A program made the position numbers and the translations under genes. The notes under the pieces are model-generated. The model was not told where the DNA came from. It worked only from the letters and a program-made list of their open reading frames with translations, and ran no database searches. A DNA stretch of 64,000 nt, from positions 54,451-118,450 of the forward strand of contig JAHCKG010000014.1 in the NCBI GenBank assembly GCA_026125895.1. The letters are read 5' to 3'. Below, one piece after another: positions 1-64,000 of this stretch (positions within the stretch are counted from its first letter, which is position 1; each line of letters begins with the position of its first letter). Origin of the DNA: Pseudolabrys sp. (GTDB lineage Bacteria; Pseudomonadota; Alphaproteobacteria; Rhizobiales; Xanthobacteraceae).

Positions 1-1173
1 CGACAGCGCGATCACCGGTACCTGAAGCTCCTTGGCGAGCGCCTTGAGCTTGGTGGTGATCTCCGTGATTTCCTGCACGCGGTTTTCGCTCGAGCGCTTC
101 GACGAGCCGGTGAGGAGCTGAAGGTAGTCGATGATCAAGAGGTCGAGGCCGCGCTGGCGCTTGAGGCGGCGCGCGCGCGCCGACAATTGTGCGATCGACA
201 GGCCGCCGGTCTCGTCGATGAAGAACGGGATGTTCTGCATCTCGATCGAGGCGTCCTTGATGCGCTCGAAGTCGGCTTCGCCGATCGAGCCGCGGCGGAT
301 CTGGTTCGACGGAATGCCGGTCTGTTCGGCGATGATACGGGTGGCGAGCTGTTCGGCCGACATTTCCAGCGAGAAGAAGCCGACGATGCCGCCGTTGAGC
401 GCCTTCATGGAACCGTCGGGCTTGACCTCGCCGACATAGGACTTGGCGATGTTGTAGCCGATATTGGTGGCGAGCGAGGACTTGCCCATGCCGGGACGGC
501 CGGCGAGCACGATCAAGTCGGACGGCTGCAGGCCGCCCATCATGCGGTCGAGGTCGGCGAGCCCGGTGGCGATGCCGGAGAGCTTGCCGTCACGCTGGTA
601 GGCATGCGCCGCCATGTCCACGGCGGTGGTCAGCGCCTGGCCGAAGCGCTGGAAGCCGCCGTCGTAGCGGCCGACCTCGGCGAGTTCGAACAGCTTGCGC
701 TCGGCGTCCTCGATCTGGGCGCGTGGTGCGAAATCGACCGGCGCGTCATAGGCGACGTTGACCATGTCTTCGCCGACCTTGATGAGGTCGCGGCGGATCG
801 ACAGGTCGTAGATGGTACGCCCGTAGTCCTCGGCGTTGATGATGGTGGTCGCTTCCGCGGCGAGGCGCGCCAGATACTGGCTCAGCGTCATGCCGGCGAC
901 GTTGATCGAGCCGTCGAGAAAGGTCTTGGCCGTAACCGGCGTCGCCACCTTGCCGGCGCGGATGAGGTCGCCGGCGATCTGGAATATCTGGGTGTGGATC
1001 GGCTCGAAGAAGTGTTCGGCCTTGAGGAAATCCGAGACCCGATAGAACGCTTCGTTATTGATCAGCATCGCGCCCAACAGCGCCTGCTCCGCCTCGATGT
1101 TGTGCGGTGCAGTGCGGTACAAGGGGTCCGGCTGCTCGACCGGTTTGCGCAGGACTGATTCGACGGGGGCCAT
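1..1173 (-). CDS. dnaB: Replicative DNA helicase DnaB (3' end beyond the window)
   Basis: Reading the minus strand from an ATG at 1173 gives 391 residues without a stop to the window edge, so the last ~100 residues (family ~500) are missing. The N-terminal domain begins MAPVESVLRKP and contains NIEAEQALLGA; the RecA-like core has Walker A GRPGMGKSS (about residue 224) and LIIDYLQLL near the left edge. DnaB is the hexameric ATP-driven helicase that unwinds the fork and recruits primase. It lies downstream of the rpsF-rplI ribosomal genes, as in many Hyphomicrobiales, with cfa and a cytochrome-like gene in between. Identity is secure; only the C-terminus cannot be checked. Confidence 0.96.
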   Translation of the reverse strand, partial: MAPVESVLRKPVEQPDPLYRTAPHNIEAEQALLGAMLINNEAFYRVSDFLKAEHFFEPIHTQIFQIAGDLIRAGKVATPVTAKTFLDGSINVAGMTLSQYLARLAAEATTIINAEDYGRTIYDLSIRRDLIKVGEDMVNVAYDAPVDFAPRAQIEDAERKLFELAEVGRYDGGFQRFGQALTTAVDMAAHAYQRDGKLSGIATGLADLDRMMGGLQPSDLIVLAGRPGMGKSSLATNIGYNIAKSYVGEVKPDGSMKALNGGIVGFFSLEMSAEQLATRIIAEQTGIPSNQIRRGSIGEADFERIKDASIEMQNIPFFIDETGGLSIAQLSARARRLKRQRGLDLLIIDYLQLLTGSSKRSSENRVQEITEITTKLKALAKELQVPVIALS

Positions 1174-1336
1174 ATCGTTAGCTGGGGCGCTTGTGCGGCG
1201 GATTTTTGTTCACGCTTGCTTAACCAGTGTGTCCGGGCGGCGCGATGGCGCGTTTTTCTTATCGCCGTTGTTCACAGCGCCGGTCGGGAAAAGGAAGCGC
1301 TTTCTGGAATTATGTTGACGCTGAAGCGCCATCAGA

Positions 1337-1363
1337 AAGGCCGGCGCCGCGGGCGCCGGCCTT
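1337..1363 (-). terminator. Hairpin downstream of cfa
   Basis: A perfect 12-bp inverted repeat (AAGGCCGGCGCC / GGCGCCGGCCTT, 3-nt loop) lies 26 nt past the cfa stop codon on the minus strand. There is no clear T-tract, so termination efficiency is uncertain; it separates cfa from dnaB. Confidence 0.5.
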
Positions 1364-1389
1364 GAATCTGCTTGCCAATCCGGTCCGGC

Positions 1390-2649
1390 CTATTCGCCGG
1401 CGAGCCGCAACGGCGTTTGCCGCTTGTCCTCGATCGTCCGCAGCCGCTGTTCCTCGCGCATGATGTAGTCGCGCGTCATCGGCACGACGTCCTGGCGCTT
1501 GGTGAGCTGGATCTGGAACACCATCATGTTCTGCTCGCGGAACGACATCTCGGAGGCCGCCAGGTAGAATTCCCACATGCGGACAAAGCGCTGGTCGTAG
1601 ATGCGCTCGACTTCCTCGCGGTGGGCGAGGAACCGCTCGCGCCAATGCTTGAGCGTTTCGGCATAGTGCAGGCGCAGGATCTCTATATCCGTGACCAGCA
1701 GCCCGGATTTCTCGATCCGCGGCAGCACCTCCGACAGTGACGGGATGTAGCCCCCGGGGAAGATGTATTTGGCGATCCAGGGGTTGGTGACGCTCGGCCC
1801 CTCGGAGCGGCCGATGGCGTGCAGCACCATGACGCCATCGTCCTTCAGGAGTTCGGCGGCTTTGTTAAAGTAAGTCTCGAAGTGATTGACGCCGACATGC
1901 TCGAACATACCGACGGAAACGATGCGGTCGAACTGGTCGTGCAGGTCGCGGTAGTCCTGCAGGCGGAAGCGGGCGCGGTCGGTCAGGCCGCGCTCCATGG
2001 CGCGCTCATTGGCGATGGCGTGCTGTTCCTCCGACAAGGTGATGCCGGTGACATCGGCACCCGCATTCTCCGCGAGGTAGAGACCCAGGCCGCCCCAGCC
2101 GCACCCGATGTCGAGGATGCGAAGGTCCTTCCTGTCCGCCGTCAGCCGCAGCTTGGCGGCGACGTGGCGCTTCTTGGCGAGCTGGGCGTCGTCGAGCGAC
2201 TGGTCGAGCCGTTCGAAATAGGCGCAGCTATACTGCCGGTCGGCGTCGAGGAAGAGGGAGTAGAGCCGGCCATCGAGATCGTAGTGGTGGGCCACGTTCT
2301 CTCGCGCGCGCTTGCGCGGATTGAATTGCTGGATGCGCCGCCACAGAAAACGGATGAGGAATTGCGGACGCGCCCAGTTCGGCAGTTCGCTGGTTTGTCC
2401 GAGTGCGATCGAGAGGACATCGGCGATCGAGCCTTGCTCGACGACGAGCGAGCCGTCCATGTAGGATTCACCGAACTTCAGTTCGGGATCGAGAATGATG
2501 CCCCATTCGGCGGCGCGTGTGGTCAAGCGTATCGCGACCGGCGGGCCCGAGCCGTCGCCGAAGGTAAGAACCGTGCCGCGTGAGGTCGTGACTCTGAAGT
2601 TGCCGCGGCGAATGAAAGATTTCAGTAGAAACTGAAGCAACCGGTCCAT
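1390..2649 (-). CDS. cfa: Cyclopropane-fatty-acyl-phospholipid synthase family methyltransferase
   Basis: This 419-residue protein transfers a methylene group from S-adenosylmethionine to unsaturated acyl chains of membrane phospholipids. The SAM-binding motif LDIGCGWGG is at residues 179-187, and the family segments VAHHYD (119-124), YSCAYF (140-145) and GMFEHVG are present. Length fits the alphaproteobacterial Cfa/CmaS family. It is a single gene, convergent on the dnaB side by a hairpin and divergent from the cytochrome-like gene at 2917. A possible stress-sigma (EcfG-like) promoter with one mismatch lies upstream. Members of the family can also add methyl groups or act on other lipids, so the exact product is inferred. 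Confidence 0.9.
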   Translation of the reverse strand: MDRLLQFLLKSFIRRGNFRVTTSRGTVLTFGDGSGPPVAIRLTTRAAEWGIILDPELKFGESYMDGSLVVEQGSIADVLSIALGQTSELPNWARPQFLIRFLWRRIQQFNPRKRARENVAHHYDLDGRLYSLFLDADRQYSCAYFERLDQSLDDAQLAKKRHVAAKLRLTADRKDLRILDIGCGWGGLGLYLAENAGADVTGITLSEEQHAIANERAMERGLTDRARFRLQDYRDLHDQFDRIVSVGMFEHVGVNHFETYFNKAAELLKDDGVMVLHAIGRSEGPSVTNPWIAKYIFPGGYIPSLSEVLPRIEKSGLLVTDIEILRLHYAETLKHWRERFLAHREEVERIYDQRFVRMWEFYLAASEMSFREQNMMVFQIQLTKRQDVVPMTRDYIMREEQRLRTIEDKRQTPLRLAGE

Positions 2650-2687
2650 CGGCCGCCTCCATAGTCTAATATGCGCTAGTCTCGCTC

Positions 2688-2712
2688 AACCGGTCCCGAT
2701 AAGGCCGGTTCC
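2688..2712 (-). promoter_or_regulatory. Weak EcfG-like promoter candidate for cfa
   Basis: On the minus strand GGAAC (2712-2708), 16 nt, then GGTT (2691-2688), about 39 nt before the cfa ATG. The alphaproteobacterial EcfG consensus is GGAAC-N16/17-CGTT, so the -10 element has one mismatch. Low-confidence suggestion that membrane cyclopropanation belongs to the general stress response. Confidence 0.25.
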
Positions 2713-2916
2713 GGATAAGCATTCAATCAAAGTCTTTTTGCCACAGCAATGCCGCAAATCGTGGCGTTGCATGCAAATTCGGGCCTTGTCTGTGGTGGTA
2801 TCAGACCCCATGGCGCGAGGGTTGACCGGGACTTGGCGCGCGAATGGGTGTACAGGGTGCCGCCGGATGGCGGGCGGCACGATAACGTTCAAGTGAAGAC
2901 CAAAGGATTGGCGGCA

Positions 2917-3390
2917 ATGATGTCTCACATACGCGGATTGAGCCTGGCGGTGGCCTTGGGGGCGCTGGCGATGACGGCGCCCGCTTGCGCTCAGGAAAAC
3001 CTGGACCAGGGCAAGACGGCCCAGCAGCTTTTCGCCTCGGACTGCGCGATCTGCCACAAGAGCCCGCAGGGGCTTGCCGCCAAGGCCGGCAGCGGGCTGT
3101 TCGGCCTCGACGGTTTCCTGCGCGAACATTACACGGTCAGCCGCCAGTCGGCGGCGATCCTCGCCAGGTACCTGCAGTCGGTGGGGGATGCGCCGGCCGA
3201 GGCACGGCGCGGCAGCACCCGGCGCACCGCCAAGCCCACCGAAAAAAAGCCTGACGCCAAGCCCGAGGCGAAGACGGACGCCAAGAGCGAGGCGAAGGCC
3301 GAGGCCAAACCGGACCAGAAGCCTGAGGCCAAATCTGAATCGAAGCCTGAGGCGAAGCCGGAAGCCGACAAACCCGCCAAATCTGACTAA
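2917..3390 (+). CDS. Small exported c-type cytochrome-like protein with Lys/Pro/Glu/Ala-rich tail
   Basis: The preferred start is the ATG at 2917 (or 2920), which begins a classical signal peptide ending ...APACAQ; upstream in-frame ATGs add a segment that does not look like protein. The mature protein has one haem-attachment motif, CAICH, then a segment FLREHYTVSRQSAAILARYLQ typical of short cytochrome-like proteins of this group, and then about 60 residues of EAKPEAK-type low-complexity sequence. No Met after the haem motif is available as distal haem ligand. The periplasmic tail may tether it to the cell wall or act as a spacer (inference). It ends at a strong terminator. Its electron-transfer partner is unknown. 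Confidence 0.75.
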   Translation: MMSHIRGLSLAVALGALAMTAPACAQENLDQGKTAQQLFASDCAICHKSPQGLAAKAGSGLFGLDGFLREHYTVSRQSAAILARYLQSVGDAPAEARRGSTRRTAKPTEKKPDAKPEAKTDAKSEAKAEAKPDQKPEAKSESKPEAKPEADKPAKSD

Positions 3391-3430
3391 GCCCGGCACC
3401 GGTATAGCCGGCACGCTTGGCGCAAATAAA

Positions 3431-3464
3431 AGCCCCGCCCGGTGCGAACCGGGCGGGGCTTTTT
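3431..3464. terminator. Strong bidirectional rho-independent terminator
   Basis: A perfect 13-bp stem (AGCCCCGCCCGGT / ACCGGGCGGGGCT, loop GCGA) is followed by TTTT on the plus strand and preceded by AAATAAAA, which gives a T-rich run on the minus strand. It lies between the convergent cytochrome-like gene and rplI and can serve both. Confidence 0.9.
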
Positions 3465-3500
3465 GTTGGCGAGCGCCTTGCGCGCGCAACGTGCCTGAGA

Positions 3501-4118
3501 TCAGGCCTCTTCGTTCTTCTTGGCGTCGGCCTCGTCGGCCTGCGCTTCTTCGGACTCGGCGTCGAACAGCGCCTCGGCGCGCTGGCGCGCGGCTTCGGCT
3601 TCCGCTTCGGCGTCCTCGGCGACCGAGGCGCGCACGGTCACGTCTTCGCCGCGGGCGATACGTTCGGCTTCCGCCTCGCTGCGCGCGACGATAACGGTGA
3701 CCGAGACGTCGATGTCCGGATGCAGGCCGAGCGGCACCTTGTACTGGCCGAGCGCCTTGATCGGCGCATTGAGTTCGACCTGGGCGCGCGAGACGGTGAC
3801 GCCGTCGGAGGAGATCAGCGCGGCGATGTCGCGCGACGACACCGAGCCGTAGAGCTGGCCGGTTTCGGACGACTGGCGGATGATGGTGTAGGACTTGCCG
3901 TCGACCTTGGCCGCGACCTTGCCGGCTTCGCCCTTGCGCTCGAGGCTCTGCTTCTCGAGCTCGGCCTTCATGCCTTCAAAGCGGGCCTTGTTGTCGGCGT
4001 TGGCGCGCAGCGCCTTGTTGCGCGGCAGGAGAAAGTTGCGAGCAAAGCCGTCCTTGACGCGGACGACATCGCCCATGTTACCGAGCTTGGCGACGCGCTC
4101 GAGCAGAATAACTTCCAT
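3501..4118 (-). CDS. rplI: 50S ribosomal protein L9 with acidic C-terminal extension
   Basis: The ATG at 4118 starts the canonical [13 protein letters not shown] and has AAGGAG 8 nt upstream; the ATG at 4124 would sit on the Shine-Dalgarno. The 205-residue protein has the conserved N-terminal rRNA-binding domain ([18 protein letters not shown]), the connecting helix, and the C-terminal domain, then an extra ~40-residue acidic tail rich in Glu/Ala ([15 protein letters not shown]...) not present in the ~150-residue E. coli protein but usual in this order of bacteria. L9 binds the L1 stalk base of the large subunit. Last gene of the rpsF-rpsR-DUF2232-rplI unit. Confidence 0.96.
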
Positions 4119-4156
4119 GATCATGACTCCTTGTTTGATCGTTTCGATAATGCAGT

Positions 4157-5122
4157 TCAGGTGGAAGCGGGCGGGCCGCGTTTGACGGCGGCACGCGCGC
4201 GGAAATGAAAGAAGGTTTCGGACAGACCAACGAGGCACAGCGCCAGCACCGGCCAGCCGAAGATCAGCACCGACGCGTAGACGCCGGCGAGGACGAAGCC
4301 GCGGCTTGTCAGGTTCCGGGTGATCGAGTGAATGACGGCGAAGCCGAGCACCCCGTAAGCCATCAACAGCGCTGCGGCGATGACGCCGGCGACGATGCCG
4401 AGGAGCCCGTCGACGAAAGATAGCGCGGTGGCGACGCCGAGCGTGGCGGCGGTCAGCGGCGGGAACGTCATCTCCGACAGCGAAGGCCACGGCCGCGTCA
4501 GCCGTCCGGAGAAGCGGACGATACGCCCGGCGAGCCACAGATTGAGGATGTCGGTGACCAGCCCCATCACCGCCGTCGCGGGCGGCAAGGCGACGACCAG
4601 GAGGTCGATCAGCCGGTCGGGACTGCGCAACGTTGCAGGACCGGAGGGGCCGGCTTCGGTGGCGGCGGCGCGGAACACCTCGCGCAAGGCCGTGCGCAGG
4701 GCCTCGCGGAATTCATCGGCGCCGAAGCCGACCATCATGATCGTCAGCAGGACGAGCGCCGCTGCGAGGACCGCTGCCCAGATCACCAGCCGGCCAGGCG
4801 GATACCATTCGAGCGAGGCCGACGAGCCGTTGCCGGCCGGCCGCGCCAGCATGGTGAGGTAGCCGAGCCACCAGCCGGGAAGGCCGATGCCGGCGAGGAA
4901 GCCGACGCTGAATAAGGTGCCGAAGAACATCCAGATGGCGAAGGCGCCGATGAGCGCGCCGGCCAGCGCCACCCAATGGCTCCAGCCGAGCGCCGCGATC
5001 ATGATGGGGAGGGGGGCAAGATAGGCGAGCGGGATCGACAACGCCGTGCCCGACGTCACCGAGGCGAACAGCAAAGCTGCCGCCGCGCCCGAACCCAATC
5101 CGATGAAGCCAAATTGCAGCAT
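4157..5122 (-). CDS. DUF2232 family multi-pass membrane protein
   Basis: The family-typical start is the ATG at 5122 ([22 protein letters not shown]), 321 residues; the open frame extends 36 codons upstream, but that segment overlaps the palindromic repeat region and looks non-coding. About eight hydrophobic segments, including [17 protein letters not shown], are characteristic of the DUF2232 (YybS-like) family. Its place between rpsR and rplI is conserved in Hyphomicrobiales, but the function is unknown; fold similarity to ECF-type or RseP-unrelated transporters has been suggested only loosely, so no substrate is proposed. It is cotranscribed with rplI, 38 nt downstream. Confidence 0.8.
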
Positions 5123-5225
5123 CACGAGCTGTCCCGCCTCGAGGCGGTTAGAGACGGATCGTTTCGGCGAAACGTCCGTCCCAACCATCGGCGCGCAGGC
5201 TGATCCCGCACGCCTCGTTTTCTTT

Positions 5226-5358
5226 GTCATTCCGGGGCGCCGCCATCGGCGCGTTTACGCGCGTCTTTGACGCGCTATGGCGGCGAACCCGGAATCCATA
5301 TTCACAAACCGGGGTTATGGATTCCGGGCCCGCGCCTAATGGCGCGTCCCGGAATGAC
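5226..5358. repeat. Palindromic intergenic element, family A (GTCATTCCGGG arms)
   Basis: Nested inverted repeats: outer arms GTCATTCCGGG (5226-5236) and CCCGGAATGAC (5348-5358), inner arms CCCGGAATCCAT (5288-5299) and ATGGATTCCGGG (5317-5328). It lies inside the operon between rpsR and the DUF2232 gene, where the folded RNA could affect processing or stability. It matches the type of dispersed palindrome common between genes of Bradyrhizobium-like genomes (recognition from memory). Confidence 0.8.
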
Positions 5359-5364
5359 CACAAC

Positions 5365-5619
5365 TTAGCGGATGACGTAGGGCAACAGACCGAGGAAGCG
5401 CGAGCGCTTGATCGCCTGGGCGAGTTCGCGCTGCTTCTTGGCCGACACCGCGGTGATGCGGGACGGCACGATCTTGCCGCGCTCGGAGACGTAACGCTGC
5501 AAGAGCTTCACGTCCTTGTAGTCGATCTTCGGCGCATTGGCGCCCGAGAACGGGCAGGTCTTGCGACGGCGGAAGAATGGACGGCGCTGGCCGCCACCCT
5601 GGGATGAACTGAAAGCCAT
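5365..5619 (-). CDS. rpsR: 30S ribosomal protein S18
   Basis: Complete 84-residue S18: Arg-rich N-terminus [14 protein letters not shown], core [27 protein letters not shown] and C-terminal [21 protein letters not shown]. It pairs with S6 on the platform of the small subunit. It follows rpsF with a 3-nt gap, as expected for translationally coupled S6:S18 expression. Length and motifs are canonical. Confidence 0.98.
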
Positions 5620-5622
5620 TGT

Positions 5623-6081
5623 TTATTCCTCCCCGCCAGTCGTTTCTTCGTCGCGGCGCGGACGGCGCTCGCCACGGTCACGGTCGCCGCCACGGCCGCC
5701 GCCGAAGCCACGGTCACCACCGAAGCCACGGTCGCCGCGATCACCACGGTCGTCGCGATCCGACTTGCGCATCATCGCGGACGGGCCTTCCTCGAGCTCG
5801 TCGACGCGGATGGTGAGATAGCGCATAACGTCTTCGTTGATGCGCTCCTGACGCTCGACCTCGGTCAGCGCCGCCGCAGGGGCCTCGACGTTGAGCAACG
5901 TCATGTGCGCCTTGCGATTCTTGTTCATGCGATACGAGAGCGACTTCAGGCCCCAGTATTCGCTCTTGGTGACCTTGCCACCGCCTTCGGTGATGACGCC
6001 GGTCAGCTTGGCGGTCAGTTCTTCCACCTGCTGCGGGCTGAGATCCTGCCGCGCCAGATAGACGTGTTCGTACAATGGCAT
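5623..6081 (-). CDS. rpsF: 30S ribosomal protein S6 with Arg/Gly/Asp-rich tail
   Basis: The start at 6081 gives [22 protein letters not shown], the usual S6 N-terminus, with GGGAAAGG upstream; the open frame runs further upstream but without family similarity. The 152-residue protein has the S6 ferredoxin-like core ([34 protein letters not shown]) followed by a ~45-residue tail of [11 protein letters not shown]-type repeats ending in acidic residues. Long disordered tails on S6 are common in alphaproteobacteria. S6 binds S18 and 16S rRNA. The gene has a ~200-nt leader after the proposed promoter, compatible with the known S6:S18 leader autoregulation, which I could not verify. Confidence 0.97.
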
Positions 6082-6280
6082 GAAATGCCTTTCCCTTGGT
6101 TTGCCCATATCCGTTGCCCTGGCGCCTAGCCCTTCGAACCCTTCGGGAAAGGCTCGAAATTGCTCAGAAGGCGGAAACACGGGACGCCGGGCCGTCAGGC
6201 CCTACCGCAAGCCACTGAATTATCAGTAGAAAAACGGCCGTCCGTTCAGTCCCCAACCAGGAGCGACGGAAGATCGCGGG

Positions 6281-6308
6281 TTTATAGGGATTTTCGCGCA
6301 AAAGGCAA
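6281..6308 (-). promoter_or_regulatory. Sigma70-type promoter candidate for rpsF operon
   Basis: On the minus strand TTGCCT (6308-6303), 16-nt spacer, TATAAA (6286-6281). It lies between the upstream 74-residue gene and rpsF, leaving a leader of roughly 190-200 nt that contains several hairpin-forming stretches, for example around 6129-6155. Confidence 0.45.
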
Positions 6309-6336
6309 GTTTTACAAAGGGCGCGGCCCGGTGCGG

Positions 6337-6561
6337 TCAGGCGACATTTGGCCCCTTTTGCAGCCTTCCGGCGAGCTTGACGGCCAGATCGACGCCCTCG
6401 CGGATCTGCCGGGCGCCATCCGGGTCCCGGTCGCCGTTGTTCTTGCGCATCAGATTGAGGGCCGCAAGGAGCTGCTCCAGGTTCCTGGCCAGCAATTCCT
6501 GGCGGAAAGCCGGGTCTTTCCGTGCCCGCTCGATGTCGTCTTCGGTGACCAGATCGACCAT
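6337..6561 (-). CDS. Conserved small hypothetical protein (74 aa)
   Basis: A 74-residue soluble, helical protein beginning MVDLVTEDDIERARKDPAFRQELL, with GGAG about 8 nt before the ATG. The composition is amphipathic and charged, without Cys, signal peptide or membrane segment; LARNLEQLLAALNLMRKN looks like a dimerising helix. No family is recognised. It lies between fabD (divergent) and rpsF (same strand, 255 nt downstream with its own promoter). The good Shine-Dalgarno and non-shadow composition argue that it is real. Confidence 0.6.
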   Translation of the reverse strand: MVDLVTEDDIERARKDPAFRQELLARNLEQLLAALNLMRKNNGDRDPDGARQIREGVDLAVKLAGRLQKGPNVA

Positions 6562-6674
6562 AAAGGGCTCCGCTGCGCCTGGCCCGACGGTCGGCGGCGG
6601 CTGAGGTAGCGGGGAACACTAGCGCCAGAGTCTTTTTGGTTTGTTACTGCTCCTGCCGGTGGGAACATGGCCGG

Positions 6675-6703
6675 TTGACATCGCTCGGCGGGACGTGTTT
6701 TTC
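6675..6703 (+). promoter_or_regulatory. Promoter candidate upstream of fabD
   Basis: Perfect -35 TTGACA (6675-6680), 17-nt spacer, then TTTTTC (6698-6703), about 80 nt before fabD. The -10 is poor, which is not unusual in alphaproteobacteria; the element is a suggestion only. Confidence 0.35.
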
Positions 6704-6783
6704 GGCCCCGGTTTCGGTACCAGCACCGAGTTCCGGCGGCGAGCCGGGTTTTTCCGACACAACGCGAGGACGGCATCAGGGCC

Positions 6784-7731
6784 ATGACGGTCGCATTCGT
6801 ATTTCCCGGCCAGGGCAGCCAGACGGTCGGCATGGGCAAGGCGCTGTCCGACAATTTTCCGGTCGCGAAGGCCGTGTTCGACGAAGTCGATGCGGCTTTG
6901 TCGGCCAAGCTCTCGGCCATCATCTTCGAAGGTCCGATCGAGACGCTGACGCTGACCGAGAATGCGCAGCCGGCGCTGATGGCGGTTTCGCTCGCGACCT
7001 TCCGCGTTCTGCAATCGGAGGCCGGGCTCGACCTGGCCCGCGATGCCAAATTCGTCGCCGGCCATTCGCTCGGCGAATATTCGGCGCTGGCGGCGGCCGG
7101 CACGTTCTCGATCAGCGACACGGCGCGCCTGCTGCGCACCCGCGGGCAGGCGATGCAGAAGGCCGTGCCGGCGGGCGTCGGCGCCATGGCCGCCTTGATC
7201 GGCCTCGACTTCGACGCCGCGGCAGCCGTCGCTGCGGAAGCGGCGCAGGGGCAGGTGTGTCAGGCGGCCAACGACAACGGCGGCGGGCAGGTCGTCGTCT
7301 CCGGCGACAAGGCGGCGGTCGAGCGCGCCGTCGAGATCGCCAAGGGCAAGGGCGCCAAGCGCGCCATGCTGCTGCAGGTGTCCGCGCCCTTCCATTGCGC
7401 GCTGATGCAGCCCGCGGCGGACGTGATGGCCGAGGCGCTGTCCAAGGTGCAGGTCAACAAGCCGGCGGTGCCCGTTGTGGCGAACGTCACGGCGAGCCCG
7501 CTCAGCGACCCCGCCGAGATCGTGAAGTCCCTGGTGGCGCAGGTCACCGGCACCGTGCGCTGGCGCGAGTGTGTTTCCTATATGGCGGCGCAGGGCGTGA
7601 CGCAGTTCTACGAAGTCGGCGCCGGCAAGGTGCTGGCCGGTCTCAACAAGCGCATCGCTGACGGTGCGACCACGACGTCGATTGGCACGCCGGACGATGT
7701 CGCCGCTTTTAAAGCCGGGAGAAATGGCTGA
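6784..7731 (+). CDS. fabD: Malonyl-CoA:ACP transacylase
   Basis: The 315-residue FabD moves malonyl groups from CoA to acyl carrier protein, supplying extender units for fatty-acid synthesis. Seen: VFPGQGSQTVGMGKAL at the N-terminus (oxyanion loop), nucleophile motif GHSLGEYSALAAAGT (catalytic Ser in GHSLG), and SAPFHCALM with the catalytic His. Its stop codon overlaps the fabG start (TGATG), implying translational coupling. First gene of fabD-fabG-acpP-fabF. Confidence 0.97.
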   Translation: MTVAFVFPGQGSQTVGMGKALSDNFPVAKAVFDEVDAALSAKLSAIIFEGPIETLTLTENAQPALMAVSLATFRVLQSEAGLDLARDAKFVAGHSLGEYSALAAAGTFSISDTARLLRTRGQAMQKAVPAGVGAMAALIGLDFDAAAAVAAEAAQGQVCQAANDNGGGQVVVSGDKAAVERAVEIAKGKGAKRAMLLQVSAPFHCALMQPAADVMAEALSKVQVNKPAVPVVANVTASPLSDPAEIVKSLVAQVTGTVRWRECVSYMAAQGVTQFYEVGAGKVLAGLNKRIADGATTTSIGTPDDVAAFKAGRNG

Positions 7732-8468
7732 TGTTTGATCTGAACGGAAAGAACGCGCTGGTGACCGGCGCGACCGGCGCTATCGGCGAAGCCATCGCGC
7801 GTGCGCTGCATGCGCAGGGCGCCACCGTCGCGCTCTCCGGCACGCGCCAGGAGGTGCTCGACAAGCTTGCCGGTGAACTCGGCAGCCGCGTGCACGTGGT
7901 GCCGTGCGATCTGTCGAATGCCGAGCAGGTCGAGGCGCTGGTGCCGGCGGCGGAAGAGAAAATGGAGAAGCTCGACATCCTCGTCGCCAATGCCGGCATC
8001 ACCAAGGACAACCTGTTCGTCCAGCTCAAGGACGAGGACTGGGACAAGGTGATCGCCGTCAATCTCACGGCGACGTTCCGCCTGACGCGTGCGGCGGTGT
8101 CGCGCATGATGCGACGCCGCTTTGGCCGCATCATCGGCATTTCGTCGGTGGTCGGTTTCACCGGCAATCCGGGGCAGGGCAACTACACCGCTTCGAAGGC
8201 CGGCATGGTTGGCATGATGAAGGCGGTCGCCGCCGAATACGCCAAGCGCAACGTGACGGCGAATTGCATCGCGCCGGGCATCATTACCAGCGCCATGACC
8301 GACAAGCTCAACGACAAGCAGCGCGAGACCATCCTGTCGAAGGTTCCTGCGGGGAAACTCGGAACGCCGCTGGACGTGGCCGCGGCGGCAGTCTATCTGG
8401 CCTCCGACGAAGCGGCCTATGTGACCGGGCAGACCATTCATGTGAATGGCGGAATGGCCATGTTCTAG
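7731..8468 (+). CDS. fabG: 3-oxoacyl-ACP reductase
   Basis: A 245-residue short-chain dehydrogenase that reduces 3-ketoacyl-ACP with NADPH. It has the nucleotide-binding TGATGAIGEAIA motif, NAG (VANAGITKDN), catalytic Ser in ISSVVG, YTASK with Tyr and Lys, and the C-terminal TGQTIHVNGGM typical of FabG. It overlaps fabD by one base and precedes acpP by 301 nt, the classical fab cluster order. Many SDRs look alike, but the context makes FabG nearly certain. Confidence 0.96.
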   Translation: MFDLNGKNALVTGATGAIGEAIARALHAQGATVALSGTRQEVLDKLAGELGSRVHVVPCDLSNAEQVEALVPAAEEKMEKLDILVANAGITKDNLFVQLKDEDWDKVIAVNLTATFRLTRAAVSRMMRRRFGRIIGISSVVGFTGNPGQGNYTASKAGMVGMMKAVAAEYAKRNVTANCIAPGIITSAMTDKLNDKQRETILSKVPAGKLGTPLDVAAAAVYLASDEAAYVTGQTIHVNGGMAMF

Positions 8469-8769
8469 GCCGGCCGGGCCATCCCGCCGTGATAATGGCG
8501 GGCATGCGTTCCGACGTTGATGAGAGGTGAATTCGTGTGGCTTTTCAGCCCCCTACCGACTAGACTGGGGCTGCTAGTCAACGCATTTGAAGTGTGGTAA
8601 CCGAATTTCGGCCCGGCTGGGGCGGCCGATCCTGGATGTCTGAAGGCGAAGGCTTGAAGGTATCCGCGATGCGAGTCGTCACGCCACTGTCACCACGACG
8701 AGGCCGAAGCGCGATGGCTGCGAACCGACCGGGACGCAGCCTATTCTGAAAAAGCACGAGGTTGGACCG
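8469..8769 (+). other. Intergenic region fabG-acpP (301 nt)
   Basis: No gene is seen. It holds a hairpin CAGCCCC / GGGGCTG (8546-8552 with 8567-8573, 14-nt loop) that may terminate or attenuate fabDG transcription, and the leader of acpP with GAGG 8 nt before the ATG. A separate acpP promoter is expected here because ACP is made in excess over FabD/FabG, but no clear -35/-10 pair stands out. Confidence 0.5.
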
Positions 8770-9009
8770 ATGAGTGACGTTGCCGAGCGGGTGAAGAAGA
8801 TCGTCGTGGAGCACCTGGGTGTTGAACCCGACAAGGTGACCGAAGGGGCAAGCTTTATCGATGATCTTGGCGCCGACAGCCTCGACACGGTCGAGCTCGT
8901 CATGGCCTTCGAGGAAGAGTTCGGCTGCGAAATCCCCGACGATGCCGCCGAGACGATTCTGACCGTCGGCGATGCGGTCAAGTTCCTCGAGAAGAACGCC
9001 AAGAGCTGA
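8770..9009 (+). CDS. acpP: Acyl carrier protein
   Basis: A 79-residue acidic four-helix protein that carries growing acyl chains on 4'-phosphopantetheine. The attachment motif [18 protein letters not shown] (Ser of DSL) is intact, as are [12 protein letters not shown] and FIDDLG. Length and sequence are canonical for alphaproteobacterial AcpP. It is followed by fabF in the usual order. Confidence 0.98.
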
Positions 9010-9172
9010 ACGCTGCGTGTCGAGCTGACGCTGCTGCGGCCGCTCTCCAGCCTTTTGGGTCATCGCCGTTACTTCGGCCGTGAATTGGTCAGCGGTGCGC
9101 GGGGCAAAGGCCATCGGTGATGGCTGATGCCGGCGCGACGGCGTGTCTTCGTCACATTGCGCGGAGCCGGGT

Positions 9173-10438
9173 ATGAGACGGGTTGTCGTCACCGGAATGG
9201 GAATGGTCACGCCGCTGGGTTGCGGCGTCGAACCGACATGGTCGCGGCTCCTCAAGGGCGAAAGCGGCGCCAAGAAGGTCGATACCTTCGAGGTGTCCGA
9301 CATCGCCGCGAAGATCGCGTGCATGATTCCGCGCGGCGACGGCTCGAACGGCACCTACAATCCCGACCAGTGGATGGAGCCGAAGGAGCAGCGCAAGGTC
9401 GATCCGTTCATCGTCTACGCGATGTGCGCGGCCAAGCAGGCGCTCAACGATGCCGGCTGGCATCCGAAGACCGAGGAAGAGAAGGTCGCGTCCGGTGTTC
9501 TCATCGGCTCGGGCATCGGCGGTATCGAAGGCATCGCGGAAACCGCGGTCATCCTCCACGAAAAGGGACCGCGCCGCGTTTCGCCGTTCTTCATTCCGGG
9601 CCGCATCATCAATCTGGCGTCGGGCTTTGTCTCGATCGAGCACGGGCTGAAAGGCCCGAACTCTGCCGTGGTCACCGCCTGTTCGACCGGCGCGCATGCC
9701 ATCGGCGATGCGGGGCGCATGATCGCGCTCGGCGACGCCGACGTCATGGTGGCGGGCGGTGCGGAATCGCCGGTCAATCGCATGTCGCTCGCCGGCTTCT
9801 CGGCACTGCGCGCGCTGTCGACCGCGTTCAACGACGAGCCGACACGGGCGTCGCGCCCCTATGACAAGGCGCGCGACGGCTTTGTCATGGGAGAGGGCGC
9901 CGGCTCGGTGGTTCTCGAAGAGCTCGAACATGCCAAGGCGCGTGGCGCCAGGATTTATGCCGAACTCGTGGGTTACGGCCTGTCGGGCGACGCCTATCAC
10001 ATCACCGCGCCGACCCCTGACGGCGATGGCGCCTATCGCTGCATGAAGATGGCCCTCAAGCGCGCCAACATCAGCCCCGGCGACATCGACTACATCAACG
10101 CGCACGGCACTTCGACGCCGCTTGGCGACGAGATTGAGCTCGGCGCGGTGCAGCGCCTTGTCGGCAACGATGCCGCGCATGTGTCGATGTCGTCCACCAA
10201 GTCGTGTATCGGCCATTTGCTCGGCGCGGCCGGAGCGGTCGAGGCGATCTTCTCGATCCTGGCGATCCGCGACAAGGTTGTGCCGCCCACCATCAATCTC
10301 GACAATCCGTCGGTGGAAACGCCGATCGATCTGGTGCCGCACAAGGCCCGCGAACGCGATATCGATGTGGCGCTGTCGAATTCCTTCGGTTTCGGGGGCA
10401 CCAACGCCTCGCTGATCTTCAGCCGCTATAACGGCTAG
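9173..10438 (+). CDS. fabF: 3-oxoacyl-ACP synthase II
   Basis: The ATG at 9173 (MRRVVVTGMGMVTPLGCG) with GGAG 8 nt upstream is chosen over an earlier ATG at 9143. The 421-residue condensing enzyme elongates acyl-ACP with malonyl-ACP. Active-site Cys is in VTACSTGAHAIG; the two His are in NAHGTSTPLGD and KSCIGHLLGAAG; the C-terminal SNSFGFGGTNASLIF is typical of KASII. A palindrome containing the stop codon follows. Confidence 0.97.
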   Translation: MRRVVVTGMGMVTPLGCGVEPTWSRLLKGESGAKKVDTFEVSDIAAKIACMIPRGDGSNGTYNPDQWMEPKEQRKVDPFIVYAMCAAKQALNDAGWHPKTEEEKVASGVLIGSGIGGIEGIAETAVILHEKGPRRVSPFFIPGRIINLASGFVSIEHGLKGPNSAVVTACSTGAHAIGDAGRMIALGDADVMVAGGAESPVNRMSLAGFSALRALSTAFNDEPTRASRPYDKARDGFVMGEGAGSVVLEELEHAKARGARIYAELVGYGLSGDAYHITAPTPDGDGAYRCMKMALKRANISPGDIDYINAHGTSTPLGDEIELGAVQRLVGNDAAHVSMSSTKSCIGHLLGAAGAVEAIFSILAIRDKVVPPTINLDNPSVETPIDLVPHKARERDIDVALSNSFGFGGTNASLIFSRYNG

Positions 10439-10464
10439 CCGGCGGCCACGCCGGTGCGCTAGCC
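10433..10464 (+). terminator. Palindrome at the fabF stop codon
   Basis: GGCTAGC (10433-10439, includes the stop) pairs with GCTAGCC (10458-10464) and encloses CCGGC/GCCGG. No T-run follows, so it may be a weak terminator or an RNA 3' end stabiliser. Confidence 0.35.
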
Positions 10465-10684
10465 TCGGCGCTGGACGCCAGCCGCTTCGCCAGAGAGGGA
10501 ACCGCGCCAAATGCGGTCCCGACGGCCGGCGATATCGGTCGTGGAGAAGTCTCGCGCTTTCGCCACATTTCTTTCTAACCTGAACAATCTGCTGTTAATT
10601 TTGCCCTGGCGGGTTAGCGTTCGGGGCTCTGAATCCGCCGGGCATGGCGACCCGGGCGACTGAACGAGCAAGCGAGAGCCAACG

Positions 10685-11968
10685 TTGACTGCCGGGCTTC
10701 CACCAGACCAGAACGGCCAAGACGCCGCCGCTCAGACGGCGCGCCGCGCACCTGTCGCGCGCGCCGCTGCCGTGCCGCCGCCGATCGGCAAGCCGCCGCG
10801 TTCACCGCGCGCCGCGCTCGAGCCCGAGAAGGTGCCGGCACCGCGTCGCGCCTCGGCGCGCGTGCGCCATCCGATGGTGGTGTTCGGCAATGCGATCTTC
10901 ACGCTGCTCGTCCTCGTCGCCGTCGCGGCCGGCGGCGGCCTGTTTGTCGGCAAGCAGAAATTCGACGCGCCCGGTCCGCTGACCGAGGACAAGATCGTCA
11001 ACATCCCGTCGGGCTATGGCGTCAAGGATATCTCCGACCTCCTGCAGCGCGAGGGCGTCATTGATCAGCCTTACGTGTTCGTCGGCGGCGTCATGGTGCT
11101 GAAGGCGCGCGGGCTGACGCTGAAGCATGGCGAATACAAATTCGCCAAGCAGGCGAGCCTGTCCGACGTCGTCGATACGCTGAGCGAAGGCAAGGTGGTG
11201 CAGCACGCCTTCACTGTGCCGGAGGGGCTGACCTCGGAGCAGATCGTGCAGCGCCTGCTCGAGAACAATTCGCTGTCGGGCCAGATCAAGGAAATTCCGC
11301 GCGAAGGTTCGCTGCTGCCGGAGACCTACAAGTTCACGCGCGGGATGTCGCGCGAGCAGATCGTGCAGCGCATGGAGCAGGCGCAGAAGCGCGTGCTCGC
11401 GGAGGTGTGGTCGCGCCGCTCGCCGGATCTGCCGGCGCAGATCCAGACGCCGGAGCAACTCGTCACGCTCGCCTCGATCGTCGAGAAGGAAACCGGCCGT
11501 GACGACGAACGCACGCGCGTCGCCGCCGTGTTCGTCAACCGCCTCAAGGCGAAGATGAAGCTGCAGTCCGATCCGACCATCATCTACGGCTTGACCGGCG
11601 GCAAAGGCGCCCTCGGCCGGCCAATCATGAAGAGCGAGATCGAACAGCCGACGCCGTACAACACCTATACGATCGAAGGCCTGCCGCCGGGGCCGATCGC
11701 CAATCCGGGCCGCGCCTCGCTGGAGGCCGCCGCCAATCCGGCGCGCACCAAGGAATTGTATTTCGTCGCCGACGGCACCGGCGGCCATGTCTTCTCCGAC
11801 AGCTACGCCGAGCACCAGAAGAGCGTTGCCAAGCTGCGCGCCATCGAACGCGGCAACGCGCCGGCGGGCACCGTGCCGGCCGATGTGCCAAAGCCGGTTG
11901 AGACGCCAAAGCCGGAAGCGGCCAAACCGGCCGAGCCCGCCAAGCCGAAGAACGGTACGCGGCGGTAA
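10685..11968 (+). CDS. mltG: Endolytic peptidoglycan transglycosylase MltG (YceG)
   Basis: A 427-residue inner-membrane lytic transglycosylase thought to terminate glycan-strand synthesis. It starts at a TTG (10685); a Pro/Ala/Arg-rich cytoplasmic segment of ~62 residues precedes one membrane segment (about 65-87), then a LysM-like region and the YceG catalytic domain. Catalytic Glu is in LASIVEKETG; SDPTIIYGL and PYNTYTIEGLPPGPIANPG are signature blocks. The last ~40 residues are Pro/Lys/Ala-rich. It follows fabF, the same neighbour as in other alphaproteobacteria. Confidence 0.94.
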   Translation: MTAGLPPDQNGQDAAAQTARRAPVARAAAVPPPIGKPPRSPRAALEPEKVPAPRRASARVRHPMVVFGNAIFTLLVLVAVAAGGGLFVGKQKFDAPGPLTEDKIVNIPSGYGVKDISDLLQREGVIDQPYVFVGGVMVLKARGLTLKHGEYKFAKQASLSDVVDTLSEGKVVQHAFTVPEGLTSEQIVQRLLENNSLSGQIKEIPREGSLLPETYKFTRGMSREQIVQRMEQAQKRVLAEVWSRRSPDLPAQIQTPEQLVTLASIVEKETGRDDERTRVAAVFVNRLKAKMKLQSDPTIIYGLTGGKGALGRPIMKSEIEQPTPYNTYTIEGLPPGPIANPGRASLEAAANPARTKELYFVADGTGGHVFSDSYAEHQKSVAKLRAIERGNAPAGTVPADVPKPVETPKPEAAKPAEPAKPKNGTRR

Positions 11969-12080
11969 CGAAGTGGTTTCCTTGTCCGATTTTTCCGCGG
12001 GGCGGCGTTCCCAGGCCGCCGCCTTATGCTCTATGGTCGCGCCGGTTTTGGCGTAATCGAAGACGAAAGACGAACGATCA

Positions 12081-12971
12081 ATGGCGCTGTCGAGCATGAC
12101 CGGATTCGCGCGTGGCCAGGGCGTGACGGGCTCCTATGTCTGGAGCTGGGAGCTCAAGTCGGTGAACGCCAAGGGCCTCGACGTGCGCCTGCGCCTGCCG
12201 CCCGGCTGGGACGCGGTCGACGTCGCGGTGCGCAAGGCGGCGACCGATGCGCTGGTGCGCGGCACGGTCTACGGCAATCTCAGCGTCGAGCGCAAAGGCA
12301 TGGCGCCGACGGTGAAGATCAACGAGCCGGTGCTGTCGGCCATCATCGCTACGCTCGATCAGATCGACAACCGCGTCGTCGGCGCCGGCCGGCCGACGCT
12401 CGACGGCATCCTCGGCCTCAAGGGCGTCATCGAAGTCACCGAGGACGACGAGAAGCCGGAAGAGCGCGCCGCCGCCGAGAAGGCGATCATCGCCGGCTTC
12501 GGCAAGACGCTGGCCGATCTGGTCGCCATGCGCCGCGCCGAGGGCGATACGCTCGGCAAGCTGCTCTCGTCGCGGCTCGATGAAATTGCGTGGCTTGCGG
12601 CCCGCGCCGAGGCGGCGCCGGGCCGCAAGCCCGAGGCGATCAAGGCGCGGCTCGCCGAGCAGGTGGCGGCGCTGATGGAAGCCTCGCAGCGCTTCGACAG
12701 CGACCGGCTCTACCAGGAGGCGGTCCTGCTCGCCAGCAAGGCCGATATCCGCGAGGAGCTCGACCGCCTGGCCTCCCACGGCGATCAGGTGCGCAAGCTC
12801 CTGGCCGACGGCGGGCCGATCGGCCGGCGGCTTGATTTTCTGGCGCAGGAACTCAACCGCGAATCGAATACGCTGACCGCCAAGGCCAATGACGTCGAAC
12901 TGACCAATATCGGTCTGGAGCTCAAGGCCGTGGTCGAGCAGTTCCGCGAGCAGGTGCAGAACCTGGAATAG
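12081..12971 (+). CDS. yicC: YicC family endoribonuclease
   Basis: A 296-residue protein with YicC_N (ALSSMTGFARGQG, WELKSVNAKGLDVRLRLP) and the C-terminal DUF1732 region (GGPIGRRLDFLAQELNRESNTLTAKAND). E. coli YicC has been described as an RNase that clips RNAs including the sRNA RyhB; the alphaproteobacterial role is not established. It is 8 nt upstream of gmk, a frequently conserved pairing, and 112 nt after mltG. Confidence 0.93.
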   Translation: MALSSMTGFARGQGVTGSYVWSWELKSVNAKGLDVRLRLPPGWDAVDVAVRKAATDALVRGTVYGNLSVERKGMAPTVKINEPVLSAIIATLDQIDNRVVGAGRPTLDGILGLKGVIEVTEDDEKPEERAAAEKAIIAGFGKTLADLVAMRRAEGDTLGKLLSSRLDEIAWLAARAEAAPGRKPEAIKARLAEQVAALMEASQRFDSDRLYQEAVLLASKADIREELDRLASHGDQVRKLLADGGPIGRRLDFLAQELNRESNTLTAKANDVELTNIGLELKAVVEQFREQVQNLE

Positions 12972-12979
12972 AATTTGGC

Positions 12980-13651
12980 ATGAACGACGAAGCCGACATC
13001 ACACGCCGCGGCATCATGCTGGTGCTGTCGTCGCCATCCGGCGCCGGCAAGACGACGCTGACGCGCAACCTGCTCGAGCGGGAGAATATCGATCATCCCG
13101 GCAAGCTCACATTGTCGGTGTCGGCGACGACGCGCGCCAAGCGGCCGAGCGAGATCGAGGGCACGCATTATTTCTTCGTCAGCAAGCCGCGCTTCGAGGC
13201 GATGCGCGACCACGGCGAATTGCTCGAATGGGCCGAGGTGCACGGCAATTATTACGGCACGCCACGCGAAGCGGTGGAAAAGGCGCTGGCGGACGGCCGC
13301 GACGTTCTGTTCGACATCGACTGGCAAGGCACGCGCCAGCTCATGGAAAAGATGCGCGACGATGTCGTCACGGTGTTTGTGCTGCCGCCGACGGCGCAGG
13401 ATCTCAAGTCGCGGCTCATCCGCCGGGCCGAGGACAGCGATGCGGTGATCGCGCAACGTTTGCGCAACGCCGCCGAAGAATTCCAGCACTGGAACGAATA
13501 CGATTACATCCTCGTCAACCGCGATCTCGACAAGAGCTTCGAGCGGCTGCGCGCCATCCTCACGGCTGAGCGGCTTAAGCGCGTGAAGATGCCGAACCTC
13601 AAGGACTTCGTCGATAAATTGCTGACGGAGTTGAAAGCGCTGACGCCGTAG
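12980..13651 (+). CDS. gmk: Guanylate kinase
   Basis: A 223-residue nucleotide kinase that converts GMP/dGMP to GDP/dGDP. P-loop SSPSGAGKTT near residue 18; GMP-binding segments SVSATTRAKRPSEIEGTHYFF and NYYGTPREAV; DIDWQGTRQL. It has a short extra N-terminus (MNDEADITRRG). Last gene of the fab-mltG-yicC-gmk run; followed by a palindromic element and the convergent rsmA. Confidence 0.97.
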   Translation: MNDEADITRRGIMLVLSSPSGAGKTTLTRNLLERENIDHPGKLTLSVSATTRAKRPSEIEGTHYFFVSKPRFEAMRDHGELLEWAEVHGNYYGTPREAVEKALADGRDVLFDIDWQGTRQLMEKMRDDVVTVFVLPPTAQDLKSRLIRRAEDSDAVIAQRLRNAAEEFQHWNEYDYILVNRDLDKSFERLRAILTAERLKRVKMPNLKDFVDKLLTELKALTP

Positions 13652-13704
13652 GCGGTCTACGGTCGCAGTTGTCGTCATCGTCCGCGAAGGTGGGTGATCT
13701 AGCT

Positions 13705-13776
13705 TGTAGCCTGCATGGAGCGAAGCGTAATGCGGGGCGCCGCTCCCGGATTTCGCTGCGCTTCATCCGGGCTACA
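13705..13776. repeat. Palindromic intergenic element, family B (TGTAGCC arms)
   Basis: Imperfect palindrome bounded by TGTAGCC (13705-13711) and GGCTACA (13770-13776), containing GGAGCGAAGCG and CGCTGCGCTTCATCC. It lies between the convergent gmk and rsmA, where it may also act as a transcriptional barrier. This type (...gcccggatgaagcgcagcg...) is widespread in Bradyrhizobium-like genomes (recognition from memory). Confidence 0.7.
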
Positions 13777-13784
13777 GGATCGGG

Positions 13785-14636
13785 CTACGGAGCTCTCAAC
13801 TTCCCATATTCCTGCGCCAGCGCCACGAAGCCGGCGACGTCGATTTCTTCGGCCCGCGCGGTCGGCTCGATATTGGCGTTGGCGAGCAGCGCCGCGGTGT
13901 CGACGCCAAGCGACTTCAGGCTCTGCCGCAGCATCTTGCGACGCTGGCCGAAGGCCGCTTCCGTGACGCGCTGAAGGTCGGCCGACACGCACGGTATCGG
14001 TCGTTCGACCGGCACCAGGCGCACCACCGATGAGGTGACCGACGGCGGCGGCACGAAGGCCGACGGCGAAACGTCGAACAGGATCTTCGCCTCGGTGCGC
14101 CAGCCGGCCAGCACGGCGAGCCGGCCGTAGGCATCGTCACCGACACGGGCGACGATGCGCTCGGCCACCTCGCGCTGAAACATCAGCACCATCTGGTCAT
14201 AGAACGGCGGCCACGGCTCGATGGTGAGCCACTGGATCAGCAGCGCGGTGCCGACATTGTAGGGCAGGTTGGCGACGATCGCGGCGCGCTCGGGACCGAG
14301 CAGGGCGTCGTAATCGGCCTCGAGGGCGTCGCCGGCGACGATGTCCAGGCGGCCCGGATAATAGGCGGAGATTTCTTCCAGCGCGGCGATGGCGCGCTCG
14401 TCCCGCTCGATGGCGACGACGCGGCGCGCGCCGAGCGACAGGAGGGCGCGCGTCAGGCCGCCGGGGCCGGGGCCGACCTCGACGACGGTCGTTGACTCCA
14501 GGGGCTCGGCGGCGCGGGCGATGCGGGCGGTCAGGTTGAAGTCGTGCAGGAAGTTCTGGCCGAGCGACTTCTTCGGCCGCAAGCCGTGGCGGGCGATGAC
14601 GTCACGCAGCGGCGGCAGATCGTCGATCGAGCCCAT
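13785..14636 (-). CDS. rsmA: 16S rRNA (adenine-N6,N6)-dimethyltransferase RsmA/KsgA
   Basis: Starts at the ATG at 14636 ([19 protein letters not shown]), 7 nt after the pdxA stop; the longer open frame upstream is pdxA read out of frame. The 283-residue enzyme dimethylates two adjacent adenines in the 3' hairpin of 16S rRNA. SAM motif [14 protein letters not shown], catalytic NLPY (VANLPYNVG) and the lead [11 protein letters not shown] are all present. Last gene of the lptF-lptG-lptD-surA-pdxA-rsmA operon, the same pdxA-rsmA coupling as in E. coli. Confidence 0.97.
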
Positions 14637-14643
14637 GACGATG

Positions 14644-15675
14644 CTATTTTGCCGGAGCCAGCGCCGGCGTTCGCGCCGAAATCCTCGCCGCGAGAACGAG
14701 CGCGGCGACGAGGCTCGACGGATCGGCCTTGCCGGTGCCGGCGATATCGAACGCGGTGCCGTGATCGGGCGACGTCCGTACGAAAGGCAGGCCGAGCGTG
14801 AGGTTGACGCCGTGATCGAAGGCCAGGGTCTTGATCGGGATGAGTGCCTGGTCGTGATACATGCACAAGGCGACGTCGTAACCGGCGCGCGCGCGGGCGT
14901 GGAACATGGTGTCGGCCGGTAGCGGCCCGACGGCGTCGATGCCTTCGGCGCGCAGCGTGGCCACGGCCGGTGCGACGATGTCGCGGTCCTCGTCGCCAAG
15001 CGTACCGTTCTCGCCGGCGTGCGGGTTGAGACCGGCGACGGCGAGGCGCGGGCGGGCGATGCCGAAGCGATTGTGCAGGTCGCGCGCGGTGATGCGACCC
15101 GTCTCCACGATCAAGTCCGTGCTCAGGCGACCGACCACGTCCTTGAGCGGCAGATGGATGGTCACCGGCACGACGGCGAGCTCCGGCGACCACAGCAGCA
15201 TCACCGGGTGAAAGGGGCGGCCGGTCGCTTCTTCCGCCAGTTTGGCGAGAAATTCGGTGTGGCCCGGTTCGGCAAAGCCCGAGGCGTAGAGTACGTTCTT
15301 GGCGATCGGATTGGTGACGACGGCGGCGGCGACGCCATCGAGCACGTCGGCGACCGCGCGCCGGATCGAGCCGATGGCGGCCGGCGCGCTCGAAGCGTCG
15401 GGCTTGCCGGGCTGCGCGGTGACCTTCACGTCGAGCGGAACGACGGGCAGGGCGCGGCCGAAGTTTTGGACCGCCTGTCGCGCGGTCACCGTCTGCACCG
15501 GCACTTCGAGGTGGAGTGCCTGGGCGCGCGCCCGGTACAAGTCCGGGTCGCCGATGACGTAAAACGGCGGCAGCGCCAGTTCGACGCGCCGCCGCCAGAT
15601 GGCGAGGGTCAGTTCGGGTCCGATCCCGGCCGGCTCACCCAATGTCAGGGCGACAGGGAGATCGGAGGGCGTCAT
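14644..15675 (-). CDS. pdxA: 4-hydroxythreonine-4-phosphate dehydrogenase
   Basis: The ATG at 15675 overlaps the surA stop (ATGA), indicating coupling. The 343-residue metal-dependent oxidoreductase makes the precursor of pyridoxal phosphate in DXP-dependent vitamin B6 synthesis. Seen: [31 protein letters not shown] (metal His), [18 protein letters not shown] and [23 protein letters not shown] with further metal ligands. Canonical length. Confidence 0.96.
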
Positions 15676-16619
15676 CGCTTGTATTCGATCATCGCCGAGC
15701 GGCGGATGTCTTCCAGGAATTTCTTGGATTCCGCCTCGTACCGCTCGTTGTACAGCTTGTCGCGCATTTCGCGCTTGGCCGGCGAATCCGAAGTGGTCTC
15801 TTTCTTGTTGCACATTGCGAACATCTGCCAGCCCTGTGGCGTCGGTTCAGGTGCGCTCAGGCGGCCGATCTCGAGCTTGGCCAGCACGTCACGCAGTTGC
15901 TCGGGCAGTTCGGCCGAGCTGCGTGTCACCGGTTCGCGGACCGCGACGTCGCGCAGCGCGCGCGCCAGACGCACGCCGGCGTCGCAGCCGACGAAGCGGC
16001 TGCGCAAATTCTCCGCCTCGCGCCGCTTGGCATCGACCACGCCTGGCGGCGAGCCATTGGGGACGATGACCGTGATCGGGTAGAGCGTGTAGACATAGCC
16101 GGCGATGGAGTCCGCGACGTTGGCCTTGCGCAGGGCGCTGGCGACGTCGGCGTCGCCGACCTCGAGGCTGGTGCCGAAGCGGCCGCGCACCAACTGGTTC
16201 CAGATCAACTGGGCGCGTAGACGCGCCTTGAGCGCGTTGGCGGAAATCCCGCTGCGGGAGAGAACCTGTTCGAACTGTTCCGGCGACATGCGCTGGCGCT
16301 GAGCCATGTTGCTGAACGCGTTGTCGACTTCCTTGTCGCTGACATCGAGACCGTAATATTTGCCCTTCGATATCTTGAGGCGGTCGTCGATCAGCTCGTT
16401 GATCACGTCCTGTCGCGACGGCGTCTTGTGGCCGCCCGCCGACATCAATTTCGAGCGCTGGGAAATATCGAGTTCGGTGATCGGCGAGCCGTTCGCAATG
16501 ACCACGACCTGGGCCTGCGCAACGTGCGGCACGGCGAGGGTTGCGCCGACGATCACGCAAGCGAGCCAAAGGCCGAGGATACGGCGTTTCGTCAAAGTCC
16601 CAGACATCATCTCATCCAT
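15672..16619 (-). CDS. surA: Periplasmic chaperone / peptidyl-prolyl isomerase SurA-like
   Basis: A 315-residue exported protein: signal peptide ending VAQA (cleavage near residue 36), SurA N-terminal helical domain (PITELDISQRSKLMSAG, ELIDDRLKISKGKYYGLDVSDKEVDNAF) and one divergent parvulin-like domain (about 185-285). E. coli SurA has two parvulin domains; a single one is usual in this order. It escorts outer-membrane proteins, and its position directly after lptD fits LptD as a client. An alternative start at the ATGs at 16610/16607, which has GGATGAG upstream, is equally plausible. Contains two Cys of unknown role. Confidence 0.88.
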   Translation of the reverse strand: MDEMMSGTLTKRRILGLWLACVIVGATLAVPHVAQAQVVVIANGSPITELDISQRSKLMSAGGHKTPSRQDVINELIDDRLKISKGKYYGLDVSDKEVDNAFSNMAQRQRMSPEQFEQVLSRSGISANALKARLRAQLIWNQLVRGRFGTSLEVGDADVASALRKANVADSIAGYVYTLYPITVIVPNGSPPGVVDAKRREAENLRSRFVGCDAGVRLARALRDVAVREPVTRSSAELPEQLRDVLAKLEIGRLSAPEPTPQGWQMFAMCNKKETTSDSPAKREMRDKLYNERYEAESKKFLEDIRRSAMIEYKR

Positions 16620-16662
16620 CGTAGCTAGAACGCGCCGGTATCGAGGGCGTTCACGCCGGGCG

Positions 16663-19164
16663 CTACTGGTTGTTGTTGTTGGCGCTCAGCGACTGGCTGA
16701 CCGAGGTGCCACCCAGGGTGCGCAGGCTCAGTTGCAGCATGACCGTATGGTTGTTCTCGACGTTTCCACTGTACGTGTAGTTTGTAATGTAATTCACGGC
16801 CAAGATGAGGCAATCGTCGATATAACCGAGCCCCAGGCGCGTCTGGGAGAACTTCTTTTCGTTGATGTCGTAGAGGGCCGAACCGAGCACCACCCAGTTG
16901 GCGTCGATTTTATACTGCCCGGTGCCGAGGATGCCCTGGCGGCGGTCGAGGAAGCCGATCAGCGGCTGGGCGGCGTAGTCGCCGTACAGGACCGAAGCCG
17001 ACCAGCGATCGAAATTCGCCGTCGATTCCACCTCCAGCCGCTGCATGGCGAAGGAATCCTGGTCGAACCGGAAGCGCGAGCTGAACGTGTAGGTGCTGTT
17101 CGGCTGGTAGGACAGGCGGGCGACGTAATCCGAGCGCCGGGTATCGAGGCCGCTGTCGAGGCCGGTATTCGTCACGCCGCTGACGGCGAAGGAGTTCTGA
17201 CCGAAGAGGCTGTAGGACTGGCCAAACAGCGCGTTGATAAAGCCGCCCTTGTTGAATTGCGCGGTGTACTGAAGGCCGTAATTGGCCCGGCTGCCGCCTT
17301 CGACGCGGTCATAGCCGGAGAACTTGTCGACCTTGAACAGGTTGGAATCGTCGAAGATCAGGCTCTGCGCGTCTTCGTTCACCCACTTGCCGATCTGGCT
17401 TTCGTTCGGACGCAGAATGACCTGCGCGATCGGCTCGATCGTCTGCGTGCCCCACGAGCTCACATTGATGAAGGGGAAGCGGTATTCGAGACCGACCGTC
17501 GGCATGGCGCGGACGAGATCGGTGTTGCCCGGGGTGAGGTAGTTCGAGACGCTCGGGTCGTTGTTGACGTTCATCGAGCCGGCATCGACACGCACCGACG
17601 CGAAAGGCTTGAAGACCTGGCCGAGACCGTCGGTGATGCTGCGGCTCCAGTGCGCCTCCGAGGTGAAGCGATTGAAGTTGCCCGGCGCGCCGCGCAACAG
17701 GCAGTTGGCCGACGTCTTGGCGGCAGGATCCGCCGTGTTGCAGAGATTGCCGCCGCCGGTTCCGGCGGTCAGCGCCGTTTTCGTGATGGCGTCGAAGTTG
17801 GCCTGGGTGCGCGACAGGCTGGTGAAGTTGAAGTTGAAGCCGAGCTCGCCACCGACCACCGGGTGATCGACCGTGTACATGTAGTCGATCACCGGGTGGA
17901 CGACAGGGATCTGGGCCTGCGTGTCGGACTCGGACAGGCCGAGGTAGTAGATGCTGCGCGCGTCGAAGTAGCTGCGATTACCCTTGCCGGTCAGGTAGAG
18001 CTGCGACACGCCTTCGGTAACGCCGCTCTGCAGCGGATCGTTGATGCGGTAATGCGAGAGGCGCGGGTTGTAGTCCTGGATGAAGGACCTGTCCGACACC
18101 ATCAGCGCGTCCCAGCCCCAGGCCCATTTCTCGTTGATGGCGAAGCGGCCCGATGTCTCCAAGCTGCCGCGGTTATCGCGGTAGCCGGGCGTCGGGTTGC
18201 CGCTGCGCTGGAAGTAGCTCGGGTCGTTCTGATGAATGCCGGCGGCGCGGATCGAGTAGGCGCCGTTGATGAGGCGGTGACGGAATTCACCCTCCATCAG
18301 CAGGCCCTGCTTGGTCGTCATCATCGGCGCCAGGGTGAGGTCGTAGTTCGGTGCCAGCGCCCAGTAATACGGAATTTCGACGGCGGTGCCGTATTTCGAA
18401 CTGGTTGACACCGACGGCATCAGGAAGCCGGTCTTGCGCTTCACCGTCGGATCCGGCGCCGAGAAATAGGGCAGATACATCATCGGCATGCCGAAGAACT
18501 CGATCTTGGCATCCTCGAAATAGATCATCTTCTCGCCCTGATCATGGATGATCCGGGCGGCTTTCACCTGCCAGAGCGGCGGCTTCTTCGGGTTGTCCTT
18601 ACACGGTTCGCAGGCGGTGTAGACGCCGTTGTGGAATACCGTGTAGTTGCCCTTGGTTCGGTCGGCGCGGGCGGCGGCCATGCGGGTCCGGTCGGGCGTT
18701 TCCAGGCGCAGCGAGTCGACGAAGCCGTCGCGATAGTCGTCGGAAAGGTCCATGACCTCGCCGTTGGTCACCTTGCCGTCTTCTTCGGTCAGGCGGACGT
18801 TGCCTTCCGCGTGCAACCGCTTGGTCTTCTGGTCGTAGATGACCCGGTGCGCCTCGAGCGTCGAGCCGCCATAATAAATCTGCACGTTGCCGACGGCGGA
18901 GACGCGGTTGTTGGCGTAGTCGTAGTCGATCTCCGCGGCCTGGACGAGCATCTGCTTGTCGCCGGACTTGTCGCGCTCGATCGCCGCCCTCGACTTGGCG
19001 CGCGCCGGGGGCGGGGCGGGGAATTCGATGGTGGTTTGGGCATGCGCCGGCGACCACGAACCCACGCAGCTGGCGGCGGCGAGAACGAGGACTGTCAAAA
19101 TGCTGAGCGCGCCGCGGCGAAAGCGCCCCGGCGCTGGCGGACGCGTGCTGTTCAGCAGCGCCAT
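16663..19164 (-). CDS. lptD: LPS-assembly outer-membrane protein LptD
   Basis: An 833-residue outer-membrane protein that inserts lipopolysaccharide into the outer leaflet with LptE. A signal peptide ends PAHAQ (about residue 43); an OstA-type periplasmic domain (LVQAAEIDYDYANNRVSAVGNVQIYY, HAEGNVRLTEEDGKVTNGE) is followed by a large beta-barrel (FGMPMMYLPYFSAPDPTVKRKTGFLMP). Five Cys in the mature chain (CEPC, two in the extracellular-like insertion, one near the C-terminus) could form the disulphides known from E. coli LptD. Its start overlaps the lptG stop by one base (TGATG). Confidence 0.96.
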   Translation of the reverse strand: MALLNSTRPPAPGRFRRGALSILTVLVLAAASCVGSWSPAHAQTTIEFPAPPPARAKSRAAIERDKSGDKQMLVQAAEIDYDYANNRVSAVGNVQIYYGGSTLEAHRVIYDQKTKRLHAEGNVRLTEEDGKVTNGEVMDLSDDYRDGFVDSLRLETPDRTRMAAARADRTKGNYTVFHNGVYTACEPCKDNPKKPPLWQVKAARIIHDQGEKMIYFEDAKIEFFGMPMMYLPYFSAPDPTVKRKTGFLMPSVSTSSKYGTAVEIPYYWALAPNYDLTLAPMMTTKQGLLMEGEFRHRLINGAYSIRAAGIHQNDPSYFQRSGNPTPGYRDNRGSLETSGRFAINEKWAWGWDALMVSDRSFIQDYNPRLSHYRINDPLQSGVTEGVSQLYLTGKGNRSYFDARSIYYLGLSESDTQAQIPVVHPVIDYMYTVDHPVVGGELGFNFNFTSLSRTQANFDAITKTALTAGTGGGNLCNTADPAAKTSANCLLRGAPGNFNRFTSEAHWSRSITDGLGQVFKPFASVRVDAGSMNVNNDPSVSNYLTPGNTDLVRAMPTVGLEYRFPFINVSSWGTQTIEPIAQVILRPNESQIGKWVNEDAQSLIFDDSNLFKVDKFSGYDRVEGGSRANYGLQYTAQFNKGGFINALFGQSYSLFGQNSFAVSGVTNTGLDSGLDTRRSDYVARLSYQPNSTYTFSSRFRFDQDSFAMQRLEVESTANFDRWSASVLYGDYAAQPLIGFLDRRQGILGTGQYKIDANWVVLGSALYDINEKKFSQTRLGLGYIDDCLILAVNYITNYTYSGNVENNHTVMLQLSLRTLGGTSVSQSLSANNNNQ

Positions 19165-20258
19165 CAGCCGTCCTCCTGATACAACAACGCCACAAACCCC
19201 GTCAGGCCGCCGGCGAGCACAGGCAGCCAGGCCGCTGCCACAGGGTGCATCAGGTCGGCCTTACTCAGGTCCTCGGTCACCTTCTGCAGGATGTAAAGCA
19301 GAAAGCCGGCCGCAACGCCACTTAAAACCATCTTTTGGATGCCGCCGAACCGGAAAAAACGTAAACTGACGGCTGCCGCAAGGAAAACCATGGCCGCGAG
19401 AAAGAACGGCCGGGCGAGAAGCTTCTGGAACTGCAATCTATAGCCTGCTGCGACAAGTCCAGCGTGGTCCGCGATCTGGATATACAGAGGCAATTCCCAG
19501 AAAGGTACGGTTTCGGGGGTTGCGAAACTCTCGCGCACCTGTTCCGGGGTCAGGCTGGTCTTGAACCGGAAGTCGGGCAGGTCAACTGGCAAGGTCTGCA
19601 GTTCATAAACACGTGCTCGGGACAGGTGCCAGACGCCCGGCTCGAGAACGGCGGATTGCGCCTCGATCCGCTGTCGGAACTGGCCGGCGGGGTCGAAGGT
19701 AAAAACCGTAACTCCGACCAGCGACACGCCCTGGTCGCGGCTGGACTTGGCGTTAATGATGGCCTGGCCGCCCTCGGTCTTTTGGCTCAGCCAGAAAGGC
19801 CCGCCGCTCGGGGCGCCGGCGGTGTTCTGGCCGAACAATTCGGCCTCGAAGCGCTTGGAGCGCTCTTGCAGGATTGCCGCGACCGGGTTGTAGATCGTGG
19901 TTGCGGCGACGCCGAACAGGAAGGCGACGATCAGCGCCGGCGCGATGAACTGCCAAGCGGACATACCGGCGGCGCGCGCCACGACCAGTTCAAGCCGGCG
20001 CGACAGGTTCAGGTAGCAGGACATCGCGCCGATCAGGATGCAGAACGGCATGATGCGCTCGGCCACCTGCGGCACCCGGAACAGCGACGTCTTCGCCACC
20101 AGCACCGCCGACACGTTCGGGATGTCTGAGGCGCGCCGCATCAGTTCGATGTAATCGAGCAGCGCCACCAAGAGGAGGATGCCGAAGAACACCATGAGCA
20201 CGGTGTTGAGGAAGCGCATTCCGAAGTAGCGCGCCAATGTGCCGCCGACGACGCTCAT
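19164..20258 (-). CDS. lptG: LPS export ABC transporter permease LptG
   Basis: Start at 20258 (MSVVGGTLARYFGMRFLNTVLMVFF), overlapping the lptF stop by 4 nt (ATGA). The 364-residue permease has three N-terminal and three C-terminal membrane segments around a periplasmic beta-jellyroll, as in YjgP/YjgQ proteins. With LptF and LptB (not in this window) it extracts LPS from the inner membrane. The order F-G-D is unusual in E. coli but normal in alphaproteobacteria. Confidence 0.94.
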   Translation of the reverse strand: MSVVGGTLARYFGMRFLNTVLMVFFGILLLVALLDYIELMRRASDIPNVSAVLVAKTSLFRVPQVAERIMPFCILIGAMSCYLNLSRRLELVVARAAGMSAWQFIAPALIVAFLFGVAATTIYNPVAAILQERSKRFEAELFGQNTAGAPSGGPFWLSQKTEGGQAIINAKSSRDQGVSLVGVTVFTFDPAGQFRQRIEAQSAVLEPGVWHLSRARVYELQTLPVDLPDFRFKTSLTPEQVRESFATPETVPFWELPLYIQIADHAGLVAAGYRLQFQKLLARPFFLAAMVFLAAAVSLRFFRFGGIQKMVLSGVAAGFLLYILQKVTEDLSKADLMHPVAAAWLPVLAGGLTGFVALLYQEDG

Positions 20259-21424
20259 GATGCGGTTGCGCCTTGCGTGAGGCGTTCGAATCGGGCGACG
20301 GCCGCGGCGATCCATTCGTTGAGAATGGCGGGCGGCTCGATGATGAGCCCGCGGTGGATGACATAGACACCGCCGCCGATCGCGAAAGCGGCGGCGACGT
20401 ATTGCAGCACCAGCATCCACGGCGCGTTGGCGCCGAACACTGTCGAGGCAAAGCCGATCAGCCGCAGCAGGGCGACGCCGCCGATGGCGCCCAGCATCGA
20501 CATGGTCCGGCTTTGTCGCGTCGTGCGCGGCGCGCCGAGATAGGCAAAAGCGATGACGACAAAAGCGATCGGGTAAAGCGGGGCAATCAGCCGGTCATGC
20601 AATTCGGCGCGAAACTGGCCCGGCTGCTCGACATAGGACGGGTCTTTCGGGTCCGGGAACAGAAGCTGCCAAAGGTAGCGCTCGCGAATGGAATATTTCA
20701 CCGCCTGCGGGCCGGCTGAGAACTGCGACAGGTCAAAAGCGTAGCGGTCGAAAACGACCATCGCCGGATCCTTCTTGGTGACCTGCTGGCGCTGGACCAC
20801 GCCGTTCTGCAGAACCAGAAAGGTGCCGTTGTCGTTGTCGACGAGTTCGCCGCGCTCCGACACGACCGTCATGCGTTCGTTCGGATTGCGTCGGTCGTCG
20901 AGGAAAATGCCGACCAACTGGCCGTTGGGGCGCCGCTCGCGGATGTGGATGGTGACGCCGGATTCGACCGCGGTGAAGCGGCCGGGCTGGACGATCGTGC
21001 TCACCACATTGGCGCGCACCTCGGTGAGCCAGTCGCGCAGCATGCGCAGCCCCTTCGGCGCGAAATAGGCGCTGATCGCCAGGACGATGATCGAAACCAC
21101 GATCGCAACCGACATGAACGCGCGGAACAGGATCCACGGCGACATGCCGGCGGCGTTCATGACGATGATTTCGGAGTCGGTCGACAGCTTGTTGAGGACG
21201 TGCGCGGTGGCGATCAGCAGCGCGATCGGCGCGATCACCAGAACGAGGAGGGGCACGATCAAGCCGGTGATGCCGACGAAAACCAGGATGGTCTGGCCCT
21301 GGCTAGTCATGATGTCGATGTCGCGCAAGGCCTGCGTGACCCAGATCACCGCCGTCAGGCTGATCAGGACCAGCGCGAACGCACCGAATGTGGTGCGGAA
21401 AATGTACCGGTTGATGGAGCCCAT
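20255..21424 (-). CDS. lptF: LPS export ABC transporter permease LptF
   Basis: A 389-residue YjgP/YjgQ-family permease starting MGSINRYIFRTTFGAFALVLISLTAVIWVTQ. Six membrane segments flank a periplasmic domain (about 135-270). It partners with LptG and is the first gene of the lptF-lptG-lptD-surA-pdxA-rsmA operon, divergent from pepA across a 368-nt spacer, the conserved pepA/lptF arrangement of many proteobacteria. Confidence 0.94.
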   Translation of the reverse strand: MGSINRYIFRTTFGAFALVLISLTAVIWVTQALRDIDIMTSQGQTILVFVGITGLIVPLLVLVIAPIALLIATAHVLNKLSTDSEIIVMNAAGMSPWILFRAFMSVAIVVSIIVLAISAYFAPKGLRMLRDWLTEVRANVVSTIVQPGRFTAVESGVTIHIRERRPNGQLVGIFLDDRRNPNERMTVVSERGELVDNDNGTFLVLQNGVVQRQQVTKKDPAMVVFDRYAFDLSQFSAGPQAVKYSIRERYLWQLLFPDPKDPSYVEQPGQFRAELHDRLIAPLYPIAFVVIAFAYLGAPRTTRQSRTMSMLGAIGGVALLRLIGFASTVFGANAPWMLVLQYVAAAFAIGGGVYVIHRGLIIEPPAILNEWIAAAVARFERLTQGATAS

Positions 21425-21792
21425 GGCGTGCAGTCGATCCCCGTACCGGTCTCAAGTCCCTTGCGACCGGCACCCACCGTAACGTCGCGAGCAAAAGCTA
21501 ACCCATCCCCACCGGTTAACCTTGTTCGCGGCACAAAATGGCTCCCCCAAGGCAAAGCCATTGATCATGCCCAACAAATGGTAAACGGCGCGGCGGCTCC
21601 TGACGAGCGGAACCAAGCCTTTTGGGGACGATTCTGGCAAGAACATAAGGGCGTTTTTACGGGCTCGGGCGGGCTTGTTCGGGGCCTGTGAAAAGCCGCT
21701 GCGCCGCGGCATCCCGGGGCTTTGCAGGAGCGGCTCCAGCGGCGCATATGGGTGGAATCCCGCCGCATCCCGAAAGACAGGACCCTCCGCCA
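21425..21792. other. Divergent control region lptF / pepA (368 nt)
   Basis: No gene is supported; ORFs here lack family similarity and continue the pepA frame upstream. The stretch must hold promoters for the six-gene Lpt operon (minus) and for pepA-holC (plus). AGGA about 9 nt before the pepA ATG is the only clear signal. No convincing -35/-10 pairs or long palindromes were identified. Confidence 0.5.
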
Positions 21793-23316
21793 ATGGCCAA
21801 TGCCCCCAAGATCGCCTTCACTAGCGTCGCGCCCGGGAAAGCGACCGGCACTTTGGTCGTTTTCTGCGACGACGGGGTCAAGTTCGGGGCTTCGGCCGAA
21901 CAGATGCTGAGGCCGGCCGCCGGGCTGCTGGCCCGGGCGGCCAAAGCCGAGCGCTTCAACGGCAAGGCCGGGACGGCGCTGGAACTGCTGGTGCCGGATG
22001 GGCTTAAGGCGGATCGCCTGGTCGTCATCGGCGCCGGCAAGGCCGCCGGCCGCACGCAGCAGGATTGGGTCAAGCTGGGCGGCGCGGCCTTGGGCAAGCT
22101 GCCGAAGACCGGCGACGCGGTCGTGGTCGCCGACCTGCCGCCGGCCGGCAAAGGAGGCGGCAAGGGAGAGGACATGAGCGGGGCGCAGGCCGCCGATCTT
22201 GCCCAGGGGGTGATGCTCCGGGCCTATGCCTTCGACCGCTACAAGACCCGGCGCAAGCCGGACGAGGAACCTGCCGGCGCGCGCAATGTCACGATCGTCA
22301 CCGCCGACGTGAGCGGCGCGCGCAAGGCCTTCGCCGAACGCGAGGCCATCGCCGGGGGCGTGCTGATGGCGCGCGACCTCGTCAACGAGCCGCCGAACGT
22401 CCTTTACCCGGAGGAGTTCGCCCGCCGCACCCTGGCGCTCAAGAAGGCCGGCTGCGCGGTCGAGATCCTGAACATGGCGGCGCTGAAAAAACTCGGCATG
22501 GGCGCTCTTCTCGGCGTCGGCCAAGGCTCGGCGCACGAGAGCCGTGTGGTGGTGATGCGCTGGAACGGCGGCAAGAAGGGCGAGGCGCCGGTGGCCTTCA
22601 TCGGCAAGGGCGTCTGCTTCGACACCGGCGGCATCTCGATCAAGCCGGCGGCCGGCATGGAGGACATGAAGGGCGATATGGCGGGCGCCGCCTGCGTCGT
22701 CGGTTTGATGCAGGCGCTGGCGGCGCGCAAGGCCAAGGTCAACGCCGTCGGCGTCATCGGCCTCGTCGAGAACATGCCGGACGGCAATGCGCAGCGCCCC
22801 GGCGACATCGTCAAGTCGATGTCGGGCCAGACCATCGAGATCATCAACACCGACGCGGAAGGCCGCCTCGTTCTCGGCGACGTGCTCTGGTACACCAAGG
22901 AGAAATACAAGCCGAAATTCATGGTCAATCTGGCGACGCTCACCGGCGCTATCGTGGTCGCGTTGGGCCACGAATATGCCGGACTGTTCTCCAACAGTGA
23001 CGAATTGAGCGAGCGGCTGACGAAATCCGGCGAGGCGACGGGCGAAACAGTGTGGCGCATGCCGCTCAGTCCGGCCTACGACAAGATGATCGATTCCAGG
23101 TTCGCCGACATGAAGAACACCGGCGGTTCGCGCTACGGCGGCGCGATCACCGCAGCGCAGTTCCTGCAGCGCTTCGTCGACAAGACGCCTTGGGCGCATC
23201 TCGACATCGCCGGCACCGGCATGGACTCGCGGCAGAACGAGATCAACAAGAGCTGGGCCTCGGGTTGGGGCGTTCGGTTGCTCGACCGCCTGGTGGCGGA
23301 TCATTACGAAAGCTGA
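21793..23316 (+). CDS. pepA: Cytosol (leucyl) aminopeptidase
   Basis: Start at 21793 ([15 protein letters not shown]), preceded by AGGA. The 507-residue M17 metallopeptidase removes N-terminal residues from peptides using two Zn/Mn ions. Active-site blocks: [41 protein letters not shown] and the signature [12 protein letters not shown], all with expected Asp/Glu/Lys/Arg. Length is canonical. In E. coli PepA also binds DNA in Xer recombination; no evidence here. It is 14 nt before holC, the usual partner. Confidence 0.97.
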
Positions 23317-23330
23317 AGATCGCGGATCGG

Positions 23331-23783
23331 ATGACCGAAGTTCTGTTCTATCACCTGCAGGGCCAGAAGCTCGAAGGCGTGCTGACGCCGCTGATCGAGA
23401 AGTCGGTCGAGCGCGGCTGGCGTGTCGCGGTGCAGGGCAATGACGAAGAGCGCATCGAGGCGCTCGACTCGCATCTGTGGACTTATCGCGAGGATGGTTT
23501 CCTGCCGCACGGTACATGGCGTGAAGCGGAGGCTGCGCAGCAACCAGTGCTTCTGACGGTCAACGGCACCAATCCGAACGCGGCGACGGTACGCTTCCTG
23601 ATCGACGGCGCGGGACTTCCCGACGACGCCGAGGCCTATCAACGCATCGTGCTGGTGTTCGACGGCGACAACGACGAGGCGGTGGCGCAGGCGCGCGGCT
23701 TCTGGACCGAGGCCAAGGCCAAGGGCTTTGACGCCACCTATTGGCAGCCGGATGACAACGGCCGCTGGGTCAAGAAGGCCTGA
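23331..23783 (+). CDS. holC: DNA polymerase III chi subunit
   Basis: A 150-residue HolC starting MTEVLFYHLQGQKLEGVLTPLIEKSVERGW, with LWTYREDGFLPHG and DGDNDEAVAQAR typical of the family. Chi links the clamp loader to single-strand binding protein at the fork. The pepA-holC pairing is conserved in proteobacteria. The gene starts 14 nt after pepA and is almost certainly cotranscribed. Confidence 0.93.
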   Translation: MTEVLFYHLQGQKLEGVLTPLIEKSVERGWRVAVQGNDEERIEALDSHLWTYREDGFLPHGTWREAEAAQQPVLLTVNGTNPNAATVRFLIDGAGLPDDAEAYQRIVLVFDGDNDEAVAQARGFWTEAKAKGFDATYWQPDDNGRWVKKA

Positions 23784-23928
23784 TCGTCGGGCGGCCAAAT
23801 GGCCGACAGCTCGGCCAATGGCCGAGCAAGGCGCGCCGAAATGAGGCTTGCCTTGTTCTGCGCCATTGTGATGACGCAAAATAGGTCTTAGGGACAACGT
23901 GATAGGACAGCGCGGGGGAGAAACCGCT

Positions 23929-24525
23929 TTGGCGCAGTGCGACTTCAACTGGAAGAAACTGCCGGCCGCAGGGCTGCTGGCGCTCAGCGTGGCCGGCTGC
24001 TCTGGCATGGCCGACACCTTCAAATCCGACGCCGGCTGGTTCTCCAAGCCGTTCACCAGCGTGCTGTCGCGGGAGGACGGTTCCGGAACGATGGGCCAGA
24101 AGGAGTTCTCCCTCGGCCCGACCGGCCCTGTGGGGCCTGAGGAACTGGTCAACGCCGACGGCTCCTGCGCGCCTGCCGCGGTCGAAATTCCGGCGTCGGC
24201 CAGCGCGGCATCGCCGCAGGCAAGTGCCGCTGCGGCGATGCCCGCATCCAGCGCCGCCGACGCCCCGCCACCGGTACTCGGCGGCATCGCGCTCGGCATG
24301 ACGGAGTGCCAGGCGGTGCGCCGCGCCGGTACGCCGAGCAATGTCGCGATCGGCGCCGGCGACAACAATGCCCGCAAGGTCGTTCTGACCTATCTCAGCG
24401 GCACCTGGCCCGGCGTTTATACGTTCGACTCCGGCCGCCTCAAGGTGATCGACGAGGTGCCGCAAGCGCAGAAGCCGGCCCGCAAACCGGTCGCCAAGAA
24501 AAGAGCGCCCGCCAAGCGGAGCTAA
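23929..24525 (+). CDS. Predicted lipoprotein, possible BamE/SmpA-like fold
   Basis: The preferred start is TTG at 23929, with GGGGAG 8 nt before; a GTG at 23899 gives 10 extra residues. The N-terminus MAQCDFNWKKLPAAGLLALSVAGC carries a lipobox (VAGC). A low-complexity Ala/Ser/Pro segment follows, then a C-terminal domain (GGIALGMTECQAVRRAGTPSNV ... WPGVYTFDSGRLKVIDEVP) that resembles the small BamE/SmpA-type domains with their GMT...V...G.P pattern, and a Lys/Arg/Pro tail. Outer-membrane or inner-membrane lipoprotein; function inferred only from the fold impression. Conserved type in Bradyrhizobium-like genomes. Confidence 0.7.
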   Translation: MAQCDFNWKKLPAAGLLALSVAGCSGMADTFKSDAGWFSKPFTSVLSREDGSGTMGQKEFSLGPTGPVGPEELVNADGSCAPAAVEIPASASAASPQASAAAAMPASSAADAPPPVLGGIALGMTECQAVRRAGTPSNVAIGAGDNNARKVVLTYLSGTWPGVYTFDSGRLKVIDEVPQAQKPARKPVAKKRAPAKRS

Positions 24526-24536
24526 CACTCCTCGCG

Positions 24537-26405
24537 TTACGCGGTCTCGAGCGCGCTCGAGGCCGCGAGCCATTCCTCTTCGGCCTTGGCAATCGCCTCG
24601 ACGACCTGGGCGCGCGTCTTCGACAATTCCGCCGCCCGCGCCGGATCTTTCACGAACAATTCGCCGTCACTCAGCGTCTTGTCGAGCTTGGCGAGTTGCT
24701 TGTTGAACTGCTCGATTTCCGCCTCGGCTTTCTGGATCTTCTTGCGCAGCGGCGCCGTCTCCGCGCGTTTTTCGGCGGCGGCGCGGCGCGCTTCGGCCGG
24801 ATCGACGCGCGGCGCTGCTTTCGCGACGCTGGCGGGCTTGCCTTCCGACAGAATGAAACGGTGATAGTCGTCGAGATCGCCGTCGAACGGTTTGACGCCG
24901 CCGTTCGACACCAGCCACAGCCGATCGACGGTTGCCTCGAGCAGATAGCGGTCGTGCGACACCAGGATCACGGCGCCGGGGAAATCGTTGATAGCCTCGA
25001 TCAGCGCACCGCGGCTGTCGATGTCGAGATGGTTCGTCGGCTCGTCGAGAATGATGAGGTGCGGCGCATTGAAGGTGGCGAGGCCGAGCATCAGCCGTGC
25101 TTTCTCGCCGCCGGACAGTTTCTCGACCTTGGTGTTTCCGGCATCGCCTGAGAAGCCGATGGCGCCGACGCGGCCGCGGATGCGCGCTTCGGGCTGGTCC
25201 GGCATCAGCCGGCGCACGTGATCGTAGGGGCTGTCCTGCAGATCGAGCTCATCGACCTGATGTTGCGCGAAATAGCCGACCTTGAGCGCCGCCGCGCGCG
25301 TCACCGTGCCGCGCTCGGGCTTGAGCCGGTCGGCCAGCAGCTTCACCAGCGTCGATTTGCCGTTGCCGTTGGCCCCTAACAGCGCGATGCGGTCGTCATT
25401 GTCGATGCGGAGCGACACATGCGTCAGCACCGGGTGGCCGGGCTCGTAACCGACCGCGACATTGTCGGTGGCGATGATCGGCGGCGACAACAGCTTGTCG
25501 GGAGCCGGGATGTTGATCGGCCGCACGTCATCGGTCACCAGCGAGACGATGGGCTGCATCTTCGCCAGCATCTTGATGCGTGATTGCGCCTGGCGCGCCT
25601 TGGTGGCCTTGGCGCGGAAGCGATCGACAAAGGCCTGTAAATGCGCGCGCTGCGCTTCCTGCTTCTTGATCAGCTTCTGGTCGAGCGCGAGCCGTTCGCT
25701 GCGCAGCTTCTCGTAGTCGGAATAGCCACCTTTGTAGAGCGTGAGCTTCTTGGCCTCGAGCGCGAGGATCTGGTTGACCGAATTGTCCAGGAGGTCGCGA
25801 TCGTGGCTGACGACGATCATGGTGTGCGGATAGCGCGCGAGATGATCCTGCAGCCACAACGTGCCTTCGAGGTCGAGATAGTTGGTCGGTTCGTCGAGCA
25901 GCAGGAGATCGGGCTCGGCGAACAAGGTGGCGGCGAGTGCGACGCGCATGCGCCAGCCGCCGGAGAACTCGGTGCACGGCCGCTGCTGGTCCGCTGCCGA
26001 GAAGCCGAGGCCGGACAGGATGGCGGCGGCGCGGGCAGGGGCCGCATGCGCGCCGATGTCGGCGAGCCGCGACTGGATCTCGGCGATGCGGTGCGGATCT
26101 GTGGCGCTCTCGGCCTCGGCGAGGAGGTCGGTGCGCTCGCTCGGCGCCTTGAGGACGACCTCGAGCAGGCTCTCCGGGCCGTTCGGCGCTTCCTGGGCGA
26201 GGCGGCCGATGCGCCAGCGCGGCGGCAGCTCGATCGAGCCGGTTTCGGCGCCCATTTGCCCGGTGATGACGTTGAACAGCGTCGATTTGCCGGTGCCGTT
26301 GCGGCCGATCAGGCCGACGCGCGCGCCCGGCGTGATGCGGGCGCTGGCGTCCTCCAGAAGCGTGCGCCCGGCAATACGGACGGTGAGGTCGTCGATGATC
26401 AACAT
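24537..26405 (-). CDS. ABC-F family ATPase (Uup/YheS-like)
   Basis: Start at 26405 (MLIIDDLTVRIAGRTLLEDASARI), 622 residues. Two ABC domains in one chain without membrane segments: Walker A GRNGTGKST and GANGNGKST, signature SGGW and LSGGEKARL, Walker B LLLLDEPTNYLD and LIILDEPTNHLD, joined by the Lys/Arg/Gln-rich linker typical of ABC-F. The C-terminal ~90 residues form a coiled coil like that of Uup. ABC-F proteins act on ribosomes; whether this one is Uup, YheS or Ettan-like is not decided. Convergent with the lipoprotein gene, 11 nt apart. Confidence 0.92.
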   Translation of the reverse strand: MLIIDDLTVRIAGRTLLEDASARITPGARVGLIGRNGTGKSTLFNVITGQMGAETGSIELPPRWRIGRLAQEAPNGPESLLEVVLKAPSERTDLLAEAESATDPHRIAEIQSRLADIGAHAAPARAAAILSGLGFSAADQQRPCTEFSGGWRMRVALAATLFAEPDLLLLDEPTNYLDLEGTLWLQDHLARYPHTMIVVSHDRDLLDNSVNQILALEAKKLTLYKGGYSDYEKLRSERLALDQKLIKKQEAQRAHLQAFVDRFRAKATKARQAQSRIKMLAKMQPIVSLVTDDVRPINIPAPDKLLSPPIIATDNVAVGYEPGHPVLTHVSLRIDNDDRIALLGANGNGKSTLVKLLADRLKPERGTVTRAAALKVGYFAQHQVDELDLQDSPYDHVRRLMPDQPEARIRGRVGAIGFSGDAGNTKVEKLSGGEKARLMLGLATFNAPHLIILDEPTNHLDIDSRGALIEAINDFPGAVILVSHDRYLLEATVDRLWLVSNGGVKPFDGDLDDYHRFILSEGKPASVAKAAPRVDPAEARRAAAEKRAETAPLRKKIQKAEAEIEQFNKQLAKLDKTLSDGELFVKDPARAAELSKTRAQVVEAIAKAEEEWLAASSALETA

Positions 26406-26451
26406 GGGCGCTATGTGGCCGAGGAGCCCGCGCGGCGCAATAGCCCGTGCT

Positions 26452-26979
26452 TCAGCGGATCCCGCCCAATCCGACCCCGCTTTCGCGCTGATAGGCGACA
26501 AGGTCGAAGCCCGGCGTCGCCTCGTTGCCGACGATCGCCGTGAGCAGCGCGTGCGCCTGTCCGCGATGGTGGGTCTGGTGGTTGAAGAAATGATCGAGCG
26601 TCGGCGCCAGCGGCTGCTCGATGGTGCGAACCGGGGTCGTCATCGTGCGGTAGCGCAGCAGTCCAGTCAGTTTTTCCTGATCGAGACCGTCTATGTAGCG
26701 ATTGATAAGAACGTCTTGCGAGCGCCGGGCGGATCGCAAATCCTCGAAGTTGTCATGCAGGATCGTATCGAGACTCGGCGGCGCCTCGCCAACACCGGTA
26801 AAGCGCCGCATCCAGATGCGATCGGCGACCAGAATGTGGTTGAGGGTGCCGTGCAGCGACTTGAAGAAGGCGCCGCGGTCGCGGCGGTATTCCGCGTCGG
26901 GAACGCGCGCGACTGCGTCATAGAGCCGCTCGTTGCACCAGGCGTTGTAGCCCGCGAACATCTGGTAGCGCGATTTCAT
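26452..26979 (-). CDS. DinB family metal-binding protein
   Basis: Start at 26979 (MKSRYQMFAGYNAWCNERLYDAV), with AGGGA upstream, 175 residues. It has the DinB four-helix pattern with three His placed as metal ligands (HGTLNHILVADRIW, LDHFFNHQTHHRGQAHALL). DinB-family proteins include bacillithiol/mycothiol-dependent transferases, but alphaproteobacteria lack those thiols, so the substrate is unknown. It is followed at 46 nt by the ABC-F gene on the same strand and is divergent from ndk. Confidence 0.87.
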   Translation of the reverse strand: MKSRYQMFAGYNAWCNERLYDAVARVPDAEYRRDRGAFFKSLHGTLNHILVADRIWMRRFTGVGEAPPSLDTILHDNFEDLRSARRSQDVLINRYIDGLDQEKLTGLLRYRTMTTPVRTIEQPLAPTLDHFFNHQTHHRGQAHALLTAIVGNEATPGFDLVAYQRESGVGLGGIR

Positions 26980-27106
26980 GGTTCCCTGTACTCCAGCGTG
27001 GCGCCGATTTGATGGAAAAGTCCCTGATAAGCCACCGAAAAACTGACCTTGCCCCGGCCCCGTGCCCGCCGGTATAAGCCGCCCGCAATCTCCCATCCAA
27101 TCAAAG

Positions 27107-27122
27107 TCGGACATCAGTCCGA
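27107..27122. promoter_or_regulatory. Short palindrome between DinB gene and ndk
   Basis: Perfect inverted repeat TCGGAC-ATCA-GTCCGA, 27 nt before the ndk start. It may be an operator or small hairpin; no regulator is identified. Confidence 0.3.
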
Positions 27123-27149
27123 TCAATATCACTGAAGGATTTAAACCCG

Positions 27150-27572
27150 ATGGCGGTCGAGCGTACTTTTTCCATTCTCAAACCCGATGCGACCGAGCGC
27201 AATCTCACCGGCGCCATCAACGCCATGATCGAGAAGGCGGGCTTGCGCATCGTCGCGCAGAAGCGCGTGCGCATCACCAAGCCGCAGGCCGAGCAGTTCT
27301 ACGGCGTGCACAAGGCGCGGCCGTTCTTCGGTGAACTGGTCGAGTTCATGACCTCCGGTCCGGTCGTCGTGCAGGTGCTCGAAGGCGAGGGCGCGATCGC
27401 CAAATACCGCGACGTCATGGGCGCCACCGATCCGTCGAAGGCGGCCGACGGCACCATCCGCAAGGTCCACGCCAAGTCGATCGGCGAGAACTCGGTGCAC
27501 GGTTCCGACTCGCCGGAGAACGCGGTGATCGAGATCAACCAGTTCTTCTCGGGCAACGAGATCGTCGGCTGA
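27150..27572 (+). CDS. ndk: Nucleoside diphosphate kinase
   Basis: A 140-residue NDK that equilibrates nucleoside triphosphates using ATP through a phospho-His. N-terminal [20 protein letters not shown]; catalytic His in [20 protein letters not shown] and GTIRK blocks present. Start follows GAAGGA. Canonical length. Confidence 0.98.
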
Positions 27573-27608
27573 TTCGCCGGCGCGACTGAAGACGCAAGAA
27601 TGGGCAGC

Positions 27609-27634
27609 GGGCCGCTTCGCGAATGAGGCGGCCC
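27609..27634 (+). terminator. Hairpin downstream of ndk
   Basis: GGGCCGCTTC (27609-27618) pairs with GAGGCGGCCC (27625-27634) with one wobble, 37 nt after ndk. There is no T-tract; it may instead be part of the structured leader of the TerC gene. Confidence 0.4.
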
Positions 27635-27653
27635 GTCGTCAAACGGGGACGGA

Positions 27654-27692
27654 ATGTCCGCAGAAAAGATCCGCGCCAGAAGATGCGGACAT
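27654..27692 (+). promoter_or_regulatory. 9-bp leader hairpin upstream of the TerC gene
   Basis: ATGTCCGCA (27654-27662) and TGCGGACAT (27684-27692) form a perfect 9-bp stem with a 21-nt loop, ending 19 nt before the start codon and next to the Shine-Dalgarno GGAGG (27699-27704). Together with the hairpin at 27609-27634 and an intervening TCGTCAA, it could be a cis-regulatory RNA. The GGGGAGUAG element of the known manganese (yybP-ykoY) riboswitch is not present in intact form. Confidence 0.4.
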
Positions 27693-27711
27693 AACTTGTG
27701 GAGGCGACACG

Positions 27712-28467
27712 ATGACGGGAATGTTTGATCCATCGGCATGGGGCACCATGCTCAGCGCCGGCTGGGGCGAGATGGGCAGCGGCCAGTTCTGGGTCGCGCT
27801 CGTCAAGATCATGTGGATCAACATCCTGCTCTCCGGCGACAATGCGCTGGTTATCGCCATGGCCTGCCGCGGCCTGCCGGATTCACAGCGCAAATGGGGC
27901 ATGATCCTCGGCGCCGGCGTCGCCGTCGGCATGCGCATCGTCTTCACCGGCATCGTCGCGACGCTGATGACGCTGCCGTGGCTCAAGATCGCCGGCGGCG
28001 TGGCGCTGTTCTATGTCGCCGCCAAGCTCCTGGTGCCGGACGAAGCCGACGAGGATGAAGGCGAGGCCGTGCAGCATTTGTGGCGCGCGGTGCGCATCGT
28101 GGCGCTCGCCGACATCATCATGAGCCTCGACAACGTCATCGCCATCGCGGCGGCGGCCGACGGCAACATGGCGCTGCTGATTCTCGGCCTTGCGATCTCG
28201 ATCCCGCTGATCGTTGCCGGCGCGGCGCTGATCATGGCGCTGCTCGACCGATTCCCGGTGCTGGTGTGGGCCGGTTCCGCGCTGCTCGGCTGGATCTCCG
28301 GCGAGGTGATCGCCACCGATCCGGTCGTGACCGGCTATCTCGCGCAATACGGTTCCGGCACCGCGCATATGGTCGAATATGCGGCGGCCGCGGTCGGCGC
28401 CGTGCTGGTGCTGCTCATCGGCGGCCTGTGGCGGCGCTCGCGGATGCCGAAGGAGAGCGAAATTTAA
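27712..28467 (+). CDS. TerC/YjbE family integral membrane protein, likely metal exporter
   Basis: A 251-residue protein with about seven membrane segments. The two family motifs with membrane-embedded Asp are present: LSGDNALVIAMA and MSLDNVIAIAAAA. An acidic cytoplasmic loop (DEADEDEGEAV) separates the two halves. TerC/YjbE/Alx proteins export Mn2+ or supply it to exported enzymes; this is family knowledge, not shown here. The gene has a structured leader RNA. It lies between ndk and an oxidoreductase gene 74 nt downstream. Confidence 0.9.
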   Translation: MTGMFDPSAWGTMLSAGWGEMGSGQFWVALVKIMWINILLSGDNALVIAMACRGLPDSQRKWGMILGAGVAVGMRIVFTGIVATLMTLPWLKIAGGVALFYVAAKLLVPDEADEDEGEAVQHLWRAVRIVALADIIMSLDNVIAIAAAADGNMALLILGLAISIPLIVAGAALIMALLDRFPVLVWAGSALLGWISGEVIATDPVVTGYLAQYGSGTAHMVEYAAAAVGAVLVLLIGGLWRRSRMPKESEI

Positions 28468-28541
28468 CGTGAAGGCGGGCGGCGGGCGGATAGCGTCCGC
28501 CGCCGCGACACGCCGCCAGCCGGACGGTATAGTCGGTTTCC

Positions 28542-30674
28542 ATGAACCAGACGGTCCGGCTTCCGAAACAGGTCATGCGCATCGGGCACTCGGCCTGTCC
28601 GCATGATTGCCCCTCGACCTGCGCGCTCGATGTCGAACTCATCGACGAGCGCACCATCGGCCGCGTCCGCGGTTCGCCCGACAACGACTATACGGCCGGC
28701 GTCGTCTGCGCCAAGGTCGCGCGCTATGCCGAGCGCGAGCATCACGCCGACCGGCTGATGCATCCGTTGCAGCGCGTCGGAGCGAAGGGCTCGAAGGACT
28801 TCCGCCGCATCGCCTGGGACGACGCGCTCGACATCGTCGCCGAGCAGCTTCTGAAAGCCGAGGCGCGGCACGGCGCGGAGAGCGTCTGGCCTTACTATTA
28901 CGCCGGAACGATGGGCCTGGTGCAGCGCGACGGCATCAACCGGCTGCGCCACGTCAAGAAATACTCCGGCTTTCACTCCACCATCTGCGTCAATCCGGCT
29001 TGGGCCGGCTTTGCCGCCGGCACCGGCAAGATCGCCGGCAGCGATCCGCGCGAGATGGCGAAGTCCGACGTGGTGGTGATCTGGGGCACCAACCCGGTGA
29101 ACACCCAGGTCAACGTCATGACGCACGCGATGCGCGCCCGCAAGGAGCGCGGCGCCAGGATCGCGGCGGTCGATGTCTACATGAACGGCACCATGAAGCA
29201 GGCCGACCTGCCGGTGCTGGTGAAGCCGGGCACCGACGGCGCGCTCGCCTGCGCGGTGATGCATTGCCTGTTCCGCGACGGCAAGGCGGACCGGGCCTAT
29301 CTCGATAAGTACACCGACGCGCCGCGCGAGCTCGAGGCGCATCTCAAATCACGTGATCCGCAATGGGCGTCCGCCATCACCGGCACGCCGGTCGAAACCA
29401 TTGAGGAATTCGCCCGCCTGATCGGCGACAACAAGCGCACGTACTTCAGGCTCGGCTATGGCTTTGCCCGTTCGCGCAACGGCGCCGCCAACATGCACGC
29501 CGCGCTGTCGATTGCCGCCGTCACCGGCGCCTGGCAATACGAGGGCGGCGGCGCCTTCCACAACAACGACGCCATTTTCGGTTTCAACAAATCGATGATC
29601 GAAGGGCACGACGCCATCGACCGCTCGGTGCGCGTGCTCGATCAATCGAAGATCGGCGCCATCCTCACCGGCGACCGCGACGCCTTGCGCGGCGGGCCGC
29701 CGATCGATGCGCTGTTCATCCAGAACACCAACCCGATGACGGTCGCGCCCGACCAGACGGTGGTGAAGCGCGGCTTCGCGCGCGACGACCTGTTCGTCTG
29801 CGTGCACGAACAGTTCATGACCGAGACGGCGCAGGTCGCCGACATCGTGCTGCCGGCGACGACCTTCCTCGAGCACGACGACATCTATCGCGGCGGCGGC
29901 CACCAATACTTCCTGCTCGGGCCGAAGCTGGTCGAGGCGCCGGGCGAATGCCGCAACAATCACGAGGTGACGGCGGCGCTGGCAAAGCGCGTCGGCGCCG
30001 TCCATCCTGGCTTCGACATGAGCCCGCGCGAACTGATCGACGACCTGCTGCGCCGCTCCAACCGCGGCACACTGGCCGAGCTCGAGGCCAATCGCTGGAT
30101 CGATTGCCAGCCGTCCTTCGAGACGGCGCATTATCTGACCGGCTTCAACTGGCCGGACGGCAAATTCCGCTTCAAGCCGGATTGGCCGAAGGTGCCGTTC
30201 CGCAGCCCCTACACGTCGGGCCCGGTCGAGGCGATGCCGGCGCTGCCCGATCACTGGGCGGTGGTCGAGGCGGCCGATACCGAGCATCCGTTCCGCCTGG
30301 CGACATCGCCGGCGCGCGGCTTCCTCAACACCACCTTCAACGAGACGCCGACCTCGGTGGCGAGCGAGAAACGGCCGACGGTGATGATCCATCCGGACGA
30401 TGCAGCGGAGCAGGGCATCGCCGATGGCGATGAGGTCGTGCTCGGCAACAAACGCGGCGAGGTGCGGCTGCACGCCAGGGTCTTCGACGGTGTGCGGCAC
30501 GGTGTTCTGATCGCGGAATCGATCTGGCCGAATGCGGCCTATGTCGATGGCAAGGGCATCAACACGCTGACCGGCGCCGACGCGGTAGCGCCGTTCGGCG
30601 GCGCTGCGTTCCACGACAACAAGGTGTGGGTGAAGCTTGCCCCGGACGCTGCGCAGCATGGAGCGAATGCGTAA
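28542..30674 (+). CDS. Molybdopterin-dependent oxidoreductase (DMSO reductase superfamily)
   Basis: A 710-residue cytoplasmic enzyme (no Tat signal). The N-terminus carries the [4Fe-4S] motif CPHDCPSTC followed by VVCAK, then the molybdopterin-binding domains (VVIWGTNPVNTQVNVM; DALFIQNTNPMTVAPDQ; FVCVHEQFMTETAQVADIVLPATTFLEHDD) and the C-terminal molydopterin-dinucleotide domain (TVMIHPDDAAEQGIADGDEVVLGNKRGEV). It resembles uncharacterised 'molybdopterin oxidoreductase' enzymes often annotated as dehydrogenases; the substrate cannot be told. No redox-partner gene is adjacent. Its last ~12 codons lie inside a palindromic repeat, so the C-terminus is probably repeat-derived. Confidence 0.9.
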   Translation: MNQTVRLPKQVMRIGHSACPHDCPSTCALDVELIDERTIGRVRGSPDNDYTAGVVCAKVARYAEREHHADRLMHPLQRVGAKGSKDFRRIAWDDALDIVAEQLLKAEARHGAESVWPYYYAGTMGLVQRDGINRLRHVKKYSGFHSTICVNPAWAGFAAGTGKIAGSDPREMAKSDVVVIWGTNPVNTQVNVMTHAMRARKERGARIAAVDVYMNGTMKQADLPVLVKPGTDGALACAVMHCLFRDGKADRAYLDKYTDAPRELEAHLKSRDPQWASAITGTPVETIEEFARLIGDNKRTYFRLGYGFARSRNGAANMHAALSIAAVTGAWQYEGGGAFHNNDAIFGFNKSMIEGHDAIDRSVRVLDQSKIGAILTGDRDALRGGPPIDALFIQNTNPMTVAPDQTVVKRGFARDDLFVCVHEQFMTETAQVADIVLPATTFLEHDDIYRGGGHQYFLLGPKLVEAPGECRNNHEVTAALAKRVGAVHPGFDMSPRELIDDLLRRSNRGTLAELEANRWIDCQPSFETAHYLTGFNWPDGKFRFKPDWPKVPFRSPYTSGPVEAMPALPDHWAVVEAADTEHPFRLATSPARGFLNTTFNETPTSVASEKRPTVMIHPDDAAEQGIADGDEVVLGNKRGEVRLHARVFDGVRHGVLIAESIWPNAAYVDGKGINTLTGADAVAPFGGAAFHDNKVWVKLAPDAAQHGANA

Positions 30675-30767
30675 TGCTGCGCTGCTGATCCGGGGCCGTT
30701 ACGAACTCTGAGTTCTTGAAGGTCCCGGGCGCGGTGCACCGCTGGCGCGCTGCACCGCGCCCGGGAC
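30639..30767. repeat. Palindromic intergenic element, family C (two hairpins)
   Basis: First hairpin GCCCCGGA (30639-30646) with TCCGGGGC (30689-30696) overlaps the end of the oxidoreductase gene. The second has perfect 17-bp arms starting GTCCCGGGCGCGG (30722-30738) and ending 30751-30767 with a 12-nt loop. The same family (GTCCCGGG, GCGGTGCA, TGCACCGC) recurs at 50553-50670. It lies between convergent genes and may terminate both. Confidence 0.85.
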
Positions 30768-30775
30768 AAGCCCCC

Positions 30776-31234
30776 TCACAGTTCCTTTCCGATCACGCGA
30801 TCGATGGAATAGCGCCGGCCGCCGGCGAGCGCGAGAAAGAACATCACCATGCCGAGCAGCAGGACGTATTCGTAGCCGCCCTTGCCGACGGAAAAGCCTC
30901 TCGGGCCGTGGATTGCGACGAACATCACACCGATCTCGACCGCCAGCGCGGTGGCGAAAAAGCGGGTGAACAGGCCCAGCGCGACGCAGGCCGCGGCCAC
31001 CGTCTCGAGAAAGATCACGGCGAAAGCGCACAGCGCCGGCAGGACGAAGCCGACCTTGACGAAGAAGGCGACTTCAGTGTCGAAGCCGGCCTGCACCTTG
31101 TTCCAGCCGTGTACGAACAGGATGCAGCCAATGGTCACGCGCAGCAGCAGGTAACCGACTTCGGGCGCCCAGCCGTAAAATCCGGCGAGGCCGGGAATGA
31201 GCAATCGGGTGTCGGTGGGCGTGCGCGCAAGCAT
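30776..31234 (-). CDS. DoxX family membrane protein (copy 1)
   Basis: A 152-residue protein with four membrane segments and the DoxX pattern: TRLLIPGLAGFYGWAPEVGYLLLRVTIGCILFVHGWNKV ... FLETVAAACVALGLFTRFFATALAVEIG. DoxX-type proteins are linked to quinone- or thiosulfate-related redox chemistry and to oxidative stress in some bacteria, but the function here is unknown. It is a close paralogue of the gene at 31371 on the same strand, separated by 136 nt containing two strong hairpins. Confidence 0.85.
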   Translation of the reverse strand: MLARTPTDTRLLIPGLAGFYGWAPEVGYLLLRVTIGCILFVHGWNKVQAGFDTEVAFFVKVGFVLPALCAFAVIFLETVAAACVALGLFTRFFATALAVEIGVMFVAIHGPRGFSVGKGGYEYVLLLGMVMFFLALAGGRRYSIDRVIGKEL

Positions 31235-31258
31235 CTCAAGACCTCTGCAATGAGCGAA

Positions 31259-31360
31259 AGCGCGCCGCGACAGGCGGCGCGCTCAAGTCAGAAGCGGAGG
31301 ACTTTGTGGAGAAACTTGGATTCGGGCCGCTGTGCTCGCGCGAACGTGAACGCAGCGGCC
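31259..31360 (-). terminator. Two hairpins between the DoxX paralogues
   Basis: Reading the minus strand, GGCCGCTG/CAGCGGCC (arms 31353-31360 and 31325-31332) is followed by a perfect 10-bp stem AGCGCGCCGC / GCGGCGCGCT (31274-31283 and 31259-31268, 5-nt loop). Neither has a T-run. They may attenuate readthrough from the upstream DoxX gene into the downstream copy. Confidence 0.5.
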
Positions 31361-31370
31361 GGTTATCGAC

Positions 31371-31829
31371 TCACAATTCCTTGCCGAGCTTGGCGTCGAG
31401 CGAATAGCGGCCGCCGCCTCGCGGCGCGATGTAGAAATAGACCATGCCGAGCAACAGCACATATTCGTAGCCGCCGGCACCGACGTTGAAGCCCTTGGCC
31501 CAGTGCGCCGTGATCAGGATCACCAGCATCTGGATGGCGAGGGCGGCGGAGAAGAACCGGGTGAAAAGGCCGAGCGCCACGCACAACGTGCCGATGGTCT
31601 CGACGAAGATGGCGAGATAAGCCATCGCGCCCGGCGCCGGAAACGCCATGCGCGTGAACATGCCGGTGACGCCGGCCGGGCCGGGACCCGCGACCTTCAT
31701 GTAGCCGTGCACGAAGATGATGATGCCGATGGTGAAACGCATGAGTGCGTAGCCGATCGGTTCAGCCCAGGCGTAGAAGCCGGCCAGGCCGGGAATAAGC
31801 AGTCTGGTGCGAGTGGAATTGTCGAACAT
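31371..31829 (-). CDS. DoxX family membrane protein (copy 2)
   Basis: The start at 31829 (MFDNSTRTRLLIPGLAGFYAWAEPIGYALMRF) is preferred over the longer frame because GGGG precedes it and copy 1 begins at the same point. The 152-residue protein has four membrane segments and shares TRLLIPGLAGFY, FVHG, CVALGLFTRFF and GYEYVLLLGMV with copy 1. This copy carries a Gly/Pro-rich insertion (VAGPGPAGVTGMFTRMAFP) after the first segment. Probably a tandem duplication; function unknown. Confidence 0.84.
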   Translation of the reverse strand: MFDNSTRTRLLIPGLAGFYAWAEPIGYALMRFTIGIIIFVHGYMKVAGPGPAGVTGMFTRMAFPAPGAMAYLAIFVETIGTLCVALGLFTRFFSAALAIQMLVILITAHWAKGFNVGAGGYEYVLLLGMVYFYIAPRGGGRYSLDAKLGKEL

Positions 31830-31934
31830 GTTGCCCCGGAGCGTCGATGGAAAGGACACTCCGGCTATAGCGGCGGCGGCGCGCCGCCAACTCACATTTG
31901 AGTGTGGCCATTACGGCGATGTAAGTACCGGGCG

Positions 31935-32588
31935 TTATGTCGCAGGTGTCAGCGCGCTGGCATCGGGAACGCGAGTTCCATCGATGAAACAGTTGCCGTC
32001 GACGACGCGCACGCGATCTTCGGCAACGAGCTTGAGCGCCGCCGGATAAATCCTGTGCTCGACCGTGAGCACGCGCGCCGCCAACGCCGCTTCCGTGTCA
32101 TCGGGGCGCACCGAAACCGCGTCCTGCATGATGATCGGGCCCGCGTCCATTTCCGGCACGACGAAATGCACCGTGGCGCCGTGAATTGTCGCGCCGGCAT
32201 CAAGCGCACGCTTGTGGGTATCGAGACCCTTGAACGCCGGGAGGAGGGCCGGATGGATGTTGAGCATGCGACCGGTCCAGAGGCCGACAAACTCCGGCGT
32301 CAGGAGGCGCATGAAGCCGGCGAGACAAACAAGGTCGATCCTGTGCGCCAGCAGGACCTCCTGCATAGCGCGATCGAAAGCGGCGCGGTCCTTGCCGTAG
32401 GTCTTGTGATCGACGACCGCGGTCGCGATTCCGTTGCTGCGCGCGGTGTCGAGGCCGCCGGCGTCCGGCTTGTTCGACAGCACGAGCACGATCTCGGCAG
32501 GGTAGTCTGGCGCCTTGGCGGCCTCGATCAGCGCCGCCATATTCGAGCCGCGGCCGGAAATCAGGACGGCGACGCGCTTCTTCGCCAT
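31935..32588 (-). CDS. purN: Phosphoribosylglycinamide formyltransferase
   Basis: Start at 32588 (MAKKRVAVLISGRGSNMAALIEA), 4 nt after the purM stop. The 217-residue enzyme adds the formyl group from 10-formyl-THF to GAR in purine synthesis. Motifs: SGRGSN, catalytic Asn/His in MLNIHPALLPAFKG and Asp in VVPEMDAGPII. Canonical length; purM-purN order is conserved. Confidence 0.97.
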   Translation of the reverse strand: MAKKRVAVLISGRGSNMAALIEAAKAPDYPAEIVLVLSNKPDAGGLDTARSNGIATAVVDHKTYGKDRAAFDRAMQEVLLAHRIDLVCLAGFMRLLTPEFVGLWTGRMLNIHPALLPAFKGLDTHKRALDAGATIHGATVHFVVPEMDAGPIIMQDAVSVRPDDTEAALAARVLTVEHRIYPAALKLVAEDRVRVVDGNCFIDGTRVPDASALTPAT

Positions 32589-32592
32589 CGCG

Positions 32593-33666
32593 CTACAGCT
32601 TGAGATCGAGCGCGCCGTCATAGACGACGCGCTCCTCACCGGCGGCTTTCACAACCGAGCCGATAGTCGCGACCTTCTCGCCGGCTTTGACAAAGGCGTC
32701 GCTCACCGCCGCGGCATCTTTTGTCGCCACGACGACGATCATGCCGACGCCGCAGTTGAAGGTGCGCAGCATTTCCTTCGGCGCGATATTACCGACCTGG
32801 GCCAGCCAGCGGAACACCGCCGGAGCGTTGGCCTTGGCGAGGTCGATGCGCGCGCCCAGACCCTTCGGCAACACGCGCGGGATGTTGTCGGGGAAGCCAC
32901 CGCCGGTGATGTGGGCGAGGCCTTTGACCGCCTTCGTGGCGCGGATCGCGGCGAGGCAGGATTTCACGTAGATGCGGGTCGGCGTCAGGATGGCTTCGCC
33001 GAGCGACACATTGTCGGCGAATGGCGCCGGGGCGCTCCAGGCGAGCCCGCTCTTGGCCACCACCTTGCGCACCAACGAATAACCGTTCGAGTGCACGCCG
33101 GAGGAGGCGAGGCCGAGGATGACGTCGCCTTCGGCGATCGTGGGACGCGGCAATACGTCGCCGCGCTCGACGGCGCCGACGGCAAAGCCGGCAAGGTCGT
33201 AATCATCGCCATGATACAGGCCGGGCATCTCCGCGGTCTCGCCGCCGATCAGGGCGCAGCCGGCGTCGCGGCAGCCGACCGAGATACCGGCCACCACGGC
33301 GGCGCCGACGTCGGGCGAAAGCCGGCCGGTAGCGTAATAGTCGAGGAAGAAGAGGGGCTCGGCGCCCTGGACCACGAGATCGTTGACGCTCATGGCGACG
33401 AGGTCGATGCCGATGGTGTCGTGGCGGCCGGTCTCGATGGCGATCTTGACCTTGGTGCCGACGCCGTCATTGGCGGCGACCAGGATCGGGTCGGTGTAGC
33501 CGGCGCGCTTGAGGTCAAAGAGGCCGCCGAAACCGCCGATTTCGGCGTCGGCGCCCGGACGCGCGGTGGCGCGCACCAGGGGCTTGATCAGGTCCACCAT
33601 CCGGTTGCCGGCGTCGATATCGACGCCCGCCTGCGCGTAGGTCAGCCCGCGCTCTTGATCTGCCAT
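32593..33666 (-). CDS. purM: Phosphoribosylformylglycinamidine cyclo-ligase (AIR synthetase)
   Basis: Start at 33666 ([31 protein letters not shown]). The 357-residue ATP-dependent enzyme closes the imidazole ring of aminoimidazole ribonucleotide. Signatures: [52 protein letters not shown] and [17 protein letters not shown]. First gene of purM-purN, divergent from the CDP-alcohol phosphatidyltransferase gene. Confidence 0.97.
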
Positions 33667-33751
33667 TTGGGCCCCTTGTCGGACGCCCGGCGCCGACACA
33701 AAAAAGGCGCGCCGACGGCGGTAAGTGCCGCCTCGTACGTCGAAAACGCCG

Positions 33752-33781
33752 TTCGTGCAATGGCGCGGAGGCCGTTATACT
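33752..33781 (+). promoter_or_regulatory. Promoter candidate for the CDP-alcohol phosphatidyltransferase operon
   Basis: TTCGTG (33752-33757), 18-nt spacer, TATACT (33776-33781). The -10 is good, the -35 weak. It lies about 95 nt before the TTG start at 33877. Confidence 0.35.
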
Positions 33782-33876
33782 CTATCTTCAGCCGGGGCGA
33801 TCCGACCCGGAATAGCCGATCCAAAACCTGCCCCAAACAGACCCCATGCCGGGGCTTCGCACGAGCCGGGACTGCC

Positions 33877-34422
33877 TTGAGTATTCCAAACCTGATTACC
33901 CTGGGGCGCATCTTCCTGGTGCCCGTCGTCGTCTGGGCGATCGCTTCCAACACGATGTGGTTTGCCTTTGTGCTCTTCCTCGTCGCCGGCGTGTCCGATG
34001 CCGTCGATGGGTTCCTGGCCAAGCGCTACCGCATGACGACGGAACTGGGCGCCTATCTCGACCCCCTGGCCGACAAGGCGCTCATCGTCTCGATCTATTT
34101 GACCCTTGGGATCAACGGGGACATCCCGCGCTGGCTGGTGATCCTGGTCGTGTCGCGGGATATCCTCATCGTCGGAGGCATCATCTTGTCCTGGTTGCTG
34201 GGTAACCCGCTGAAGATCAAGCCGCTGTGGGTGTCGAAGCTCAACACCACGGCGCAGATCGCTTTTGCCTGCGTGGTGCTCGGCTCGCTCGGCTTCAAAT
34301 TCGAAGTGCCGAACCTGACGCTGGTCCTGATGGGTCTGGTCGCGGTGCTAACGCTGCTGTCGATCGCCGCCTATCTGGCGGAATGGGTGCGGCACATGAA
34401 TTCTTCGGCGACCAGCTCGTGA
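33877..34422 (+). CDS. CDP-alcohol phosphatidyltransferase (PgsA-like)
   Basis: A TTG at 33877 starts LSIPNLITLGRIFLVPVVVWAI, the usual beginning of these enzymes; no suitable ATG is in frame nearby. The 181-residue membrane protein has the CDP-alcohol phosphatidyltransferase signature DAVDGFLAKRYRMTTELGAYLDPLADK, with the metal-binding Asp residues intact and Lys where many members have Arg. Likely makes phosphatidylglycerophosphate from CDP-diacylglycerol, or a related phospholipid head-group transfer (inference). It overlaps the next gene by 4 nt (GTGA). Confidence 0.9.
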   Translation: MSIPNLITLGRIFLVPVVVWAIASNTMWFAFVLFLVAGVSDAVDGFLAKRYRMTTELGAYLDPLADKALIVSIYLTLGINGDIPRWLVILVVSRDILIVGGIILSWLLGNPLKIKPLWVSKLNTTAQIAFACVVLGSLGFKFEVPNLTLVLMGLVAVLTLLSIAAYLAEWVRHMNSSATSS

Positions 34423-35540
34423 GCGCGGACAGCACGGCCAAGCCCTTGCCGCCGCAACGGCCAAGACCCGAAGGTTTCGCCTTCCAGCGGCAGATGGTGT
34501 TCTGGCTGGCGGCGCTTGCTGTCTTCATCCTTTTCCTGTGGCTGCTGGCCGACATCCTGCTGCCGTTCATCGCCGGCCTCGCCATCGCCTATTTTCTCGC
34601 CCCGCTGGTCGATCGGCTCGAGCGCATGGGCGTCAACCGGCTGGTCGCGGCGCTTGCCGTCATCTCGCTGGTGGTGCTGCTGATCGTGCTGGTGCTGCTG
34701 CTGATCCTGCCGCTGCTCGGCAGTCAGCTCGGTTCGCTGATCGATAACATCCCGACCTACGTCACCAAGCTGCGCTCTTTGATCAGCAATACCGAATGGC
34801 CGTGGCTCAAGAACCTGCTCGGCAACGGCCTTGGCAGCGACAAGGGCATAAGCGAGCTTCTGACCCAGGGCGCCGGCTGGCTGACGACCTTCCTCAAGTC
34901 GCTATGGTCCGGCGGGCGGGCGCTGGTGTCGCTGTTCTCGCTGATCGTCGTGACGCCGGTCGTTGCGTTCTACCTGATCTACGACTGGCACAAGATGATC
35001 GATACCGCCGATAGCTGGATCCCGGTGCACCATCGCGGCACCGTGCATCAGCTCGCTCACGAGATCGACGGCGCCATCGCCGGCTTCGTACGCGGCCAGT
35101 CCGCGGTCTGCCTGATCCTCGGCACCTTCTACGCCGTGGCGCTGACGCTGAGCGGCCTCAACTTCGGCCTGCTGATCGGGTTGATCTCCGGCCTGATCAC
35201 GTTCATTCCCTATGTCGGCTCGATGACCGGGTTGATCCTGTCGCTCGGCGTGGCGGTGGCGCAATTCTGGCCGGATTACACCTCGATCCTGATCGTGCTC
35301 GGCATCTTCCTGCTCGGCCAGTTCCTCGAGGGCAACGTGCTGTCGCCGAAGCTGGTGGGCGAAAGCGTCGGCCTGCATCCGGTGTGGCTGATCTTTGCGC
35401 TGCTCGCCTTCGGCTACCTGTTCGGCTTCGTCGGGCTGCTGGTCGCGGTGCCGCTCGCCGCCACCATCGGCGTGCTGGCGCGCTTTGCGCTGCGGCGTTA
35501 CCTCGAAAGTTCGTTCTATACCGGCGAGCCGACCCCGTAA
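34419..35540 (+). CDS. AI-2E family (PerM/UPF0118) transporter
   Basis: The GTG at 34419 overlaps the previous stop. The 373-residue protein has about eight membrane segments: a pair near residue 30-75, a long periplasmic loop, then FSLIVVTPVVAFYLIYDWHKM, GLISGLITFIPYVGSMTGLILS and EGNVLSPKLVGESVGLHPVWLIFALLAFG, hallmarks of the AI-2E exporter-like family. Substrates of most members are unknown. Position between the phosphatidyltransferase and hdaA is conserved in Hyphomicrobiales. Confidence 0.92.
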   Translation: MSADSTAKPLPPQRPRPEGFAFQRQMVFWLAALAVFILFLWLLADILLPFIAGLAIAYFLAPLVDRLERMGVNRLVAALAVISLVVLLIVLVLLLILPLLGSQLGSLIDNIPTYVTKLRSLISNTEWPWLKNLLGNGLGSDKGISELLTQGAGWLTTFLKSLWSGGRALVSLFSLIVVTPVVAFYLIYDWHKMIDTADSWIPVHHRGTVHQLAHEIDGAIAGFVRGQSAVCLILGTFYAVALTLSGLNFGLLIGLISGLITFIPYVGSMTGLILSLGVAVAQFWPDYTSILIVLGIFLLGQFLEGNVLSPKLVGESVGLHPVWLIFALLAFGYLFGFVGLLVAVPLAATIGVLARFALRRYLESSFYTGEPTP

Positions 35541-35575
35541 GGGCGGCGCTCAAGTTCCAGTCGAAGTTCAGGTTC

Positions 35576-36283
35576 ATGTCCGAGCGTAGCCAACTGAGTG
35601 ATGACCTGGAGCGGCCCGCGGCGCCGCGCCAACTGGTGCTCGCGCTCGACCACGCCATCAGTTACGCGCGCGAGGATTTCCTCGAGGGCCCGTCGAACCA
35701 GAAGGCGCTGGCGCTGATCGAGCGCTGGCCGGACTGGCCGGGGAGGCTGATCGCGCTCGTCGGGCCGGAGGGCTCGGGCAAAAGCCATCTTGCCGCGATC
35801 TGGGCCGAGCTGAGCGGCGCGCGCGTCGTCACGGCCAGACGCCTCGGCGACAGCGACCTGCCGTCGGCGCTCGCCACCGGCGCGCTGGTGGTCGAGGACA
35901 TCGACACGCCGGACCTCGACGAGCCGGCGTTGTTCCACCTGATCAACCTGGCGCGCGAGGAGGGGGCCGACGTCCTGTTCACCGCGCGGGTGTCGCCGCC
36001 GTCGCTCATGGTCGGCATCCGCGACCTGCAATCCCGATTGAGGATGCTGCCGGTGGTCGAACTGGAGGCGCCGGACGACGCGCTGCTGCGGGCGCTGATC
36101 GTCAAGCTGGCCGCCGACCGGCAGCTCGCGGTGGACGAGGGGGTGGTGAACTACCTCGCCAACCGCATCGAGCGGTCCTTCTCCGGCGTGCACCGGGCGG
36201 TGGCCCAGCTCGACGAGGAGGCGCTGCGCCGGCACCGGCCGGTGACCCGGGCGCTCGCCGCCGAGCTGTTCAGGGCGACTTAA
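35576..36283 (+). CDS. hdaA: DnaA regulatory inactivator HdaA
   Basis: Start at 35576 (MSERSQLSDDLERPAAPRQLVLALDH), 235 residues. It is a short AAA+ protein related to DnaA domain III: Walker A VGPEGSGKSH, Walker B LVVEDIDTPDL, sensor region FTARVSPPSL. The N-terminal QLVLAL fits a sliding-clamp-binding motif as used by Hda. With the beta-clamp it promotes ATP hydrolysis by DnaA and blocks re-initiation (known for Caulobacter HdaA). It is 116 nt before ppk. Confidence 0.92.
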   Translation: MSERSQLSDDLERPAAPRQLVLALDHAISYAREDFLEGPSNQKALALIERWPDWPGRLIALVGPEGSGKSHLAAIWAELSGARVVTARRLGDSDLPSALATGALVVEDIDTPDLDEPALFHLINLAREEGADVLFTARVSPPSLMVGIRDLQSRLRMLPVVELEAPDDALLRALIVKLAADRQLAVDEGVVNYLANRIERSFSGVHRAVAQLDEEALRRHRPVTRALAAELFRAT

Positions 36284-36399
36284 CGGGGGTCGTCTAGGGT
36301 CTTGACGCAACCCGGCCGACGGCGCCGAATTGATCCTCCAGCGACCGCGCCAAACCCGGCCCGCGGTCGTCAAAACGGCTTCTCAGGTTCCGCCTTACC

Positions 36400-38631
36400 A
36401 TGAAAGAAAGCGCCGAAGCTTCTGTTTCTCCTGAGGAAACCTTGTTCGCCGACGAGGTGAGGAAGCTGCCGGCCGCGGAGCTGGATGCCGCCGCGCCGGC
36501 CATCCGCGAGCAGCCCGAGCGCTTCATCAACCGCGAAATCTCCTGGCTCCAGTTCAACCGCCGGGTCCTCGAGGAGGCCGCCAACGACAGCCACCCGCTG
36601 CTCGAGCGCGTCCGCTTCCTGTCGATTTCCGCCAACAACCTTGATGAATTCTTCATGGTCCGCGTCGCCGGTCTCAAGGGCCAGGTGCGCCAGGGCATCA
36701 CCACCCGCAGCCCCGAAGGGCTGACGCCGGCCGAGCAGCTCGCCCGCATCCGCGAGGCGGTGTCGCAGCTGGCCTACGACCAGCAACACCGCTGGATCGA
36801 ACTGCGCGAGGACCTCGCCCAGGCCGGTGTCGTGCTCGTCGACGGGCCGGGCCTGTCGAAGGCCGAGCGGAACTGGCTCGACGAGCATTTCCTCACCCAC
36901 ATCTTCCCGCTGCTGACGCCGCTGGCGATCGACCCGGCGCACCCGTTCCCGTTCATCCCCAATCTCGGCTTCTCGATGGCGCTGCAGCTTGCCCGCGTGC
37001 GCGACGGCAAGACCATGAACGCGCTGATCCGCATGCCGCAGAAGATCGACCGCTTCATCCGCCTGCCGGCGGGCAGCGGCGGCGACATGCGGCTGATCAC
37101 GCTGGAGGAACTCACCGCCCTGCATGTCAGCAAGCTGTTCCCAGGCTACACGGTGAAGGGCGCAGGCTCGTTCCGCGTCATTCGCGACTCGGATCTGGAA
37201 ATCGAAGAAGAAGCCGAGGACCTGGTGCGCGAGTTCGAGACCGCGCTCAAGCAGCGCCGGCGCGGCTCGGTGATCCGCCTCGAACTCGACGCCGCGATGC
37301 CGGTCGAGCTGCGCGATTTCGTGCAGCACGCGCTGGCGGTCGCCGATGACGAGGTGTTCAACGTCGACGGCGTGCTGGCGATCAACGACCTGTCGCAGCT
37401 CACCCGCATCGACCGGCCCGACCTCGAATTCGTGCCGTACAATCCGCGCTACCCGGAGCGTATCCGCGACCATGGCGGCGACGCCTTCGCCGCAATCCGG
37501 CAGAAGGACCTCATCGTCCACCACCCTTACGAGTCGTTCGACGTCGTGGTGCAGTTCCTGCAGCAGGCGGCGCGCGATCCCAACGTCGTCGCCATCAAGC
37601 AGACGCTCTACCGCACCTCCGCCGAGAGCCCGATCGTCAAGACTTTGGTCGAGGCCGCCGAGGCCGGCAAATCGGTCACCGCGCTGGTCGAACTCAAGGC
37701 CCGCTTCGACGAGGAAGCCAACATCCGCTGGGCCCGCGACCTCGAGCGCGCCGGCGCCCAGGTGGTCTACGGCTTCATCGAACTCAAGACCCACGCCAAG
37801 CTGTCGCTGGTCGTGCGCCGCGAGGGCGGCACGCTGGCGACCTACTGCCATGTCGGCACCGGCAACTACCACCCGGTGACCGCGCGCATCTATACCGACC
37901 TGTCGTTCTTTACCGCCGACCCGGTGATCGCCCGCGACGTCGCCCGCATCTTCAACTACATCACCGGCTACGCTGAGCCGGCCGAACTCGAGCGCATGGC
38001 GATGTCGCCGGTATCCCTGCGCAAGCGCATCCTCGACCACATCGGCCGCGAGGCCGCCAACGCCCGCGCCAGCAAGCCGGCCGCGATCTGGATGAAGATG
38101 AACGCGCTGGTCGATCCCGGTATCATCGACGCGCTGTACGATGCCTCGGCCGCCGGCGTGCAGATCGACCTCGTCGTCCGCGGTATCTGCTGCCTGCGGC
38201 CCGGCGTGCCCGGCCTGTCCGAGAACATCCGCGTCAAGTCGATCGTCGGCCGCTTCCTCGAACACGCCCGCATCTATTGCTTCGGCGACGGCCATTCGCT
38301 GCCGCATCCGAAAGCCGCGGTGTATTTCTCCTCCGCCGACATGATGCCCCGCAATCTCGACCGCCGCGTCGAGGTGCTGTGCCCGATCGTCAACCCGACG
38401 GTACACGAGCAGGTGCTCGGCCAGATCATGGTCGCCAATTTCCGGGACAACGAGCAGAGCTGGAAGGTCTTGCCGGACGGCGCCTCGACGCGCATAAAGG
38501 CCCAGCCGGGCGAGGAACCTTTCAACGCCCACAAGTACTTCATGACGAATCCGAGTTTGTCGGGCCGTGGGAAATCGCTCAAAGAATCGTCGCCACGCAG
38601 CCTCATCCGACGCCTCATCGAAGGCGCATAA
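36400..38631 (+). CDS. ppk: Polyphosphate kinase 1
   Basis: A 743-residue PPK1 that makes polyphosphate from ATP reversibly. N-terminal [34 protein letters not shown]; catalytic region [19 protein letters not shown] (autophosphorylated His) and [33 protein letters not shown]. Complete length for the family. Directly followed by ppx, forming a synthesis/degradation pair. Confidence 0.97.
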
Positions 38632-38653
38632 GGCGGCGAAAAAATTGCCCAAG

Positions 38654-40156
38654 ATGGAAACGGTCAAAGGCCGCCTCGATCACGGCCCCGCGCTCGCCGT
38701 CATCGACATCGGCTCGAACTCGGTGCGCCTCGTCATCTACGAGGGGCTGACGCGCTCGCCGACGCCGATCTTCAACGAGAAGGTGCTCGCCGGTCTCGGC
38801 CGTCAGGTGCAGACCACCGGCCTGCTGGCGCAGGACGCCATCGACACCGCGCTCAATGCGCTGGTGCGCTTCAAGGCGCTGTGCGACATCCAGCATGTCG
38901 TTCGCATCTATGCCATCGCCACCGCCGCCTGCCGCGACGCGCGCAACGGCCGCGCCTTCATCTCGGCGGCGGAAACCATCCTGGCGACGCGTATCGAGAT
39001 CCTGTCCGGCAAGCGCGAGGCGCAACTCACGGCTTACGGCGTCGTTTCCGGCATCCACAATCCTGACGGCATCGTCGGCGACCTCGGGGGCGGCTCGCTG
39101 GAGCTGGTCGATGTGCGCGGCTCGCGCGTGCGCCACGGCCTGACGCTGCCGCTCGGCGGTCTGGCCTTGCAGGACCTCACCGGCCGCTCGATCAAGAAGG
39201 CCGAGAAGCTCGTCCAGAAAGCATTCAGCAATCTCGACATCCTCGAGGAAGGCGAGGGGCGCACGCTCTACGCCGTCGGTGGCACGTGGCGCGCGCTGGC
39301 GCGGCTGCACATGTGGCAGACCGGCTATCCGTTCCACGTCATGCACAACTACCGCATCTCGGCGCGCGAAACGCTGGAGTTCTCGCGGCTGGTGCATCGC
39401 GTCGATACCGAGACCCTTTCGAAGATCGAAGTCGTCAACGCCGCGCGCCGGCCGCTGCTCGCTTATGCGGCGCTGGTGCTCGAAAACCTGGTGCGCGGCA
39501 TCAAGCCGAAGGAAGTCATCATCTCGGCGATGGGCGTGCGCGAGGGGTTGCTCTATTCGCTGCTCGGCGAGAAGGAGCGCGAGCGCGATCCGCTGATCGC
39601 CGCCGCGGCCGATCTCAACGTGCTGCGCTCGCGGGCGCCGAAGCACGGCGAGGAGCTGGTCGCCTGGACCGATCGCTTCATCGCTTCGTCGGGTTTGAAG
39701 GAAAGCGCCGATGAGAAGCGGCTGCGCCACGCGGCCTGCCTGCTGGCCGATATCGGCTGGCGCGCGCATCCCGATTATCGCGGCGAGCAGGCAATGAACA
39801 TCATCGCCCATGGCCCCTTCGTCGCCATCGACCATCCCTCGCGCACCTACATGGCGCTGTCGGTGTTCCTGCGTCACACCGGGCTCAACGAAGAGGAACT
39901 GCCATCGCGGCTGCGCGAACTGGCAACGCCCTACATTCTCGATCGCGCCCGCGTGCTCGGCGCGGCGATGCGCGTCGCCTATATCCTCACCGCCGGGCAG
40001 GACGGCGTGCTGCCGAAGGTGCCGCTCAAGGTGGAACGCGGCAAGCTCGTGCTCAAGCTCACCGGCGATTACAGGAAGCTCGCCACCGACCGCGTCTCCG
40101 GCCGCGTGCGGCAACTCGCGCGCCTTATCGGCCGCGAGGCGGTGGTGGAGGTCTGA
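38654..40156 (+). CDS. ppx: Exopolyphosphatase (Ppx/GppA family)
   Basis: The ATG at 38654 is chosen; a TTG at 38645 or the ATG at 38567, inside ppk, are alternatives in the same frame. About 500 residues: the Ppx/GppA actin-like domain begins LAVIDIGSNSVRLVIYEG, with GIVGDLGGGSLELVDV and IISAMGVREGLLYSLLG, followed by a helical HD-like C-terminal domain (AACLLADIGWRAHPDYRG). It removes terminal phosphate from polyphosphate or pppGpp; which one cannot be told. It begins 22 nt after ppk. Confidence 0.94.
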   Translation: METVKGRLDHGPALAVIDIGSNSVRLVIYEGLTRSPTPIFNEKVLAGLGRQVQTTGLLAQDAIDTALNALVRFKALCDIQHVVRIYAIATAACRDARNGRAFISAAETILATRIEILSGKREAQLTAYGVVSGIHNPDGIVGDLGGGSLELVDVRGSRVRHGLTLPLGGLALQDLTGRSIKKAEKLVQKAFSNLDILEEGEGRTLYAVGGTWRALARLHMWQTGYPFHVMHNYRISARETLEFSRLVHRVDTETLSKIEVVNAARRPLLAYAALVLENLVRGIKPKEVIISAMGVREGLLYSLLGEKERERDPLIAAAADLNVLRSRAPKHGEELVAWTDRFIASSGLKESADEKRLRHAACLLADIGWRAHPDYRGEQAMNIIAHGPFVAIDHPSRTYMALSVFLRHTGLNEEELPSRLRELATPYILDRARVLGAAMRVAYILTAGQDGVLPKVPLKVERGKLVLKLTGDYRKLATDRVSGRVRQLARLIGREAVVEV

Positions 40157-40181
40157 GAGCTTTTTCGACCTGCGAGTATTC

Positions 40182-40264
40182 TCCGCTCATCCCCGCGAAT
40201 GCGGGGATCCAGCGCTTTCTGTTTTCTTGGCCAATGGATTCCAGCTTGCGCGGGAATGAGCGGA
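40182..40264. repeat. Palindromic intergenic element, family D (TCCGCTCATCCCCGCG arms)
   Basis: Outer arms TCCGCTCATCCCCGCG and CGCGGGAATGAGCGGA (one mismatch) bound 40182-40264; inside, CCCCGCGAATGCGGGG is a further hairpin and GGATCCAGCG / TGGATTCCAGC are recognisable. It separates the convergent ppx and threonine aldolase genes. The element at 46999-47060 shares the CGGGAATCCAG and CCCCGC...GCGGGG parts. Confidence 0.8.
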
Positions 40265-40271
40265 CTATCGG

Positions 40272-41306
40272 TCACCCTTCGCGAACGAGGCCGACAAACC
40301 GCTCCACGTCTTCCGCCGTCGTCGCAAACGACGTCACCAGGCGCACGACGACGTTGCCCGACGCATCGGCATTCCACCGATAGAACATCGCGCCGGCGGC
40401 CTGGAGTTTGTCGCACAGCGCCACGGGCAGCACGACGAACACCTCATTGGCTTCGACCGGCCATTGCGGCTTGAAGCCCGCAGCGGTCAACCCGGCGCTC
40501 AGGCGGTCGGCCATGTCGTTAGCGTGGCGGCACAGCCGCAGCCACAGGCCGTCGTCGAGATAGGCCTCCATCTGCACGGCGATGAAGCGGTGCTTGGAGG
40601 CAAGCTGCGCGCCGCGCTTGCGCCGGGCAGACATGTGCTCGGCGCGCTTGGGATCGAAGAAGATCACGGCCTCGGCGCCCATGGCGCCGCCCTTGGTGGC
40701 GCCGAAGGACAGCACGTCGACGCCGGCCTTCCAGGTCGCGTCGTCGGCCGAGACGTTCATGCGGACCAGCGCGTTGCCAAAGCGCGCGCCGTCCATGTGC
40801 ACGGCGGCGCCGTTCGCGTGGGCCGCGTCGGCAAGCTCGCGGATCTCCTGCGGACGGTAGATGGTGCCGGCTTCGCTCGCCTGCGAGATGGACAGCGCCG
40901 CCGGCGTCACGTGATGCGGCGGGCCCCATTGCGCCTTGTTGCCGAGCAGCGCCGCGACGGTGGCGGCGTCGAGCTTGCCGTTGGCGCCGGGCAGGGTGAC
41001 GAGCTTGATGCCGCCGCCGAAGAATTCCGGCGCGCCGCATTCGTCCACCGCGACATGCGCATCTTCGTGGCAGACCACAGCGCCCCAGGGCGGCGTCACA
41101 TGCGCCAGCGCCAGCGCATTGGCGGCGGTGCCTGTCGGCACCAGGAACACGGCGACATCGCGCTTGAAAAGCTCGGCGAACTTCTTCTCGACGCGGCGCG
41201 TCCAGTCGTCATTGCCGTAGCCGAGGGCGAAGCCTTCGTTGGCGCGACCCAGCGCCGCCATGATCTCCGGCGCGACGCCGGCGGTGTTGTCGCTGGCGAA
41301 GTTCAT
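40272..41306 (-). CDS. ltaE: Low-specificity L-threonine aldolase / beta-eliminating lyase family
   Basis: Start at 41306 (MNFASDNTAGVAPEIMAALGRANEGFALGYGNDDWTRRVE), overlapping the pxpA stop by 4 nt (ATGA). The 344-residue fold-type I PLP enzyme has FLVPTGTAANALAL, HEDAHVAVDECGAPE, VHMDGARFGNAL and SFGATKGGAMGAEAVIFF, with Lys of TKGG binding PLP. Threonine aldolase cleaves L-threonine to glycine and acetaldehyde; other beta-eliminating lyases in the family cannot be excluded. Last gene of rnd-pxpA-ltaE. Confidence 0.9.
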   Translation of the reverse strand: MNFASDNTAGVAPEIMAALGRANEGFALGYGNDDWTRRVEKKFAELFKRDVAVFLVPTGTAANALALAHVTPPWGAVVCHEDAHVAVDECGAPEFFGGGIKLVTLPGANGKLDAATVAALLGNKAQWGPPHHVTPAALSISQASEAGTIYRPQEIRELADAAHANGAAVHMDGARFGNALVRMNVSADDATWKAGVDVLSFGATKGGAMGAEAVIFFDPKRAEHMSARRKRGAQLASKHRFIAVQMEAYLDDGLWLRLCRHANDMADRLSAGLTAAGFKPQWPVEANEVFVVLPVALCDKLQAAGAMFYRWNADASGNVVVRLVTSFATTAEDVERFVGLVREG

Positions 41307-42070
41307 GCGCGCACTCCCGCGCCGAGTGGCGACACCGCAATGCCGTTGGCTTGAAGCGTCTGCTTGACGACGCGCGCCACCTCCGCCGAATTCGTCCGGT
41401 CGCCGTGCAGGCACAAGGTCGCAACCTTCGCGTCCATGTCGGCGCCGTCGATCTTCGCCAGCTTGCCTTCGCGGACGATGCGCAAGGCACGGGCCGCCAC
41501 AAGCGACGGCTCGCGCAGCTTGGCGACGCGCTCGATGATCAGGCCGCCGTCTTCGTCGTAATCGAGATCGATGAAGGCCTCGCGCGCGACGCGGGCGCCT
41601 GCTGCTTCCGCGGCATCGGCGCCGGGTCCCGCGAGCAGCACGAGAAACAGCTTCGGGTCATAGGCGGCAATGGCGGCGCCGACCGCCTTCGACAGGTTCA
41701 CGTCGAGCGAGCAGGCCTTGTAGAAGGCGCCATGCGGCTTGACGTGAGCGAGGCTCATGTCTTCGCTTCGCGCGATCGCGGCCAGCGCGCCGAGCTGGTA
41801 CAAAGTGGCGTCTGCCATTTCCTCCGGCGCGATGGTCATCATGCGCCGGCCGAAGCCCATCAGGTCGGGAAACGACGGATGCGCGCCGATGGCGATGCCG
41901 GCGTCTTTGGCAATGCGCACGGTGGTTCGCATGGTGGACGGATCGCCGCCGTGAAAGCCGCAGGCGATATTGACCGAGGAAACGTGCGGCAGGAACGAGG
42001 CGTCGTCACCGAGCGTCCAGCGTCCGTAGCTCTCGCCGGCGTCGCCGTTGATGTCGATGGACAACGCCAT
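41303..42070 (-). CDS. pxpA: 5-oxoprolinase subunit A (LamB/YcsF family)
   Basis: A 255-residue protein with MALSIDINGDAGESYGRW, VSSVNIACGFHGGDPSTM, IGAHPSFPDLMGFGRR and LAHVKPHGAFYKA, all diagnostic of PxpA. PxpA acts with PxpB and PxpC to hydrolyse 5-oxoproline, a damage product of glutamine, using ATP. No pxpB/pxpC genes are in the window, so the partners must be elsewhere. It sits 4 nt after rnd and overlaps the aldolase gene. Confidence 0.95.
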   Translation of the reverse strand: MALSIDINGDAGESYGRWTLGDDASFLPHVSSVNIACGFHGGDPSTMRTTVRIAKDAGIAIGAHPSFPDLMGFGRRMMTIAPEEMADATLYQLGALAAIARSEDMSLAHVKPHGAFYKACSLDVNLSKAVGAAIAAYDPKLFLVLLAGPGADAAEAAGARVAREAFIDLDYDEDGGLIIERVAKLREPSLVAARALRIVREGKLAKIDGADMDAKVATLCLHGDRTNSAEVARVVKQTLQANGIAVSPLGAGVRA

Positions 42071-42074
42071 CGCT

Positions 42075-43226
42075 TCAGCTCTTGTCGACGGTGATGACGC
42101 GGCTCTTCTCGACCGCCAGCGCCAGCTTGCCGTGCTTCAGCGCCAGCGCCTTGTCACCGAACAATTCGCGGCGCCAGCCCTTGAGCGCGGGCACGTCGGC
42201 ATCGTCGTCGGCGGCGATGCGCTCGAGGTCATCGACAGTGGCGATGACCTTGGCGGCCACGGCGTGGCTTTCCGACGTCATGCGCAGCAGCACCTTGAGG
42301 AGTTCGACAATGGCGGCGCCGTTCGGCGCCGGCCGCGAGCGCTCGAAGCGCGGCAGCGTCTTCGGATCGCGCGCCAGGCCGCGGGTGACGGCCTCGACGA
42401 TCTGTTCGCCCCAGCGCGAGCGCTCGAAGCCCTTGGGCAGCGAGCGCAGATGGCCGAGCTTTTCGATGGTGGTCGGCGCCTGCGTGGCGATATCGCCGAC
42501 GACATCGTCCTTGAGCACGCGTGAGCGCGGCACGTCGCGCGTCTGCGCCTCGCGCTCCCGCCAGGCCGCGACTTCCATCAGCACCGCCAGTTCCTTCGGC
42601 TTGCGCGCGCGCGTGCGCAGCCGCTCCCAGGCGCGCTCCGGCTCCATGCGATAAGTTTCGGGCGAGGTGAGGATGCCCATCTCGGCCTCGACCCAGGTGG
42701 CGCGGCCGCGCTTGGCGAGATCGGCGGCGAGCTTGACGTAGACCGCGCGCAAGTGGGTCACGTCCGACAGTGCATAGGACACCTGGGCATCGGTGAGCGG
42801 CCGCCGCGTCCAGTCGGTGAAGCGGTTGGACTTGTCGAGCACGTCGCCGGTGATGCGCTGCACGAGCTGATCGTACGAAATGCTGTCGCCATAGCCGAGC
42901 ACCATGGCTGCGACCTGCGTGTCGACGATCGGGTGCGGAATGGTCTTGGCCATGTTCCAAAGGATTTCGATGTCCTGCCGCGCGGCATGAAACACCTTCA
43001 TCACCTTCTCATTGGCCATGAGCTGGTAGAACGGCGTCAGGTCGATGCCCGGGGCGAGGGCGTCGATGACAACGGCCTCGTCGTCGGTCGCCATCTGCGC
43101 GACGCAGAGCAGCGGGTAATAAGTGGTCTCGCGCAGGAATTCGGTATCGACGGTGACGAATTCGTGGGTCGCCATGCGCTCGCAGACTGCGGCGAGGTCG
43201 GCGGAAGTCGTGATCAGAGGAGACAT
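42075..43226 (-). CDS. rnd: Ribonuclease D
   Basis: A 383-residue 3'-5' exoribonuclease of the DEDD family that trims tRNA and other stable RNA. Exo [17 protein letters not shown], Exo [14 protein letters not shown] and Exo [19 protein letters not shown] with the DEDDy Tyr; HRDC domain around 205-290 ([30 protein letters not shown]). Canonical length. First gene of rnd-pxpA-ltaE. Confidence 0.96.
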
Positions 43227-43273
43227 TCGGCGGGCACCTGACTTCTTGGTGTGCGTTCAGCACGCACCGGGGG

Positions 43274-44995
43274 CTAACGTCTGGCTTTGCCGCGCACCGG
43301 CGGCATATGGATGAATTCCCACGGACTCGGCATGGCGCCGACCGGGACCTCGATCAAGGTGGGTTCGCGTACCGCAAAACTCTCCCGCAAGGCAAAGCGT
43401 AATTCCTGCGGGTCGCGGGCGCGCAGGCCGCGGGCGCCGAAGGCCTCGGCGAATTTCACGAAATCCGGGTTGGCGAGGTCCGAGGCGATGACCCGGTTAC
43501 CGAACTGTTCCTGCTGAATGCGGCGCACATTGCCGAAGGCGCCGTCGGCGAAGACGATGGCGGTCAGCGGGATGCGGTGGCGGATCGCGGTTGCCATCTC
43601 GTTGGCGGTGAACATGAAGCCGCCGTCGCCGTTGATCGACAGCACGGGCACGTCGCCCCTCGCGTGCTGGGCGCCGAGCGCGGTGGCAAAGCCCCAGCCC
43701 AGATTGTCCTGATAGCCCGGCGACAGGAAGGTGCGTGGCTTGTAGACCGGGAAGCCGAGGCGAGCGGCGAAGCCGACCTGCGTCACCTCATCGACCAGGA
43801 TGCCGTCCTCCGGCAGTTCGGCGCGGATGGCGGCGAGGAAGGCGAGCTGCGGCACCAGCTTGGCGAGGCGGGCGCGCATCTTGGCCTGGCGCTGGCGCAT
43901 CTCGTCGTCGCGGGAGGCGCGCTTGGCGTTGGTGGTTTCCAGCGCCGCGATCAGGCGGCGCAGATTGGGCGCAGCGTCGCCGATCAGCGCGACGTTCGGC
44001 TTGTGCATCCGCGCGGCGTCGTCGGCGGTGGCGTTGACGTTGACGACCTTGAGGTCGCGGTCGATGCCCCATTGCAGGATTGGCGTGAACAGCCGCGTGC
44101 CGACCGCCAGCACGGCATCGGCCTCGGCCCATAATTCGTGGCCCAGCGGGAGATTCACTGAGTACGGACTTCGGCCGTCCAATACTCCCTGGCCGCGGCG
44201 GTACGACAAAACCGGGGCCTGCAGCATATCCGACAGTTGTGTGACTTCCGCCGAGGCGTCCAGGGCGCCGGCGCCGGCGACGATCAGGATGCGCTTGGAC
44301 TTGCCGAGCAATTTGGCCGCCTTGCGGACCTTGTCCTCGTCGATCCGCGGCAGGCGGGGCGGCATGGGCGCCGGGATCGGCCCGACCGGGCCGCGTTCAC
44401 CCCACACATTGATGGCGCATTCGAGCGCCCCGGGAGCTGGCCTTCGGTCATGAAGGGCGCGGATCGCCTTGGCCACCTTGGCCGGCGCTTCGGCCGGGCC
44501 GTTGAGGATGCCCGTATGATCGACCAGGCGGGACAGGATGCCGGCCTGGTCCTTGATCTCGTGCAGATGACCCTGATTGCGGCCGATGGCTTGCGCCGGG
44601 ATCTGGCCGATCAGCGCCAGCACCGGCGCGTTCATGCCATAGGCCGTCAGCAGCGCCGCGCCGGAATTCAGGAGGCCGGGGCCGGGGACCACCGAATAGA
44701 CCTGCGGCTTGCCGGTCGCCAGCGCCGCGCCGAGCGCCATGTAGCCCGCGCCCTGTTCGTGCCGGGTATGGACCACCGACAGCCGGTCGCTGGCGCGCGC
44801 GAAGGCATCGAAAAGGTGGTCGTTATGGACCCCAGGCAGGGCATAGACGGTACGAATGCCGTGGCTCAGCAGGGTCTCGACGGTGGCTTCGCCCGTGGAG
44901 AGCTCGGTGACCGCGGCCTTGGCCTTTTTGGCGGTCTTTTGCAGAGCCTTTGGAGCGGGCTTGCGAGCGGACTTTTTGGCGGCGGATTTTGGCAT
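43274..44995 (-). CDS. ThDP-dependent enzyme, acetolactate-synthase-like, with basic N-terminal tail
   Basis: The ATG at 44995 gives 573 residues; an upstream ATG would add 40 that show no family similarity. The first ~28 residues are [20 protein letters not shown]..., Lys/Ala-rich like a histone tail, before the usual N-terminal PYR domain ([27 protein letters not shown]; catalytic Glu in [12 protein letters not shown]). The PP domain has the ThDP motif [18 protein letters not shown]...FADGAFGN. It has no regulatory-subunit gene nearby, so it is probably not the anabolic acetolactate synthase; substrate unknown. Divergent from aspS. Confidence 0.88.
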
Positions 44996-45175
44996 CGAAC
45001 GCGGTACCTCGTGCCCAACCGAGTGTGCAGATTGGTTCGAGTCTGTCGAGGCGCGGATTTCGCGAAATTCGGCCAGCCATGCGCCAAAACCGGGCCTCGC
45101 CTTGACAAAGGGCACCCCCCATGCGTTTTTCGCGCGCCTCCACCCACCCCTGAATCGGCTGCCGGAACCGCCCGA

Positions 45176-46975
45176 ATGTCACTGCATCGCTATCGTTCAC
45201 ATACCTGCGGCGCGCTCCGTGAGACCGATATCGGCAAGGACGTGCGCCTGTCGGGCTGGTGCCACCGCATTCGCGATCATGGCGGCGTGCTGTTCATCGA
45301 TCTGCGCGACCACTACGGCCTGACCCAGGTGGTGTGCGACCCGGATTCCAAGGCGTTCAAGCAGGCCGAGCAACTGCGCTCGGAGTGGGTGATCCGCATC
45401 GACGGCAAGGTGCGCAAGCGCCCGGCCGGCACCGAGAACGCCGACCTGCCGACCGGCCAGGTCGAAGTCTATGTCGCCGAGATCGAGGTACTCAGCGCCG
45501 CCGGCGAACTGCCGATGCCGGTGTTCGGCGATCAGGAATATCCGGAGGAAATCCGTCTCAAATACCGCTTCCTCGATCTGCGCCGCGAGAAGCTGCACAA
45601 CAACATCATGCTGCGCGGCCGCGTCATCGACTCGATCCGCAAGCGCATGAAGGACGGCGGCTTCTTCGAATTCCAGACGCCGATCCTCACGGCGTCGTCG
45701 CCGGAGGGCGCGCGCGATTATCTCGTGCCGTCGCGCATTCATCCGGGCAAGTTCTACGCGCTGCCGCAGGCGCCGCAGCAGTTCAAGCAGCTCATCATGG
45801 TGGCTGGCTTCGACCGCTACTTCCAGATCGCGCCGTGCTTCCGCGACGAGGACGCCCGCGCCGACCGCTCGCCGGGCGAGTTCTATCAGCTCGATCTGGA
45901 AATGAGCTTCGTCACGCAGCAGGACGTGTTCGACGCGGTCGAGCCGGTGATCCGCGGCGTGTTCGAGGAGTTCGGCGAAGGCAAGAAAGTCACGCCGAAA
46001 TTCCCGATGATCCCCTTCGCCGAGGCGATGTCGAAATACGGCTCCGACAAGCCCGACCTGCGCAATCCGGTGGTGATGCAGGACGTCAGCGCCGCGTTCA
46101 GGGAATCCGGCTTCAAGATTTTCGCCCGCATCCTGGAGACGTCCGGCAACGCCGTGTGGGCGATCCCGGCGCCGGGCGGCGGCAACCGCGCCTTCTGCGA
46201 CCGCATGAATTCCTGGGCTCAAGGGGAAGGCCAGCCGGGCCTCGGCTACATCTTCTGGCGCGAGGGCGAGGAGGGCGGCGCCGGTCCGCTCGCCAAGAAC
46301 ATCGGCCCTGAGCGTACCAAGCAGATCGCCGAGCAGATGGGCCTCGGCGTCGGTGACGCGGTGTTCTTCGTCGCCGGCAAGCCGAAGGATTTCGTCAAGT
46401 TCGCCGGCCTCGCGCGCACCCGCGTCGGCGAGGAACTGAACCTGATCGCGCAGGACCGTTTCGACCTGTGCTGGATCGTCGACTTTCCGATGTTCGAATG
46501 GAACGAGGAAGAGAAGAAGATCGACTTCTCGCACAACCCGTTCTCGATGCCGAACATGCCGGTCGAGGATTTCCTCAAGCTCGATCCGAACGACAACGAG
46601 ACGCTGCTGGCGATCAAGGCCTTCCAGTACGACATCGTCTGCAACGGCGTCGAACTGTCGTCGGGCGCCATCCGTAACCATCGCCCCGACGTGATGAAGA
46701 AGGCCTTCGCCATCGCCGGCTATCCGGAGCAAGTGCTCGAGGAGAAGTTCGGCGGCATGCTGCATGCCTTCGAACTCGGCGCCCCGCCGCACGGCGGCAT
46801 CGCGCCCGGCATCGACCGCATCGTCATGCTGCTCGCCGGCGAACAGAACCTGCGTGAGGTTGTGCTGTTCCCGATGAACCAGAAGGCGGAAGACCTGATG
46901 ATGGGCGCGCCGGCCGAGGTGACGCCGAAGCAGCTCAAGGAACTGAGCATCCGGCTCGACCTGCCGAAGAAGTGA
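45176..46975 (+). CDS. aspS: Aspartate-tRNA ligase, predicted non-discriminating (Asp/Asn)
   Basis: Start at 45176 ([20 protein letters not shown]), with GGAA upstream; 599 residues. Bacterial class II AspRS: OB-fold anticodon domain ([22 protein letters not shown]), motif 2 [27 protein letters not shown] insertion and motif 3 [24 protein letters not shown]. His35, in DHGG, corresponds to His31 of Pseudomonas AspRS, where E. coli has Leu; this residue is associated with acceptance of tRNA-Asn. Asn-tRNA would then be made by GatCAB amidation (established for such bacteria). Confidence 0.96.
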
Positions 46976-46998
46976 TCGCGGCCATCGCCGGGGCAGTC

Positions 46999-47060
46999 TC
47001 CGGCGGGAATCCAGGTCTATCGCCCGTGCTGGGTCCCCGCTTTCGCGGGGACGAGCGGGT
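46999..47060. repeat. Palindromic intergenic element, family D relative
   Basis: Contains CGGCGGGAATCCAG and a perfect 8-bp hairpin GTCCCCGC-TTTC-GCGGGGAC (47033-47040 with 47045-47052). It follows aspS by about 25 nt and may serve as its terminator; the same pieces occur at 40182-40264. Confidence 0.7.
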
Positions 47061-47089
47061 GGTATGCTCCTCCCGGTCGAGGAGGGTCC

Positions 47090-47971
47090 ATGCGCTTCGA
47101 ACGGCTGATTTTCCTGGCGGCTCTGGCGCTGGCGGGGCTCGTCCTGATGAGCCTGCCGGGGCGGACGCGCGCCATGGCTCAGGATGCGGCGACGATGCCG
47201 ATCTTCGACGCCCACATGCACTACAACCAGGAGCCCAATCCGTTCTATTCGCTCGACAAGGTGATCGAGGTCTTCGGCCGCAATCACGTCAAGGGCATTC
47301 TCGCCACCAGCCGGCCGAACAAGGGCACGCATCAGCTGATGGACGCGCAAAAGGACGGAAAGGCGCCGGCCCTCTGGGTGGTGCCGTTCATTCGCCCGTA
47401 CCGCGTGCGCGCCGACATCCAGACCTGGTTCGGCGATCCGCTCAGCATCGAGCTCATCGAGCAGGAGTACAAGCGCGGCTATTACCGCGGCATCGGCGAA
47501 TTTCATCTTTACGGAAAGTCGGCCTGGAATCCGATCGTCAAGCGCATCGTCGATTTCGCCGTCGCCAACGATCTCTATCTGCATGCGCACAGCGATGAAG
47601 AAGCGCTGCTGATCCTGTTCGAGCACAATCCGAAAGCGAAGATCATCTGGGCCCATACCGGCTTCTCGACGCCGCCGCAGCGCGTCGCCGAGTTGCTCGA
47701 CAAGTATCCCGCGCTGTGGGGCGAGCTGTCCTATCGCGGCGGCATCACCGGCCCAGGCCGCGCGTTGACGCCTGAGTGGCGCGACCTTTTCGCGCGCTAT
47801 TCCGACCGCTTCCTGCTCGGCTCCGACACCTGGATCAACGAGCGCTGGGCATCCTACGACGACACCATGAGCGAATACCGCGCCTGGCTGAAGCAACTGC
47901 CGCGCGACCAGGCGCAGCGGATCGCCTTCGGCAACGCGGCGCGGCTGTTCGGTGCGGCCAAGGTCGATTAG
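47090..47971 (+). CDS. Exported amidohydrolase-family metal-dependent hydrolase
   Basis: A 293-residue protein with a signal peptide or anchor (hydrophobic 6-22, possible cleavage after AMA near 30). A TIM-barrel amidohydrolase follows: HxH in PIFDAHMHYNQ, His in LHAHSDEEALL and IIWAHTGFSTPP, and Asp in LLGSDTWINERW, the complete metal-ligand set of the amidohydrolase_2 group. Periplasmic location is inferred. Substrate unknown; the group includes decarboxylases and lactonases. GAGGAGG precedes the ATG. Its stop overlaps the stop of the convergent DUF2254 gene by 3 bases. Confidence 0.86.
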   Translation: MRFERLIFLAALALAGLVLMSLPGRTRAMAQDAATMPIFDAHMHYNQEPNPFYSLDKVIEVFGRNHVKGILATSRPNKGTHQLMDAQKDGKAPALWVVPFIRPYRVRADIQTWFGDPLSIELIEQEYKRGYYRGIGEFHLYGKSAWNPIVKRIVDFAVANDLYLHAHSDEEALLILFEHNPKAKIIWAHTGFSTPPQRVAELLDKYPALWGELSYRGGITGPGRALTPEWRDLFARYSDRFLLGSDTWINERWASYDDTMSEYRAWLKQLPRDQAQRIAFGNAARLFGAAKVD

Positions 47972-49269
47972 CCGGGTTGTTCCCGGTTGCTGCCTTCTTT
48001 CAAGGTCCGGCGCAGGGCATCGACGATTGCCTTAAGGTCGTTGCGATCGTCCTCGGCAGCGATGCTACGACTGCCGGCATTGACGACGAGGCGGAGGTGC
48101 TTCTCAAGCGCGGGGGCTTGTCGGGCGTTGGCCTGGCACAGCAATTGACCGATATTGTCGGCCATCCGGATCAGGATCGCGGGGTTGGCGCTGGCGGCCT
48201 GACGGATCTGATTGAACGCCGCGTCCGTTAGCCCTTCGAAAGTCGAGGTCGGCACGACGAGGCGGACAATGTCTTTGTCGTCGGCAAACCGCGATCGCGC
48301 CGCGCCGCGACTCATGACAAGGCGCAAAGACAGCGACAGGCGGTCGAGTACGGCGATGGCGGTGAAGGGATCGTTGATGCCGGGCGACAGCGCGCGCAGG
48401 GCCACTTCGACCAACTGGTGAACCGAAAATTCGAGATCTTGCACCGAAGTGCGCGTCCGCCCGATGACATAGGCCGATTGCACCGGTTCGGCGAGCTTGT
48501 CCGCCGCGATTTGCGGCGTAACCCGCGCCAGAATTGAGCCCGGTAAGGCGTGTTGACCGGGACGGATTTGTAGTTCGACGAGCGCATTGGCGTCGGCGGC
48601 GCGGTTCACCAGCGTCTCTATGTCGATGGCCTGGACGTAGCCGCCCTCGACGAGAGGGATGGTGGCGCTCGCGATGCCGTCGCCCGGCAGGGGCGGCGGC
48701 CGATCCTCATCTTTCTCGGGCATCAGCCGGGCGATATCCCGATCCAGCGCCTCGCCAACACGATCGATGATGTTATCGGCGATAATGGTGCGGGCGAGGT
48801 GATGGACGAATACCAGCAGCCCGGCGACGCTCGCCAGCACCAGGGCTGTGCCAATGGTGATTGCGAGATTGGCGACGCTGTCGCTGTTGCCATAGACGCT
48901 GCGCAGCACCAGCAACAGATAGACGACGGTCGCAATGAAAAGGCCGAGCGAGACCTGGGTTTGCCGGTCGCTCATGAAATTGCGGATGAGTCGCGGGCCG
49001 AGCTGCTGAGCCGCGAGTGTCAGCACCACCATCGTGATCGAGATAGCCAAGGTCGCCATCGTGATCATGGCGGTGACGAGATTGCCGAGAAACTGCGGCG
49101 CCTGGCTTGCGCTGCCGCTGTAGAGAAACCAGACCGGATCGCTGCCGACATCGAGGTCGGCGTTGAGGGCAAGAATGGCGAGACCGGCGGCCGCAAGCAC
49201 CATCGTCAGCGGCAGGGCCCAGAGACTGGTGCGGATGTTGTCCCAGATCGTGAGCAGGCGGGGGACCAA
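47968..49269 (-). CDS. DUF2254 predicted membrane protein
   Basis: A 433-residue protein: about four membrane segments in the first 165 residues (LWALPLTMVLAAAGLAILALNADLDVG, ITMATLAISITMVVLTLAAQQLGPRL), then a soluble domain with ALSPGINDPFTAIAVLDRLS, the DUF2254 signature. Function unknown. The start codon at 49269 is GUG or AUG-compatible in the frame; the upstream 49300-49325 region is palindromic (GGAACCC...GGTTCC). It is divergent from the metA riboswitch region. Confidence 0.85.
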   Translation of the reverse strand: MVPRLLTIWDNIRTSLWALPLTMVLAAAGLAILALNADLDVGSDPVWFLYSGSASQAPQFLGNLVTAMITMATLAISITMVVLTLAAQQLGPRLIRNFMSDRQTQVSLGLFIATVVYLLLVLRSVYGNSDSVANLAITIGTALVLASVAGLLVFVHHLARTIIADNIIDRVGEALDRDIARLMPEKDEDRPPPLPGDGIASATIPLVEGGYVQAIDIETLVNRAADANALVELQIRPGQHALPGSILARVTPQIAADKLAEPVQSAYVIGRTRTSVQDLEFSVHQLVEVALRALSPGINDPFTAIAVLDRLSLSLRLVMSRGAARSRFADDKDIVRLVVPTSTFEGLTDAAFNQIRQAASANPAILIRMADNIGQLLCQANARQAPALEKHLRLVVNAGSRSIAAEDDRNDLKAIVDALRRTLKEGSNREQPG

Positions 49270-49419
49270 AAGTAGCTCCTATCCAGGGCATCGGTGGGGG
49301 GCGGATGTGGAACCCGCGCGGGCCCTGATCGGTTCCGGCAGCGCCTGGGCCGGTATCCGGGGCTAGTCTCAGGGTCGGGGCCGCCCCCTTGCGACCGCTT
49401 GCGAACCGGCCCTTGAGCG

Positions 49420-49427
49420 TATATTTA
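49420..49427 (+). promoter_or_regulatory. Possible -10 of the metA leader promoter
   Basis: TATATTTA at 49420-49427 with TTGCGA at 49399-49404 (spacing 15-17 nt depending on register). It ends just before the first stem of the riboswitch candidate, so transcription would start at or near the aptamer. Tentative. Confidence 0.3.
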
Positions 49428-49429
49428 TT

Positions 49430-49512
49430 GGCCAACATCAAGAGTTGGGCATCGCCCGACGCCAACCTGCTTCCCGAGCAAGGTGGCGCTCCCCGAAAGG
49501 GAGGATGTGGCC
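49430..49512 (+). ncRNA. SAM-clan (SAM-I/IV-like) riboswitch candidate upstream of metA
   Basis: A complete four-stem layout can be drawn by hand. P1: GGCC-(A)-ACATC (49430-49439) with GATGT-GGCC (49504-49512). After P1 comes AAGAG, the same as the conserved J1/2 of SAM-I. P2: GTTGGGC/GCCCGAC (49444-49450, 49454-49460). P3: GCC-(A)-ACCT-GCT with AGC-(A)-AGGT-GGC (49461-49471, 49477-49487), which resembles the GGCAACC...GGUGC part of SAM-I/IV. P4: CTCCC/GGGAG (49489-49493, 49499-49503). The metA gene follows 68 nt later. SAM-bound P1 would presumably repress; the expression platform is not clear. Confidence 0.72.
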
Positions 49513-49580
49513 GAACCGGCAACGAAACGGGCTCAGTCACAGTCGGTCGCCGCTCACGAGGTTGAGGACCGATTGTATCC

Positions 49581-50543
49581 ATGCCGATCAAGATCCCGAA
49601 CAATCTGCCCGCGCGTTCCATTCTCGAAGCGGAAGGCGTCAGTGTCATGCTGGAGAAGGACGCGGTCCGGCAGGATATCCGGCCGATGCGGATCGGCCTC
49701 CTCAACCTGATGCCCAACAAGGCCAAGACCGAGACTCAGTTCGCGCGTCTGCTCGGGGCCTCGCCGCTGCAGATCGAGATGACGCTCGTCAAGATGACCG
49801 AGCACGTGCCGCGCAACACCTCGGCCGATCACATCGTGTCGTTCTACCGCAACTGGGAAGACGTGCAGGACGAGAAATTCGACGGCTTCATCGTCACCGG
49901 CGCGCCGGTCGAAACGCTGCCGTTCGAGGACGTGACGTACTGGGGCGAGCTGGAGCGCATCTTCGACTGGACGCAGACCAACGTGCACGGCCTGATGACA
50001 ATCTGCTGGGGCGCGCAGGCGGCGGTGCATCGCTTCTACGGCATGCCGAAATACGCGCTCGACAAGAAGATGTTCGGCGTCTACCGGCACCGCATCCTTG
50101 ACCGGACCTCGCCTTATCTGCGCGGCTTCTCCGACGACTTCGCCATTCCGGTGTCGCGCTGGACAGAAGTGCGACGCGCCGACATTCCGCCGCAGAGCGG
50201 CATGAAGGTGCTGATGGAGTCGGACGAGGCGGGCGTGTGTTTGATCGACGATCCGGCACATCGCGCGCTGCACATGTTCAACCACATCGAATACGACAGC
50301 AACTCGCTGGCCGATGAGTACTTCCGCGACCGCGCCGGCAATGTCGCCGTCGAGGTGCCGAAGAACTATTTCCCCGGCGACAATCCCGACGTGCCGCCGC
50401 TCAACCACTGGCGCAGCCACGCGCATCTGTTGTTCGGTAACTGGATCAACCAGATCTACCAGACGACGCCGTTCGACGTCCGCGAGATCGGCGTCAAGTC
50501 GACGGACTGGCGCGCGCCGGCGCGGGCCGTGGCGGCGGAGTAG
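49581..50543 (+). CDS. metA: Homoserine O-acyltransferase MetA (probably acetyl-CoA-dependent)
   Basis: A 320-residue Met[41 protein letters not shown], nucleophile Cys in TICWGAQAA, and the His-Glu pair in FNHIEYDS. It activates homoserine for methionine synthesis. Residue 111 is Glu in TGAPVE; in characterised MetA proteins Glu111 goes with acetyl-CoA and Gly111 (TGAPLG in E. coli) with succinyl-CoA, so the product is likely O-acetylhomoserine. Start has GAGG upstream. Expression is probably controlled by the leader riboswitch candidate. Confidence 0.95.
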
Positions 50544-50552
50544 AAAAAGCCT

Positions 50553-50670
50553 GTCCCAGACGCGGTGCAGCGCGAAGCGTTGCACCGCAGAGCCGGGACC
50601 TTCCCGATCTCTCTGCTTCGTAAGGTCCCGGGTCAGCAGCGCATCACTTCGTGCTGCGCTGCGCCCGGGA
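50553..50670. repeat. Palindromic intergenic element, family C (second copy)
   Basis: Two hairpins: GTCCC...GCGGTGCA with TGCACCGC...GGGAC (50553-50599), and TCCCGGG...GCAGCGC with GCGCTGC...CCCGGGA (50626-50670). The sequence is related to the element at 30639-30767. It separates the convergent metA and pirin genes. Confidence 0.8.
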
Positions 50671-50682
50671 AACGCAAGCGCG

Positions 50683-51606
50683 TCACTTCTCCGGCAGCGG
50701 GATGAACTCGATCTCGTCGCCGGGCACCTTGTCGAAGTGGCCGGCCTTCCAATCGGCCTTGGCCTGCTCGATGCGCTCCTTGCGCGACGAAACGAAATTC
50801 CACCAGATGTGACGCGGGCCGTCCATCGGCGCGCCGCCGAGCACCACGACATGCGCATCGGTCGTGGCCGTCACCGTGAGCCTGTCGCCGGGCTTGAACA
50901 CCACGAGCCGGCCCGGCTCGAAGCGGTCGCCGGCGATGTCGATCGTGCCATCGACGACATAGAGCGCGCGCTCCTCGTGATCGGCATCGATCGGCAGCGA
51001 CGCGCCGGCCTTGAGCACGGCATCGCCGAACATCGTCTCATGCAGAACCGGCACCGGCGAGGACGCGCCATAGAGCGAACCGACGACGACGCGCACGGTC
51101 TTGCCGGCATCCTCGACGATCGGAAACTCCGACGTGGCGTGATGGGCAAAGCCCGGCGCGATTTCTTCACTCGCGGCGGGCAGGGCCACCCACATCTGCA
51201 AACCGTGGATCGGGCTGCCGGTGGTGCGCAAGCCGCTGTCGGTCCGCTCCGAATGAACGATGCCGCGGCCCGCCGTCATCCAGTTGACCTCGCCGGGCCG
51301 GATCGCCAGTTCGGTGCCGAGGCTGTCGCGGTGCATGATCTCGCCGTCGAACAAATAGGACACCGTCGAGAGCCCGATATGCGGATGCGGGCGGACATCG
51401 AGTCCGGTGCCGGCGCGGAATTCGGCCGGGCCGAAATGGTCGAAAAAGATGAAGGGCCCGACCATGCGCGAGCGCGCCGAGGGCAGGGCCCGCCGCACGG
51501 CAAAGCCGTCGCCGAGATCGACCGTGCGCGGCACCACGACGTGGGCGATGGCGTCGCAGCTATAGGCGTCGCCCGCTTGCGGGTCCTGGCCGGGGAAAAA
51601 GCTCAT
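50683..51606 (-). CDS. Pirin family protein
   Basis: A 307-residue bicupin: FFDHFGPAEFRAGTGLDVRPHPHIGLSTVSYLFDGEIMHRDSLG with metal-binding His (HPHIGL) and GRGIVHSERT, then a second cupin with PGDRLTVTATTDAHVVVLGGAPMDGPRHIWWNFVSS. Pirins bind Fe; some have quercetinase activity or act as redox-sensitive co-regulators. Metal ligands look intact. Function in this organism unknown. Convergent with metA across repeat C. Confidence 0.92.
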   Translation of the reverse strand: MSFFPGQDPQAGDAYSCDAIAHVVVPRTVDLGDGFAVRRALPSARSRMVGPFIFFDHFGPAEFRAGTGLDVRPHPHIGLSTVSYLFDGEIMHRDSLGTELAIRPGEVNWMTAGRGIVHSERTDSGLRTTGSPIHGLQMWVALPAASEEIAPGFAHHATSEFPIVEDAGKTVRVVVGSLYGASSPVPVLHETMFGDAVLKAGASLPIDADHEERALYVVDGTIDIAGDRFEPGRLVVFKPGDRLTVTATTDAHVVVLGGAPMDGPRHIWWNFVSSRKERIEQAKADWKAGHFDKVPGDEIEFIPLPEK

Positions 51607-51860
51607 CAGGCGGCTCCGGGTTTGGCTGGTATCGGATGGCGCCGCACCTTAGCCCGAGCCTGTCACGAGCCCAAACGGTGGCAGGCAACCGTTCACCGCC
51701 ATTGCGGCAGGATGAATGCGGTTCCATTTTTGCCTGTTGTTAACCATGCGGGCGATGAGGCCGCCGCTGCCGATTTTTCCATGAATCCGAAGGCTTAGGC
51801 TTAAGCCGCTTTTTACGGCGGCATGGCTCACTGCCGGTTGCACCAGAGCGGTGAGACGGA

Positions 51861-53531
51861 ATGGGTTTGTTTGCGCGCGGGTTCACGCGCCAGAATATTG
51901 TTGCGATCGCGGTCGGCGTCTTCCTCGCCTGCGTGCCTTTGGTCGTTTTCAATTTTTGGCTCAGTGGCGTCACCGATCGGATCGGCCGGGAAGAGATCGA
52001 CTTGTCAGCGCGGAACGCCATCGTGCGCGCCGAGCATCGGCTTGTGCTGACGATGGGCGCGCTCGATGCGCTGGCCGCTGGCGGGGTCACGGCCTGCGAT
52101 GTCGGCGAACGCGGCGCCATGCAGCGAGCCACTTTCGAGACGGCGCCGATCAAGGAAATCACCGTCCTCGACGGCGCCGGGCGTTCGATCTGCCCGCAGG
52201 TTGACAATGCGGCTGCCGAAGAGGCCGTCCGTCGCGTCCACTCGAGCGAGCCGCTGACCGCGCGTCCTGGCTACGCATTGGATGTCCTCACCGCCGGCAA
52301 CGGTCAACGCATGATCCGGCTGCGCCGGCCGGCCGCCAGCGGCGGCAACGAGATCGCGGCGCTGGTGCCGACGAGCCTGCTGCTGCCGCAGCTCGCCGTC
52401 GATCTGTTCGATGCCCACGCGGCAGGGACTTTCGGGACCGCGGACGGAACCGGGCCCAATCATCAGGGCGTCTATGCCAAGCTCGAGACGGGCAATGGCG
52501 CGACGCTCGGCGAGATCGGTCAGCGTCCGACAGACGCCTCCGGAGCCTTGTTCATCGGTCGCAGCCAATCCGGTCAATTCGGCCTGCGGGCCGAGATGAT
52601 TGCGCCGCGGGCGCTGCTGGCCCACGGCCAGTGGGGGCTGCGATGGATCGGCCTGCTGGTCACCGGTGCGGGAGTGACGATGCTCGCCCTGTTCGCCGCC
52701 TTCATGTCGTACCGGCAGCCGCGCAATCCGGTGACCGACATCGAACGCGCGCTGGCGAACGGCGAGTTCGTGCCGTACTACCAGCCGATCGTCGATATCG
52801 CGACCGGCCAGTTGCGCGGCGCCGAGGTGCTGGTGCGCTGGAAGAAGCCCGACGGCACGCTGGTGCTGCCGGGCGCCTTCATTCCGCTGGCGGAATCGAG
52901 CGGCCTGATCCGGGCCATGACCTACGACCTGATGCGGCGCGTCAGCGACGAGGTGGGCCCTGCCATCGGCCAGCGGCTCGGGCTGAAAGTGTCTTTCAAC
53001 TTCGCCGGCAATCTGTTCGCCGACGACGTCGTCGTCCAGGACGTCTTCGCCATCTTCGCCAAGTCGCCGATCAAGATGTCGCAGGTCGTGCTGGAAGTCA
53101 CCGAACGCGATCCGATCGAGAACTTCGCCGTCACGCGGCAGATCGTTTCGGCCTTGCAGGGCATGGGCGTGCGCATCGCCATCGACGACGTCGGCACCGG
53201 CCACAGCGGCCTGTCATACATGTTGAAGCTGGGCGTCGACATCATCAAGATCGACAAGATATTCGTCGACTCGGTCGGCACCGATCGCAACTCCACCACC
53301 ATCGTCGAGACGCTTGTCGATCTGGCGCACAATATGCGCATGGACGTCATCGCCGAGGGCGTCGAGACCTTCGAGCAGGTGATGTATCTGCGCGAAATCG
53401 GCATTCGCGCGGCGCAGGGCTATGTATTCGCCCCGCCGCTGCCGGGCAGCGCGTTCCTCAAGCTGGTCGAGGCGATGGATACGCTGGGAGAGAGCGTGGC
53501 GCCGGAGCGTGACGCGGCCGCTGCGGCCTGA
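51861..53531 (+). CDS. CSS-motif/EAL cyclic-di-GMP phosphodiesterase
   Basis: A 556-residue membrane sensor: first membrane helix about 14-34, a periplasmic domain of ~215 residues with two Cys (GGVTACDVGERGA, GRSICPQV), second helix about 258-283, then an EAL domain (PVTDIERALANGEFVPYYQPIVD). The EAL signature reads EVL (AEVLVRW); Asn (SFNFAGN), Glu (LEVTER), DD (IAIDDVGTG), Lys (IKIDKIF) and AEGVET are present, so hydrolysis of c-di-GMP is expected. The canonical DDFGTG is DDVGTG. The two periplasmic Cys suggest control by disulphide status, as in E. coli PdeC-type proteins (inference). Confidence 0.9.
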   Translation: MGLFARGFTRQNIVAIAVGVFLACVPLVVFNFWLSGVTDRIGREEIDLSARNAIVRAEHRLVLTMGALDALAAGGVTACDVGERGAMQRATFETAPIKEITVLDGAGRSICPQVDNAAAEEAVRRVHSSEPLTARPGYALDVLTAGNGQRMIRLRRPAASGGNEIAALVPTSLLLPQLAVDLFDAHAAGTFGTADGTGPNHQGVYAKLETGNGATLGEIGQRPTDASGALFIGRSQSGQFGLRAEMIAPRALLAHGQWGLRWIGLLVTGAGVTMLALFAAFMSYRQPRNPVTDIERALANGEFVPYYQPIVDIATGQLRGAEVLVRWKKPDGTLVLPGAFIPLAESSGLIRAMTYDLMRRVSDEVGPAIGQRLGLKVSFNFAGNLFADDVVVQDVFAIFAKSPIKMSQVVLEVTERDPIENFAVTRQIVSALQGMGVRIAIDDVGTGHSGLSYMLKLGVDIIKIDKIFVDSVGTDRNSTTIVETLVDLAHNMRMDVIAEGVETFEQVMYLREIGIRAAQGYVFAPPLPGSAFLKLVEAMDTLGESVAPERDAAAAA

Positions 53532-53740
53532 CCGCGCCAGCGCCGGGCAAGCTGCGACGCAAAGCCCGCAGCGAAAGGAGCCGACTTGCCGCATCTGCGC
53601 CGCTGGGTTGCACTTGGTTAGGGTGCATTTGGGCGAGGACGCGTGCGCCTAAGCCGGCTCCTTCCTTGCGTGTGCGCGATGATCCGAAAGCCCATCCGCT
53701 GCATCGGGCCGGGCCCGGAGCCGGCATTCGGAGTCGCGCA

Positions 53741-53944
53741 CTACGCTGCTGCGAACTGAACCGTCGTTTCGAACGTGTAGCCGCAGGCATCGCATTGCCA
53801 TAGATGCCGTGCGCTGCCCGTATCGAGCCACTCGGAGAATTCCGGCAGATAGAGCGCCTCGCCGCACTGGGCGCATTCATGAGCCGGCCGGTAGCGCATG
53901 GACCTTCTCAACAGATCGATTTCACTGCGAGCGTGCGGGCTCAT
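53741..53944 (-). CDS. Small zinc-ribbon protein (67 aa)
   Basis: The ATG at 53944 has AGGAGG 7 nt upstream and is preferred to 53950, which lies on the Shine-Dalgarno. The 67-residue protein has two CXXC knuckles, HECAQCGEAL and WQCDACGYTF, 27-30 residues apart, with aromatic residues and an Arg-rich N-terminal helix. A rubredoxin-like or zinc-ribbon fold is likely; Zn or Fe cannot be distinguished. No family is recognised. The upstream 271 nt has no other gene. Confidence 0.7.
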   Translation of the reverse strand: MSPHARSEIDLLRRSMRYRPAHECAQCGEALYLPEFSEWLDTGSARHLWQCDACGYTFETTVQFAAA

Positions 53945-54215
53945 CTTCATGCCTCCTGTCGTTGGCACGCGGCGCATGATGTTTCTCACGCTCACCGCGC
54001 GGGCTTGTCCCACGCTCCCCGGACCGGATGCTATCGGGATCGCCAGCGGCAAATGAAGCAGCAAGGCTGACGTAACCGATCACGAATGACGGGAGCCGCA
54101 CGCCGTGCTTCGCACAGGCTGCAACGCGAGATCGGACGCACGCACGCAAACGAAATTAAGGCCCGCGGCTGATGCCGCGAGCCTCGCCCATTGGCGCCGC
54201 AAACTATTGCGCGTG

Positions 54216-54368
54216 CTACTTCTTCTCGACCGAGATGCCGCCCGAGCCGATGTTGAGCTGCACGCCTTTCGGCTCGCGGTTGTCTTGATAAACCTTGTAG
54301 CCGAGCGCACCGACAGCGACACACAGCACGGCAACGGCGAGGATCAGAACATTACGATTTATCGGCAT
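54216..54368 (-). CDS. Small single-pass membrane protein (50 aa)
   Basis: Starts at 54368 (MPINRNVLILAVAVLCVAVGALGYKVYQDNREPKGVQLNIGSGGISVEKK), with GGGGGTG upstream. One membrane helix (residues 6-24) and a polar ~25-residue C-terminal stretch ending Gly-rich, Val, Glu, Lys-Lys. It has an EcfG-type promoter at the right distance, so it is probably induced in the general stress response. Function unknown. Confidence 0.72.
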   Translation of the reverse strand: MPINRNVLILAVAVLCVAVGALGYKVYQDNREPKGVQLNIGSGGISVEKK

Positions 54369-54397
54369 ATCACCCCCGAAATTGATGCATGCCTGCC

Positions 54398-54422
54398 AAC
54401 GCCGGGCAGGGAACATTGTTCC
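54398..54422 (-). promoter_or_regulatory. EcfG (general stress sigma) type promoter
   Basis: On the minus strand GGAAC (54422-54418), exactly 16 nt, CGTT (54401-54398), matching the alphaproteobacterial EcfG consensus. CGTT ends 29 nt before the ATG of the 50-residue membrane protein, a normal promoter distance. Confidence 0.72.
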
Positions 54423-54449
54423 ATCCGGCCGTAAGCCTCGGGGGGCGGG

Positions 54450-55445
54450 TTATTTTTTGAAGACGCGCAGCCGGTGTGCCGCGTCAGCGTTGGCGGCGCC
54501 GGGCGGCATGCGTCCGGCGAGCAGTTCTTTGACCTGGTTGACCGTGTCGAACGCCTGGTGCTCGGCGGCATCCGGGGTGAGGCCGGCGGTGTGCGGCGTC
54601 GCGATCACATCGGCCCGCTTCGCCAGGAACAGCGACGGCTTCTGATCCGGAGCGCGGCCGACATCCATCGCCGCGCCGGCGATCTGTTTGCGGTCGAGAG
54701 CCTGCTCGAGGGCCTTCTCGTCCACCAGATTGCCGCGCGACACGTTGATGAAATAGGCGGACTTCTTCATGCGCGCGAAGGCCGAAGCATTCATCAGGTT
54801 CTCGGTCTGCTCGTTGGCGACGACGAGGCAAACGAGGAAATCCGATTGCGCGACCACGTCCTCGAACGAAGCTTGGCCGACGCCGGGCTCGGCGATGGTC
54901 TTGAACGGGTCCGACACCATCACCTTCATGCCGAGCACGACGCCGATGCGCGCCAGATGCTGGCCGATCGCGCCGTAGCCGAGAATGCCGAGCGTGGCGC
55001 CGGATAGCTGCTTGCCCATGCGCGATTCCGGATCGCCGCCGGACCGATACGCGTTGGTGTAATCGAGCGTACGGCGGCCGAGGTCGATCATGTAGCCGAT
55101 CGCCTGCTCGGCGACCGAGGCGACGAAACCGGGTGTGGCATGGGTCACCAGCACGCCGATCTTTGAGGCCGCCGGCACGTCGATATTGCGGATATCGACG
55201 GCGACCCGCAGGAAAGCGGCGAGCGAGGCGGGGGCCTGGGCGAAGAACTCGGCCGGTCCGGGCGTCTGGCGGTCGGAAACGATGATCTGACAGCCTTGCG
55301 CCGCCTTGGTGAGGGCCGCGGCGTCGAGCACCCGGCCGGTCTCGTTGAGCCGCACGTCGCACAATGCGCGCAGCGCCTTGAGCGCGCGCTCGCCGTAGTA
55401 ATTGGCGAGCATGTCGGGCGTGTGGGTCAGAAGGACGGTCGGCAT
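54450..55445 (-). CDS. D-2-hydroxyacid dehydrogenase family protein with altered active site
   Basis: A 331-residue two-domain protein: NAD-binding motif LGILGYGAIGQHLA, catalytic Arg in INVSRGNLVDE, His in ATPHTAGLT. The catalytic Glu normally 29 residues after that Arg is replaced by Pro (AMDVGRAPDQ), with Asp next to it. The family reduces 2-oxo acids or oxidises 3-phosphoglycerate. The substitution makes activity or substrate uncertain. It stands between the EcfG-driven small gene and clpS, with no cotranscribed partner. Confidence 0.85.
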   Translation of the reverse strand: MPTVLLTHTPDMLANYYGERALKALRALCDVRLNETGRVLDAAALTKAAQGCQIIVSDRQTPGPAEFFAQAPASLAAFLRVAVDIRNIDVPAASKIGVLVTHATPGFVASVAEQAIGYMIDLGRRTLDYTNAYRSGGDPESRMGKQLSGATLGILGYGAIGQHLARIGVVLGMKVMVSDPFKTIAEPGVGQASFEDVVAQSDFLVCLVVANEQTENLMNASAFARMKKSAYFINVSRGNLVDEKALEQALDRKQIAGAAMDVGRAPDQKPSLFLAKRADVIATPHTAGLTPDAAEHQAFDTVNQVKELLAGRMPPGAANADAAHRLRVFKK

Positions 55446-55597
55446 CGAGTTTCCCCCGCAAGTCGTTTTCTGGTTGAGGCTGCCCTGCCGTTTTGAGGGC
55501 TTTTGCTTCTAGGCCGGACTTGCGAAGATAGGCAATCGGGGGACCCCCGCCGGCAACAGGAATCCGGCAAGGGGGCTAAGAGCAACGGACAGCGCTC

Positions 55598-55918
55598 ATG
55601 AGCCCGATCGACAATCCCGGCACCACGACGAAGCCGAAGACCAAACCGAAGACCAAGATCGCTCGGCCGCCGCTGTGGAAGGTGATCCTGCTCAACGACG
55701 ACTACACGCCGCGCGAGTTCGTCGTGCAGGTGCTCAAGGCCGTCTTCCGCCTCAACGAAAGCCAATCCTATCGGGTGATGATGACCGCGCACCAGAAGGG
55801 TGCCTGCGTCATCGCCGTCTATACCCGGGACGTCGCCGAGACCAAGGCCAAGGAGGCGACCGATCTCGGGAAGATGAATGGCTATCCGCTCTATTTCACG
55901 ACCGAGAAAGAGGAGTGA
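55598..55918 (+). CDS. clpS: ATP-dependent Clp protease adaptor ClpS
   Basis: A 106-residue N-degron adaptor: Lys/Pro/Thr-rich N-terminal arm (KPKTKPKTKIARPP), then VILLNDDYTPREFVVQVLKAVF, MMTAHQKGACVIAVYTRDVAETKAKEATDL, with the substrate pocket residues (N, D of LNDD; M; H) in place. ClpS delivers proteins with N-terminal aromatic/Leu residues to ClpAP. clpA does not follow; an SDR gene does, after a palindromic repeat. Alphaproteobacteria often have two ClpS proteins, and this may be either. Confidence 0.94.
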   Translation: MSPIDNPGTTTKPKTKPKTKIARPPLWKVILLNDDYTPREFVVQVLKAVFRLNESQSYRVMMTAHQKGACVIAVYTRDVAETKAKEATDLGKMNGYPLYFTTEKEE

Positions 55919-55927
55919 ACTTCCTTT

Positions 55928-56060
55928 CCCTCTCCCCTTGTGGGAGAGGGTGCTGAGCGAATGCGGCAGCATTCGCGAAGCGGGTGAGGGGGTACAAACA
56001 AGCTCCCCCTCACCCGGCTCGTGCTTCGCACTCGCCACCCTCTCCCACAAGGGGAGAGGG
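55928..56060. repeat. Large palindromic element, family E (25-bp perfect arms)
   Basis: Arms 55928-55952 (starting CCCTCTCCCCTTGTGG) and 56036-56060 are perfectly complementary over 25 bp; inside, CGGGTGAGGGGG (55981-55992) and CCCCCTCACCCG (56005-56016) form a second 12-bp stem. The element fills the clpS-SDR spacer and ends 20 nt before the SDR start codon, leaving only AGGGGGG as ribosome binding site. Such CCTCTCCCCTTGTGGGAG elements are dispersed in many alphaproteobacteria (recognition from memory). Confidence 0.88.
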
Positions 56061-56079
56061 GAAGAAACAGGGGGGCTAC

Positions 56080-56838
56080 ATGCCGCAAAAGGTCCTGATC
56101 ACCGCCGGCGCCGCCGGCATCGGCCGCGAGTTCGCGCGCGCCTTTGCCAAGACCGGTGCCAAGGTCTTCATCTGCGACATCGACGACAAGGGCCTCGCCG
56201 ATATGGCGAAGGAGATCCCGGGCCTGATCGCCCGGCGCTGCGACATCGCCCAGCGCGCCGAGATCGAGACGATGGTGCCGGAGGCGATCGCGGCGCTCGG
56301 CGGCCTCGACGTCTTGATCAACAATGCCGGCGTCGCCGGCATGACGCTGCCGGTCGATCAGTATCCGCCGGACGACTGGGACAAGGTGGTGGCGATCAAC
56401 CTCACCGGCATGTTCGACGTCACCCGCCTCGCCATTCCCGCGCTCAAGGAGTCGGAAGCCGGCGTCATCATCAATATGACCTCGATCGCCGGCCGCTTCG
56501 GCTTCGCCAATCGCTCGCCCTATTCGGCGACGAAGTGGGGCGTCATCGGCCTCACCAAGACGCTGGCCGTCGAGCTGGGCGCCTGGGGCATCCGCGCCAA
56601 CGCTATCGCCCCCGGGCAGGTCGAGGGCGACCGTATCCAGCGCGTTTTCCAGGGGCGGGCGCAGATATCCGGCAAATCCGTGAAGGAGGTGCAGGACGAA
56701 TCCTTCGCCTACACCTCGATCAAGAAGTTCGTCGATCCCAAGGACATCGCGGCGCTGGCGGTATTCCTGGCTTCCCCAGCCGCCAAGACGATCTCCGGGC
56801 AGGTGATCCCGATCGATTCCGACCGGCAACACGCCTGA
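56080..56838 (+). CDS. Short-chain dehydrogenase/reductase
   Basis: Start at 56080 (MPQKVLITAGAAGIGREFARAFAKTG), 252 residues; the open frame upstream is repeat sequence. Classical SDR: TAGAAGIG for NAD(P), LINNAGVAG, Ser in NMTSIAGRFG, YSATKWG catalytic Tyr/Lys, and C-terminal GQVIPIDSD. Acidic residue D in CDIDDKG after strand 2 suggests NAD rather than NADP (inference). Substrate not known. Separated from clpS by the family E palindrome. Confidence 0.92.
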   Translation: MPQKVLITAGAAGIGREFARAFAKTGAKVFICDIDDKGLADMAKEIPGLIARRCDIAQRAEIETMVPEAIAALGGLDVLINNAGVAGMTLPVDQYPPDDWDKVVAINLTGMFDVTRLAIPALKESEAGVIINMTSIAGRFGFANRSPYSATKWGVIGLTKTLAVELGAWGIRANAIAPGQVEGDRIQRVFQGRAQISGKSVKEVQDESFAYTSIKKFVDPKDIAALAVFLASPAAKTISGQVIPIDSDRQHA

Positions 56839-56875
56839 TATTGTTGAAGAATTCGCATTTTCAGACAATTTTAAC

Positions 56876-56901
56876 GGACCGGCGGAATCATGCCGCCGTC
56901 C
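56876..56901 (+). terminator. Hairpin downstream of the SDR gene
   Basis: GGAC-(C)-GGCGG (56876-56885) pairs with CCGCC-GTCC (56893-56901), 7-nt loop. Preceded by AATTTTAA; no T-run follows. Possible terminator or leader of the next small gene. Confidence 0.4.
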
Positions 56902-56998
56902 GGGGGGTAAAGCGCGGATCAACGCTGGCCTTGCCAAGCCTGCGACGTCAACCGGATGGCAGCTACCTGGCAAGAAACAGTGCGACAGTGAGGCTCCA

Positions 56999-57184
56999 AT
57001 GCCCGATACGGCTGTGACCCCAACCACCGCCCACGATCCCGACTTCGTCGTCGAGCTCGCTGGCAAACGCATCTCGCATTTCTGTTCGCTGACCGCCGCC
57101 TTGTCGGCCGGCCTCAAGCTCAAGCGCGAGAACGCCGGCGTCACCGTGAAGGTCTACGACGCCCGCGAGAAAGAGACGGCCTGA
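56999..57184 (+). CDS. Small conserved hypothetical protein (61 aa)
   Basis: A 61-residue soluble protein: MPDTAVTPTTAHDPDFVVELAGKRISHFCSLTAALSAGLKLKREN..., with GAGG before the ATG. An alpha-beta small domain is suggested by VVELAGKRI and VTVKVYDA; no Cys pairs or signal. Not recognised. It is convergent with the Lys-rich gene at 57212. Confidence 0.6.
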   Translation: MPDTAVTPTTAHDPDFVVELAGKRISHFCSLTAALSAGLKLKRENAGVTVKVYDAREKETA

Positions 57185-57211
57185 CCGCGCACTGGCTCGT
57201 GAGGCTCGCAG

Positions 57212-57415
57212 CTAGAGGCGCTTCTTGCGCTTTACCGCCTTCTTGGCCTTCTTCTTCTTTTTCTTCGCGACGGCGAGTTCGCTCTTCGACTTGCGCTTCA
57301 TGTCGAGCGTATGGGCGCGCTTGTAGGTTTGGATGTCCTTGAACTTGCCGTCCTTGTCGCGCACGGCATAGAGCTTCTTGCCTTTCGAGGAATAGAGCGT
57401 CGTGCGTTTGGCCAT
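57212..57415 (-). CDS. Small highly basic protein (67 aa)
   Basis: The start at 57415 (MAKRTTLYSSKGKKLYAVRDKDGKFKDIQTYKRAH) with GGAGG upstream is preferred over a longer frame. The N-terminal half resembles a small beta domain; the C-terminus is KKKKKKAKKAVKRKKRL. Such charge suggests nucleic-acid binding (inference). No family recognised, but similar short basic proteins occur across Bradyrhizobium-like genomes. Confidence 0.65.
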   Translation of the reverse strand: MAKRTTLYSSKGKKLYAVRDKDGKFKDIQTYKRAHTLDMKRKSKSELAVAKKKKKKAKKAVKRKKRL

Positions 57416-57499
57416 CGATCGATCCTCCGTTTGGCTTGTCGCAGCGACGATAGCGGCGCCGCCGATTCGTGCCAAAGGCCGCTTGCCGGCGGTATCGGC

Positions 57500-57871
57500 C
57501 TAGCGTCCGCAATTCCACTGGTAGCCGATCGGCGTGACGGTCCAGCACGGGCCGAACGAACCGCCATTCCAGCGGCCGCGATAAAAGCGCGGGTTGGGAT
57601 AACCCCAAGTGTAGTAATAGATCGGCGCGCCGCCGTTGCGGAAATAGGCACGCCGGTCGCGCTCGTATTCCTTGCGGCGATCGCGCTCGATTTGCGCCGG
57701 CGTGCGGTAGCCCGGCAGGAAACCGACGCCGGGCGGAACGCGGCGGACGTGGTGCTTGTTCTTTTTGACGACCTTCGCCTCGTGGACCGGAGCGGCGCGC
57801 AAGGGCAGGGCCGTTGCCGGCAGCGCCAGTGCGATCAGCACGACGGCCAGGCTGCTAACGCCGCTTCGCAT
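57500..57871 (-). CDS. Small exported protein (123 aa), unknown
   Basis: The start at 57871 (MRSGVSSLAVVLIALALPATALPLRAAPVHEAKVVKK) gives a signal peptide; the longer frame upstream lies in the nuclease gene. The mature protein is Arg/Lys-rich with a Tyr/Pro/Gly/Trp-rich end (GGAPIYYYTWGYPNPRFYRGRWNGGSFGPCWTVTPIGYQWNCGR) and two Cys that may form a disulphide. It overlaps the nuclease gene by 17 nt, suggesting cotranscription. Function unknown; a common small-secreted type in this group. Confidence 0.68.
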   Translation of the reverse strand: MRSGVSSLAVVLIALALPATALPLRAAPVHEAKVVKKNKHHVRRVPPGVGFLPGYRTPAQIERDRRKEYERDRRAYFRNGGAPIYYYTWGYPNPRFYRGRWNGGSFGPCWTVTPIGYQWNCGR

Positions 57872-58487
57872 GGCGCCACTCTTCCGGATTGTCAAAGGCG
57901 CCTTGCCAGACGCCGCGGCGCGCGACGCGGGCTTCGTGTTCGGCCGCGGCATAATCGCTAGTATAGCGGCTGTAGTTGACGGCGTAACCATCGCGCACCA
58001 GCGCCGCGCCGATATCGGCGACGTCGCCTGAGGAGCACGTGGCGAGCAGCCGGCCGTAGCGATCCTCGCCTTGCGGCGTGCAACTCATCCAGCCTTTGGC
58101 CACCAGCGCAGCGAGCCGCATTCGCGCCGCCGCGCCGCAGGACCAGTCGCGTCCATTGGTATCGCGGCATGTCTGGCGCAGTTCCGGCGCGTCGATGCCG
58201 GCAAGTCGGATACGCTGCGGCTTGCCCATATGCTGTGCCGTCAAGGTGTCGCCATCGATGGCGCGAACCTGCACCCATTCGGCCGGCGGCACGGCCGCTG
58301 TCGCCGCCTCACGCCAGAGATTGGCGAGCGCGATGGCGCCGACGCAGCCGGCGAGCAGCAGGAAGCCGAAATAGCGCCGCACGACAGCGCCGAGTCCCGG
58401 ACGGGTTGGCGGCCGGAGCAGCGAGCGCAGCCGTTGGGCGCGGCGCGGCCGCCGCAACATCCGGTCGAAGGAGGAAACGCTGCCCAT
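57855..58487 (-). CDS. Membrane-anchored thermonuclease (SNase) family protein
   Basis: A 210-residue protein with an Arg-rich cytoplasmic N-terminus, one membrane helix (about 38-58) and a periplasmic staphylococcal-nuclease domain: AIDGDTLTAQH, IRLAGIDAPELRQTC, DRYGRLLATC, and EARVARRGVWQG. The catalytic Arg, Glu and the Asp metal ligands are in place, so DNA/RNA hydrolysis outside the cytoplasm is plausible. Four Cys may form disulphides. It overlaps the small exported protein gene. Confidence 0.88.
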   Translation of the reverse strand: MGSVSSFDRMLRRPRRAQRLRSLLRPPTRPGLGAVVRRYFGFLLLAGCVGAIALANLWREAATAAVPPAEWVQVRAIDGDTLTAQHMGKPQRIRLAGIDAPELRQTCRDTNGRDWSCGAAARMRLAALVAKGWMSCTPQGEDRYGRLLATCSSGDVADIGAALVRDGYAVNYSRYTSDYAAAEHEARVARRGVWQGAFDNPEEWRHAKRR

Positions 58488-58525
58488 GGCCGCAAGCCTA
58501 GGCGCGGGGCGGTTACCGAAAGGTT

Positions 58526-58545
58526 GGCGGCAAGGCTTTGCCGCC
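58526..58545 (+). terminator. Compact hairpin before the UBP zinc-finger gene
   Basis: Perfect 8-bp stem GGCGGCAA-GGCT-TTGCCGCC, ending 34 nt before the ATG at 58580. Could be an operator, a leader hairpin or a terminator of minus-strand readthrough; no T-run. Confidence 0.35.
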
Positions 58546-58579
58546 CTAGCATCGGCCCCGCACCAGGAAAGGCCCGTCT

Positions 58580-58891
58580 ATGACGCTCAAATGCAGCCAT
58601 ATCGGAGAGATCCGCGACGTTACGCCATCGGCCAAAGGCTGTGAGGAGTGCCTCAAGACCGGCGACTGGTGGGTGCACCTGCGGCTGTGCCGGATCTGCG
58701 GCCATGTCGGCTGCTGCGACGATTCTCCCAACAAACACGCCCGAGCGCATTTCGAGGCGACCGGCCATCCGATCATCGAGGGCTACGACCCGCCGGAAGG
58801 CTGGGGCTGGTGCTACGTCGATGACACCGTGGTCAAGCTTGACCACAAGACGCCCCAGGTGGGACCGATCAAAAGGTGGATCAAGGAGTAG
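58580..58891 (+). CDS. UBP-type zinc finger domain protein
   Basis: A 103-residue protein made only of a ZnF-UBP domain: CSHIGEIRDVTPSAKGCEEC, HLRLCRICGHVGCCDDSPNKHARAHFEATGHPIIEG, with the Cys/His zinc ligands in order. In eukaryotes the domain binds the C-terminal GG of ubiquitin; bacteria have many stand-alone copies of unknown role. It lies alone, convergent with the DUF2189 gene, whose end it overlaps by 11 nt. Confidence 0.9.
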   Translation: MTLKCSHIGEIRDVTPSAKGCEECLKTGDWWVHLRLCRICGHVGCCDDSPNKHARAHFEATGHPIIEGYDPPEGWGWCYVDDTVVKLDHKTPQVGPIKRWIKE

Positions 58892-59690
58892 CCGCAAGCT
58901 CGCCGATCGGCGCAACGATGCGCCGGTAGAGATGCCAGGTAGCGTGGCCGAGCACCGGCAACGTCACGATCAGACCGAGGAAGGCCGGTAGCGCCGAGAC
59001 GATCAGCAGCACGACGATAACGGCCGCCCATCCGATCATCGGCAGCGGGCTCGTCACTACCGCGCGCACGCTGGTGATCATCGCCGTGATGAAATCGACG
59101 TCGCGCTCGAGCAGAAGCGGAAATGACACCACGGTGAGCGAGAACAGGAGCAGCGACAGCACCGCGCCGTCGAGATTGCCGATGGCAAGGAACAGGAGCC
59201 CGGCATTGGTCGTCAGCACCGCGGCGATGAAGCCGTCGAACGAGGCGAAGGAGACATTGAGGCCGAGGAACAGTGCCATCAGCAGCCGCACCTGATACAT
59301 CCACATCAGGAAGATGAACACGGTGACGAAGGCCATCCAGCCGATCTCGCCGCGGCTTTTCACCGTGGCAAAAATGGCGCCGAGCGCCAGCGGCTCGCCG
59401 GCCTCGCGGCGCCGGCTCACTTCGTAAAGGCCGATGGCGACGAAGGGTCCGATCAGCGCGAAGCCCGCGGCCAGAGGATAAGCAAGATAGCTCATACCCA
59501 GCGCGGTCACCGAGAGCAGGATGAGCACGCCGCCCAGCGCATAGAGCGCGCCGCAGGCGAGGCCATACAGCGGCGCGGCCTGGAAGTCGCGCAAGCCCTT
59601 GATCATCGCCTCGACGACATCGGCTGCCGTGATCTTCCGTACTGCCGGATCGGCCTTACGGGGACCGGCATTGCCGGAGATGGTGGACAT
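58881..59690 (-). CDS. DUF2189 membrane protein
   Basis: A 269-residue protein with six hydrophobic segments; ITAADVVEAMIKGLRDFQAAPLYGLACGALYALGG, SYLAYPLAAGFALIGPFVAIGLYEVSRR and FPLLLERDVDFITAMITSVRAV are characteristic of DUF2189. Function unknown; found in many alphaproteobacteria. Overlaps the tail of the zinc-finger gene by 11 nt and is followed upstream by the BLUF gene on the same strand (72 nt away). Confidence 0.87.
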   Translation of the reverse strand: MSTISGNAGPRKADPAVRKITAADVVEAMIKGLRDFQAAPLYGLACGALYALGGVLILLSVTALGMSYLAYPLAAGFALIGPFVAIGLYEVSRRREAGEPLALGAIFATVKSRGEIGWMAFVTVFIFLMWMYQVRLLMALFLGLNVSFASFDGFIAAVLTTNAGLLFLAIGNLDGAVLSLLLFSLTVVSFPLLLERDVDFITAMITSVRAVVTSPLPMIGWAAVIVVLLIVSALPAFLGLIVTLPVLGHATWHLYRRIVAPIGELAATP

Positions 59691-59762
59691 TCGTTGCCGC
59701 CCTGACGTGTTCGTTGGGCGGATAATAGCAAGGCGCCGCGGCGCACAGGCGGTATGGGCGTC

Positions 59763-60224
59763 TTACGCCGCGACCTTGCGGTCGAGGCCGGCGGCGGCGA
59801 GATCGACCGCGAGCCCGACGGCCTGATCGCCCGATATCTGGCGCGGATCGAGTCGCGCGCCGATGCCATGCCGCGCGAACAACGCGCCGTTGTCACCGCG
59901 CAGCATGGCAAAGCCCATCCACCAATTGCCGAACAAGCGTGACTCGGCGGGCCGGCAATCCATCACCGTGAGTTCGTCATGGCGCTCGTCGGCCATGATC
60001 CGGCGCAGCACCGCCGACACCGCCTCGCGCTCGCCCTCGAGGATCTGGATGAACCACACCGTGTCAAAGATCAGTGCGCCGGTGACACCGGCCTTTTCGT
60101 TGTTGCGCTGGGAGGCGGCGAGGATGGCGTTGAGGTCGTCGATCATGGCGACTTTGGAACCGCTGGCGATCGCGCCCTTGGCGCCGAGATGATTCTCCGA
60201 GTGATAGACGAGGCGGGTGAGCAT
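59763..60224 (-). CDS. BLUF-domain blue-light sensor
   Basis: Start at 60224 (MLTRLVYHSENHLGAKGAIA), with AGGAA upstream, 153 residues. BLUF flavin-binding residues are all there: Tyr7, Asn42 (SQRNNEKAGVTGAL), Gln60 (FIQILEG), and the Trp/Met pair in NWWMGF. The fold is short, with ~50 residues after the BLUF core and no effector domain, so it acts through a partner. Between Tyr7 and Asn42 there are ~11 residues more than in AppA. It is divergent from the PAS-PAS-MCP gene; DUF2189 follows on the same strand. Confidence 0.9.
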   Translation of the reverse strand: MLTRLVYHSENHLGAKGAIASGSKVAMIDDLNAILAASQRNNEKAGVTGALIFDTVWFIQILEGEREAVSAVLRRIMADERHDELTVMDCRPAESRLFGNWWMGFAMLRGDNGALFARHGIGARLDPRQISGDQAVGLAVDLAAAGLDRKVAA

Positions 60225-60633
60225 CGCTGGGATTTCCTGTTGCAGGCCGCCACGGTATGCGGATGTCCGTTGAGGACCGGTTAAGCGGTTGCGTGTGGAA
60301 CTCTTCTCCGGCGGGTTCCGCGGAGCGGAGGCCGTGACGCGGACATGCGTCATCGCCCGCATTGTTTGATCGGCCCCAGGCCGTCCATCTCTCGCGAAAC
60401 AAGGCGATGTGAAGCGAGACCGAGCGACGGTGCGTTTCCGGCGCGAAGGCACGCGCCGCTATTGATAGGTTATCAAAGTCTCTTACGGCTCCGATTAAGC
60501 GCCGCGTAAGCGGACGCTTGTAATTATGCATCATCGGCGCGCACGGATCTGTTCCAACCAGCGTCCGAGAATTGTGGAATGCGCGGCTGTCGCAGCGCGC
60601 GTCACTCGTCAGAACGATAGTGCGAGGATACAC
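60225..60633. other. Divergent spacer BLUF / PAS-MCP (409 nt)
   Basis: No gene is supported. It holds an imperfect GGAAC...GTTCC palindrome (60298-60320) and an AT-richer stretch at 60455-60535 (TTGATAGGTTATCAAAG, TTGTAATTATGCATCATC) that may contain promoters; TTGATAGGTTATCAA is an inverted repeat around GGT. The MCP start is preceded by GAGG. No complete sigma motif was identified. Confidence 0.45.
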
Positions 60634-62013
60634 ATGGGCTGGTTCGGTACACGGTCTCGCACGCGCCTGAAGCGCCGCGACGATATTCTCAGCGCCTTCG
60701 ATCGCTCGCAGGCCATCATCGAATTCACGCCGCAGGGCATCATCGTCGATGCCAACCAGAATTTTCTCGACGCGCTCGGCTACACGCTCGATGAAATCCG
60801 CGGTCAGCATCACGCCATGTTCGTCGCGCCCGACGAGCGCGAAAGCAATGCGTACCGCGCCTTCTGGGCCAAGCTCGGCCGCGGCGAATTCGACGCCGGC
60901 CAATATCAGCGCATCGCCAAGAACGGTAACTTGGTGTGGATTCAGGCGAGCTATAATCCCTTGCTCGACAGCCAGGGCAAGGTCACGGGCGTCGTCAAGA
61001 TCGCAACGGATATCACCGCCGCCAAGGAAGCCGAGATCGCCAACGAGATGGAGTGGCGCGGCCAGATCGAGGCGTTGAGCCGGTCGCAAGCCATGATCGA
61101 GTTCAATCTCGACGGCACGATCATCACCGCCAACGACAACTTTCTCGGTGCGCTCGGCTATTCGCTCGAGGAGATCGCCGGTCAGCATCATTCGATGTTC
61201 GTCGACCCGGCCTATGCGCGCAGCCGCGAATATGCGGCCTTCTGGGCGAAGCTCGGCCGCGGCGAGTTCGATGCCGGGCAATATCGCCGCATCGGCCGTG
61301 GGGGCCGCGAGATCTGGATCCAGGCGAGTTACAATCCGGTGTTCGACGCCGACGGCCGGCCTTGCAAGGTCGTCAAGTTTGCCGCCGATATCACCGAGGC
61401 CAAAAAGGCCGAGCAGGCGATCGAGGTCGAGATCGATGCGGTGATCAAGGCGGCGGTCGGCGGCGATCTCACCAAGCGCATCGAAATCGCGGGCAAGGAC
61501 GGCTTCATGCTCACTCTGGCCGGCGCCATCAACGACCTGCTCACCAAGCTGGCGACGACGCTCGGCGAAATCGAGGTCGCGGCGGTCAACAACGGCGGCA
61601 AGGTCGTCGCCAAGGCGGTGGACGCCATGGCGCGCATCGAGGAGTCCTCGCACAAGATCTCCGACATCATCGTCGTCATCGACGAGATCGCGCGCCAGAC
61701 CAATTTGCTGGCGCTGAATGCCGCGGTGGAGGCGGCGCGCGCCGGCGAATCCGGCCGCGGCTTCGCGGTGGTCGCGTCCGAGGTGCGCAACCTGGCGCAA
61801 CGCTCGGCCAACGCCGCCAAGGACATCAAGGAACTCATCGGGCGCAGCAACGGCGAGGTGGGCGAGGGCGTCGACCTGGTCAACCGCACCGGCACCGCGC
61901 TCAACGAGATCGTCGGCACCATCCGCAAGCTCAACGCACTGGGCGGCGTCGCGATCGCCGAGGCGCGGCCGGCGCCGGCAGCGCAGCTGCTGCGCGCGGT
62001 GCGCGCCGCCTGA
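60634..62013 (+). CDS. Soluble PAS-PAS methyl-accepting-chemotaxis-like protein with shortened signalling domain
   Basis: Start at 60634 ([22 protein letters not shown]), 459 residues, no membrane segments. Two tandem PAS domains (about 17-135 and 140-255) are close copies: both carry [22 protein letters not shown] and WIQASYNP. After a short HAMP-like linker ([15 protein letters not shown]) comes a MCP tip, [58 protein letters not shown]. The hairpin arms are short: the usual long helix before the tip and the ISEIAAASxEQ-type return part are absent, and the protein ends in [16 protein letters not shown]. Cytoplasmic redox, light or energy sensing is possible; signalling competence is uncertain. 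Confidence 0.88.
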
Positions 62014-62021
62014 CAAGGGCG

Positions 62022-63227
62022 CTACGGCGCGCGCAGATACTCCTGCAGCCGCTCCAGGCGGAACGGCGACAGATCGACATGCTGTGTCTGGCCGAGCGTG
62101 AGCTGCTCGGCCAGCGCCTCGCCGAGCGCGGCGGAGTGTTTGAAGCCGTGGCCGGAGCAGGGCGAGGCGAACAGCAGGCGCTCGCTGCGCGGATCGTGGT
62201 CGATGATGAAGCGCGAGCGCGGCACGCGCGTGTAGAGGCAGGTCGCGGTGCGCACCGAACGCGGGCCGAGATCGGGCAGGAACGGCTCGATATAGGTGCG
62301 GTAGGTGCGCATCGTCTCGGCGACCGGATCGACGCTGCGATCGACGTGGTCGGGATCCGTGGCCGGGCCGCTTTCCTCGTGCGTGACCTTGAGGCCATTG
62401 GCGGCGTCGCCCTCGAGCGGGAAGCCGTAGATGCTGCTCCGGATGCCGCCACGGCGCGGCAACTGCCAGATGAAGACTGGGCAGTTTTCGGGGCGGAAGC
62501 GCTCGGGGTTGGATTTTATTTCGAACCAGTGCAGCACCTGGCGCGTCACCGTGAAGTGGCGCGACAATTCGCCGGCAACGAAGCCCGGCAGCCAGGCGCC
62601 GGCGGCGATCAGCACGCGCTCGGCGCTGAAGCGCTGGTTATCGCCAGTCGCGACCTCGACGCCCGAGGCCGACGGCTCGATCTGCATCACCTGGGTATCG
62701 CGCAGCACATGAGCGCCGGACTGCGCGGCAAGATCGAGCGTTGCGGCGACGCAGCGCTCGACATAGAGAACGCCGGCCTCCTCGTCGAGGATCGCCTTGT
62801 CGCCGGGCGACGCGGCGAACTGCGGATAGCGGGTGCAGATGGCGGCGGCATTGTCGAAGGTGCGCGTCGGGATGTGGAAGCGCTGCGCGGCCGCCGCGAC
62901 ATTGGTGAAAAAGTCATCGACGTCGTGCATCACCACGGCATCGGCGCCGGAGATGGTGAGACAGCCGTTGCGCAGGAACAGGGTGTCGCCGGTCAGCGCC
63001 TCCATCTCGCGCCACAGCGCGTGCGAGCGCAGCGCCAGTTCGGAATATTCGACGCCTTCACCGATGGCCGAGCGGGTGATGCGGGTGTCGCCGTGCGAGG
63101 AGCCGTGTTGGTGCGGCGGCGAGAAGCGGTCGATGCCGAGCACGCGGGCGCCGGCCCTGGCGAGATGGTACGCCGCCGCGCCGCCAACGGCGCCGAGGCC
63201 CACCACGATCACATCGTATTTCGACAT
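62022..63227 (-). CDS. solA: FAD-dependent sarcosine/N-methyltryptophan oxidase-like
   Basis: A 401-residue flavoprotein: VVGLGAVGGAAAYHLARAGARVLGIDRF dinucleotide fold, SSHGDTRITRSAIGEGVEYSELALRS and Cys in FASPCSGHGFKHSAALGEAL, the site of covalent flavin in monomeric sarcosine oxidase and SolA. It oxidises N-methyl amino acids, releasing H2O2 and formaldehyde; the exact substrate is inferred. It ends 9 nt from the convergent MCP gene. Confidence 0.9.
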   Translation of the reverse strand: MSKYDVIVVGLGAVGGAAAYHLARAGARVLGIDRFSPPHQHGSSHGDTRITRSAIGEGVEYSELALRSHALWREMEALTGDTLFLRNGCLTISGADAVVMHDVDDFFTNVAAAAQRFHIPTRTFDNAAAICTRYPQFAASPGDKAILDEEAGVLYVERCVAATLDLAAQSGAHVLRDTQVMQIEPSASGVEVATGDNQRFSAERVLIAAGAWLPGFVAGELSRHFTVTRQVLHWFEIKSNPERFRPENCPVFIWQLPRRGGIRSSIYGFPLEGDAANGLKVTHEESGPATDPDHVDRSVDPVAETMRTYRTYIEPFLPDLGPRSVRTATCLYTRVPRSRFIIDHDPRSERLLFASPCSGHGFKHSAALGEALAEQLTLGQTQHVDLSPFRLERLQEYLRAP

Positions 63228-63260
63228 CGCGGTCGTGTTTCCCGAGCCGGCGCGCGCTGG

Positions 63261-63716
63261 TTACGGGCGGACGATGGTCCAGCCTTTTTCCGACAGTTCA
63301 ATCAAGGTGACGACGCCGGCCGGCACACGTTTGGCGTTTTCGACCAGTGGCGGCTCCTTGCCTTCCTTGCGGGTGATGCTGTCGAGCGTGTTCTCGCAGG
63401 CGTCAAAGGTGACGTTCGGCATGCCCTGCTTGAACGACTTCAGCCGGGTCGCGACCGGCGTGCGATCGGCCAGCAGCATGTTCAAACCGGCATTGAAGGC
63501 GATGATGCGGATCTCGACCTCTTCGCCCTTGTCGGAATAGTAGCGCGACACATTGGCGGCGACATTGAGCACCGCGTTCATCTTGTGCTCGTCGCCGTCG
63601 CTGATCTGCAAAGCGAGGCGGTGCGGCTTGCCGTCGGCGTGAGCAGGCGTGGCGAGGGGCAGGGCGAAGGCGAGGGCAACGAAGAGGGCAGTGAAGGCGC
63701 GGCGATCGATGGTCAT
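63261..63716 (-). CDS. Exported DsrE/DsrF-like protein
   Basis: Start at 63716 (MTIDRRAFTALFVALAFALPLATPAHADG), GGGAG upstream; signal peptide of ~27 residues. The mature part fits the DsrE-like fold (RLALQISDGDEHKMNAVLNVAANVSRYYSDKGEEVEIRIIAFNAGLNMLLADRTPV) with one Cys (FDACENTL) near the position of the active Cys of some relatives. Periplasmic DsrE-type proteins may relate to sulfur transfer; this is not shown. It is 33 nt downstream of solA on the same strand. Confidence 0.82.
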   Translation of the reverse strand: MTIDRRAFTALFVALAFALPLATPAHADGKPHRLALQISDGDEHKMNAVLNVAANVSRYYSDKGEEVEIRIIAFNAGLNMLLADRTPVATRLKSFKQGMPNVTFDACENTLDSITRKEGKEPPLVENAKRVPAGVVTLIELSEKGWTIVRP

Positions 63717-63768
63717 GACGAGTCTCCCGGCCGGTGATCCTATCAGTTTGGCGGCGGCCGAAAAAGCA

Positions 63769-63795
63769 AATGCCCGGCGCATCGGCCGGGCATTC
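63769..63795 (-). terminator. Rho-independent terminator of rpmG
   Basis: AATGCCCGGC (63769-63778) pairs with GCCGGGCATT (63785-63794), 6-nt loop. Reading the minus strand, it is followed by TTTGCTTTTTC, a clear T-tract. It ends transcription after rpmG, 27 nt past its stop. Confidence 0.88.
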
Positions 63796-63821
63796 GTGAA
63801 ACTCGTCTGTCGGTCGCGGTC

Positions 63822-63989
63822 TTACTTGATCTTGCCTTCGCGATATTCGACGTGCTTCTTGGCGATCGGGTCGTACTTCTTCTTCACCAGCTTGTCGGTC
63901 TGGGTGCGCGAGTTCTTCTTGGTCACGTAGTAGTGACCGGTGTCGGCGCTCGACACGAGCTTGATCTTGAGGCTGACGGCCTTGGCCAT
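63822..63989 (-). CDS. rpmG: 50S ribosomal protein L33
   Basis: A 55-residue complete L33: [55 protein letters not shown]. It is the zinc-free type without CXXC pairs. Its start is at the window edge and its terminator is clear. L33 sits at the E site of the large subunit. Confidence 0.98.
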
Positions 63990-64000
63990 GATTTAAGTCC

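Follow-up and report, generated by a model that had tools for sequence, protein, structure and literature searches.

The 5′ leader of metA in the 64,000-nt stretch of DNA analysed here (the window) very likely contains a SAM-I/IV riboswitch, which would act as an OFF switch on translation, as judged from its sequence. When the entire window was scanned with 4227 Rfam families, a match to RF01725 (SAM-I/IV) was revealed at positions 49430-49536 of the forward strand; it scored 55.8 bits (gathering score 41.1), with an E-value of 1.8e-6. The match covered model positions 1-99, which is the full length of the model. It was the only match in the window above the gathering threshold, and the metA leader was also the only RF01725 match found in the window's genome, which is 82% complete. 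The original prediction had proposed a SAM-clan aptamer, and of the SAM-I/IV type in particular; the score, well above the threshold, bears out both points as far as sequence can. Inspection of the nucleotides further revealed all four of the nested stems that had been predicted, P1 to P4, at the expected positions, together with the J1/2 segment AAGAG (starting at 49440) and the ACCT/AGGT pairing within P3. In contrast, the assumed end of the aptamer at 49512 is too early. The P5 hairpin and the 3′ strand of the pseudoknot PK-2 also belong to it, since the covariance model and the covariation described below both include them; the aptamer therefore reaches 49531, and its distance from the ATG at 49581 is 49 nt rather than 68 nt. 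The coordinates of all features are given in Table 1.

Table 1. Features of the metA leader and the downstream gene (positions in the window).
Feature	Position	Strand	Basis or remark
SAM-I/IV aptamer, P1 to PK-2 3′ strand	49430..49531	+	RF01725 match (to 49536), covariation, nucleotide sequence
P1 5′ strand ACATC, pairs with 49504-49508 (GATGT)	49435..49439	+	RF01725, covariation, nucleotide sequence
P2, 7 unbroken pairs, 3-nt loop	49444..49460	+	Covariation, fold, nucleotide sequence
P3 with conserved AA and GGTGG core, ACCT/AGGT pairing	49461..49487	+	RF01725, covariation, nucleotide sequence
PK-2 5′ strand CCCG, in the P3 loop	49473..49476	+	Covariation
P4 hairpin CTCCC/GGGAG	49489..49503	+	Covariation (two-sided changes at 4/5 pairs)
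P1 3′ strand GATGT	49504..49508	+	RF01725, covariation, nucleotide sequence
P5 hairpin	49510..49520	+	RF01725, covariation, nucleotide sequence; absent from the single-leader MFE fold
PK-2 3′ strand CGGG, partner of P3 loop 49473-49476	49528..49531	+	Covariation, nucleotide sequence
GTCACA, candidate SAM-free partner of 49506-49511 (TGTGGC)	49536..49541	+	Conserved pairing, putative role
Hairpin over the ribosome-binding-site region, 10-pair stem 49539-49548/49567-49576	49539..49576	+	Predicted fold
Segment resembling the P2 complement (GTCGGTCGCCGCTCAC), candidate anti-P2 strand	49542..49557	+	Weak in the window (p = 0.265)
GAGGA, likely Shine-Dalgarno sequence, 12 nt upstream of the ATG	49564..49568	+	Nucleotide sequence, predicted fold
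metA, homoserine O-acyltransferase	49581..50543	+	PF04204, 424.9 bits

The gene behind the aptamer had been predicted to be metA, and the PF04204 (MetA family) match in Table 1 leaves this assignment standing. The NCBIfam acetyltransferase model NF047918 scored 456.9 bits, slightly below its cut-off of 460.5. For the equivalog model of the succinyltransferase, TIGR01001, the score was 394.4 bits against a cut-off of 495. Since both acyltransferase models fell below their cut-offs, the gene is named here at the level of homoserine O-acyltransferase.

To this single-sequence evidence, the predicted fold and a comparison of metA leaders can be added. The minimum free energy (MFE) fold of the leader (49430-49583) contained the core of P1 together with P2, P3 and P4, and had a z-score of -3.0, with none of 200 shuffled sequences as stable. 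In this fold, computed with a model that leaves out pseudoknots, P1 was lengthened by a GGCC/GGCC pairing at the cost of P5, which remained unformed. The metA leader set comprised 41 sequences, namely the 28 metA-linked RF01725 matches from a scan of 80 MetA loci and the 13 metA-linked ones among 27 RF01725 matches in the window's family, which came from 22 of 198 genomes. Removal of two duplicates (L038 and L067, which repeat the leaders of L006 and L011) gave an alignment of 39 leaders; the metA-linked loci L177, L182, L183 and L184, two of them assigned by BLAST and two by eye, and the loci L113, L116 and L117 from the window's genus lie outside this alignment.

As evident from the alignment, P1 to P5 and PK-2 were paired in 96.8% of the cells, compared with a mean of 93.7% in shuffled alignments (0/500 as high), while sliding the structure along the alignment lowered the pairing to 31.9-49.3%. 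Two-sided changes were present at 11 of the 34 pairs (4.8 in shuffles) and in 55 cells (16.3 in shuffles), and in both cases none of 500 shuffles reached the observed value. The covariation that had been called for among orthologous metA leaders was thus found. Further pair types in the aptamer were no more numerous than in the shuffles (19 versus 18.9). In particular, the five pairs of P4 were formed in 99.0% of the cells and four of them showed two-sided changes; PK-2 was paired in 98.1% of the cells, with two-sided changes at two of its four pairs, and its outermost pair was C-G in 18 leaders, U-A in 18 and neither in three. P5 was paired in 91.7% of the cells. The innermost pair of P2 fails in 20 of the 39 leaders and that of P5 in 13, so these stems are one pair shorter in many relatives. 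The aptamer core agreed with the RF01725 consensus, and most core columns were invariant or nearly so among the 39 leaders. The RF01725 score, the covariation in the 39 leaders and the fold z-score of -3.0 together led us to reject chance folding.

The class assignment agrees with the layout of the RNA. According to excerpts of two papers, SAM-I/IV RNAs are defined by a P2 without an internal loop and the lack of PK-1, together with P4, P5 and PK-2 (PMC2864571, PMC6890682), and the presence of P4 separates them from SAM-IV (PMC6890682, in excerpt). In the window, P2 consists of seven contiguous pairs (49444-49450/49454-49460) with a 3-nt loop and no internal loop, which leaves no room for PK-1, and P4, P5 and PK-2 are all present. 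The crystallised SAM-I/IV RNA is 4L81, whose sequence is printed in PMC5393176; the window's aptamer shares with RF01725 and 4L81 the unsplit P2, P4, P5, PK-2 and the core motifs. A MAFFT alignment with the printed 4L81 sequence revealed a similar layout, in which the CAACCUG, GGAU and GGCAA segments aligned, while the P1-P2 stretch of 4L81 was poorly placed and the 3′ side of P3 was out of register. As far as the excerpted descriptions of the class go, the window's element differs from SAM-I/IV in context only, in that it stands before metA in Alphaproteobacteria.

SAM-I (RF00162) and SAM-IV (RF00634) belong to the same Rfam clan as RF01725. Both have a split P2 and form PK-1 from its loop, in contrast to the unsplit P2 and 3-nt loop of the window, and we rejected membership in either class on these structural grounds. 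In the covariance-model scoring that had been proposed as a check, the SAM-I/IV model was above its threshold. A search of the window's genome with RF00162, in which 150 of 244 first-look candidates were scored, gave no match over the cut-off and, at E-values up to 10, listed one match of 17.2 bits, elsewhere in the genome; with RF00634, six sub-threshold matches at E-values up to 10 were obtained from 150 of 1231 first-look candidates, none of them at the metA leader. Besides RF01725, one weaker match from the same clan overlapped the aptamer site in a search of 49200-49700. SAM-II (SAM_alpha, RF00521) shares the gene, the bacterial class, the presumed ligand and the outcome with the window's element, whereas its fold is unrelated to that of SAM-I/IV. 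No RF00521 match was present among those listed up to E = 10 in 49200-49700, and SAM-II membership was rejected. The window's genome does contain one RF00521 match, which lies on another contig (L002, 1501-1579) before a gene for a PLP enzyme of Cys/Met metabolism that is metZ-like. Two unrelated SAM sensors, SAM-I/IV and SAM-II, are therefore found in one pathway of this genome.

The class itself is already known: it corresponds to the "SAM-I-IV-variant" of Weinberg 2010, whose table, as excerpted, gives "several phyla, marine" and whose text describes these RNAs as typically coming from metagenomes (PMC2864571). Among the open-access papers searched, we found no statement on SAM-I/IV before alphaproteobacterial metA. 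Database annotation of these RNAs is likely to exist, because the RF01725 model finds them readily.

We next consider how the aptamer would control metA. The original prediction had noted a platform without a T-tract and had favoured translational control over attenuation. A scan of 49280-49600 revealed no terminator-like sites, on which ground an intrinsic terminator was rejected, and a scan upstream found no sigma-70-like promoter. The platform is instead predicted to fold into the 49539-49576 hairpin (-17.8 kcal/mol, z-score of -2.33), in which two of the five bases of the likely Shine-Dalgarno sequence are paired and the rest lie in a bulge. In the 39 metA leaders, the mean platform z-score was -2.18, with 33 leaders below -1 and 25 below -2; a Shine-Dalgarno-like pentamer picked by script, which was not purine-rich in some relatives, had at least three of its five bases paired in 33 leaders. 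By eye, the stem sequences of the platform vary between lineages. Translational control is thus favoured, as had been expected, because the hairpin of the platform overlaps the likely ribosome-binding site and no terminator-like site was found.

These data are best read as a translational OFF switch that responds to SAM, where the direction of control is inferred and SAM is taken as the ligand from the riboswitch class. At low SAM, the ribosome-binding site would be accessible and homoserine acyltransferase would be made. SAM bound between P1 and P3 would lock P1, P3 and PK-2, leaving the downstream segment free to close the hairpin over GAGGA, upon which metA translation would stop. The most likely outcome would be the shutting off of an early enzyme of methionine synthesis when S-adenosylmethionine is plentiful.

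Two other readings keep the same aptamer and change either the mode of control or the ligand. In the former, SAM binding would promote transcription termination, and a Rho-dependent variant has to be invoked because no intrinsic terminator was found. By eye, a T-run follows a hairpin in several SAM-I/IV leaders of genes other than metA, which makes termination a probable option for the class, and Rho might gain access to the RNA when the leader is bound and left untranslated. However, termination at metA is opposed by the empty terminator scan of 49280-49600 and by the position of the platform hairpin, which coincides with the ribosome-binding region in most of the 39 leaders, and we consider it improbable. 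An altered specificity, for example for another compound of the SAM pathway, has a precedent in the spermidine-binding variants documented for SAM-I (PMC10853860, in excerpt). Against such a change stand the agreement of the window's core with the RF01725 consensus, the invariance of most core columns in the 39 leaders and a target gene within the methionine/SAM pathway, which together make it highly improbable. The preferred reading remains the translational OFF switch responding to SAM.

Such a switch would require a competing fold in the SAM-free RNA, and this is the less settled part of the translational reading: a competing fold is proposed, while the model energies give no convincing ON fold for the window's leader. 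By these energies, the hairpin at 49539-49576 stays closed even with the 5′ strand of P1 held open. One candidate, which we regard as possible but a little below an even chance, is that the P1 3′ strand TGTGGC (49506-49511) pairs with the GTCACA segment (49536-49541) in the manner of a SAM-I antiterminator. The two strands form six pairs in the window, and by eye seven in L010 and eight in L117 of the window's genus. Most of the 39 metA leaders have a GYCAC-like sequence in this segment, and 85.5% of the cells pair, compared with 22.6-50.0% when the strands are slid. However, the GYCAC/GTGGC pairing showed no two-sided change and no covariation in the 39 leaders, swapping the partners between leaders left the pairing undiminished, and a duplex test of the P1 3′ strand against the platform gave p < 0.05 in only 2 of the 39. 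Forcing the pairing in the window costs 7.4 kcal/mol, and seven of the ten pairs in the stem of the ribosome-site hairpin persist. As the sole switch, this pairing gained little from the tests.

The other candidate, put forward tentatively, is that the platform captures the 5′ strand and loop of P2 in an anti-P2 helix, which would open both the aptamer and the ribosome-site hairpin. This putative helix, competing between P2 and the expression platform, is the newest point of the analysis. We compared 41 SAM-I/IV leaders of genes other than metA (the A5 set), drawn from the window's family, its class and viral contigs, and found that the loop and 5′ strand of P2 are for the most part complementary to the strand with which the hairpin of the terminator or ribosome site begins. 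In these leaders, the anti-P2 helix was 84.5% paired (81.1% in shuffles, 0/500 as high), with 23 two-sided cells (9.7 in shuffles, 0/500 as high) and two-sided changes at 8 of 10 pairs (5.4 in shuffles, 13/500 as high). In particular, the columns of the P2 loop covaried with the platform (U-A in 27 and C-G in 7 leaders; A-U in 24 and G-C in 6), a pattern that P2 itself does not account for. In the 39 metA leaders, the helix with one bulge was 74.8% paired (70.9% in shuffles, 0/500), with 19 two-sided cells (9.3, 4/500) and two-sided changes at 6 of 13 pairs (3.8, 19/500). By model energies that leave out the pseudoknot and the ligand, the anti-P2 fold was at least as stable as the fold with P1 forced in 9 of the 39 and within 3 kcal/mol in 14, and the ribosome-site region was less paired in the anti-P2 fold in 32. 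The covariation thus appears to support an anti-P2 helix in the 41 leaders, and more weakly in the metA leaders.

Several observations stand against this helix. The window's lineage has a different P2 loop and is without the GCGTC complement of the P2 loop; the window's own pairing was no better than shuffles (p = 0.265), and its anti-P2 fold lies 15.3 kcal/mol above the P1 fold, so that the helix finds little support in the window's own leader. Four leaders outside the 41-row alignment (L015, L019, L021 and L022), which precede a PLP enzyme that we take to resemble L-threonine aldolase, gave support in none (0/4). The numbers of further pair types were not above shuffles (222/500 as high in the non-metA and 141/500 in the metA leaders). 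Additionally, shared ancestry of the rows inflates the shuffle tests, and the columns were picked after exploratory runs, for which reasons the anti-P2 helix is a lead rather than a result.

Three tests on single leaders preceded the fixed columns, and their p-values are descriptive, as segment boundaries were altered after results had been seen. With a truncated P2 segment, p < 0.05 was obtained in 17 of 28 non-metA, 3 of 13 viral, none of four aldolase-type and 5 of 41 metA leaders; with the whole of P2 and a shorter platform, the corresponding counts were 14/28, 6/13, 0/4 and 14/41. An ungapped 10-mer test gave p-values up to 0.05 in 27 of the 41 non-metA and viral leaders. Among the class-level loci, L159 did not fit the expected offset; L162, L166, L170, L172, L177, L179 and L181-L184 fall outside the anti-P2 tests; the fixed-column counts used every row of both alignments. 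In the A5 set, the P2/platform complementarity with its covariation marks a possible general switching helix for the SAM-I/IV class.

The two candidates can be joined in one reading, which we likewise hold as tentative. SAM-I/IV RNAs would switch by a platform strand complementary to the P2 loop and the P2 5′ strand, the SAM-free RNA pulling P2, and not only P1, apart from its exposed loop, while the same strand would otherwise close a hairpin at the terminator or at the ribosome site. The metA leaders, in which this strand may be decayed or reshaped in the window's case, would add a segment that captures P1 and P5, and the riboswitch with metA would form a cassette able to replace a metX/SAM-II pair.

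With respect to distribution, alphaproteobacterial metA had been described as usually being under SAM-II, a premise from which this branch of MetA departs. For the best 80 of 569 MetA relatives in named genomes, a sample rather than a census, the upstream region contained SAM-I/IV in 28, SAM-II in 27 and neither at the gathering threshold in 25; no aptamer core was seen by eye in these last 25 leaders. We mapped the upstream type on a quick maximum-likelihood tree built from 92 MetA proteins, where the presence of SAM-I/IV changed twice, SAM-II three times and neither five times, compared with shuffled means of 30.2, 23.6 and 22.3. In view of so few changes, the upstream sensor type follows the MetA branch. 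The MetA of the window groups with those of six further members of the genus and four named records, including Inquilinus limosus, in a set of 11 rows (SH-aLRT 96), and those of Azorhizobium and Rhodoplanes are placed elsewhere. The identity of the leaders L006 and L038, and of L011 and L067, suggests that Azorhizobium and Rhodoplanes belong to the window's family. The tree, which comes from a short search without species markers, would fit transfer of metA together with its leader.

Within the window's genus, 9 of 43 genomes had a MetA match at E-values up to 1e-30, and in all nine the aptamer core was found by pattern before metA. Six of the nine were without a MetX match of at least 350 bits and three had one, which in one genome (G216) carries an internal stop. 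Strong MetX without MetA was present in 31 genomes and neither in three; these absences are soft, as several of the genomes are incomplete. A SAM-II element was located 169-188 nt upstream of 17 of the 34 strong MetX matches in the genus. The window's genome itself has one SAM-I/IV and one SAM-II match. At the level of the class, RF01725 was found in 35 of 385 sampled genomes.

We also observed SAM-I/IV RNAs before other genes. Two tandem aptamers (L004, 1469-1571 and 1658-1763; genome G194, contig 53) precede a gene with an AAA_5 (MoxR-like) domain, and behind each of them lies a hairpin that covers a purine-rich site. The PLP enzyme behind the four aldolase-type leaders matched Beta_elim_lyase (PF01212; profile match from L021) and is unusual as a methionine-pathway target. 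In four small genomes of 1.3-1.4 Mb (L162, L166, L170 and L172), an ORF that presumably encodes an outer-membrane protein starts about 200 nt after the first base of the aptamer. L176 lies upstream of a methylenetetrahydrofolate reductase gene (PF02219), and the leaders L178 and L180 are very similar to it. Among IMG/VR contigs, 13 apparent SAM-I/IV aptamers were picked by eye from 58 pattern matches, a good many of them apparently chance occurrences within coding regions, so that the set rests on pattern and eye (L186, L203, L204, L209, L214, L216, L218, L220, L224, L228, L229, L231 and L235). The aptamer of L209 stands before an S-adenosylmethionine synthetase gene and that of L216 before a gene for a DUF3293 protein.

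Taken together, the metA leader very probably contains a true SAM-sensing RNA, of a type that has been described but little studied. A class described, in the excerpted account, mainly from marine metagenomes (PMC2864571) is now placed at a central methionine gene in several groups of Alphaproteobacteria. Related metA genes that carry two unrelated SAM sensors offer a natural comparison, and the metA leaders supply alignable SAM-I/IV expression platforms for testing the switching of this class. P2 would be a switching helix if the anti-P2 helix proves correct.
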